From: Spartobacteria bacterium
GTDB taxonomy: Bacteria; Verrucomicrobiota; Verrucomicrobiia; Chthoniobacterales; Chthoniobacteraceae
Assembly: GCA_025355595.1 (NCBI GenBank)
Contig: JANXZI010000459.1
Coordinates: forward strand, 1 to 42,571
Direction: 5' to 3'
DNA: 42,571 nt
Under the pieces are notes generated by a model, which worked only from the letters and a program-made list of their open reading frames with translations, ran no database searches and was not told where the DNA came from. Made by a program: the position numbers and the translations under genes. Below, piece by piece: positions 1-42,571 of the stretch; the first letter of the stretch is position 1; each line of letters starts with the position of its first letter.

Positions 1-185
1 CCATGCGCAAACTCCGCTCCTCGGTGCTCGCATTCGGAGAACTGCACGAGCCGATGCCAGTCGCGGCCTGATGCCTCTTCCACTTCGCGCGCGACCAAAG
101 CGCCTGCCATGCAGCGCCCTCGTTTGAAGTTTGACGTTGCCTGCTTATCCGGTTGCTTGACAATGGACGGCAAGTGGAAGGTTCC

Positions 186-334
186 GAAAATAGCCCAGTG
201 CTTCAGCACTGGGAAAAGGGCCAGAAAAAAGGCGACAAGTCCCGCAAGGGACGGCAGAATGGTTCTTCCATCCCTTGCGGGACTTTATTTTCTTCCTTCG
301 ACGGTCCCCAGCGCTGAAGCGCTGGGCTATTTTC
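186..334. repeat. REPIN-like paired palindromic repeat
   Basis: Hairpin cccagtgct-tc-agcactggg (194-213) and hairpin cccagcgct-ga-agcgctggg (307-326) lie in inverted orientation. They are flanked by gaaaatagccc/gggctattttc, with tcccgcaaggga / tcccttgcggga in the middle. Confidence 0.85.
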
Positions 335-412
335 AATGCAGCCTGCCTTCCGCAAGCGCGATGTCAGGCAACCGGTTAAGCATGCAACTTTGCAGCCTCG
401 CTGCCTGCCTGC

Positions 413-1816
413 TCAGACCAGCCCCTTGATCGGCTGTCCGCCGGTCACGGCATCCACGAGGTTTTTCGGCAGGCCGTCCATGAGGCGCACTTCGCCGGTG
501 TCGAGGAGCGTGTGCATGATGGTCGCCATGAGGTCCGGGATCGTCACGGGGTCCGACGCGGGCTCGCCGCCGTTGCGCGTGGACTGGCCGATGACGCGGC
601 CCATTTTCAATCCGCCGCCGTAGAGCATGAGCGGGCCGAGCGCGCCCCAGTGATCGCGGCCACCCTTTTTATTGATCGTCGGCGAACGGCCCATCTCGCC
701 GCAGCACACGAGGAGGATTTTTTCGCTGAGGCCGCGCGACTCGATGTCCTCAATGAGCGTCGAGACCGCGTGGTCGAATGGCGTGCCGACATAGCCCATG
801 CCTTCGGTGAGCGTGGCGTTGTTGTTATCCGCGTGCATGTCCCACACGAAGCTCGTGGTAACGGTCACAAAGCCCGCGCCGCGCTCGCAGAGCCTGCGCG
901 CCATGAGCAGCAGCTTGCCGAGGGTCTGCGCGTGGTCGCCGTAGTGAAGGTGGTTATTCCACTTTTTGCTGATGCGATCACGCGGGACGAGCGCCGCGGT
1001 ATCGTAGCGGGCGATGAGTTTCGCATCCTCGCGCGAGAGATCGAATGCGCCGGAGACGCCGCCGAACAGCGTGTCGAACGCCTGCTGCTGGATCGCGCTG
1101 TAGCCTTCCATCACGTTTGTGGTGTCCACGCGCCTGCGCCATTCGTCGAGCGAGGCGAGCAGGCCGCGGCGGTCATTCACGCGCTCCTGCGGGAGGTGAA
1201 GGGCCATGTCGTCCTGCATCCCGCCGCCAGCGCCGGGGACGAAGGGCGCGTACGCCGCGCCGAGATCGCCGGAGGAGGTGAAATTGCCGAATTTCGAAAT
1301 GGCAGGCCCGGCATCCGTGCTCACCGCGCGGGGAAAGAGCGCGACATTCGTGGGCATCGTCGTGTCGGGCCGCAGCGGGCCGGCGACGCGCGCGTAAAGC
1401 GAGCCCATGTTGGCGCCGAGCGTGGCCTTGCCGACGATGGTCTTGATGTCGTGGTTCGCGTCGCCGGGCACGAATGAGCGCACGATGCTGAACTTGTCCG
1501 CGAGCTTCGCGAGCTTCGGAAATGTGGAGCCAAAGGTGATGCCGGGAATCGCGGTTTTGATCTCGCCGGTCGCGCTGCGCGTCCCGTCGGGCGCGTCCAT
1601 TTTCGGATCGAACGTCTCGAATTGCGACGGCCCGCCGTGCATGAAAAGGAAGATCACCGACTTGTCTGTGACGGGAAGTTTCGCCGCCTTCGCCGCGGCG
1701 CGCGCGGCGAAAAGATCGGTGAGCGAAAGTCCGCCGAGCCCGAGGCCGCCGACACGGAGAAATTCGCGGCGGCGCATGTGTGCACCGCTGCGGATGGTGT
1801 TTTGGAAGGAGAGCAT
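413..1816 (-). CDS. DUF1501 domain-containing protein with twin-arginine-like signal (MRRREFLRVGGLGLGGLSL)
   Basis: 467-aa ORF. N-terminus MLSF...RRREFLRVGGLGLGGLSL and motifs FLFMHGGPSQFETFDPK and CCGEMGRSPTINKKGGRDHWG are typical of DUF1501. Confidence 0.9.
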   Translation of the reverse strand: MLSFQNTIRSGAHMRRREFLRVGGLGLGGLSLTDLFAARAAAKAAKLPVTDKSVIFLFMHGGPSQFETFDPKMDAPDGTRSATGEIKTAIPGITFGSTFPKLAKLADKFSIVRSFVPGDANHDIKTIVGKATLGANMGSLYARVAGPLRPDTTMPTNVALFPRAVSTDAGPAISKFGNFTSSGDLGAAYAPFVPGAGGGMQDDMALHLPQERVNDRRGLLASLDEWRRRVDTTNVMEGYSAIQQQAFDTLFGGVSGAFDLSREDAKLIARYDTAALVPRDRISKKWNNHLHYGDHAQTLGKLLLMARRLCERGAGFVTVTTSFVWDMHADNNNATLTEGMGYVGTPFDHAVSTLIEDIESRGLSEKILLVCCGEMGRSPTINKKGGRDHWGALGPLMLYGGGLKMGRVIGQSTRNGGEPASDPVTIPDLMATIMHTLLDTGEVRLMDGLPKNLVDAVTGGQPIKGLV

Positions 1817-1872
1817 GGGGCGGGGAAGGTCGCGGGCGGCGGACAGTTCACCACGCGGCGGCAGGGTTTCTT

Positions 1873-2040
1873 AGAGGGTGTAGGAAAAGTCGGATTTGGG
1901 ATGCAGAGGCGCGGAGGGAAAAAGAGGGTTCCGCAGCGGGAAATTACGAAATTCCTCCGCGTCCCTCCCACTTTTCCTCCGCGCCTCTGCGTTGAAATAC
2001 CGCGCTTCATCCCGAAAAATGGACTTTCGGCACACCCTCT
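1873..2040. repeat. Nested imperfect inverted repeat
   Basis: Outer arms agagggtgtaggaaaagtcggatttggg vs reverse complement agagggtgtgccgaaagtccatttttcggg. Inner arms share gcagaggcgcggagg. Confidence 0.8.
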
Positions 2041-2194
2041 TTGGGTGGGTGGCGGAAGTGGCGGCACGTCCACGCAACGTGGAAGATGCGCCCGACGCAC
2101 TCTCGGAACGATCAAAGGTCTGTGTCCCGCGCGGATTGTCCGACGCGGGAACGACCGTTCCCATTTCCAAATTCCAAACCACGACAACCTACCC

Positions 2195-2710
2195 ATGAAA
2201 AAATCCATCCTCGTCCTCATCGCCACCAGCGCGCTCGCCACTTTTGCCAGCGCCGAAACTTCCGTGAAAATCTCCGGCGTCCATCTTTGCTGTAATAGCT
2301 GCGTCGTCGGCGCGGAGAAGGCGGTCGCCAAGGCCAAGGGCGCGACTGCGACCGTGGACAAGGATGGCGGCACGGTGACAATCACGGGTGCGGACAAGGC
2401 CGCCGTGCAGTCGGGCGTGGATGCGCTCGTCAAGGCGGGCTACTTCGGCAAGAGCGAGAGCAGCGATGTGACGCTCAAGGACATCAGCGGCGCGAAGGAC
2501 GGCAAGGCCGCCAAGATGACCGTGGGTGACGTGCATCTCTGCTGCGACAAGTGCGCGACCGCCGCGAAGAAGGCGCTCGCGAAAGTGAAGGGCGTGACGG
2601 GCGACACCGCCGCGAAGAAGGTCACGTCATTTGAAGTGACGGGCGACTTTAGCCCGAAGGAAGTCATGGCCGCGCTCCAAGCCGCCGGCCTCACGGGCAC
2701 GGCGAAGTAA
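2195..2710 (+). CDS. Secreted protein with two HMA-like (heavy-metal-associated) repeats
   Basis: 171 aa, signal peptide MKKSILVLIATSALATFASA. Two repeats: VHLCCNSCVVGAEKAVAKAKG and VHLCCDKCATAAKKALAKVKG. Confidence 0.8.
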   Translation: MKKSILVLIATSALATFASAETSVKISGVHLCCNSCVVGAEKAVAKAKGATATVDKDGGTVTITGADKAAVQSGVDALVKAGYFGKSESSDVTLKDISGAKDGKAAKMTVGDVHLCCDKCATAAKKALAKVKGVTGDTAAKKVTSFEVTGDFSPKEVMAALQAAGLTGTAK

Positions 2711-2737
2711 GCATCGCTGCATCCGCAGAAAATCTCA

Positions 2738-2776
2738 GCCGGGAAGCGGGACGCACTCCTGCTTCCCGGCTTTTTG
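2738..2776 (+). terminator. Rho-independent terminator downstream of the HMA-like gene
   Basis: Perfect 10-bp stem gccgggaagc / gcttcccggc followed by tttttg, 28 bp after the stop codon. Confidence 0.9.
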
Positions 2777-2798
2777 TTTTCGGAAGCGACCGGATTGG

Positions 2799-2902
2799 GA
2801 ACCACAAATGGACACGAACCGACACGAATAAGATCCGGATCGCGCAAGATCTGCTGATGGATGACGGGCGCGTCTCGCCCCATTCGTGTCCATTCGTGGT
2901 TT
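2799..2902. repeat. Inverted repeat with short direct repeats in the arms
   Basis: aaccacaaatggacacgaaccgacacgaat vs reverse complement of attcgtgtccattcgtggtt. Confidence 0.75.
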
Positions 2903-2993
2903 CCGTCAGCGCGCCCTTTTTTCAGGATGCGGGCAGCTTGGCGGAATTCCTAAGTGGCGTGGCGCGGCGCGGTGGTTTAGGACTCACGCACTC

Positions 2994-4109
2994 ATGTCCA
3001 GCATCGAACATTCCGATCCCATCAATTCGCAAATCCTCGCCGTGTCGGAGGACAAGATCGCCGGCTTCGTGCGCGAGCCGTTTGTCGAGATCGCGGAAAA
3101 ATGCGGGCTGCCGCTGGAGACTGTTTTGGATCGCATCAGGACGATGCTCGCCGCCGGGACGATCCGCCGTGTGCGGCAGACGCTCGTCGCCAGCAACCTC
3201 GCCGAGGGTGCGCTCGTGGCGTGGCAGGTGCCGGAGGAAAAGCTGAACGATGCATTCGATTGGATGTTTCAGAATGATCCATTCAGCGGGCACGTCGTCG
3301 TGCGCAGCACGGACAATCAGACGACAGGCAGCGCCTACCGGCTGTGGACGACTTTGAAAACGCCGACGGGCACAAACATGGAGGAGCACGCGCGCGTGCT
3401 CATGCGCCACACGGGCTGCACGAAATTCAAGCTCATGCCGGCGAAGGGAATCTTCGCGCTCGGCGTCGGCCATGTGCGGCGGAAGGTGATCGAGCCGGGC
3501 GACAAGTCGGACGCGCTCGCAAAGATGATCCGCGTGGGCATCGTGAAGCTCACCGATCTCGAATGGGAAATTCTGCTCGCGCTGAAACGGGAACTTTCAC
3601 TCGACGAAATTCGCACCGGTCTCTGGGCGACGCGCGCCGCGGAGGCGGGCGTGGATCTGGAGACGTTCTGCCGCGTGGCGGAAGACCTCAACGCGCGCCA
3701 GGTCATCGGACGCTTCTCGACTTTCCTCGAACATGTAAAGCCGAGTGCGACGGGGCAGCGTGTGACGAAATTCAACGCGCTCTTCCACTGGCGCGTGCCC
3801 GCGGGTCGCGAGGTCGAGGCAGGTGGCGAAGTGGGACGGCATCCCATCCTCACGCATTGCTACTGGCGCGAAGGCGGGCCGGATTTCAACAATGTGAACA
3901 TCATGGCCGTGTGCCACGGGACGGAGAAGGATCGCGTGTTCGCACACAAGGCGGCGATTGATGCACACCTCGCGAGCATCGGCATCCCGGTGGATTACAC
4001 GAATGTGTTCTGGGGCGGGCGCAGCGAGATCAAGCCGAGCGAAATCTCGCCGAAGCTCCATCGCGAGTGGCTCGCGAAATACGCGGGCGCGGAGCCGGTG
4101 ATGGCGTAG
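2994..4109 (+). CDS. AsnC/Lrp-like protein resembling a fused siroheme decarboxylase (AhbA-AhbB / NirDL type)
   Basis: 371 aa with two tandem HTH plus AsnC-like modules: PLETVLDRIRTMLAAGTIRRVRQTL, then LNARQVIGRFSTFLEH. The C-terminal THCYWREGGPDFNNVNIMAVCHG resembles siroheme decarboxylase subunits. Confidence 0.7.
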   Translation: MSSIEHSDPINSQILAVSEDKIAGFVREPFVEIAEKCGLPLETVLDRIRTMLAAGTIRRVRQTLVASNLAEGALVAWQVPEEKLNDAFDWMFQNDPFSGHVVVRSTDNQTTGSAYRLWTTLKTPTGTNMEEHARVLMRHTGCTKFKLMPAKGIFALGVGHVRRKVIEPGDKSDALAKMIRVGIVKLTDLEWEILLALKRELSLDEIRTGLWATRAAEAGVDLETFCRVAEDLNARQVIGRFSTFLEHVKPSATGQRVTKFNALFHWRVPAGREVEAGGEVGRHPILTHCYWREGGPDFNNVNIMAVCHGTEKDRVFAHKAAIDAHLASIGIPVDYTNVFWGGRSEIKPSEISPKLHREWLAKYAGAEPVMA

Positions 4110-4113
4110 GGAA

Positions 4114-4203
4114 AGTGCTCAGTGCTCAGCGCTCAGTTCACAGTGCTCAGTAGAAGCATGCTGCTGCCGACAACGGAGCACTGAGCACTGAGCACTGAAA
4201 ACT
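4114..4203. repeat. Inverted cluster of cagtgctcag/ctgagcactg direct repeats
   Basis: agtgctcagtgctcagcgctcagttcacagtgctcag ... ggagcactgagcactgagcactgaaaact. Confidence 0.85.
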
Positions 4204-4275
4204 CACGAAGGCCGCCCGCCTGGACGGGACAATTTCCACGCTGGCTTGTGGTGCGGATTCTGCGAAGGAGGGCGC

Positions 4276-5172
4276 ATGTTCACCCGCGCATTTCTTGTCC
4301 TCTGCCTGTTTATCTCCACACTCACCGCGGCGGAGTTGCACGAGATCCGGCTGCTGCGTCCGGTGAAGGCGGGCGACCGTTTCGACGTGTCGGCCAAGGT
4401 CGCGTATGAGGACAGGATGAAGACGACTTTTGACGGCAAGGAAGTGGAGTCGAACGAAACGATCATGGCATGCCGGATGACGGGTGCGCTCACCGTCGTG
4501 GCCGTGACGAAGAAGGGCCTGCCGAGCGCGCTGAAGCTGAAAGTGAAGACCGTCGAGTGCATCCACGCCGGGCAGCGGGCGGATTTTTTCAAGGAAGGCG
4601 ACGAGCTTTCCCTCCGCCGCGACGAGCCGGAAAACGAGTCACAAGTGAACGGCGAGGCCGCGGACGATTTGCAGGCGCAGATCATCGAGTCGCTGCTGAA
4701 CGTGCAAGCGGAGGACGAGGTGAGCGACGAGGACATCTTCGGCACAAAGGACAAGGTCGCGGTGGGCGCGGTGTGGCCTGTGAATGCCAAGGCCGCGGTG
4801 TCTTCGCTCGAGCGCAGTGGGGTGTCGGGTCTCGATCCGAAAGGCGTGAGCGGTCATGCGAAGCTCGTGACGCTGGGTGAATTTGAAAAGCAGCCGGCAT
4901 TTTTTGTCCACATGGATGCAAAGATTGACGGCAAAGGCGTGACGCTCGCGAACCTGCCGGAAAACGTGAAGGGAAAGAAATTCCACTCTGAATATAACAT
5001 CGAGATGGAGGTGCCCGTGGACCCGGTCTCGACTGCCGGGCGCACGAAAGGCATGGCAAAGATGGAGGTGGAGGCCGAGGGCACCGAGGAATTCGACGGG
5101 AAGAAAATCGCGGTGGCGGTGAAGATCGATCGCCGCGTGGCGAGTGAGATCACGGCGATGCCGGCGAAGTAG
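4276..5172 (+). CDS. Hypothetical secreted protein
   Basis: 298-aa ORF with signal peptide MFTRAFLVLCLFISTLTAAE; no recognised domain. Confidence 0.7.
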   Translation: MFTRAFLVLCLFISTLTAAELHEIRLLRPVKAGDRFDVSAKVAYEDRMKTTFDGKEVESNETIMACRMTGALTVVAVTKKGLPSALKLKVKTVECIHAGQRADFFKEGDELSLRRDEPENESQVNGEAADDLQAQIIESLLNVQAEDEVSDEDIFGTKDKVAVGAVWPVNAKAAVSSLERSGVSGLDPKGVSGHAKLVTLGEFEKQPAFFVHMDAKIDGKGVTLANLPENVKGKKFHSEYNIEMEVPVDPVSTAGRTKGMAKMEVEAEGTEEFDGKKIAVAVKIDRRVASEITAMPAK

Positions 5173-5178
5173 GCGGGC

Positions 5179-5283
5179 AGTGCAGGATAGGCATCCTGCC
5201 TGTCCCCCGGCGTGCGATGGCACGGGGCGTCCGAATTGCGGATACTTGGCTTCCATTCGGGACAGGCTGGAAGCCTGTCCCAC
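5179..5283. repeat. REPIN-like pair of hairpins between convergent genes
   Basis: gcaggat-agg-catcctgc hairpin on the left and perfect gggacaggct-gga-agcctgtccc hairpin at 5259-5281 on the right. Confidence 0.8.
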
Positions 5284-5325
5284 ATTGGCCTGTCGCATTT
5301 TTACCGCGACGGGTTCTTCGAGCCG

Positions 5326-6039
5326 CTATTTTTCCACTTCCTCGATCTCGAGATACGACGGCTTCGGATCGACGCTCCTGCCGTGTGAACTCTCGATGCG
5401 CATCTGCTTCAGCATCCAGTAGCCTTCGCGCTTCATCACGCTCGTGACCATGAAGCGCCGATCCCACTTGCCGGCGGCGTCGAAGCTCTCGGCCTTCATC
5501 AGCGCGCCGTCCTCGCGCCCGATCCAGAGGATGACGCGCGCGTATTGCGAGTCGTTGGGTCCGTCGGGACGCACCTCCACTTTCCAGCAGCGATGCGCGG
5601 AAATCATATCGCCGCCGAGGACTTTTGCGTCGTGCCAGTAAATGAAACGCAGCGCGAGATCCTCGTAGCTGATCTCGGTGTCGTGGACCGGCGCGCCCAG
5701 CTTCGCCCCGGTGACACGCGTGGTCTTCCCGCCCTTTGTTTCCTCAAGAGTGGATGTTTTCTCCCCGAGGCGGAGCGTGAGCACATCGCCGTTGTCGGTG
5801 AATTGATAGCGGATGACGCCTTTCTCCAGCGTGAGTTTGAACGGGATTTTTTTTCCTCCGGTGCGGATGCGCCCGGCAAGTTTCCAGTCTTGCGACGACT
5901 GCGCGATGCGGACGGACTTCAGCAGTTCCAGCGCGGAAGGCGGATCGTCCGCGGCGGAGCACGGCGAAGGCGCGAGGACGGACGCGACCGCGAGGGAGGC
6001 GGCGGCGAGGATGCTCTTTACACGAAAGGGTGTGACCAT
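5326..6039 (-). CDS. Outer-membrane lipoprotein-sorting-like (LolA-fold) secreted protein
   Basis: Signal MVTPFRVKSILAAASLAVASVLAPSPCSAAD. Downstream FIYWHDAKVLGGDMISAHRCWKVEVRP...MVTSVMKREGYWMLKQMRIES is typical of this family. Confidence 0.65.
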   Translation of the reverse strand: MVTPFRVKSILAAASLAVASVLAPSPCSAADDPPSALELLKSVRIAQSSQDWKLAGRIRTGGKKIPFKLTLEKGVIRYQFTDNGDVLTLRLGEKTSTLEETKGGKTTRVTGAKLGAPVHDTEISYEDLALRFIYWHDAKVLGGDMISAHRCWKVEVRPDGPNDSQYARVILWIGREDGALMKAESFDAAGKWDRRFMVTSVMKREGYWMLKQMRIESSHGRSVDPKPSYLEIEEVEK

Positions 6040-6066
6040 AGGCTCGCCAACCTTCGCCAACGCCGG

Positions 6067-6705
6067 ATGGATCAAAAGCTACTTTTTCTCATCAACCGTG
6101 AATGGACCGGGCCGGTGCTGGATCGCGTGATGGTGATGCTGTCGAGCTCAGCGCTGTGGAAATGGCCGTTCATCGTGCTGCTGCTCGCCGTGCTCGTGCG
6201 CGGCGGATTCCGTGCGCGGGCGTTCATCGCCGTCACGCTGGTGGCGGTGCTGCTGTGCGACACCCTCGCGGGCTACGGGATCAAGCGCACCGTGAACCGA
6301 CTGCGTCCGCACGAGAGCGAATTCGGCGTGCGGCAGCTCTCGCTCGCGTATCCGCCGTCACGCGGGATTTTCCAGCCGGTGCAGGAAGTGATTTCACTCG
6401 GGCTTACCGCCGAGGCGGCGGGCCGTTCGTTCCCGTCGAACCACGCCGCAAACACCGCGTGCGTCGCGCTGCTCACCGCGATCTTTTTCCGACGCATCGG
6501 CTGGCTCGCATTTTTTCCCGCGCTGCTCGTCTCGTACTCGCGCGTGTACACCGGCTCGCACTGGCCGAGCGATGTGCTCGGCGGCATCGCGCTCGGCCTC
6601 GGCATGGCCATGCTCACGCTGCTGCTCGTGGAGGCTCTCTGGCGGCGATGCGGCGCGCGTCTCTCGCCCGCGCTCGCCGCGCGCCATCCTTCGCTGCTCG
6701 CATGA
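6067..6705 (+). CDS. PAP2-family phosphatase
   Basis: PAP2 motifs KRTVNRLRP, SFPSNHAANTA and SRVYTGSHWPSDVLGG. Confidence 0.92.
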   Translation: MDQKLLFLINREWTGPVLDRVMVMLSSSALWKWPFIVLLLAVLVRGGFRARAFIAVTLVAVLLCDTLAGYGIKRTVNRLRPHESEFGVRQLSLAYPPSRGIFQPVQEVISLGLTAEAAGRSFPSNHAANTACVALLTAIFFRRIGWLAFFPALLVSYSRVYTGSHWPSDVLGGIALGLGMAMLTLLLVEALWRRCGARLSPALAARHPSLLA

Positions 6706-6711
6706 GGCCAG

Positions 6712-6899
6712 TGGAGAGTGGAAAGTTGAAAGTTGAGAGGCGGCGGAATCCTGTCCGCAGGCCTCCGGGGCGCATTCCATTTTGTTCCTGCGAACCGGTG
6801 GTGTTCGCTGCGCTCGACCACCGGCTGGTTTCCATCAGCCCACCGGGATGTCACGCTGACCTCATCCGCCTCTCAACTCTCAACCCTCACCTCTCAACC
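6712..6899. repeat. Composite inverted repeat with an inner palindrome
   Basis: Outer arms agttgagaggcgg (left) / ccgcctctcaact (right). Inner palindrome ccggtggt...accaccgg at about 6795-6824. Confidence 0.75.
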
Positions 6900-6904
6900 C
6901 GCCG

Positions 6905-8707
6905 ATGAACTTCCGCCTCTTCGCCTCGCTCATCGTCCTCACCGTCCTGCGGCTCGTGTACATCGGCAATGTCGGCCTGATGCCCGATGAGGCGTACTAC
7001 CACGAGTGGAGCCAGCGGCTCGACTGGTGGTATTTCAGCAAGGGCCCCGGCATCGCGCTCATCATCCGCGCGGGCACGGCCCTGTTCGGCCACACGGAAT
7101 TCGGCGTCCGCTTTTTCGCGCCGCTCTTCGGCCTCGGCACCACGCTGCTCGTCCACTGGCTCGCGCGGCGAATCTACGACGGACGCACCGCATTCTGGAC
7201 CGTCGTGGTGATGTGCGTTTCGCCGATCTTCAACGCGGGCGCGATGCTGATGACCATTGACGCGCCCTCCATCTTTTTCTGGGCCGCATCGCTCTGCACG
7301 CTCTGGCTCGCGCTGGAAAAAAGCCCGGCCTTCTCGTGGTGGTGGGTGCTCACCGGGCTGCTCACCGGCCTCGGCTTTCTGTGCAAAATGACGAACGCCG
7401 CGTTCTTCGCGTCCGTCCTCCTGCTGCTCCTGATGACTCCGCGCTACCGCGCCGAACTCATCGGGCGCGGATTTTGGGCGATGATTTTCGTGTTCATCCC
7501 ATTTCTCGTCCCCGCGGCGCTGTGGAATGCCGCGCACGGCTGGCCGACGACCACGCACCTCGCCGCACGCGGCGGGCTCGGCGAGGCGTGGTGGAATTTC
7601 AACTTCCCCGCATTCGGCGAATTCGTCGCCCTGCAATTTGGCGTCCACTCGCCGCTGATTTTTTTCACGATGATGATGGCACTCGTCGCGGCCACCGCGC
7701 CGTCCTTTGGCCGCTGGTTCGTCGCCACCACGCGCTCGATAGCGAGCCTGCCCTTCACCCTCCGTTCCTCGTGGGTGGGCTGGGCTCTGCTCGCAGTGGG
7801 GCTGCTCGGGCTGTGGATGGCCGGAAATTTTTTCGAGCGCACCGGGTTTTACCTCGCGGCAAAGCTCCTCGCCGCGCTGGTCGCGATCATTTTCATCGGC
7901 ACCCACAAGGACGGTCCAAACATCCAGTGGAAATCGCGCTTCCTTGGCGCCTTCGCGCTGCCGATCTTGATCGGCTACACCTGGATCGCGCTGCACCACA
8001 AGACGCAGCCAAACTGGACCGCGCCCGCCATCGTCTCGCTCGCGGTCCTCGCCACTTCGTACGGGATCGATCGCGTGCTGCGCGGCGTGCGGGGCGCGCG
8101 CGGCTTCACCGTCGCCGCCCTCGCGCTGGGCGCGCTCATCACCATCGTGATGGCCAATACCGACCTGTTGCGCGCCATCGGCATCCCGCTGAAATACTCG
8201 GGCAGCGATCCCAGTGCGCGGATGCGCGGCTGGCGCGACGTGGCGAACGACGTGGCCAAATTTCGCGCCGTGATCGAGGCCGAAAGCGGGCAGAAAACTT
8301 TCCTCATCGCGAACCACTACGCCACCGCCGCCGAGCTGTGCTTTTACCTCCCGGAAAAACGCATTGAGGCACCCGGCCATCCCGCCGTGTATGTCGCCGA
8401 GTCGCCCGTCGCCGAGAACCAGTTCCACTTCTGGGGCCGCTACGACGAATACGAAAAACGCGAATCCCCTGTCGCCAACCCTCAGACCGACTCCGGCGAA
8501 TACGGCACGAGTCGCTTCGCCGGCCGCACCGCGATCTACGTCACGGACAACCCGCTCGAAACCGCCCCGATGGATCCGCTGTATCGAACCTTCGCGAAGT
8601 GGAAGTGGAAGACCTCTTTCGAATACTCCGGGCGTCGCGACCTCCCGCTGCGAAAAATCCACGTCTTCCTCCTCTACCGCTACCAGCCGGGAAAGCTGCT
8701 GGACTGA
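6905..8707 (+). CDS. Glycosyltransferase family 39 (ArnT-like) membrane protein
   Basis: 600 aa, multi-TM. N-terminal MPDEAYYHEWSQRLDWWYFSKGPGIALIIRAGTALFGHTEFGVRF matches GT39 architecture. Confidence 0.88.
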   Translation: MNFRLFASLIVLTVLRLVYIGNVGLMPDEAYYHEWSQRLDWWYFSKGPGIALIIRAGTALFGHTEFGVRFFAPLFGLGTTLLVHWLARRIYDGRTAFWTVVVMCVSPIFNAGAMLMTIDAPSIFFWAASLCTLWLALEKSPAFSWWWVLTGLLTGLGFLCKMTNAAFFASVLLLLLMTPRYRAELIGRGFWAMIFVFIPFLVPAALWNAAHGWPTTTHLAARGGLGEAWWNFNFPAFGEFVALQFGVHSPLIFFTMMMALVAATAPSFGRWFVATTRSIASLPFTLRSSWVGWALLAVGLLGLWMAGNFFERTGFYLAAKLLAALVAIIFIGTHKDGPNIQWKSRFLGAFALPILIGYTWIALHHKTQPNWTAPAIVSLAVLATSYGIDRVLRGVRGARGFTVAALALGALITIVMANTDLLRAIGIPLKYSGSDPSARMRGWRDVANDVAKFRAVIEAESGQKTFLIANHYATAAELCFYLPEKRIEAPGHPAVYVAESPVAENQFHFWGRYDEYEKRESPVANPQTDSGEYGTSRFAGRTAIYVTDNPLETAPMDPLYRTFAKWKWKTSFEYSGRRDLPLRKIHVFLLYRYQPGKLLD

Positions 8708-8795
8708 AACGACACCGTTGGAACCGATGCACCCAAATCCGCCGTCCAAAATCGCGAGGCCGTCGCGCCCGGATTGAGAGCACGGGGCAAACTCG

Positions 8796-10448
8796 CTACT
8801 CGATCATCTCGCCCCACACCCGCTCCTCAAGCTGAAGGGCGGCGTCACTGAGATCGCTGCTCTTGAATTTTTCGTATTGCGCGGAGACGTCGCTCCACGC
8901 GCGGACTCGCAACTTCACACGGTCGCCGGGACGCAGGCTCGCGGCGCGAGTCCATTTTTGCGCAAGCATGGACCAGGTGCAGACCAGGGCCTGCGTGGCA
9001 TCGGCACCCTCGATGTCCACGAGGTGCGCGGTGAGGATGTGCTCCGCGTAGGGCACGGTGCCGGGACGCGGGACGCTGGAGATCGCGGCGACGGTACCGG
9101 TGACGGTCTTCCACTCGCCGGGCTGTGGGTTAAAAAATTTCGACGGCTGCGGCGTGCCGAGATCGAGCGGGAGGAGTTTCCAGTCGCCGATGGCGAGTTC
9201 GCGCGTGGCGAATTCCCACACGACGATCTTTTTTCCGGCGAGGCGGTCACGACCGCGCGCGAGTTCGCGCTGCAAATGGTCACGCGTGGCGAAGGAGCCG
9301 TCGCTGTTGCGGAGGATGCAGTCGAGCGGCTGGCCGAGCGCGCGGCTGAGGTGCTCGGCAAATCCGGCGGCCTCGCCCCAGCCCATCGCTTCGAGCGAGA
9401 AGATGTTCGCAAAGCTGTCGCCGAGGAGCAACACGCTCGCATCGGTGCTCGGACGCCACAGGCCGTTGCCGGCGGGGACTTGGTGAATCGTGACGGTCTG
9501 CGGACGGAAAAATTGCTGTGACTCCCCGAGGCCGAGCAGACCGGCGATGTCGCCGAGAGCGGAAATTTGCCTTTCGGTCACGGGAGTTTCGACAGCGGGG
9601 CCGGGCTGGATTTTCGCGGCGAGTTTTTGCGCGATGAATTCCATCGCCTCGGGCCGCCAGTGGGTGTCGGTCTCAAGATATTGCGGCGCGGTTTTGCGCG
9701 CGAGGAGCAGTGGTGTCGGATCGAACACGCGCACCTTTGCGCTCGCGAGACGTGCGAGGAATTCCGGGTGGGAGACATTGTGCAGCGCGGTGGCCGGGCG
9801 TGCACCGAGCTTGTCGCCCTCGATGCACGGCTTCACAGGCATGGGCATGACGATGAGTTCGATGCCGCGCTTCGCAAGCTGGTCGCGGAAATGCACGATG
9901 CCCTTCACCGGGTCGGGCTGGATGTGCGCGTCGTGCGCGCGCTGCCGGAGCCGCGCGGGGTCGAGGAAGGCCGGACCGGTGATGTATTCCACGTCGCTCC
10001 GGTAAAAGAGCCATCCGTCGCGGCCAATGGAGGCCTGCTCGGTGCCGCTGTGCAGCATTCCCGTGAGCACGCCCTGCACGCGCGGACGCAGCGCCTTGGC
10101 GATGACGGACTGCTTTTCGAGATCCTTCTCCGCGGCCTTGATGTGCTCGGCTTTCGGAATCAGCTCCCAAAAATCCGAGGCCGATCGCGCGGCGCGAATT
10201 TTTGCCGCTGACGGCAGCACACCGGGCATCTCGAAGATGGGTTGCCGCGCGACGATCTGCGCAGCGATCACCGCCATGATCGTGAGCAGGAATGCCACGA
10301 TGAGCAGCGGGCGCGCACCGGGTGAAAAATCCGTGCGGCCCAGCGCGAGTTCGGCCTCGTCCTCGCGCGACATTTTGCGCTTCGTCTCGGGCGTCGGCTC
10401 GCCGTAGCTCGGCAGCGAGTGCTCGGGTGGTGTCGGCGGTTTGCTCAT
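8796..10448 (-). CDS. AlgX/AlgJ-like SGNH O-acetyltransferase-type protein
   Basis: 550 aa. N-terminal TM, DGWLFYRSDVEYITGP, ETDTHWRPEAMEFIAQ and LLLGDSFANIFS motifs. Its start overlaps the MBOAT gene stop (TGATG). Confidence 0.82.
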   Translation of the reverse strand: MSKPPTPPEHSLPSYGEPTPETKRKMSREDEAELALGRTDFSPGARPLLIVAFLLTIMAVIAAQIVARQPIFEMPGVLPSAAKIRAARSASDFWELIPKAEHIKAAEKDLEKQSVIAKALRPRVQGVLTGMLHSGTEQASIGRDGWLFYRSDVEYITGPAFLDPARLRQRAHDAHIQPDPVKGIVHFRDQLAKRGIELIVMPMPVKPCIEGDKLGARPATALHNVSHPEFLARLASAKVRVFDPTPLLLARKTAPQYLETDTHWRPEAMEFIAQKLAAKIQPGPAVETPVTERQISALGDIAGLLGLGESQQFFRPQTVTIHQVPAGNGLWRPSTDASVLLLGDSFANIFSLEAMGWGEAAGFAEHLSRALGQPLDCILRNSDGSFATRDHLQRELARGRDRLAGKKIVVWEFATRELAIGDWKLLPLDLGTPQPSKFFNPQPGEWKTVTGTVAAISSVPRPGTVPYAEHILTAHLVDIEGADATQALVCTWSMLAQKWTRAASLRPGDRVKLRVRAWSDVSAQYEKFKSSDLSDAALQLEERVWGEMIE

Positions 10449-11923
10449 CAGAATATGAAATAGATGAACGGATTATATTCCTGCGTGGCGAGGACCACCA
10501 GCGCGAGCCAGCCGAGCGCGATGCACACCGCGGCCTTTCCGAGCGTGATGCGCTGCGTCCAGTCCCACGTCTGCCGCCCCGCCCAGATGACGATCGCGGC
10601 GAGCACGAGCGCGAGGAGGAGATACGGCTGGAAGAGCACGCCGGAGATGAGCCGCGCGCCGTCGGGCAGCGCGCGCGCACCAAACATGTCGGCGAGATAG
10701 CCGAGCGCGCGCGGCAGATCCGCGGCGCGGAAAAATACCCAGCCGAGCATGACAATCACAAACGTGACGCCGATGCGGAACGGGCGAGGGAGACGCTTGT
10801 AAAAATTCTCGCGTCCGGCGGCGCGCTCCGCGGCGAGCATCCCGCCGTGGATGCCGCCCCAGATGATGAAATTCCACGACGCACCGTGCCACAGGCCGCC
10901 GAGCAGCATCGTGATCACGAGATTGAAATAGATACGCGCTTTGCTGCCGCGGTTGCCACCGAGCGGGATGTAGAGGTATTCGCGCAGCCAGGTGGAGAGA
11001 GAGATGTGCCAGCGCCGCCAGAAGTCGGTGATCGATTGCGCGCGATACGGCGCGTCGAAATTTTTCGCGAAGATGAAGCCGAACATGAGGCCGAGGCCGA
11101 TGGCCATGTCGGAGTAGCCGCTGAAGTCGAAGTAGATCTGGAATGAGTAGCCCGTCGCGCCGACCCACGCCTCGAGCGGGCCGCGCGAGAGCGCATCGAA
11201 GGCGGTGTCGGCGATCTTTCCGCACGGGTTCGCGAGGAGGATTTTCTTCGCGAGGCCCATGAGGAAGAACGCCGCGCCGCGCGCGAATTTTTCACTCGTG
11301 AGCGTGCGCTGCCGGAGCTGCTCGGCGAGGAAGGAGAACTTCAGGATCGGCCCGGCGACGAGGTGCGGGAGCATTGAGACGAAGCACGAGAAGTCCACGA
11401 AGTTGGCCATCGCCTTCGCGTCGCCGCGATACACGTCAATGATGTAGCTGAGCGCCTGGAACGTGTAGAAGCTGATGCCGAGCGGCAGCACGATGCGCAG
11501 CGCGGGATCCCACTGCATGTGGCCGAGGCCGACCGAGCCGAGCAGCGCGTTGAAGGCTTCGAGGCCAAAATTGAAATACTTGAAAAAGCCAAGCGCGAGG
11601 AGATTGCTGACGATGGAGCCGAGCAGCGCGCGGTGCTGCGTTCGGCTGCGCGGTGCGCCCGGCACGAGGGTCGGCGCATCCTTTCCGCGGGCACGCCACA
11701 CGCGCCAGTCGTCGTGCGCGATCATGAGGCTGAGCAGCCAGTCGAGCGATGTCGTGACAAACATCAGCACGACGAAACGCGGCTCGGCCCAGCCGTAAAA
11801 AGTGTAGCCGGTGAGGACGAGCCACAGATTCCGCGCACGCTGCGGCGCGGGCTTCAGCAGGTAGTACCCGAGCAGCGTGAGCGGCAGGAAAAAATAGATG
11901 AAGATGTGCGAGCTGAAAACCAT
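10448..11923 (-). CDS. MBOAT family O-acyltransferase (AlgI-like)
   Basis: Starts MVFSSHIFIYFFLPLTLLGYYLL; DFWRRWHISLSTWLREYLYIPLGGNRG; catalytic-region GGLWHGASWNFIIWGGIHGG. Confidence 0.95.
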   Translation of the reverse strand: MVFSSHIFIYFFLPLTLLGYYLLKPAPQRARNLWLVLTGYTFYGWAEPRFVVLMFVTTSLDWLLSLMIAHDDWRVWRARGKDAPTLVPGAPRSRTQHRALLGSIVSNLLALGFFKYFNFGLEAFNALLGSVGLGHMQWDPALRIVLPLGISFYTFQALSYIIDVYRGDAKAMANFVDFSCFVSMLPHLVAGPILKFSFLAEQLRQRTLTSEKFARGAAFFLMGLAKKILLANPCGKIADTAFDALSRGPLEAWVGATGYSFQIYFDFSGYSDMAIGLGLMFGFIFAKNFDAPYRAQSITDFWRRWHISLSTWLREYLYIPLGGNRGSKARIYFNLVITMLLGGLWHGASWNFIIWGGIHGGMLAAERAAGRENFYKRLPRPFRIGVTFVIVMLGWVFFRAADLPRALGYLADMFGARALPDGARLISGVLFQPYLLLALVLAAIVIWAGRQTWDWTQRITLGKAAVCIALGWLALVVLATQEYNPFIYFIF

Positions 11924-12056
11924 TCGGCGATTGCGCAGGTGCGGACGCGCAGGCGCGGACGATGGGACAGGTGGCTTGCAAAATGGAAGTTGAAACCTGC
12001 GCAACTTTCGCTAGACGAAGCGGCCCTTGCGCGCGCCTGTCTCACCACTCCGATTC

Positions 12057-13067
12057 ATGAAATTTTCCGTCTTCCTAATCCTCGCCTGCTGCGCCGCCGT
12101 GACGTGCGCAAATGCCGGGCCTCCGCGCGCGGAATTTGGGGCGGCGTTTGCGGCGGCCGAGAAGGCGAAGGCGAGCGTCGTCGCGGGCACGGATGGCTGG
12201 CTCTTTCTTTCCTCCGAGCTGCGGATGCTGTCGTTCGATCGTTTCTGGGGGGACGCGGCGGCGAAGGTGAGCCGCTCGCCGAAACCGGACGCGGCGGATC
12301 CGATCCCGGCGATCGTGGATTTTCACACGCAGTTGAAGGCGCGCGGCATTCATCTGCTGCTCGTGCCAGTGCCTCCGAAGGCGGCGATCTACCCGGAGAA
12401 AATTCTTGGCGCAGCGGCGGAGGGATCGCTCGCACCGCTCACGGAATTTTACGCCGCGCTGAAAACGGCGGGCGTCGAGGTGCTCGACCTCGCGCCGCTC
12501 ATGCTCGCGGCGAAGACCGGCGAGCACGGCCCGGTGTTCTGCGCGACGGACACGCACTGGTCCGGCAGCGGCTGCGTCCTCGCAGCGCAGGCGATCGGAA
12601 AGGCCATCGGCGATAAGCTCCCGCTGAAACTGACCGCCAAATTTTCCACGGAATGGAAGACGCTCGCGATTCACGGCGACCTGCTCGATCTGCCCGGCGC
12701 GGGCGGCAAAGGGAAAGGCGATGAAAAAATATCGGTGCGATCCGTGAGCGGCGCGAGCGGCGCGGCGGTCGAGCCGGATCCCGCCAGCCCGGTACTGCTG
12801 ATCGGCGACAGCCACACGCTCGTCTTCCACGATTTTCTCGCGGAGCGCGCGGGCCTGCTCGACCAGCTCGCGGCGGAACTTGGCATCGCGCCGGATCTCA
12901 TCGGAACCAAAGGCTCTGGCGCGACCACGGTGCGCGGAAATCTTTTCCGCAAGAGCATCAAGGATCCCGCCTACCTCTCGAAGAAAAAGGTCGTCGTGTG
13001 GTGCTTCACCGCGCGGGAATTCACCGAGGCAGACTCCGGCTGGCAGAAGTTGCCGGTGGCGAAGTGA
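12057..13067 (+). CDS. Second AlgX/AlgJ-like SGNH protein, secreted
   Basis: 336 aa. Signal peptide, GTDGWLFLSSELRML, ATDTHWSGSG, LLIGDSHTLVFHDF. Confidence 0.82.
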   Translation: MKFSVFLILACCAAVTCANAGPPRAEFGAAFAAAEKAKASVVAGTDGWLFLSSELRMLSFDRFWGDAAAKVSRSPKPDAADPIPAIVDFHTQLKARGIHLLLVPVPPKAAIYPEKILGAAAEGSLAPLTEFYAALKTAGVEVLDLAPLMLAAKTGEHGPVFCATDTHWSGSGCVLAAQAIGKAIGDKLPLKLTAKFSTEWKTLAIHGDLLDLPGAGGKGKGDEKISVRSVSGASGAAVEPDPASPVLLIGDSHTLVFHDFLAERAGLLDQLAAELGIAPDLIGTKGSGATTVRGNLFRKSIKDPAYLSKKKVVVWCFTAREFTEADSGWQKLPVAK

Positions 13068-13085
13068 AAAAAATGCGCGGCACAT

Positions 13086-14702
13086 TTGCTGCGCAACCGA
13101 GCAAACAACTTGATTCGTGAGATGCAGATTCGTTTAAGGACACCAGTGGAGCACCCATCAACCGACCAACCCGCGCGACACGCGCACGACGCCGTGAGTA
13201 ACTGCACGCCCGGAGCACTCAGGCAATTCGCAGTGTGGGTGATGGCAGTATCGCTGATCATCGCGCAGGCGGCGACGGGGGCCCCGCGGCCCGTCGTGAA
13301 GAATTCCGGAGCCGACGAGGTGGCCGAAATCGGAATTCCAAAGGCGCGCGCGGTGTCCCTCCCAAAGACGGACTCGGCTTCCAAGTCCTCAAAAAAACAC
13401 ACCCCCGTGCCGCCGAAAGCCAAGCCGGTGCAGGACACTGCGAAGGCCAGGCCTCCGGGGAAAATAAGGCTCGGCGACGAGCAGTGGTTTGGCGCGGCCT
13501 CATCCATTGATCCCGTCACGGAGATCGCCGTCGCACTCACCATTCAGCTTCGCAAGACCGCCATCACCGCAGAGTCGGCACAAGGCCTCTCCGTGCTGAT
13601 CATCGGCGATTCGCTCAGCCTCTGCGGATTCGGGCAGCGCCTCGACGGACGCTTCCGGAAATCACCGCAGTTCAAATCCATCTACACCTACATGACCTGC
13701 GGCACCGTGCCCCTGAGCTGGCTGAAGGTGGGCGGCTACCCGAATGCGAAGACGTGCTGCGGGTTTTTCACCATCGAGTCCGACGAGGACGGCGGCTCAC
13801 CGATCATCCTCGAGGACACCTACGGCAACAAGCGCGGGACGAAACCGAAGCCGCATCAGGTCCCGAAGATCGAGGATCTGCTGGAACACGCAAAGCCCGA
13901 CATCCTCATCGTGCAGACGGGCACGAACTTCTTCGACCTTTTCACGGATGGAAAATCCATCAGCGCGGAGCGCCACGAGAGGGCCCTCAAGAGCCAGGTC
14001 GTCCCGTTCATGCGCGAGGTGCTGAAGACGCATTCGTCGCTGCGCAAAATTTATTGGATCGGCTCGCCCACCTCGGGCCGAGTCACGGCGGACATCCAGG
14101 ACTTTGTCTTCGAGCGATCCTGCAAGTTCACCGCCCCGGTGGCCACGGTGATCGATAGCCGCACGCTCATCACGTATCCATTCACCGGCCTGCAGCGGGA
14201 TCACGAACACTTCGGTGGCGCAGACATGAACCGCTGGGCCGACCGCGTGTTCGAGCGCGTGATGGGCGACCTCACCTTTCGCCCGCTGCCAGCGGTGATC
14301 ACCGCACAAGTCCCGGTGGAGGAGAAGTCGGCGGTGCCCAGCCCGGCCGCCGACGACAAGTCGATCTCGGTCAAAGCCAAACTCGCCTTCAAGTCGCCGC
14401 CGCTGCGCGTGGAGAAAATCCCGTACGGGGAGTCGTTGGTGGCTTACGTTTACGACGTCGTGCAGGTGCTGAAGGGCGATTACGCGGAACAGCAGATCCT
14501 CGTGATGCACCCTGCGCACATCCGGCGACAGGCGCAGTCCCTGAGCAAATACAAGATCGGCTCGACGTACGAACTTCGGGTGAAGGAGGTGGATGGAACG
14601 CCGTGGGCGACCACCAAGTCGAGCGACCAAAGCGAGCATCCCGAATTGCTCCACTTCATCCAAGTCGCGGACGAACGCAAACTGCCCTCCCGCGGCAAGT
14701 GA
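13086..14702 (+). CDS. SGNH/GDSL-type hydrolase-like secreted protein with C-terminal extension
   Basis: VLIIGDSLSLCGFGQRLDGRF, IVQTGTNFFDLF. Start uncertain (13086 or ATG at 13122). Confidence 0.72.
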   Translation: MLRNRANNLIREMQIRLRTPVEHPSTDQPARHAHDAVSNCTPGALRQFAVWVMAVSLIIAQAATGAPRPVVKNSGADEVAEIGIPKARAVSLPKTDSASKSSKKHTPVPPKAKPVQDTAKARPPGKIRLGDEQWFGAASSIDPVTEIAVALTIQLRKTAITAESAQGLSVLIIGDSLSLCGFGQRLDGRFRKSPQFKSIYTYMTCGTVPLSWLKVGGYPNAKTCCGFFTIESDEDGGSPIILEDTYGNKRGTKPKPHQVPKIEDLLEHAKPDILIVQTGTNFFDLFTDGKSISAERHERALKSQVVPFMREVLKTHSSLRKIYWIGSPTSGRVTADIQDFVFERSCKFTAPVATVIDSRTLITYPFTGLQRDHEHFGGADMNRWADRVFERVMGDLTFRPLPAVITAQVPVEEKSAVPSPAADDKSISVKAKLAFKSPPLRVEKIPYGESLVAYVYDVVQVLKGDYAEQQILVMHPAHIRRQAQSLSKYKIGSTYELRVKEVDGTPWATTKSSDQSEHPELLHFIQVADERKLPSRGK

Positions 14703-14728
14703 CCGCCCGCACGCGCCACGACCTTCCC

Positions 14729-15490
14729 ATGCCCAAGTCCTTCCGCCTTCTCCGCGTGCTGCTCGCCGCGCTGCTCCTCGCAGCATCACCCGTCGTGTCC
14801 GGCGCCGATCGCATCCTCATGATCGGCGACTCCATGACCGTCGGCGGATTCGGCGAGCAGGTTCAGGATTCGCTCGTCGCACGCTACGGCACGCAGAATG
14901 TCTTCGTGTATGGCTCATGCGGATCCTCGCCGCAGCACTGGCTCACGGCGGAGCCGCAGCACGTCACGAAATGCGGCTACCGCGAGCGGACGCCGCAGCG
15001 CACCATCGTCCTCGACTACAAGGAAGGCCGCCGGCCGCCGCCGGTCGCGACGCCGAAGATCGACCGCCTGCTCTGGATGCACAAGCCACAGATTGTCATC
15101 GTGCAACTCGGCACCAATTGGTTCGACGACCTGCTTGGGCGCGGCAGCGACGAGGAAATAAAGAAAATGGCGCAATCACTCGACCGCCTGGGCGCCTCGC
15201 TGCGTGGCCGGCAAGTGATCTGGGTGCTGCCGCCCGACTGCACAAAATTTCCGAAAAACGTGCAGGCCACGGTGCGCGCGCTGATCCTGCGCGCCGCAAA
15301 AATCTGGCGCTTTGAAGTGATCGAATCCCTGCCCCTCACGCACTACGTGAACGGACGGACCGGCAGCGATGGAGTCCACTACAACACCGACGAGGCGAAG
15401 GATTGGGGACGCGGAGTGATGAAGCAGCTCCAGAAAAAAATCCGCACGGACGGCGGGCCGCGCGTCTTTTTCTCCGACGACAAAGGGTAA
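14729..15490 (+). CDS. SGNH/GDSL-type hydrolase, secreted, divergent paralogue of the preceding gene
   Basis: Signal peptide MPKSFRLLRVLLAALLLAASPVVSGAD; ILMIGDSMTVGGFGEQV; IVQLGTNWFDDL; DGVHYN. Confidence 0.8.
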   Translation: MPKSFRLLRVLLAALLLAASPVVSGADRILMIGDSMTVGGFGEQVQDSLVARYGTQNVFVYGSCGSSPQHWLTAEPQHVTKCGYRERTPQRTIVLDYKEGRRPPPVATPKIDRLLWMHKPQIVIVQLGTNWFDDLLGRGSDEEIKKMAQSLDRLGASLRGRQVIWVLPPDCTKFPKNVQATVRALILRAAKIWRFEVIESLPLTHYVNGRTGSDGVHYNTDEAKDWGRGVMKQLQKKIRTDGGPRVFFSDDKG

Positions 15491-15546
15491 GCGCTCGGAG
15501 CCTGTCATCCTGCGGATGGCGAATCGGTTTTCGGTTTTGGCGGCTG

Positions 15547-15637
15547 TGATGGGTGACTGGCGAACAGTGACTGGTCTTTCGGATTTCACGGGGCGAACCC
15601 GGACGGCCACCAGTCAGTTTTCACCAGTCACCCATCA
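15547..15637. repeat. Inverted repeat between convergent genes
   Basis: tgatgggtgactggcgaacagtgactgg vs reverse complement tgatgggtgactggtgaaaactgactgg (28-nt arms, few mismatches). Confidence 0.85.
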
Positions 15638-15669
15638 CCGCCGCATCAACTGACCGCTGACAGGCAGCT

Positions 15670-16611
15670 TTACCCGGGAAAGCCCGCGTGCCGCTCCGCC
15701 AGATGTCGGATGATCCCGTGCAGCAGCGCCAGTCGCGGCATCTTCGCGCCCGCGGCGACACCCTGCCGCAGCGGCTCGCCCCAGATCGCCTCCACCTCCA
15801 CGGGCCGGCCGAGTTCGTAGTCAATCATTGAGGATGGCTTGTAGTCTCCCATCGAGCCACTGCGCTCGATCTGCCAGTCCGCAAATGAATCCGGGATCGC
15901 GTGTCCGAGGCCCCGAGCGGCATCGAGCAATTCATCCATCAGCGCGCGCGCCTCCGCTCGGAGCACCGCGTCCGCGAGCACATCCGCGACGTTGGCAAGC
16001 GCCCCAATCGACAGGCCGTTGAAGGGCACATTCCACATCAGCTTCCGCCAGCGCTCACCATCGAGGTCGCCCACCGCCTTCGCCTCCACGCCCACAGCGC
16101 TGAACGCATCCGCAATCCCGCGCACGCGCTCCGACACAGGCCGCCCAGATTCGCCGATCGAAATCGAACCGTGATCCAAATGCCGGATCACACCCGGCGC
16201 AGTGCGGTTGATACACACAAAGCAGAGCCCTCCCATCACGCGCTCCGCGCCCCATCGCCCGCTGAGAAACGCCTCGTTGCCAAGCCCGTTTTGCAAAGTG
16301 AGCAGCGCCGTCCGCGAGCCGATGAGCGGCGGCAGCAGGCGCACGAGTTCCGCATTCGCCGTCGCCTTCAGTGCGATGATCACGAGATCCGCCGTGCCGA
16401 TTTCCTCCGACGTCGCCGCACACTGCACGCGCGGCAGATACACGTCGCCGCCCTTCGTGAAAATCCTCAGCCCATCGCGCCGCACCGTATCGAGATCCGC
16501 CCGCATCAAGAAATGCACATCGTGCCCCCCGTGCGCGAGCATCCCGCCGTAATAGCATCCGACCGCGCCGGAACCGACGACTGCGATTTTCCCGAGCGGA
16601 CTTTGATTCAT
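15670..16611 (-). CDS. panE: 2-dehydropantoate 2-reductase (ketopantoate reductase family)
   Basis: KIAVVGSGAVGCYYGGMLAHGGHDVHFLMR nucleotide-binding motif; ALLTLQNGLGNE; RWRKLMWNVPFNGLS. Confidence 0.9.
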   Translation of the reverse strand: MNQSPLGKIAVVGSGAVGCYYGGMLAHGGHDVHFLMRADLDTVRRDGLRIFTKGGDVYLPRVQCAATSEEIGTADLVIIALKATANAELVRLLPPLIGSRTALLTLQNGLGNEAFLSGRWGAERVMGGLCFVCINRTAPGVIRHLDHGSISIGESGRPVSERVRGIADAFSAVGVEAKAVGDLDGERWRKLMWNVPFNGLSIGALANVADVLADAVLRAEARALMDELLDAARGLGHAIPDSFADWQIERSGSMGDYKPSSMIDYELGRPVEVEAIWGEPLRQGVAAGAKMPRLALLHGIIRHLAERHAGFPG

Positions 16612-16711
16612 CGCCGGCCATTCAAATTCCGCAATCCGCACTCCGCAATCCACATTCCGCCGCCACCCACAGCTATTCAAAAGTCAAAATCCAACATTCA
16701 AAATCCGGGAG

Positions 16712-16784
<73 letters not shown>

Positions 16785-16858
16785 GTTTACAGAGAAAATT
16801 CGCACTTCACAGAACCATTTCTCCCAGCTTTTTCTCGGTCGTTTTCCACGGCCCCGGC

Positions 16859-17560
16859 ATGAGTGCGGCCCTGCCTGTGAAAACTTGGAACCCAACCCGT
16901 GTGCAAAATCTCGTCCGTCATAAATCGGGCAGATACTACGCTCGAATTTTCGCCAACGGCAAGGAGACTTGGAAAAGCCTCAAGACCGACATCCTTGAAG
17001 TTGCCAGGGTGAAGCTCCGTGAAATCTCCGGCTCCATCGAAAAAGCGGCTCACGCCGGCCACGCCGAGCAGCGCGAAAAAATGAAGATGGAAGACTGCAG
17101 AGTGATTTTCACAAACGGATCGACGACGGATTTGGTCTGCGCGGAAGGGGTAAGCTGATGCGCCGAATCGGCGAGGGCACCAAAACACAACCGCAAGCAA
17201 ACTCTCGTCGCCTTGCGGCGTTCATGGGCCGCACTGGCGGAAAAAAACGTCCGCAAGATTACCGAGCGCGAAGTCGGGGAGTGGGCGGAGTGTTTCGCGG
17301 CGGAATATTCTCTCACTCGCTACAACAGCACCCTCGATACGCTTCGCGCCTTGTTTGAAATCGCTGTTGCGGCCGGTGCTCGCACTGAAAATCCAGCCAT
17401 GCGCATTGGACGTGTCACCGTGAAGCAGAAGCAGCTTCCATTGCCCGAGCGGGAACATTCCGCGGATTTGTGAAAACCATCCTCAGCGCTGGCGCACGGT
17501 GCTCACGCTATGGCCCGACTTTATCGGAAAACTTAAAGCAATGTCTTCAGCCTGGGAGTT
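16859..17560 (+). pseudogene. Decayed tyrosine recombinase / integrase
   Basis: SGRYYARIFANGKETWKSLKTDILEVARVKLREI is an integrase N-terminal arm. After an in-frame TGA at 17156-17158 the same frame continues SWAALAEKNVRKITEREVGEWAE...YNSTLDTLRALFEIAVAAGARTENPAMRIGRV...LPEREH. It then shifts frame (VKTILSAGARCSRYGP) and no catalytic R..HxxR..Y region is recognisable. Confidence 0.78.
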
Positions 17561-17685
17561 CATTTCCCGACCGCAAATGCGCGGGAAAGCTAGCCCGCCT
17601 GCGATCCGCAGGGCGCAAAATCCCTCTGAATACGTTTCGTATAATCGGCTTCGCGACTTCTGCGTGAATCTAGTTCAACACGCGT

Positions 17686-18033
17686 TTAGGACGCTGGCCG
17701 ATGGTCGTGAGGTAGGGCGCTTTTTTGCGTGGCGTGCCAGAGCTTCGACACACCGTAGATGAGCGCCGCGGGCTTCAACATCAGCAGCGCAAGGTGGATC
17801 ACTCCGCCGAGGATGCGCGTAGTCGGGAGGACTCGCAGCGCGTACCCTGCGCCGAGTGCGGATAGGACCGTCTGGTGCGGGTGGAGTTGGGTGTACGCGC
17901 CCAAGTCGTCGAGGCAATGCTGCGCGGTTGTCTTGAGCGCAGCAAGGTGGTCTTGAATGAACTGCTCGGGGCTGCGGGCCGGAGTTGCCGCGGCCTCCGA
18001 GCCGGGGCCGGGTGCTGGATTCGTGGGGGACAT
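17686..18033 (-). CDS. Small membrane-associated hypothetical protein
   Basis: 115-aa ORF with hydrophobic C-terminal half, 7 bp downstream of the YqjD-like gene and on the same strand. Confidence 0.55.
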   Translation of the reverse strand: MSPTNPAPGPGSEAAATPARSPEQFIQDHLAALKTTAQHCLDDLGAYTQLHPHQTVLSALGAGYALRVLPTTRILGGVIHLALLMLKPAALIYGVSKLWHATQKSALPHDHRPAS

Positions 18034-18040
18034 GGCGCAG

Positions 18041-18331
18041 TTAGTCGAGGTGCAGCTTGTGGCCCCAGCGCTTGAAGAATCTGCCCGTCTTATGGGTGTA
18101 ATCGTCCTGATCTTCGCGCGCCATGGCCCAGCCGATGAGTACGCCGAGGAGCAGGCCTCCGCCGAAAACGCTGAGCACGGAAGTCCCGGGATGGTCGCGC
18201 ACGTAGCGCTCGCCGGTGTGCAGCACCTCTCCGGCCTTTTCTTTCGTCGCCTCCCAAGCCTTGGCCGCGCCCTCCGCGACAGTCTGAGGTGGCGTGGGGG
18301 TGGTGGGATTCGTGGGATTTTCGTAGTTCAT
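18041..18331 (-). CDS. DUF883/YqjD-ElaB-like membrane protein
   Basis: AWEATKEKAGEVLHTGERYVRDHPGTSVLSVFGGGLLLGVLIGWAMAR: amphipathic helix, RDHP and C-terminal TM typical of YqjD/ElaB. Confidence 0.7.
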   Translation of the reverse strand: MNYENPTNPTTPTPPQTVAEGAAKAWEATKEKAGEVLHTGERYVRDHPGTSVLSVFGGGLLLGVLIGWAMAREDQDDYTHKTGRFFKRWGHKLHLD

Positions 18332-18585
18332 AATGGTGTGGGTTGGGTTAGGAAGAGGGCGATGGCGGAGTTCCAATTGGAAAACGCGACACCGTTTCTT
18401 TCCATCTCATCGCGCCACCCTCCCGCGCTGCGCTTAAATTTTTTTTCTGCGATCGCGAAAATTTCCCCATCAATCCGATGCAGGCGGAATTTTCACCGCG
18501 TCGGACGTGAACTGGCAGACTTTCCACTGCCGTTCCGCGCAGGCCGTCGCGCACACGCTCGTATCCGCAGATTTTGGACGTCCTC

Positions 18586-18621
18586 AAAAAAAACGGGCGG
18601 GCGGTGTTACCCGCCCACCCG
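18586..18621 (-). terminator. Rho-independent terminator for the 18649-18975 gene
   Basis: On the minus strand, cgggtgggcggg-taaca-ccgcccgcccg followed by tttttttt. Confidence 0.85.
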
Positions 18622-18648
18622 ATGTGACTATCGCTTTAGATTGGTTGC

Positions 18649-18975
18649 TTATTCGTCATCCACTTCGATGCGGCTGATGACGCGGTTGTCGCCGTCGAGG
18701 ACGTAATGCACGCTCACGGGGATGCCCACCTTGATCCGGGCACGCACTTGGTCTTCGGTGAGGATCGTGCCCTTTTTGGTCACATAGACCACCTTCGTCC
18801 CGTAGCGATAAGTCACCGGGCCGGAGGTTTCCTTCACGATGAACGTTTTTCCGGGCGCGTATTCGTGAATCGTGCCGGTGGTGGTGACGGTTTTGGTCGT
18901 CGTCGTCTCCACGACGTCCGCAGCGATGGCCGCGGAAACGCAGAGGGCGAGGAACGGAATGATGATCTTTTTCAT
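18649..18975 (-). CDS. Small secreted hypothetical protein
   Basis: 108 aa. Signal peptide MKKIIIPFLALCVSAAIAAD; intact ORF followed by a terminator. Confidence 0.7.
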   Translation of the reverse strand: MKKIIIPFLALCVSAAIAADVVETTTTKTVTTTGTIHEYAPGKTFIVKETSGPVTYRYGTKVVYVTKKGTILTEDQVRARIKVGIPVSVHYVLDGDNRVISRIEVDDE

Positions 18976-19290
18976 GTCGTTGTTTTTGTTGTTTGTTGGT
19001 GTTTTTTGCCCCTCGCCGGAATGGCGAAAGGCATGGCAGAATCGCGCGGGCATCGCGTGGTGCGCTTATTTATTCTCCTTCTTAAATCCCACCGATTGCC
19101 GAGTCATGCATGAGTATCGGCGACCCTGTGGCCGGTCGCATTTTTCTGCATAAAGATACCCGCGACCGCACGCCGGGTTGCGATGGATGGGCATGTGCAT
19201 CCAGACGCCCGCAGACTTTGTGAGCGGATTGGGAAGACCCTTCTTCGCGAAAAGCACACCCGCCTTTCCCACTTTGACGACTCTGAAAAA

Positions 19291-19704
19291 ATGAACCATC
19301 CCACTTCCCCACCGGACCCGACTGGCTTGTTGGCGCACGCCTCCGGCTGGCTCGCGGCCGCACTCAGATACCTCAAGGCGCGGCTGACGCTCGCGGGCAT
19401 CGAGGCAAAAGCGGCGGGAGCGCAGTACGGCATAGCCATCGCGATGGTGGCCGGCGCACTTTTTATTGCACTGCTTGGCTACGTCTTCCTCGTCCTCACG
19501 GTGGTCTTCGCGATTGCCGCGGCTTTTGGCGGAGGCAAGGCGTGGCTCGCGGTCATGGGAGGCGCGGCAATTTTACATCTCGTCGGTGCGGTATTGCTCG
19601 TGGGGCTCGCGCGCCGCCGCTGCAAGACCGGCGCTTTCGAGGACACGCGGGCTGAATTCAAAAAAGACGAACAATGGCTAACCCACCTGACCGCAAAGCA
19701 CTGA
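19291..19704 (+). CDS. Phage-holin-superfamily / YqjE-like membrane protein
   Basis: 137 aa, two TM segments. Layout LKARLTLAGIEAKAAGAQYGIAIAMVAGALFIALLGYVFL matches the YqjE/Phage_holin_3_6 family. Confidence 0.7.
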   Translation: MNHPTSPPDPTGLLAHASGWLAAALRYLKARLTLAGIEAKAAGAQYGIAIAMVAGALFIALLGYVFLVLTVVFAIAAAFGGGKAWLAVMGGAAILHLVGAVLLVGLARRRCKTGAFEDTRAEFKKDEQWLTHLTAKH

Positions 19705-20030
19705 TTGCCGAACTCGCCGCGTCCCGCGCTGCGCTCACCGGCTACGCCACCGCACTGCGCGATGACGTTGCGCTTGGCGCAAAGCTCAAACGGAGCTTCC
19801 ACGCGAATCGAACGGCCTGGTTCAGCGGCGCGGCGGTAGTCGGGCTGCTGCTCTCCAGGCTGACGGGCCGCCGGACGAAAGTCGTCATCCACTCGCCGGT
19901 CGCCGAGGCGGGCAAAGCGGGACTTGTGCTGGCGGCGCTGAAGTTCGGCCTCAATTTTGCGAAGCCTGCGCTGGTCGGCTGGATCACGGATCGCTGGCTG
20001 ATCCGTTCGCCAAAACATCCCGCGGCCTGA
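19674..20030 (+). CDS. Small YqjK-like hypothetical protein
   Basis: 118-aa ORF overlapping the YqjE-like gene by 31 nt. Basic and hydrophobic composition. Confidence 0.6.
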   Translation: MANPPDRKALIAELAASRAALTGYATALRDDVALGAKLKRSFHANRTAWFSGAAVVGLLLSRLTGRRTKVVIHSPVAEAGKAGLVLAALKFGLNFAKPALVGWITDRWLIRSPKHPAA

Positions 20031-20081
20031 TCGGAATTCACGTCTCACTTTCCGCCGAAGCAAGGCCGGGAAGGCCCGCAT

Positions 20082-22214
20082 TCAAAACGCCACACCGATG
20101 CTGAAGTGGAATGCACCGCGGTCTTCATCCGGCCGCGGTGATGGATTCAGCCCATAGTCGAGTCGGATCGGGCCGAAGGGAAGATTGTAGCGCAGGCCCG
20201 CGCCGACTCCGTAGCGCAGGTCGCCGAGACCGAAGTCCGCCGCGCGCGGGCGCACGTTGCCGGCATCCGCGAACACCGCGCCTTTGAGATCGCCGTAAAT
20301 CGGGAACGTGTATTCGACATTGAATACGGTGAATGCCTCGCCGCCAATCGGACGACGGTTGCGGTCCTTCGGGCCGAGTTGGCGTTCGGCGAAGCTGCGG
20401 ACGCTGGCCGATCCGCCGCTGAAAAAGCGTTCGTCAATCGGCAGGTTTCCCGACTTCGTCCTGCCCATGGGGGCCACGACTCCACCGCGCGCGCCGAAGG
20501 CGAGGCCGGATTTGGCCGTCACCGGCAGATAGTAGGAAAAACGTGCCGTCCCGCGGAGAAACTCCACCTCACTCCCCAGCGCACCCGACGCCGCATCGAA
20601 GGTGACCGTGCCGATGAAGCCGCGCGTCGGGTTCGCCGGATTGTTGCGGTAATCCAGCGTGGAAGAGAGCCCGATCGAGTTCGCCAGATACTTTTCCGCG
20701 CCCAGCAGACTTCGCGGCAAAATCGTGGAGTCGGTAATCTTGACCTGCTTCGCGAGAAGAAATGCAGAGACCTCCCAGTGCTTGGTGATGTTGCGCGCGA
20801 GCGACGGTTGCAGACCGAATTCGTTTTTCGAGTATCCCTCTTCAGTGCGCGTGGTCGCGTAGAGTCGCGCGCGGAAGCGATAGTCGCTCTCGAAGAACCA
20901 AGGATCGGACCAAAGCACTTCACCTTTGTAGCCGCGGGAGGTGTATTCGATCCCGAACGAGAGCGGGCGCGCGGCCCGCAGAAAATTCCGATCGGTGTAA
21001 GTCAGGCTCGCGATCGCACCCTCGTAGCTGGCGAAGCCGAGCCCGATCCCGAATTCCTTCGCCTTGGCCTCTTCGACTTCCACATCGAGCTTCACTTCAT
21101 TGCCCGGTGCCAACTGCGGGTTGATGCGCAGGTTCTTGAAAAGCCCCGTCTGGATCAACTCGCGGAATCTTTCGTCAATCAATTCCGGATCGTAAGTCTG
21201 GCCGCGCAATTTCATCAGACGGTTTTGCACGAACTTCGGACTGACCTTCTCCAGCCCGCGCAGCACCGCCCCGTCAAAATGATGCACCGCCCCCGGAGCG
21301 ACCGTGAATGCGACGGGCACACGGCTTTGTCTGGATGCTTCCTTGTCACCCGTCGCCGTGACTTGTGCGAGAAAGTGACCGCGCTTTTTGTAAAAATCCT
21401 CCAGCTTGCGTCGCGCAGCCTCGATCCGGCCAGTCGTGAATGGTTTGCCAGTGTCCTCGCTCATCGCCTTGGCCAGCTCCTCGCGTGGATAGGTGGGCGG
21501 GCCGATGAATGTGATCGGCCCGAACCAATACTGCGGGCCCTCCTCGATATTGAGGGTGAGCGCAGCCGTGCGTTTGTCGGCGCTCAGTGCAAATTGCGGC
21601 TGCTCGATCACCGCATCGAGGAATCCTTCCGCCGCGTAGAGCCGGGTCACGAGTGCCGCGCCGCTCTGCACGTCGGCTTCGACGAACGGCAGCGCCGTGT
21701 CCTTCTTCGTCCGCGGAAAACGCTCGCGGGTCGGCCCGAGCAGATAGTTGGTCACCTCGTCTGCGGTGTGGCTCTTCGCACCCGGCACCGCGACGCTGCC
21801 GATGATGGTCTGCGGCCCTTCCCGGACGGTAAGCCGCAGCGTCCCCGCCCCCGCGATCTGCCCCGTCGCGCTCACCTGCGAGTAGCCTTGCTTGCGGTAA
21901 TGGTTCTCAAGAAAGAACGCAGCGTCGTAGGCATTGGCGGCATCGAGGCCGGACTCCTCGATGGTCGCAAGTTGGCGCGCGATCGCCGTGCGCAGTTGCT
22001 TTTCCGTAAAGGCCGACGCACCGGAAAACTGCACCGTGAGCTTTCCTTTCATCGCCGGAGCAGGCACGTCGAGCTTCGGCAACTTGTCCGGCGCGGCGGC
22101 CGATTCGCGTTCCGGTGGAGTGTCCGCCTGCCCGAGCACGAAGTGTGCGGCCAGCAGTGCCAGCGCGAGCGTTCGGATGAGCGGCAATCTTCGGAATCGG
22201 GACGTCCGGTTCAT
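20082..22214 (-). CDS. tamA: BamA/TamA-family outer-membrane protein (POTRA + Omp85 barrel)
   Basis: 710 aa, signal peptide. POTRA-like repeats, RFFSGGSASVRSF loop-6-like motif, C-terminal ...FSIGVAF. ATG overlaps the tamB stop (ATGA). Confidence 0.88.
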   Translation of the reverse strand: MNRTSRFRRLPLIRTLALALLAAHFVLGQADTPPERESAAAPDKLPKLDVPAPAMKGKLTVQFSGASAFTEKQLRTAIARQLATIEESGLDAANAYDAAFFLENHYRKQGYSQVSATGQIAGAGTLRLTVREGPQTIIGSVAVPGAKSHTADEVTNYLLGPTRERFPRTKKDTALPFVEADVQSGAALVTRLYAAEGFLDAVIEQPQFALSADKRTAALTLNIEEGPQYWFGPITFIGPPTYPREELAKAMSEDTGKPFTTGRIEAARRKLEDFYKKRGHFLAQVTATGDKEASRQSRVPVAFTVAPGAVHHFDGAVLRGLEKVSPKFVQNRLMKLRGQTYDPELIDERFRELIQTGLFKNLRINPQLAPGNEVKLDVEVEEAKAKEFGIGLGFASYEGAIASLTYTDRNFLRAARPLSFGIEYTSRGYKGEVLWSDPWFFESDYRFRARLYATTRTEEGYSKNEFGLQPSLARNITKHWEVSAFLLAKQVKITDSTILPRSLLGAEKYLANSIGLSSTLDYRNNPANPTRGFIGTVTFDAASGALGSEVEFLRGTARFSYYLPVTAKSGLAFGARGGVVAPMGRTKSGNLPIDERFFSGGSASVRSFAERQLGPKDRNRRPIGGEAFTVFNVEYTFPIYGDLKGAVFADAGNVRPRAADFGLGDLRYGVGAGLRYNLPFGPIRLDYGLNPSPRPDEDRGAFHFSIGVAF

Positions 22215-25200
22215 TTGAATCTGATCAGGTATTTGAGCTGCCCCCGGAAATTCCCGCCCACGTCCACGCCACCGCTCAGCACGACTTGCTCGCTCAGCGG
22301 CAATCGGATTTGCACCGACTGCTGGCCGCTGTGCGGATCGGGCGCTCCCACATCGAACTGCAGATTCTTGAACGGTGTCTCTTTGGGCTGTGCCGGCTCC
22401 CGTTTCTTGAGAAGCTTTCCGAACAGTTTTTGCGCGACGAGCACTCCGGCGCGTCCCGCCAGCACGTTCGGATCGCCTGAAAGTTCCTTCGCCGTCGCTC
22501 CCGTGGCGAGCAGCGAGACGATCTCCGACTGCGGCAGCGGAGGCTCGCTTGTGAAGACCGCCCGCGGCGCGCTCGCATCGCCGGAAATGTAAACGCTGAT
22601 CCGGTAATCGCGGATCACCGATTCCCCGCGGAGGTCGAGTTGCGGAGTGAACGGCTTGGCCGCGGTGAAATAGATGTTGCCCGCGGAAATTTCGAGCCGG
22701 CTGAAGGGCAGCGAAGTCATGAGCCGCGTGATGGTGACCGAGCCTTCCAGCCACGGTTGGAATCCGGTGCCCGCGAGTTTGAGATCCAGCACGGCCTGCC
22801 CGTTCGCGAGATTGGCCTGAATCAGAAACGGATCCTTCGTCTTGATCGCCACATCGAATTTCCAATCGCGAAGCGGCGGTTTCGGAAAACTGATCACCTC
22901 GATTTCCCCAGGCGGTTGCGGCGCGGGACGGCCCGGCAGACCGATGGGGAGGATGTCGATGTCTTTGAAAAAGCGGCTCTTCGTCACCAGCACACTGCCG
23001 GAAACGGCGGCGGATTTGAAGGGGCCGACAATCCGCAGGTCGCTCGTGATCCGCGCGGTCACGTTGTCGTTCTGGATCACCAGCGCCTCGCGCGAGGTGA
23101 TGCGCAGATCGAAAACCGGCTCGGTGAGTTTCACCATCTTGATGCCGCCGCTCGCGCCAAACGATCCGCCCGCCACCGCGCCCTTGAATTGCCGGAACAT
23201 GATTTGATCACCAGCGAAATCAACGCGCGCCACCACATCGCTGATCGGCGGATGGCTCGTATCCTTGAGCCGCAGATGCGGGATGTCGGCCTGCGCCGCG
23301 CCGCTGAGTTCAGGCTTCCCGATGGTGCCGCCCGCTTTCACATCAATGGCTGCGGCACCATCAATGAATCGAATCGCCGGAACGAACGAGGTCACAAAAC
23401 CGAGCGGCGAGCGCGGCAGATTCACTTCCAGCGAGATCGGCGTGTTCGTGTCGAGCGCTTTGGCTTTTCTGATCACCGCCACGTTGAACGGCAGATCGCC
23501 GCTGATCGTGAGAGGCTTGATCTCACGCTGGGTCACGGTGCCGCTGAGCCTGAGGCGGTCGTCCCGCAGATTGAGATCGAGCGCCAAGTCCGCGGGTGCG
23601 AGTTTCTCGGCGGCGATGGATTGCAGCTTGCTCGCACGGAGGCTCACGCTCGCGATCAGATTCCGGATCGTGCCCTCGGCCGCGATCGTCGTGGTCATCG
23701 TGCCCGTCAGCAGCGGTCCCGCGGGCTTCGGTGCTTTCCTGAGCTTCGCGCTCTTGGATTGCGGCGTGGTTTTTGCCGGCGGCTTTAATTTTGCGATCTG
23801 CTCGAACAGCCGCGCCAGACTCACCTCGCGCGAGACGAGCGCGATTTTCACCGGGCCGTCGTCGGGGATGAGCAGGTCCGCATTGCCCGCCTGCGCGAGA
23901 TCGAGCGGCAGATTGATCGTGCCTTCGAGCAGCGTGAATCGTTGCTGCTCGAGCTTTGTCGCGATCGTGAGTTGGTGGCCTTTGAGGCCGAGGTCGAGCG
24001 TCAAGTCAGCGGGCGCGAATTCGGAGGCGGAGACCGGCTGGAGCTTGCTCGCGCGGATGCTCGCGTTCGCGACGAGGTTCCTGCGCGTGCCGCTCGCGGA
24101 GATGTCCGCATTCAGCAATCCGAGCACCGGCGACTTCTGCCCGAACTGCTCGCAGAGGATTTTCAAATCCACGTCCTTCGAGCTGAGCGCGACAGCGATT
24201 GGCGCATCCGCAGGAATGAGCGCGTCGAGAGTTTTTTCCGGCGCGAAAAGATCGAGCGGCAGTTCGAGCGAGCCGCTGAGCACGGTGCGGTCCCTCTGGC
24301 GCACGGCGAGTTCCTTTACGGCAAGCCGCTGGTTTTCCCAATGCAGCGATGTCCGCACTTCCCCCTGGTTTGTCGTCGCGCGGAGTTGCGGCACGTCGAT
24401 GATTCCCGGCAAATAGGTGGCCGCGAGATGCGCCGAGAGCTTTTCCTGTCCCGCAAATTTCCCGTCCACGAGGTCGAGCGTCCCGCTGCCGGAATGCTGC
24501 GCGGTCTTCGCTTCGCCGCTGCCGTTCCACGAGAGCGCGAGCGCGCCGCCGAACGGCTGCGGTTTCGTTTCCAGAGCCGCCAGCAGCGGCGCAAACGCAG
24601 ACAAATCATCCAGCTTCACCTCGGTCCACGCGCTGTATTTCAGCGAACCATCCAGTGCGATCTCCCCGCCGAGGCTCACGAAATTTCTCCCATCGAGATA
24701 GACGCCGAGACTCGGAATGTGCGCGACGTTGTTGACGATGTTCACATCGCCGCCGAGGTCGCGCAGGTTCAGGCCGTTGATGCGGATCGCCTTGCCGGCG
24801 ATCGTGAGCGCCCCGTTGTGCCGCCAGTTTGTCGTCTTCACGTTCCCGCGGACCGTCATTTCGCCCGCGAGCATCGTGGGGCTGCCCGGGACGACGAACG
24901 CGCTCAAATCCGGCGCTGCGAAATCAATCCCGAGGGCCAGCGGCGTGCTCTCCCATGACTTGAGATCGCCGGGGAGCGTGTAGGTGCCTTGCATGGCAAG
25001 GGAGTTCGCCGCTTTCGCCAGCGTCAGCTTTTCGAGTGTCACCGCGCTGCCGCGACTGGCGATGGCGAGTGCGAATCCATCGGCCGCATAGTCCGCAAAT
25101 CGCAGGCGCGCGACGCTGCCGCGGGTTTGCATGACGAGGTCGGCAAACACTGGCTGCTTTGGCTCGCCGGTGCCTTTTTCGAGGTGGATCGTGAAGCGCA

Positions 25201-26500
25201 TGGTCGTCAGTTCCGCACCGGCGACGGCGAGATGCGCCGAATCAATCGCGGCATCGGCGACAAGTTGCCCCTTGCTCAGTTTGAAATCAATGCGGGCCGC
25301 GACATCGCCGCCCATGTCCTGCCTAAATGCTTTCGTGAGCGTCGCCACGTCCGATGCCTGCACCTCGAGACGCCCGCTGACGTTCGTTTTCAGAAACCCG
25401 TCGAGCGTTTCCGGAAGCGCGGCCTCGGCGTTCAGCACAACTCGATTTTTGACATCGAGCTGATCGCTCACCGCCATCGTCGCGCGGCCATTGGCGAGGT
25501 CGCTTTTCGCCGCGACGGTGCCGAGTTGCTGCTCGTCAACTGCCATGCCTTCGAGCTGCGCCTCGATTTTTCCCGACCATCCCGATGGCTTCTCCGCCAC
25601 GCCGTCGAACTCGAGGGCCAAGCGCGTGAGCGCGCCGTGAAGCGGGAGCTTCAGATTCAGATAATTCGCGATCGCATCGAACCCGAGCCCCGTGGTCTCC
25701 GCGCGAAGATTGAGCCGGTTGCTTCCGTTCAGGTCGGTGACTTTCGCCGCGAGCGAAGTCGGTGCGCCAAAGAACACGCCGTCGAGCCCGAGGGAAATCA
25801 CGTTGGCGGCGAGCTGCGACGCGTCCAGGCTGAAGCGTTTCACCGCGACTTCCGGTCCGAGCGCGAGATCGCTCAACACGAGATTCCGGTCGGGGAATGT
25901 CGCGACTGCCGCGATGCCGTCCCACCGATGCACCCCGGGAATGTTCAGTGTCTGAATTTTCAGCGCGCCCGTTTTTGTCGGATCCACACTGAGATGCAAC
26001 CCCGTCAACTCCGTGTTGCCCTGCGGCGAGCGCGAGATGAAATTGAGGTTGGCGAGATTGATCCGCTCCGGAAACAACGCGGGGAATTTCGCATCCTTCT
26101 GCGATGCCACCGCCTTCTCGCGCGGCACGGATTTCGCGGGATCGATCACCACGAATACATCGCGCATCTCCACGTCCTTGAGGAGCCCCGGCAAACCTTT
26201 CCGCATCCAACCGTAAAGGCTGTAACGCAGATTCAGCGCCCCGATTTCCAGCCGCTCGACCGGGCCGGGCTCGGTCGGTGTCGCGCGCAGATTCGTCACC
26301 CTGAGCGTCGTAAAAATCGAGCCGCCGATTTCATATTCGAGGGCGAGCTTTTGTTCCTTCGCCAGCCGGACCACGAGATATTTGGTGATGCGAAAAACGA
26401 TGGGCCGATGAAAAATCGCGAGCACCACAAAGAGCGCCAGCATCGTCAGCACGACGCGACGAAGCCGCTGTCGCCACCGTGGCTTCTGCTTGAGCTTCAC
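22211..26500 (-). CDS. tamB: TamB-family translocation/assembly module protein (DUF490)
   Basis: 1429 aa with N-terminal TM and repetitive AsmA/TamB-like beta content. C-terminal PPLPQSEIVSLLATG...QVVLSGGVDVGGNFRGQLKYLIRFK. GTG start. Confidence 0.9.
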   Translation of the reverse strand: MKLKQKPRWRQRLRRVVLTMLALFVVLAIFHRPIVFRITKYLVVRLAKEQKLALEYEIGGSIFTTLRVTNLRATPTEPGPVERLEIGALNLRYSLYGWMRKGLPGLLKDVEMRDVFVVIDPAKSVPREKAVASQKDAKFPALFPERINLANLNFISRSPQGNTELTGLHLSVDPTKTGALKIQTLNIPGVHRWDGIAAVATFPDRNLVLSDLALGPEVAVKRFSLDASQLAANVISLGLDGVFFGAPTSLAAKVTDLNGSNRLNLRAETTGLGFDAIANYLNLKLPLHGALTRLALEFDGVAEKPSGWSGKIEAQLEGMAVDEQQLGTVAAKSDLANGRATMAVSDQLDVKNRVVLNAEAALPETLDGFLKTNVSGRLEVQASDVATLTKAFRQDMGGDVAARIDFKLSKGQLVADAAIDSAHLAVAGAELTTMRFTIHLEKGTGEPKQPVFADLVMQTRGSVARLRFADYAADGFALAIASRGSAVTLEKLTLAKAANSLAMQGTYTLPGDLKSWESTPLALGIDFAAPDLSAFVVPGSPTMLAGEMTVRGNVKTTNWRHNGALTIAGKAIRINGLNLRDLGGDVNIVNNVAHIPSLGVYLDGRNFVSLGGEIALDGSLKYSAWTEVKLDDLSAFAPLLAALETKPQPFGGALALSWNGSGEAKTAQHSGSGTLDLVDGKFAGQEKLSAHLAATYLPGIIDVPQLRATTNQGEVRTSLHWENQRLAVKELAVRQRDRTVLSGSLELPLDLFAPEKTLDALIPADAPIAVALSSKDVDLKILCEQFGQKSPVLGLLNADISASGTRRNLVANASIRASKLQPVSASEFAPADLTLDLGLKGHQLTIATKLEQQRFTLLEGTINLPLDLAQAGNADLLIPDDGPVKIALVSREVSLARLFEQIAKLKPPAKTTPQSKSAKLRKAPKPAGPLLTGTMTTTIAAEGTIRNLIASVSLRASKLQSIAAEKLAPADLALDLNLRDDRLRLSGTVTQREIKPLTISGDLPFNVAVIRKAKALDTNTPISLEVNLPRSPLGFVTSFVPAIRFIDGAAAIDVKAGGTIGKPELSGAAQADIPHLRLKDTSHPPISDVVARVDFAGDQIMFRQFKGAVAGGSFGASGGIKMVKLTEPVFDLRITSREALVIQNDNVTARITSDLRIVGPFKSAAVSGSVLVTKSRFFKDIDILPIGLPGRPAPQPPGEIEVISFPKPPLRDWKFDVAIKTKDPFLIQANLANGQAVLDLKLAGTGFQPWLEGSVTITRLMTSLPFSRLEISAGNIYFTAAKPFTPQLDLRGESVIRDYRISVYISGDASAPRAVFTSEPPLPQSEIVSLLATGATAKELSGDPNVLAGRAGVLVAQKLFGKLLKKREPAQPKETPFKNLQFDVGAPDPHSGQQSVQIRLPLSEQVVLSGGVDVGGNFRGQLKYLIRFK

Positions 26501-26799
26501 GGCGAACGATCACGGAGGGCCGTTTCCCCGTTCTGCCCGGCGCAGTGCGCACAGCAAAAAATTTTCCCGAGCCCTTCCACGACATGGCCGATGATCCGGC
26601 ACTCGCCATAAGCACACGTCGGCGCGAGGCGTTGAATGGCGCATTCGAAACTGTCGAACGTATGGGATTCGCCGTGCATCAGGACGGTGAATGCTTTGTC
26701 GTATTCATTTCCGCAAGTATCGCATTTCGGATTTTTTCGACGTTTGGATTTGCGAACTGGTATTCGTCGGACGGCCGACATCTGGCTGTGTGAAAACAT
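26497..26799 (-). CDS. Small Cys/His-rich metal-binding protein (metallothionein/TRASH-like)
   Basis: 100 aa. CDTCGNEYDKAFTVLMHGESHTFDSFECAIQRLAPTCAYGECRIIGHVVEGLGKIFCCAHCAGQ. Stop overlaps the tamB GTG start (GTGA). Confidence 0.8.
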   Translation of the reverse strand: MFSHSQMSAVRRIPVRKSKRRKNPKCDTCGNEYDKAFTVLMHGESHTFDSFECAIQRLAPTCAYGECRIIGHVVEGLGKIFCCAHCAGQNGETALRDRSP

Positions 26800-26849
26800 G
26801 ACCTTTCCTCACCGCACTGCCATTTTCGTGGGCGCATCCGACGCGCGCA

Positions 26850-28043
26850 TCAGCCGATGCGCCGGGCGACTGCCCGGCGTGCGCGCTTGAACAGCGATGC
26901 CATTTTACCCGCCGCCTGCCCGCCGAGATCGGCGAAGCCTTCGCGAATGCGCAGGAGGGGTGGCCCCACGGGCTCCGCGCGACGCCGGATGAGCAGGCCC
27001 ACGAGAAAGGCCCCGCCGGTGACGGCCAGCAACACCCCGAGAGGACTCGCGCCCGTCGGGGCCGCGGCGACCGGGATGATGAGCGGCTGGGGCGGATGCG
27101 GATCTGCCTGGATCACTGCACCCGGCACCAGGCCCTGCTGCGCGCGCGCTTCCGCCGTCACCGCCACCGCGCCGGCCACGGGCTTGATCTGAGGTCCGGC
27201 CTCGCGCGCATATACTTGGGTGAACTCCGCGCCGAAAAGCAGGATGCAGGACGCATAATAGACCCACAGCAACAGCAGCACCACCGAACCCGCCGCGCCA
27301 AAACTCGACGCGGTGCTCGCGCGCCCGAGGTAAAAGCCGAGGCCGAATTTTCCCAGCTCGAAGAGGAACGCCGTGACCGCCGCGCCGACCCAGACATGAC
27401 GCCACTCGATTTGCGCGTCCGGCAGCACTTTGAAAATGAAGGCGAAGAGGAGAGTGACAACGCAGAACGAAAGCACGAAGCCCAGGAGCAGGCCGATAAA
27501 GGGCGGCAGGCCGATGAGCTGCTCGAAGTAGCCGTTCAGCGCTGCGAGAGCCGTGGTCAGCAGCAGCGAAGTGAGCAGGAGAAAGCCGATGACCAGCACC
27601 ATGCCGAAATTCAGCAACCGCGCGCGGAGGAAACTCCAGACGCCATCGCCGCCCGTCGCCTTCACCTCCCAGATCGTGTTCAGCGCGTCCTTGAGCTGTC
27701 CGAAGATCGCCGCCGCGCCGAGCATGAGCGTGGCGAAACCAATGCCCGCACCCAGCCAGCCGTCAGACGGTTTCGATGCGCTCTTCACCATCGCCTGCAC
27801 GCCCTCCGCCGCCTGCACGCCAATATAGCTCTGGAGCTGCTGGGCAAGCTGCCCGCGCACCGCGTCCTCGCCCAGTACGAGCCCGGCGACGCTCATCGCG
27901 ATGACGAGCAGCGGGGCAATGGAGAAGACGGAATAGTAGGCGAGCGCCGCGCTGAGCCGCAGCGCATGGTCTTCCATCCAGTCGTCGAAGGTCGCCTTAA
28001 GGAGCTTGACGACTCGGTTGCCGGTGAGTGCTTGGAGATTCAT
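26850..28043 (-). CDS. YihY/virulence factor BrkB family membrane protein
   Basis: LSAALAYYSVFSIAPLLVIAMSVAGLVLG; GSVVLLLLWVYYASCILLFGAEFTQVYAR. Confidence 0.93.
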   Translation of the reverse strand: MNLQALTGNRVVKLLKATFDDWMEDHALRLSAALAYYSVFSIAPLLVIAMSVAGLVLGEDAVRGQLAQQLQSYIGVQAAEGVQAMVKSASKPSDGWLGAGIGFATLMLGAAAIFGQLKDALNTIWEVKATGGDGVWSFLRARLLNFGMVLVIGFLLLTSLLLTTALAALNGYFEQLIGLPPFIGLLLGFVLSFCVVTLLFAFIFKVLPDAQIEWRHVWVGAAVTAFLFELGKFGLGFYLGRASTASSFGAAGSVVLLLLWVYYASCILLFGAEFTQVYAREAGPQIKPVAGAVAVTAEARAQQGLVPGAVIQADPHPPQPLIIPVAAAPTGASPLGVLLAVTGGAFLVGLLIRRRAEPVGPPLLRIREGFADLGGQAAGKMASLFKRARRAVARRIG

Positions 28044-28294
28044 AAGTCAGGGATATCTAGGTGCGGGAGCGTTTGTCTCAGGGAACCTGTTCTTCCAACG
28101 CGGCGGCTTTCATTTCGTCAATCATGGAACTGCCTCCATAATCGCGGGATCGCTCCGCGCCGGACGCCTTGACTTTTCATCCGCGCCACCGCTCCAGTCT
28201 CCCTGGCCTGCGCGGCTGCGCTAGAGATGGAAGTGGTGTCCAAGTTTGAAAATACAATGCGCGCAAATACGCGGCGCGTTGCGAATGAGAGGTT

Positions 28295-28471
28295 ATGAAA
28301 ACCATTCCCGCATTCGTCGCACGGGCCGCGACTCTGGCGGGCGAGGGCTCGGAAGTATTGCGTGAGGGCGCTGCGGCGGCGAAGCGTGGCCCAAACGACG
28401 CATCGAGGGCGCGAGGTGCCGCCTGCGCAAAAGATTTTTCTGAAAGCCGACCGCAATACTCCAGCCAATGA
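28295..28471 (+). CDS. Possible 58-aa ORF coupled to the next gene
   Basis: ATG preceded by gagagg; MKTIPAFVARAATLAGEGSEVLREGAAAAKRG...; its TGA overlaps the next ATG (ATGA at 28468-28471). Confidence 0.35.
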   Translation: MKTIPAFVARAATLAGEGSEVLREGAAAAKRGPNDASRARGAACAKDFSESRPQYSSQ

Positions 28472-29001
28472 AAACGCTCCCCGCCATGATCATCGCAGCA
28501 CTGCTCTCCGGCAGCGCATCCGGCCAGATCCCCGTGCCTCCGCCGCCGACTCCGCCGAATACTGTCGGCGATCTGAACGCGCCTCCGCCAAAGACCGTCG
28601 GCGATGTCGTCACCGCGATCGGGAATGTGAAACACAAGCTGCGAAAAACATGGGTAAATGCAAAGGCGGCCATGAGCGAGGACAAGGGCATCTACACCGA
28701 GGGTGCCCGGCAGAATCTCGCCGATCTCGCCATGGAGATTGATACGGTCGCGACCAAAATGGGCGTGGTGGCACCGACCTATTTTCTCACGCGAGTGCAG
28801 GCGCTCCGGCAGCACCACGATTACCTGCGGCTGAAGCTCGGGGAGCTTAGCGACAAGGATATCAAGGACCGCAAGTCCGGGCCGCGCTATGCCTTCGACA
28901 ATTGCATCGGGTCGCTGGAGGCGGCCCTCGATCAGGCGGACGACGAGGCAGACTCACTCGCGAAACTTTACCGCCCCGCCAAGCTCGAGGCGAAGCAATG
29001 A
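28468..29001 (+). CDS. Hypothetical secreted protein
   Basis: 177 aa with signal peptide MKTLPAMIIAALLSGSASGQ and charged helical mature region. Confidence 0.7.
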   Translation: MKTLPAMIIAALLSGSASGQIPVPPPPTPPNTVGDLNAPPPKTVGDVVTAIGNVKHKLRKTWVNAKAAMSEDKGIYTEGARQNLADLAMEIDTVATKMGVVAPTYFLTRVQALRQHHDYLRLKLGELSDKDIKDRKSGPRYAFDNCIGSLEAALDQADDEADSLAKLYRPAKLEAKQ

Positions 29002-29119
29002 GGATTCCAATGGAGCCGGGGCGGCGGGTCGCGCGCGAATCCAGGAATATGAAAACGACGCGCAACCATGGTCGCGCGCACGCCTCTGACGATCACCCAG
29101 ATCGCGTTGCCACCCTTCA

Positions 29120-30214
29120 ATGCAATTGCCGTTGATGCCTGAGCCATTCCCCCCGCGCCGTCCGGTCGAGTTGACGGTTTCGGCGACGACGATTTTGAAA
29201 GTGCTCAGTGCGTGTCTGCTGACGTATCTGGCGGTGCAGCTTTGGCCTCTGCTGGAACTCTTGTTCCTCGCGCTGCTGATCGCGATCACCCTCCTCCCGA
29301 TTGTGGCCTGGACACGCCGCCGTGGCTGGCCCGAGTGGAGTGGCGTCCTCCTCAGCGCGCTCCTGATTTTTGTCTCCGTCGGGCTGTTTGCGTGCATCCT
29401 TATCCCCACCATCGGTGAGCAAGTCGCGGAGATGATCAAGAGACTGCCCGCATTCCAAAAGTCCGTGGTGGCGCAGCTGCACGCGCCGCAGATCCGCGAT
29501 GCCGTGAACAGGCTTTTCGAATCGGCATCGTTCTCCAAACCTGAGGCGCTGCTGAAACAATTCCTGACGTGGGGAACCGTCGCAGTGCAGGCAGTCGGCG
29601 AGTTCCTGATCGTCCTGATCGTCGCCGTCTATTTCATCGCGGATGGCGAGCGGGTGTATCGCTGGCTGCTCGCTTTCCTGCCGGATATTCATCGCCAAAA
29701 AGTGGCCGTGGCCGTGCCGGAAATCGCCTCGGTGGTCGGCAGCTATATGGTCGGGCAACTGCTCACCTCGCTGCTGTGTGCGGCTTACGCGTTCATCATC
29801 CTGTTCATCCTCCACGTCCCGAACGCGGCGCTCCTTGCGGTGATCGCGGGCGTTTTCGACATCCTGCCGCTGGTCGGATTTTTCCTTGCGATCATTCCGG
29901 CTCTGCTCGTCGCGATGTCCGTTTCGCCACTCACCGCCGGGTTGGTCTTCATCCTATACGGTGCCTATCACGTCGTGGAAAACTATTTCATCGTGCCGAA
30001 GATTTACGGCAATCGCCTGCGGCTTTCCACGCTGACTGTGCTGGTTTCCTGCATGGCCGCTGCGCTCGTGGCCGGAGTGGTTGGCGCGATTGCGATTTTG
30101 CCCATCATCGCTTCCTACCCGATCATCGAGCGGATCTGGCTGAAGCGGCACCTCGAACCGGACACCGTGGCCAAACACGCGCAGATCGACGCTGAGGAGC
30201 ATCCGCCCGCGTAA
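29120..30214 (+). CDS. AI-2E family transporter (PerM-like)
   Basis: LYGAYHVVENYFIVPKIYGNRLRLSTLTVLVS conserved signature, multi-TM. Confidence 0.93.
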   Translation: MQLPLMPEPFPPRRPVELTVSATTILKVLSACLLTYLAVQLWPLLELLFLALLIAITLLPIVAWTRRRGWPEWSGVLLSALLIFVSVGLFACILIPTIGEQVAEMIKRLPAFQKSVVAQLHAPQIRDAVNRLFESASFSKPEALLKQFLTWGTVAVQAVGEFLIVLIVAVYFIADGERVYRWLLAFLPDIHRQKVAVAVPEIASVVGSYMVGQLLTSLLCAAYAFIILFILHVPNAALLAVIAGVFDILPLVGFFLAIIPALLVAMSVSPLTAGLVFILYGAYHVVENYFIVPKIYGNRLRLSTLTVLVSCMAAALVAGVVGAIAILPIIASYPIIERIWLKRHLEPDTVAKHAQIDAEEHPPA

Positions 30215-30226
30215 GTCCATCTCTTG

Positions 30227-30333
30227 GGAATAATGTGATCCGAGCGCGAGCGGCGTGTCTCGCGTAGGGCAGGCGTCCCGCGTGCCGTCCAGCGCGTCCC
30301 GCGTGGCACCCCACGCCTCGGTCATATTATTCC
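30227..30333. repeat. Inverted-repeat-bounded element between convergent genes
   Basis: ggaataatgtgatccgag ... ctcggtcatattattcc, with internal direct repeats gcgtcccgcgtg. Confidence 0.75.
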
Positions 30334-30345
30334 TGCAAGATGGGC

Positions 30346-33300
30346 TTACTCCACCGGCACCATGATCCGGTCGAGCAGATCCCGGAGCTGGTCCACATTC
30401 ACGGGCTTCACCAGGTGCGCGCAGAAGCCGGCCTCCTTGGTCTGGCGCAGATCATCTTCCATGCCGTAGCCGCTCAGGGCGATCGCGGGGACGGCGCGCT
30501 GGCGCTGGATTTCGCGCATCAGATCGAGGCCGCTGCCATCGGGCAGGCCGAGGTCGCTGACGACCGCGTCGAACCGCTCCGCAGCGAAGGCGGCGAGCGC
30601 CTCGCGCATCGTGGTGACGGCGGTGATCCGGTGGCCGCTGCGCGTGAGCAGACGCGTGAGCACGGTGCGCGTCGCCTCGTGATCTTCGACGATGAGCAGG
30701 CGCAGCGCGCGGGCGGGCGTCGCGTTTGGCGAGCTGGCATTTGCCGCGGGCGCGGGTGCGTCCACCGTGGCAAGAGTAACGGTGAATTTAGATCCAAGGC
30801 CCGTGCCCTCGCTCTGGGCGCTGATGGTGCCGCCGTGGACCCCCACGATCGCCCGCGAGATCGCGAGGCCGAGGCCGAGGCCACCGTACCGATGCTGCCC
30901 GGCGACGTCCCCCTGCTCGAATGCCCGAAAAATATGGGGCATCGTCTCGGCAGAGATGCCGATGCCGGTATCCTCGCAAGTCACCGCGATTCCGCCTCGC
31001 TCGACATTCTTCGTGCTCACGGTGATCGTCCCGCCGCTCGGGGTGAACTTGAGCGCATTCTTGATCAGGTTCCAAAAGACCTGCTGCAGCCGCGCGGGAT
31101 CGCCCAGCGTGTGGTGCCTCGCGGCCTCGAGGATGAAGACGATGCGCACCTGCTTGCCCAGCTCGTCGCTGCGCACAATCTCGGCGGTGTGGCCGATGAG
31201 TTCATGAATGTCCGCCACCACCGGCGCGATGCTCAGCTTGCCGCGGCTGATGCGCGTGAGGTCGAGCAGGTCGTCAATGAGCCGCGCCTCGAGCTCGATG
31301 TTGCGGCGCATCATCGCAAGCTGCTCATGCACCTCGGGCGACAGGGCCGGGTCGCTCTCCAGCGCGGTGGCCGTCATCAGCACCGGCGTGAGCGGCGTCC
31401 GCAGCTCGTGGGAGAGCGCGGCGAGAAAATCATCCTTCGCGCGCGATGCGGCCTCCACCTGTTCCTTGGCCAGCGCGAGCGCGTCGGCGGCGTCCCGCTG
31501 CTCCGTCACATCGGTGTTCGTCCCGAACCACCGCTGCACGTTCCCGCTCTCGTCGCGGATCGGCACTGCGCGCGTCAGGAACCAGCGATACTTCCCATCC
31601 GCCCCGCGAAGCGGAAAGGTGTCATCAAAGTCCGTCCCCGCGGCGAGGCTCTCCGGCCACCTTTTCATGATTCGTGGGAGATGGTCGGGGTGATGCACCG
31701 CCTGCCAGCCCCACCCTTTCATCTCCGCGAGCGTCGTGCCCGTGAAGTCGAACCACCGCTGGTTGTACCAGAAAATCGCCCCCGTCGCATCGGTCATCCA
31801 TGCGAGTTGCGGGATGTTGTCGGCCAGCGCGCGAAAGCGCAGCTCGCTCTCGCGCAGCGCCCCCTCCGCGCGCTGTCGCTCGGTGATGTCCCTCAGCGTC
31901 GCGGTGAACATCGCCGGCTCGACTCCCGTGATGCGATTGATGGACAGCTCGATCATGAACTCATGCCCGTCCGCATGCAGCGCGGGCACTTCGATCCGTT
32001 TTTCCAGCACCGGCCCCTCGCCGCTCGCGAGGTAAGCCGCCAGCCCCTGGTAATGCTGCTCGCGGAGCCGTGCCGGGATGATTTTCTCCGCCATCCGCTG
32101 GCCGGACATTTCCTCGCGGCGGCGTCCAAAAATCCTCTCCGCGGCCGGGTTGAAATCCACCACCTTCCCCTCGTGGTCCATCGTGATGATCGCATCCAGC
32201 GCGCAATCGAGGATGGCCGATTTGCGGGCCTCCGTGGCGCGCAATTGCTCGTTCGCGGCGCGGTGGATCGTGACGTCGCGCACGATCTTGGCGTAGCCGC
32301 GGAGATTTCCGGCCTCGTCGCGCAGCGCCGTGGTCGCGCCACTTGCCCAAAAGCGGCTGCCATCCTTGCGCACGAGCCAGTTGTCGTCATCGGCTTTCTC
32401 GAGGGCGCTGGCCCCGCGGAGTTCGCCCGCGGGCTTTCCGACCGCCTGATCCTCGGGCGTGAAAAAGCTGGAGAAATGCGCGCCAAGGATCTCCGCGTCG
32501 CCGTAGCCGAAGATGCGCTCCGCGCCCACATTCCAACTGCTCACGGTCCCGTCGAGTTGCAGACGAATGATCGCAAAGCCGGTCGCGCCTTCGACGAGGA
32601 GGCGATAATTCTCCTCGCTGCACAGGATCGCCTGCTCCGCCTGCTTGCGCGCGGAGATGTCGTCGAAGGACGTGACGGCGCCCACGATTTTTCCCTGCGC
32701 ATCCTTGAGCGCGCAAAAGTTGATAATGACGGGAATGCGCGAGCCGTCGGGTCGCTCGATGGAGACTTCCACATTTCGGCAGGGTGTTCCGGTGCTCATT
32801 ACTTCCATCATGGGACTCTGCGCATGGGGCAGCACGGAGCCGTCCGGAAGAATCAGCCGCATCGAGCCACAGTGCCGCTCGACGCCGACCGCTGGTTCCC
32901 GTCCCCAGAGTTCCACGGCGCGACGGTTGTAATTTTGAATCACCGCGTCGCGGTCGCAGACAAACGCCGCCACGGGCAGCGCAGCATACAAAGCGCGATA
33001 GCGATCCTCGCTCTCGCTCAACGCTTTGTCGGCCTGTTGCCGCTCAGCGATTTCCGCCGTTAGTTGCGCGTTCAGCTTCTCCGACGCGCCCATGAGTTCA
33101 TGCTGGCGCAATCCGGCGAGCAGCAGTGCCTCCTTTACCGCAGTGGCTTCCTGACGCAAATCAGTCGTCTTCGCCAGTTGGATAATGACTCCCTCGGGCT
33201 GTTCGTCCGCATCCAGCGCGGGCCACATCGCATACAGCCAGACGGTCGAGTCGGGGTCGGAATCGTCCACAAGGGTTGCGCTTTCACCCGTTTGATAAAC

Positions 33301-33534
33301 GCGGTCCAGAACCGGCATGCACTGGTCCCCGCCAGGCACGATGTCGGAAAAGGCTTTCCCGATGAGATCCTCCCTGGATTTTCCCAGCAGCCGGCAAAAA
33401 GCGGAGTTCACATGGGATACCCTGTGCGCGCTGCCCTGCACCTCGACGATCGGCAGCGGCGCGCGCTCAATGATCATCGCGGAGCGGCCCCGGGGCATCG
33501 GGTCATCTTTGCGGGGTGTTTGTCCGGCATTCAT
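30346..33534 (-). CDS. Multi-PAS hybrid sensor histidine kinase with C-terminal receiver
   Basis: Several PAS/PAC modules; H-box FLAALSHELRTPLTPVL; HATPase N/G boxes (WNLIKNALKFTPSGG, GIGIS, GLGLGLAIS); REC LRLLIVEDHEATR...VVSDLGLPDGSG...PAIALSGYG...VKPV. Confidence 0.95.
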   Translation of the reverse strand: MNAGQTPRKDDPMPRGRSAMIIERAPLPIVEVQGSAHRVSHVNSAFCRLLGKSREDLIGKAFSDIVPGGDQCMPVLDRVYQTGESATLVDDSDPDSTVWLYAMWPALDADEQPEGVIIQLAKTTDLRQEATAVKEALLLAGLRQHELMGASEKLNAQLTAEIAERQQADKALSESEDRYRALYAALPVAAFVCDRDAVIQNYNRRAVELWGREPAVGVERHCGSMRLILPDGSVLPHAQSPMMEVMSTGTPCRNVEVSIERPDGSRIPVIINFCALKDAQGKIVGAVTSFDDISARKQAEQAILCSEENYRLLVEGATGFAIIRLQLDGTVSSWNVGAERIFGYGDAEILGAHFSSFFTPEDQAVGKPAGELRGASALEKADDDNWLVRKDGSRFWASGATTALRDEAGNLRGYAKIVRDVTIHRAANEQLRATEARKSAILDCALDAIITMDHEGKVVDFNPAAERIFGRRREEMSGQRMAEKIIPARLREQHYQGLAAYLASGEGPVLEKRIEVPALHADGHEFMIELSINRITGVEPAMFTATLRDITERQRAEGALRESELRFRALADNIPQLAWMTDATGAIFWYNQRWFDFTGTTLAEMKGWGWQAVHHPDHLPRIMKRWPESLAAGTDFDDTFPLRGADGKYRWFLTRAVPIRDESGNVQRWFGTNTDVTEQRDAADALALAKEQVEAASRAKDDFLAALSHELRTPLTPVLMTATALESDPALSPEVHEQLAMMRRNIELEARLIDDLLDLTRISRGKLSIAPVVADIHELIGHTAEIVRSDELGKQVRIVFILEAARHHTLGDPARLQQVFWNLIKNALKFTPSGGTITVSTKNVERGGIAVTCEDTGIGISAETMPHIFRAFEQGDVAGQHRYGGLGLGLAISRAIVGVHGGTISAQSEGTGLGSKFTVTLATVDAPAPAANASSPNATPARALRLLIVEDHEATRTVLTRLLTRSGHRITAVTTMREALAAFAAERFDAVVSDLGLPDGSGLDLMREIQRQRAVPAIALSGYGMEDDLRQTKEAGFCAHLVKPVNVDQLRDLLDRIMVPVE

Positions 33535-33605
33535 AAACTTGTTTCAGCTTTCGACGATTCCACGCTTTGTCCAGCGCGGCAATGCGCTGAGTGACGGGAA
33601 AAAGC

Positions 33606-33627
33606 GGCACCGGCATTCCGGTGCCGA
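33606..33627. repeat. Perfect 9-bp-stem palindrome
   Basis: cggcaccgg-catt-ccggtgccg in the intergenic gap. Confidence 0.6.
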
Positions 33628-33968
33628 GATGACGACCAAATCACGTCTTCAAATCCATCGGGGCGGAGGCCAAGGGAAAGAAGTGCGAAGCTGCCGTCGG
33701 TCTTTGAAGGCGGCGTCAACAATGAGGAGGCTCGCGACGCGGAGGCCGGCGATTCTGGGAAAGCTGTGAAAAAGGCATCGGCTGGACGTTCGCCAGCTCA
33801 GCGCCTCCAGCCGGCAGGGCGGTAGTGCTGGTCAGCCGATACAAGCCGACGGCACCTCAGCGGGCCGCCTCTATAAAAACGCCGGCGCACCCATCCGGGC
33901 TTGCTGCCAGTCCCGATAACTAGACGCAGACTCAAAAAAAACAAACACCACATCCCATCAGCCATCCC

Positions 33969-34346
33969 ATGAAACTACGCACCCTTATCCTCGCCTCCGT
34001 CCTCACCCTCCCTGTCTGGGCGGCTGCGGACGACGGGAAGCCAAAAGCCCCCGATAACTCCGGCAAAAACGAACGTGATCGTGACAACAAAACGGCCACG
34101 CCCGGCGACCAGTCCAATGCACCCGATGACATCAAGCTCGTCGCCACAATCCGCCAAATGGTCGTGAAAGACAAATCGCTCTCCGCGACCGCCAAGAACT
34201 GCAAGATCATCACCAGTGCGGGGCGCGTCATATTGCGCGGTCCCGTGAATACCGCCGAAGAGAAAGCGACCGTCGAAGCACACGCCGTCATGTCCGCCGG
34301 TAAAGACAAAGTGGATAACCAGCTTGAAGTCAAAGCTGCCAAATAA
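33969..34346 (+). CDS. BON-domain secreted protein
   Basis: Signal MKLRTLILASVLTLPVWAAAD. BON-like core DIKLVATIRQMVVKDKSLSATAKNCKIITSAGRVILRGPVNTAEEKATVEAHA. Confidence 0.88.
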   Translation: MKLRTLILASVLTLPVWAAADDGKPKAPDNSGKNERDRDNKTATPGDQSNAPDDIKLVATIRQMVVKDKSLSATAKNCKIITSAGRVILRGPVNTAEEKATVEAHAVMSAGKDKVDNQLEVKAAK

Positions 34347-34378
34347 CCCCAATCCCACAAACTCAACTCCAACACATC

Positions 34379-34909
34379 ATGTCTAAAACAGCCGTATTCT
34401 GCATCACCAAATCCCGCACCCACGCCGAACGCATCATTGAGCGTTTGCATGGCGCGGGCTTCGCCCATTCCGAGATCTCGGTGCTCATGCCGGAGACTGA
34501 AACCCACCATGACATCGGTCATGTCAAGGCCACCAAGGCGCCGGAAGGCACTGCCACTGGGGCCGCCACCGGCGGAGTCGCCGGCGGGGTCCTGGGTCTG
34601 CTAGCGGGCATTGGGGCACTTGCCATCCCCGGAGTCGGCCCGCTCATCGCAGCGGGACCCCTCCTCGCCGCACTGAGCGGTGCTGCCGTGGGCGCTGCCA
34701 CCGGCGGGGTCGTCGGGGGACTCATCGGCTTGGGCATCCCCGAGATTGAAGCGAGGATCTATGAAGGGAAGCTCAAGACGGGCAACTATCTTGTCTCAGT
34801 CCATGCTCACGACAGCGACGAAGTCGATCGCGCAAAGGCGATCTATAAGGCCGAAGACGCCGAGGATATTTCCACCACCGGCCAGTCGTCCGTCCCAAAA
34901 CCGAGCTAG
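34379..34909 (+). CDS. General stress protein 17M-like (glycine-rich hydrophobic core)
   Basis: KTAVFCITKSRTHAERIIERLHGAGFAHSEISVLMPE N-terminus and GIPEIEARIYEGKLKTGNYLVSVHAHDSDEVDRAKAI C-terminus. Confidence 0.8.
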   Translation: MSKTAVFCITKSRTHAERIIERLHGAGFAHSEISVLMPETETHHDIGHVKATKAPEGTATGAATGGVAGGVLGLLAGIGALAIPGVGPLIAAGPLLAALSGAAVGAATGGVVGGLIGLGIPEIEARIYEGKLKTGNYLVSVHAHDSDEVDRAKAIYKAEDAEDISTTGQSSVPKPS

Positions 34910-35566
34910 ACGGCTGAGAGGGATCCCATGGCCACACACCCGCACACCAGCGAGAGCCATCCCGAACTTTCCCTACCCGGCGACTAAATAAGCGTTCTGC
35001 GACCGGGGCAGACGGAAACGCATTGCGCCGAAGGGCGGATGAAGCCGCTACTTTGCGGCGATGGCATCCGAGACAGGGTACCGCCGTCCCCCCATGCGCT
35101 CCGCCTGCACCGTCGCGGCCACGCCGCCCGGCGTGGCATCGTCTCGGATACACTGTGGAGGCACAGGACGAGCGGGCTGTGCTTTGGAAAGACCGTCTCA
35201 CGAATTGACGATAAACCCGGACTCAGCGGCCCGCAGTAAAACCGGGCGGCTCGTCTGCTCCGCCTCCTTCGGGTCGATGAGCGGCGGGATGCGGCGCTCG
35301 ACGGCCCGCGGGATGCTTTGATCAGGCGCTGCGCGCGTTTTGATATGTTCGGCTACGCGAATCCATTTTCATTCCCGTGAAGCGTGAGCGGAGGGCGAGG
35401 TGTGGAAAGTGGCTGCCCCGCCCATTGTATTCCTTCACTGGCCGATTCCGGATGATGATCTCGCCAGTCGGAGGTAGGCTCCGGCTTCGCCGTGAAGCCG
35501 GACCAAATTCCGCAGCGTTCATCCTCGCTCTCACCTGCATCGCCTGCGCAACTCCCCAATCTTCCC

Positions 35567-36550
35567 ATGAAAAAGCAACACCTCCTCCCTGTCCTGCTCG
35601 CCCTCACGTTCGCGCCCGCCTCATTTGCGGCGGATGAAAAGCCGAAACCCGCGACGCATCTGACCAGCGAGGAAGCGCGTGCCGCCGGGCCAGACTACGA
35701 TCTGCAAGGTGAATACGAGGGCGATGACGGCGGCGCGAAAATCGGCGTGCAGGTGATCGCGCTTGGAAACGACACCTTTCGCGCGGTCGTCCACCACGGC
35801 GGGCTGCCGGGCGCGGGCTGGGACAAATCGCCGAAGACGGAAGTCGAAGGCACACGGGACGGTGACAAAGTGGTTTTCACCATGGCCAGCGGCGCGAAGG
35901 CCGTGCTGACGAAGGACGGGATCAAGGGCGTGAGCGACAAATTTTCGGGGAAGAAAGTTCATCGGCAGAGCCCGACACTCGGCGCGAAGCCTCCGGCGGG
36001 TGCGGTCGTGCTTTTCGACGGCTCGAATGCGGACGCGTGGGCAGGCGGACATCTCGACGATCTCGGCCGGAAAATTCTCGCATCCGGCAGCAAGACCAAG
36101 CGCGCGGATTTCCAAGACTACACCCTGCACGTCGAATTTCTGCTGCCGTTCAAGCCGCTCGGACGCGGGCAGGATCGCGCAAACAGCGGCGTGTACATGC
36201 AGGATCGCTACGAGGTGCAGGTGCTCGATTCCTTCGGGCTCAAGGGCGAGAACAACGAGTGCGGCGGCATCTATTCCAGGACGAAGCCGGACCTGAACAT
36301 GTGCTTCCCGCCGCTCGCGTGGCAGACTTACGACATTGATTTCACCGCCGCGAAATACGACGGCGATGGCAAGAAGGCGAAGAACGCCGTCATCACCGTG
36401 AAGCACAATGGCGTGCTCATTCACGACAAGGTCGAGATCGCCGGCCCGACCGGAGGCGGCAAAAAGGAAGACCCATCCGGCGGCGCGATCCAACTGCAAG
36501 GCCACGGCAATCCCGTCTTTTATCAGAACGTCTGGATCGTGACGAAATAG
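35567..36550 (+). CDS. DUF1080 (3-keto-disaccharide hydrolase fold) secreted protein
   Basis: VLFDGSNADAWAGG; DYTLHVEFLLPFKP; GQDRANSGVYMQDRYEVQVLDSFG; QGHGNPVFYQNVWIV. Confidence 0.93.
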   Translation: MKKQHLLPVLLALTFAPASFAADEKPKPATHLTSEEARAAGPDYDLQGEYEGDDGGAKIGVQVIALGNDTFRAVVHHGGLPGAGWDKSPKTEVEGTRDGDKVVFTMASGAKAVLTKDGIKGVSDKFSGKKVHRQSPTLGAKPPAGAVVLFDGSNADAWAGGHLDDLGRKILASGSKTKRADFQDYTLHVEFLLPFKPLGRGQDRANSGVYMQDRYEVQVLDSFGLKGENNECGGIYSRTKPDLNMCFPPLAWQTYDIDFTAAKYDGDGKKAKNAVITVKHNGVLIHDKVEIAGPTGGGKKEDPSGGAIQLQGHGNPVFYQNVWIVTK

Positions 36551-36599
36551 GCGCGGCGGAAACGCGCCGCATTCGTCCCGCGAGATTTCCGAAGCTGCG

Positions 36600-37808
36600 T
36601 CAATTCACCCCGACGCTATTTACGACATCCGCGATCACGAGGCACACATCGTCGGCGAACTCCTCATGCCCCGAGAAATGCTGGCTCTCCCCGATGAGTT
36701 CGCCGAGAAGCTGATCACGCGGCGAGTTCAGCCGCCGGCGGACCGCATCGAAAAGGCGGTTGCGTCCGAACTCCTCGCCCGCGGCGTTCTCCGCCTCGAA
36801 AAGCCCGTCGGTGAACAGCAGGACGGAATCATGCGGGGCCAGTGCGGTCTCGAAGGCCGGATACGCCGCATCACCGATCAGGCCCAGCGGTGGCGTGCCC
36901 TTGCCACTCCCGGCGAGCCAGTCCACCGCGCCCGCGTCGCGCCGCATCACGAGTCCGCTCGGGTGGCCGGCATTTGCGTAGGTCAGGTGCCGCTCCGTCA
37001 GGTCCATCACGCAGTAAAACGCGGAGGCAAAGGCATCAATCCCGGTGTGTGTCAGAATGCCTGCAAGCTCGCGGTTGATCTCACTCAGAAATTCGCCCGG
37101 CCGGTGCGCGACAGCCATGCTCTGATCGACAAGCCCGCGTGCGAGCGCGCCGATCAGCGCCGCGCGCACCCCGTGCCCCATCACGTCGCAGATGAGCACG
37201 CCCGCCTTTGTCTCCGAAAGGCGCAGCACATTGAAAAAATCCCCGCTGAGCATCGCGGCCGGCCGGTAGCAGTGGGCAAAGTGCAGCGCGTCGCGGAAAA
37301 ATCGCGGGTAGCTGTGGGGCAGCAGCGCCTGCTGGACGTCGCGCGCCATCCTCAGCTCATCCTCCAGTTCACGGTTTTTATTCTCCAGCTCGGCGGCGTA
37401 GTGCTCGCGTTCCATCCGCGCCCGATTTCGCTCGATCGCGTAGCGGATTGCGCGGGGCACGATGCCATCCATCACCCGGGCCTTTGGCAGATAGTCCTGC
37501 GCTCCCCGCTGGACCATCTCCGTCGCCAGCGCGTCGTCGCCGAGGCCGGTCATCACGACGATCGGGATCGAGGGAAGCGCCGCATGAGCGCGCTCGAAAG
37601 TCTCAAGCCCCTGGGCATCCGGGAGCACGAGATCGAGCAGGATCACGTCGAAGGGTTCCGCGCTCGCGCGCCCGATGGCGGCGTCCAGGCGAACGGCAGT
37701 GGTCACCTCGAAACTTCCACTGGCGTCGGCGGCCAGCATGGAGCGGACCAGCAGCGCGTAAGTCGGGCTATCCTCGACTAACAGGACTTTGATCGGCTCC
37801 GAAGTCAT
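36600..37808 (-). CDS. Response regulator with C-terminal PP2C/SpoIIE phosphatase (RsbU-type)
   Basis: REC KVLLVEDSPTYALLVRSML...DVILLDLVLPDAQG. Phosphatase ARDVQQALLP, SGDFFNVLRLSETKAGVLICDVMGHGVRAALIGA, LLFTDGLFEAEN. Confidence 0.95.
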   Translation of the reverse strand: MTSEPIKVLLVEDSPTYALLVRSMLAADASGSFEVTTAVRLDAAIGRASAEPFDVILLDLVLPDAQGLETFERAHAALPSIPIVVMTGLGDDALATEMVQRGAQDYLPKARVMDGIVPRAIRYAIERNRARMEREHYAAELENKNRELEDELRMARDVQQALLPHSYPRFFRDALHFAHCYRPAAMLSGDFFNVLRLSETKAGVLICDVMGHGVRAALIGALARGLVDQSMAVAHRPGEFLSEINRELAGILTHTGIDAFASAFYCVMDLTERHLTYANAGHPSGLVMRRDAGAVDWLAGSGKGTPPLGLIGDAAYPAFETALAPHDSVLLFTDGLFEAENAAGEEFGRNRLFDAVRRRLNSPRDQLLGELIGESQHFSGHEEFADDVCLVIADVVNSVGVN

Positions 37809-37889
37809 GGCGGATACTAGCGCACCGCGAATGCTGCCGCAAATGACAAGTGTCCCAAAAACTTCCGCGGACAGTTTATCTCGACACCG

Positions 37890-40631
37890 CTACGACGTGA
37901 CGCCGAGCAATCCGCGCGTGTATTGAAAGTCCACGAAGCCCTGCGCGGTTGAGGTTGGCGTGCGTGTCCGCTCGGCGACGTCGGCAAGCAGCATTTCCAG
38001 CAAAGCCTGATCTTCGTTCGGGTCGCCGGTGAGGAAAAGGTCAACGTCTTCGACGGAAATGGACGCACGCTGCGAAGGTTCCGCGATTTGGATGACGGGC
38101 AGCAACGGATGCCCCTGCCGCGAATGGTCGCTCACGACGGTGAGCGCGAGATGCGCGCCGCACGCGCCGAGGCCCGTGAGGTTTTCGACCCAGTGATCGG
38201 TCTCGCTCGCGACAACGTGCCATCCCGGCTGCGTCATCGGCTGGCCGTACGCGAGCGTGGCGTGCGGGACGATCGGGCCGAGCGCGCCGCTGCGGAAGGT
38301 GGCGCTGGCGAGGAGCGCGTCACTTTCCGGAATCAGCACCGAGCCGCCGCGCCCGACGATCGTGCGCGTGAGGGCCGCGAGCGCGAGCGCCGTGGCATCG
38401 CGGACCGGCGCGGCAGTCATCAGGCCGACGGCGAGCGCACCCAGGTCAGTCACGGTGGGTGCGGCGGGAGTGAACGTGGAAAATTTTTCGGTGAACCACG
38501 CCTCGATTTTGGCGAGCGCCTTGGCAATGCCGCCGTCGAGTTGCACGCTCGCCCAGCCGAAGCGATCCGCAGGCACGCCGGCGTCGCGGAGTTCGTGGCG
38601 CATCGCGTCATTCGTGATTTTTTCGCAGCCGTGCTCGAGCAGAAGCGCGGCGGCGACATTTGGGTGGGTGAGGTAGCCGCGATACGAGCGACCGAGCATT
38701 TGGAAAAGCGTTTCACCGGAGGAGCCGCACGCCTCGGTGTGCGCGAGCGCGACGAAGCGTGAAATTCCCTGCGCGCGGCCGGTCTGTTTTTCGTTCAGAC
38801 GATCCGCGGCGAGACGGGAGATTTGCGAAGAGCAGAGGCTCGTCGGCAGCACGAGGCCGATCTGCTCGGTCGCAAATCCAGTCGCGGTGCGAAGGATTCG
38901 CAGCGTTCGCGCATTTGCCTCCGAGGGTGCCGGCGCATCCGCCCGGCACAGCGGGACGCTGTCCGGCGCGACACGCGCGCGGAGTTCGGCGAGCCGCGAA
39001 GTGTCCGTCTGCGCCCAGTTGCGCCAGAGCGAGACTTGCGAATGCCCGGCGTGCTCCCCCTTTGTCCTGCGGCCCGATGCGGTCGCAAGTGTGAGAGCGA
39101 ACGCCTCCGCGGCGAGCGCATCCATCGGCTCGCCGTCGAGGTAGCGGCCGGCGTTGATGTCCATCTCGTGAATGAGCAATTCGTGCCGTCGCGTGGTCGT
39201 CGTGATTTTCAGCGTGGGCACGAATGGAAAATTGGTGACCGAGCCGTTGCCCGTGACGAAGAGGATCAGGTTGCAGCCCGACGCGACCTGCCCCGCGATG
39301 CCTTCGAGATCGTTGCCAGGGCCATTCATGAAAGTGAAGCCGGGCTCCACGATGTCGCGCAGCGGCTGGGCATATTCGATAATCGTGTCGAGGCGCGTGC
39401 GCGGATCCTTCTTGTGCACTGCGCCGACGGATTTCAGCGCGATGTTGTAGAGGCCGCGGAATTTGTTTCCGCCGCTCGGGTTGCTCTCGCAGGTGATGCC
39501 GTGCCACGAGAGGTAGGTCTTGAATCGCTCGATCGCGTCGAGGAATCCGCGCGCGGTCGCGACGTCGCGGACGTTTCGCAAAATGTAAGCCTCGGCCCCG
39601 ACCACTTCGTCAGTCTCCGTCAGCACGCCAGTGCCACCGTGGCGGATGGCCTCATGCACGATCATCCCGGCGAGCGGATTTCCCGAGACACCGGAAAATG
39701 CGTCGGAGCCGCCGCACTGGAGCGCGATGCGCAAGCCGCTGATCGGTTCATCCGTCCGCCGCTGTGCGGAAATTTCGGGGAGCCACCGGCGCACGATGCG
39801 TTCGCCTTCCGCGAGACCCGCGGCAAGTCCGCCGCGCAGCGTGAGGAATTCGTGCGGCACGTCGGCGAGCGGGTAGCCATGCTCCTCCATGAACGCGCGC
39901 AACCGCGCATTCGTGATCGGCTCCACGCCATAATCCAGCGCGAGCACCGCGCCGACATTTGGATGCACCATGAAGCCCGCGAGCGCGCGCAACACCTCGG
40001 CGGCATTGTGCGGCTCACCAGTGCCGCCGCCCTCGGTGTGGGCGATGGCCACGATGCCGCCGAGTGTCGGATGCACGCGCGCGTGTGCCTGGAGGCGAGC
40101 GGTGAGCTGGCGCGCAAAACTCGCCGTGCGCGAGGTCGTGCCGAGGATGACGATGAAGTTGCGCGTGCCGACGCCACGCCGTCCGGCACGGCGAAAGCCC
40201 GCGAAGGTGCCCGGCGCTTCCGCGCGCACGATGGCGGGACCGGCGTGGAAAGATTTTTCGTCGAGATCGAACGGCGCGAGCAGATCGGAAAAATTTGCCC
40301 GCGCGGGGAGCTGTGCGCCGTCGAGTTGCCGCATCGCGAGCGCTTCGAGCATGGACAGGTTGCTCACGTAGTCCCCTGCCCCGATGTCCGCGAGCGCGAG
40401 GCCGAACGGCAGGCCCCACGAGAGCAGCGGCTCGCCGGCTGCAATCACTTTCACCGCGAAGCGATGGCCTTCGAGCACGGTGTGAGCCAGCACGCACGTC
40501 GCGCCATTCAACGTGATCACGACGCCCGCCTCCAGCCGGCGCGTGGCGATGGCGACGTTATCGCCCGGCGCGGGCAGCCGCCCGATGGCGTCGAAGGAAA
40601 CTGGACTGGGCATGTTCGGCGATCGGATCAT
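37890..40631 (-). CDS. UxaA-family (altronate/galactarate dehydratase-like) protein, double-length
   Basis: 913 aa. SAF-like N-terminus, GFRRAGRRGVGTRNFIVIL, HTEGGGTG, GGSDAFSGVSGNPLAG, FMNGPGNDLEGIAGQVASGCNLI. A second copy of the middle domain begins at about residue 590. Confidence 0.85.
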   Translation of the reverse strand: MIRSPNMPSPVSFDAIGRLPAPGDNVAIATRRLEAGVVITLNGATCVLAHTVLEGHRFAVKVIAAGEPLLSWGLPFGLALADIGAGDYVSNLSMLEALAMRQLDGAQLPARANFSDLLAPFDLDEKSFHAGPAIVRAEAPGTFAGFRRAGRRGVGTRNFIVILGTTSRTASFARQLTARLQAHARVHPTLGGIVAIAHTEGGGTGEPHNAAEVLRALAGFMVHPNVGAVLALDYGVEPITNARLRAFMEEHGYPLADVPHEFLTLRGGLAAGLAEGERIVRRWLPEISAQRRTDEPISGLRIALQCGGSDAFSGVSGNPLAGMIVHEAIRHGGTGVLTETDEVVGAEAYILRNVRDVATARGFLDAIERFKTYLSWHGITCESNPSGGNKFRGLYNIALKSVGAVHKKDPRTRLDTIIEYAQPLRDIVEPGFTFMNGPGNDLEGIAGQVASGCNLILFVTGNGSVTNFPFVPTLKITTTTRRHELLIHEMDINAGRYLDGEPMDALAAEAFALTLATASGRRTKGEHAGHSQVSLWRNWAQTDTSRLAELRARVAPDSVPLCRADAPAPSEANARTLRILRTATGFATEQIGLVLPTSLCSSQISRLAADRLNEKQTGRAQGISRFVALAHTEACGSSGETLFQMLGRSYRGYLTHPNVAAALLLEHGCEKITNDAMRHELRDAGVPADRFGWASVQLDGGIAKALAKIEAWFTEKFSTFTPAAPTVTDLGALAVGLMTAAPVRDATALALAALTRTIVGRGGSVLIPESDALLASATFRSGALGPIVPHATLAYGQPMTQPGWHVVASETDHWVENLTGLGACGAHLALTVVSDHSRQGHPLLPVIQIAEPSQRASISVEDVDLFLTGDPNEDQALLEMLLADVAERTRTPTSTAQGFVDFQYTRGLLGVTS

Positions 40632-40750
40632 TTTCTCGCGCGTGCGGGCGAGACCATCAGCTCCACCAGCCCGAGCAGAAAGGCGTAAATCGCGGAGCCG
40701 ATCAGCACCACAATCGCAGCGGAAAGAAAATTTTGGACGTCCCCGGTCAT
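40628..40750 (-). CDS. 40-aa single-TM membrane ORF coupled to the UxaA-like gene
   Basis: MTGDVQNFLSAAIVVLIGSAIYAFLLGLVELMVSPARARK. Stop overlaps the UxaA-like start as ATGA. Confidence 0.55.
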   Translation of the reverse strand: MTGDVQNFLSAAIVVLIGSAIYAFLLGLVELMVSPARARK

Positions 40751-40840
40751 TTTTTCACACCCGAATTTTACAGCGGTCGGCGCCTCCCATACAGTCGGAC
40801 CGATTGACGCCACATGCCCGCGCAGTAGTCTCGTCGCACC

Positions 40841-41872
40841 ATGCCCGGAGCCAATGTCACCGTTCTCACCGATACAGGCGGCGCGCATTTGGGCGAATAT
40901 TTGAAGGCGATGTCAGTCACGGAGGAAGTTGAGTCTGTGGTCATCGGAGACCCCAGCGGCGGAAGCGAAGCGGCGGCCAGACAGACCCTCGGCGCAAAGC
41001 TCAAGTCTTTCGAGCGCGACCACGCAAAGGCGCTCGCCGCGCAACACGCTTCGCTCGCGCTCGTGACGATGGAGGCCGTCAAAGCACCGCCAGTGATCCA
41101 CGTTGCGCTGGAGGCGAATTGCCACGTGCTCGCGGAGAAACCTTCGTGCGTGAAAGCCGCGGACTTCGAACCGCTTGCACGGCTGGCCGAGATGAAACAC
41201 CGGCATCTCATGCTCGCTCTCGCGAACCGCATGCGCGGCACGGTGCAGGCGGCACGCCAGCTGATCGAGTCGGGACAGATCGGAAAAGTTTACGGCTGCG
41301 AGCTGCACATCGTCGCGGATCAGACGCGGCTGAAGAGCCCAGCGTATCACAAGGCGTGGTTCGCTGATCGCGCCCGCGCCGGTGGTGGGCATCTCATCTG
41401 GCTCGGCATTCACTGGCTCGATCTGATCATGCACATGACGGGATCGAAAATCGTCGAGGTCGCGGGATTCACCGGCATCGTCGGCGGCCAGCCGCTGAAG
41501 GCCGAGGACTCCGCAGCGATGGCTCTGCGATTCGACAATGGCACCTTTGGCACGATCACGAGCGGCTACTATCTTGATCGCGGCTATCATTCGCACGTGA
41601 AGGTCTGGGGCTCCGATGGCTGGCTGCAACTCGAACCACACGGTGGCGAGCCGCTCCATTGGTCCAGCACGAAGACGGCACCCGCAGCGGTGAAAAAATA
41701 TGAGGGCGCGCCGGATGCAGTGAGCTACACGCCGCTGGTGAAGGCGTGCGTCCGCGCGAGCCTGGATCTCCAGCCGCCGCCGCTCACCGGCGCGGAATCG
41801 CTGCACGTCCTGAAGACCGTCTTCGCGTGCTACCGCGCGGCCGAGACGGGGCAGTCGCAGAAGGTCGGGTGA
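40841..41872 (+). CDS. Gfo/Idh/MocA family oxidoreductase
   Basis: ALEANCHVLAEKPSCVKAADFEPLARLAEMKHRHLMLALANRM; LIESGQIGKVYGCELH; GGHLIWLGIHWLDLIMHMTG. Confidence 0.93.
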   Translation: MPGANVTVLTDTGGAHLGEYLKAMSVTEEVESVVIGDPSGGSEAAARQTLGAKLKSFERDHAKALAAQHASLALVTMEAVKAPPVIHVALEANCHVLAEKPSCVKAADFEPLARLAEMKHRHLMLALANRMRGTVQAARQLIESGQIGKVYGCELHIVADQTRLKSPAYHKAWFADRARAGGGHLIWLGIHWLDLIMHMTGSKIVEVAGFTGIVGGQPLKAEDSAAMALRFDNGTFGTITSGYYLDRGYHSHVKVWGSDGWLQLEPHGGEPLHWSSTKTAPAAVKKYEGAPDAVSYTPLVKACVRASLDLQPPPLTGAESLHVLKTVFACYRAAETGQSQKVG

Positions 41873-41978
41873 AGGGAATTCGCGCGCATTTTTCGCGCAC
41901 GCGATCAGGCTCAATCGTCGCGCAGGCGAAAAGAGTGCTGCCTCGCAGCCGCCATTCCGCTCCAAATCAACTCTCCGC

Positions 41979-42571
41979 ATGTCCCTTTTCATCCCGCCTC
42001 CCGGCTACGCACGCATCAAGGTGGTGCAAAGTTTTGCGGAGCTAGTCGCGAGTCGTTTTGAAAACGGCGTGAATGCGCTCTGCTGGCCACGGACGCTGCG
42101 TGGCGATTTTGGCGAAGTCGTGGAGCGCCTCGGCACCGGTGAGGGAATCACCACGCTCGAAGATTCGCATCTCCGCGGACTCCGCCTGAGCGACGCCGGC
42201 AAGGCTGCGGCGGACATTCTCCTCGAAGACCAGCGAATCCTCCGCGAGCGCGGCCTCGAGCCGGTGCTCGACTGCATCCGCGGCTATCCGCGCGACGAGG
42301 ACCCCGGCATCGTCGCGACGGATGTCTATTCCTTCCACGTCGATAGCGCGCCGGTGGAGGCGGACACCTGGCTCTGCACGTACCTCGGCACCACAAGCGA
42401 GGGACTGCGCAATGACGAGGCGCAGCGGCGCGTGGACAATCCCGCGACGCGCGCGGAACTGCTCAAGGCTTTCGGCGGTGAGGACGATGCCTCCTTCCTC
42501 GAATTCCTCTCGGAAAATTGCTACGATCTGCACTACGCCGCCGCGCCGGATGCGCGGCCATTTTCATTCGG
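41979..42571 (+). CDS. Hypothetical protein, possibly DUF1826-like, truncated by the window edge
   Basis: Open reading frame from ATG 41979 to the last base without a stop: MSLFIPPPGYARIKVVQSFAELVASRFENGVNALCWPRTL...YSFHVDSAPVEADTWLCTYLGTTSEGL. Confidence 0.65.
   Translation, partial: MSLFIPPPGYARIKVVQSFAELVASRFENGVNALCWPRTLRGDFGEVVERLGTGEGITTLEDSHLRGLRLSDAGKAAADILLEDQRILRERGLEPVLDCIRGYPRDEDPGIVATDVYSFHVDSAPVEADTWLCTYLGTTSEGLRNDEAQRRVDNPATRAELLKAFGGEDDASFLEFLSENCYDLHYAAAPDARPFSF

Follow-up and report, generated by a model that had tools for sequence, protein, structure and literature searches.

The inverted repeats in the intergenic gaps of the window, by which we mean the whole 42,571-nt stretch analysed here (contig C723 of G000, a draft genome of 4.78 Mb), are not locus-specific. 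Each gap contains members of at least one dispersed family, and the families fall into two architectural classes (Table 1). Class 1, which occupies gaps A, E and H as well as the gap F core, consists of REP/BIME (REPIN-like) elements, each family tied to a RAYT of the same genome; this is known biology. Class 2 elements (gaps C, D and G, the outer arms of gap F and probably gap B) have arms that are degenerate tandem arrays of a 7-nt (or ∼ 10-nt) unit, two arms facing each other across a spacer. We think it probable that the gaps hold inserted stem-loop elements, class 1 being RAYT-tied and class 2 being moved in hairpin form by a transposase of the Y1 type that acts in trans.

Inverted repeats in the gaps of the window

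The whole window was scanned for ungapped inverted repeats (span ≤ 260 nt, score ≥ 14). Eight were found, every one inside a gap named by the preliminary description: 136-388, 186-334 and 237-285 (nested), 1903-1990, 2800-2901, 4114-4196, 6725-6884 and 15540-15644. The repeat at 5185-5280 scored 13, and that at 30216-30345 is imperfect, falls below the ungapped threshold and folds as a single long stem (z -5.5). Within the intergenic bases (4157 nt; gap limits set by hand because the automatic gene caller erred), nine inverted repeats reached a score of at least 13, compared with a mean of 0.05 and a maximum of 2 in 200 shuffles, and none at this score was present in 14.75 kb of coding sequence. 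The repeats at the named gaps are therefore real. The window together with 20 sampled contigs (167 kb) yielded 18 inverted repeats at a score of at least 14 (0.8 in shuffles), and 324 kb of G000 yielded 35. Genome-wide statements on G000 refer to pattern searches and to this 324-kb contig sample.

Table 1. Elements in the intergenic gaps of the window and the unpaired array.
Feature	Position	Description	Basis
Gap A	136..388	REP/BIME-type, nested; outer arms 136-162/362-388, REP pair 186-213/307-334, inner hairpin 237-285	Inverted-repeat scan
Gap B	1873..2040	Composite nested inverted repeat, CTCTGCG-like arms; class 2 tentative	Inverted repeat 1903-1990; fold z -7.0
Gap C	2797..2904	Array-arm element, ∼ 10-nt unit TGGACACGAA	Inverted-repeat scan; near-empty site in G003
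Gap D	4110..4205	Array-arm element, 7-nt unit AGTGCTC	Inverted-repeat scan; near-empty site in G003
Gap E	5175..5290	REP/BIME-type element GGACAGGCTGGAAGCCTGTCC	Inverted-repeat score 13
Gap F	6706..6904	Outer array arms, 7-nt unit GTTGARA, around REP-type core 6744-6865	Inverted-repeat scan; near-empty in G003
Gap G	15531..15653	Array-arm element, 7-nt unit GTGACTG; spacer common to other copies	Inverted-repeat scan
Gap H	30216..30345	REP/BIME-type element	Fold z -5.5
Unpaired 7-nt array CCGCAAT	16628..16660	Adjoins tRNA-Met 16711-16784	Period-7 run

The preliminary description had placed one repeat at 186-334, which is present but nested in the larger one. Its arms of short direct repeats were borne out, with the unit size corrected to 7 nt for most array arms and to 10 nt in gap C. 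The statement that no single dispersed element is involved holds only in the sense that several dispersed families exist; most of them recur elsewhere in the genome. A shared generating process had also been suggested, and we agree insofar as the repeats appear to be stem-loop insertions; the single process has to give way to two classes, RAYT-linked REP/BIME families and array-arm families. That description had named as contrary evidence a frequency no higher than in shuffled DNA, or arms that are dispersed repeats: the frequency is far above shuffles, and many arms are indeed members of dispersed families.

Gap B probably contains a class 2 array-arm element. A second copy was not found in the sampled DNA; CGCAGAGG arrays, which may be compared with gap B, adjoin long RAYTs in G032 and G026. 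An array related to the unpaired CCGCAAT run occurs at L031 16197-16231. An Rfam search returned tRNA only. Beyond the tRNA-Met, positions 17159-17685 of the window form a degenerate stretch that by eye resembles a decayed phage-integrase gene (putative).

REP/BIME families and their RAYTs

Class 1 arms are compact hairpins arranged as inverted pairs, and the elements are present as multiple dispersed copies, often paired in inverted orientation. G000 has six Y1_Tnp matches. Copies of gap A lie on both sides of the RAYT gene G000:C123:4594-4941, with further copies in L015 and L021. The gap F core gave 18 genome matches, including a pair that flanks the RAYT at C424:15688-16023. Related 32-39-nt copies of gap E flank the Y1_Tnp match G000:C622:4523-4747 on either side, and related copies of gap H do so at the match G000:C622:212-472, with others in L046 and L116. 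The flanking evidence is strongest for gap A and the gap F core; the matches are shorter for E and H. Pfam confirmed the C123, C424 and C622:4523 proteins as Y1_Tnp. As for the GT[AG]G motif at the hairpin foot, gap A has AATAGCC before the hairpin and GTAG occurs in some other G000 families, among the few families looked at.

A RAYT with flanking REPs is the arrangement called a REPtron (PMC3733652, PMC6006769), the paired units corresponding to REPINs (PMC3116915). Class 1 thus shares with the REP/BIME/REPIN and RAYT (TnpAREP) systems inverted hairpin pairs, many copies and the presence of several families that each have a RAYT of their own. By analogy with the literature, a single-stranded hairpin form of class 1 would be cut and rejoined by the Y1 enzyme. 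At L032 4169-5899 (G000:C622), a RAYT reading frame continues without a stop across a REP copy and on into the frame of a RecF/SMC-N-type ATPase, which makes an ORF of 576 aa.

Architecture and distribution of the array-arm elements

Among inverted-repeat arms with significant periodicity, the lag was 7 or 14 in 12 of 21, and 324 kb contained 19 period-7 runs as opposed to none in a shuffle. The arms face each other in every family counted in G000. AGTGCTC (gap D) has 15 loci with 11 facing pairs and none reversed; AATGACG has 30 loci with six facing pairs and none back-to-back. Among the matches listed, facing pairs numbered 20 for GTGACTG (gap G), 14 for the gap C decamer and 13 for GTTGARA (gap F arms), with none reversed, the reversed-pattern control being invalid for GTTGARA because its reversed unit gives nearly the same array. 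The five families sum to 64 facing and 0 back-to-back pairs (for three of them among the matches listed), and AATGACG in relatives adds 14 facing and none back-to-back.

Two conserved inverted arms with a less conserved spacer, the anatomy of a REPIN, are thus found in class 2. The spacers of AGTGCTC copies are unrelated to each other. In the GTGACTG family several copies share both the arms and a ∼ 33-nt spacer, so whole-unit copying is needed. Arms of two different families are paired at one locus in L111, L130 and L141. AATGACG arms commonly have 2-5 units, and their spacers usually start with AA and end with TT; a search for an outer motif beside the arms gave a purine preference at -1 as its only clear signal. 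Unit variants were mirrored between arms in 11 of 122 cases, compared with 1.2% in a cross-genome shuffle, a control that leaves genome-specific variants in.

Could the arrays have grown locally by replication slippage, with snap-back copying supplying the inverted arm and no mobile element involved? The degenerate tandem units, their variable number and the mirrored variant unit of a single element (L131) fit such a history. It has difficulty with a unit that recurs at tens of unlinked loci and in different phyla, with copies that share a spacer and with different-family arms paired at one locus, and we regard it as quite improbable.

The occurrence of AATGACG across phyla comes from a scan of one genome per species. 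At least 118 stretches with facing arrays were found, in MAGs as well as isolates. The scan pattern itself demanded facing order, and the scan is therefore uninformative on polarity. Verrucomicrobia (including Chthoniobacter flavus), Planctomycetes, Bacteroidota groups and Chloroflexi were among the labels of the matches listed; these phylum labels are the depositors' own, and the hit-rich 'Nealsonbacteria' bin may be mis-binned. In G055 the reversed control pattern AAGCAGTAAGCAGTAAG gave 175 + 198 matches, so another heptamer family is abundant in that genome.

Comparison with G003, a genome of the same genus (82-89% identical, collinear over 413-8703), revealed that gaps C, D and F correspond to near-empty sites there. 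At gap F, 13 nt in G003 stand against ∼ 205 nt in the window, and the G003 genes overlap as ATGA. Flank comparison showed G003 to be near-empty also at the class 2 loci L092, L139, L142 and L150. At L094 it carries a BIME-like insertion in place of the array-arm element, and at L131 a similar, more degenerate one. Since a same-genus genome has near-empty sites at these seven loci, the array-arm elements there behave as insertions; judged from these alignments, gain in G000 would be a simpler reading than loss in G003. Gap F shows a possible ATGA duplication that retains both the stop and the start codon, although G003 is too diverged for a clear call. No consistent target-site duplication was found at the other filled/near-empty pairs, again relative to the diverged G003. 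At the gap C position, G008, G024, G020 and G031 have inverted repeats with another unit length or sequence, and several other genomes have none.

Some elements lie within genes. In purM (L031 16190-17100, G000:C424), an AAGGATG array pair forms an in-frame insertion of 66 bp: the protein aligns to solved PurM up to PurM residue 237 and again from 242, with 24 query residues between. The N-terminal MSKNPQSAMRNPQSKK of the same protein is the translation of a CCGCAAT heptamer array. Rickettsia palindromic elements are small palindromic insertions that lie in frame inside protein genes, and the purM element resembles them in placement. AATGACG arrays also appear to be in frame within protein genes at L121, L124 and L131, the L121 gene being glycolate-oxidase-like by eye.

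Whatever their origin, the inverted repeats might be kept mainly as RNA structures at gene ends, either as bidirectional terminators or as stabilizers of mRNA 3' ends. All eight gaps fold very stably, far better than their shuffles (RNA z-scores -4.8 to -12.6), several repeats lie a few bases from a stop codon (4109, 5172, 6705 and 30214), and different inverted repeats fill gap C in different species. However, the terminator scan found a terminator-like T-rich tail only at the gap A hairpins, which leaves the bidirectional termination proposed earlier unsupported for the array-arm class. A better terminator, separate from the element, precedes gap C (2737-2771), and gap B lies between divergent genes. 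Together with the near-empty sites in the same genus and the elements within genes, these points make a mainly structural role unlikely.

Proposed mobilization of class 2 and relation to known arrays

No heptamer family was found to flank a RAYT/Y1_Tnp gene, either in G000 or at the 20 long RAYT loci inspected in relatives, a search that covered part of the Y1 genes. A RAYT bordered by copies of its own repeat, the mark of a REPIN, was thus not seen for the heptamer families of class 2 at the inspected Y1 genes. Array-like ends are present beside some long RAYTs (12-13-nt units in L004, 10-nt units in L382), and the long RAYT of L387 has inverted arrays on both sides; most long RAYT loci had no flanking inverted arrays, and none of the arrays found at long RAYTs had the heptamer units of the window. 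The long RAYT genes in L004 and L005 (G000:C588 and C285) have a CACAAAGGGA-type tandem or near-tandem array just upstream of the start codon, and the two loci share sequence between this array and the RAYT gene. In G016, which is 91% complete, facing AATGACG arrays were present and no Y1_Tnp match was found.

We also considered a telomerase-like reverse transcriptase that adds heptamers at both ends of a break, the ends then being joined with filler DNA that becomes the spacer. Such a model predicts what is seen: a facing polarity that does not vary, arm lengths independent of each other, spacers that are unrelated and loci that combine arms of different families. The RVT_1 search of G000 was empty, as were those of G001, G007 and G020, which also carry AATGACG arrays. 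The lack of an RVT_1 match in G000 and other carriers speaks against the model, and the spacer-sharing copies of the gap G family require whole-unit copying; we judge it very improbable.

We instead favour a Y1-type mechanism for class 2, because class 1 offers an analogy in gaps of the same kind, one family shows whole-unit copying and some long RAYTs have array-like ends beside them. Single-stranded hairpins would be recognized via their arms and moved in trans by the transposase, and spacer turnover and unit slippage would leave mainly the arms to persist. Class 2 is not filed here as REPIN: an inverted pair with a variable spacer is common to both, whereas class 2 arms are short-period arrays and the inspected Y1 genes yielded no cognate RAYT for the heptamer families. 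A broader proposal, possible though doubtful, is that the array-arm elements are a distinct, widespread kind of dispersing DNA, in which a facing pair of short-period (mostly 7 nt) arrays is inherited rather than a fixed sequence, with many unit families per genome, exchangeable spacers and the same unit across phyla, and which is moved by some enzyme.

Two systems described before resemble class 2. In Xanthomonas, facing arrays of the heptamer GGGAATC are degenerate and lie for the most part between genes, and each genome is reported to have 70-75 convergent pairs (PMC4692102). Class 2 likewise consists of degenerate 7-nt arrays in convergent pairs. In Xanthomonas, however, there is a single G-rich unit with quadruplex potential, and 90% of repeats lie between the same genes in two compared species (PMC4692102); here many non-G-rich units coexist in one genome, sites are near-empty in the same genus, and no quadruplex unit of the GGGAATC type was seen, AGTGCTC, AATGACG, GTGACTG and GTTGARA being without G-tracts. 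Intergenic direct repeats of the heptamer TAACTGA occur in Beggiatoaceae, cyanobacteria and Bacteroidetes (PMC4679880) and share with class 2 the 7-nt arrays and a scattered occurrence among phyla. They are nearly all direct, with one inverted repeat in the main genome (PMC4679880), whereas class 2 arms face. No account of the origin of heptamer arrays was found in the two papers (PMC4692102, PMC4679880). New here is that many unit families coexist in one genome and that the facing polarity is fixed from family to family; the near-empty sites, the pairing of arms from different families and the insertions within genes are likewise added.

Single lineages have been known for years to carry heptamer arrays, with no explanation of their origin. 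With many families per genome, filled and near-empty sites, fixed polarity and in-gene insertions, the genus studied here offers a tractable system, in which the RAYT-linked REP families of neighbouring gaps provide an internal standard for class 2. If class 2 has an enzyme of its own, it would constitute a mobile-DNA system of several phyla that has so far been undescribed.
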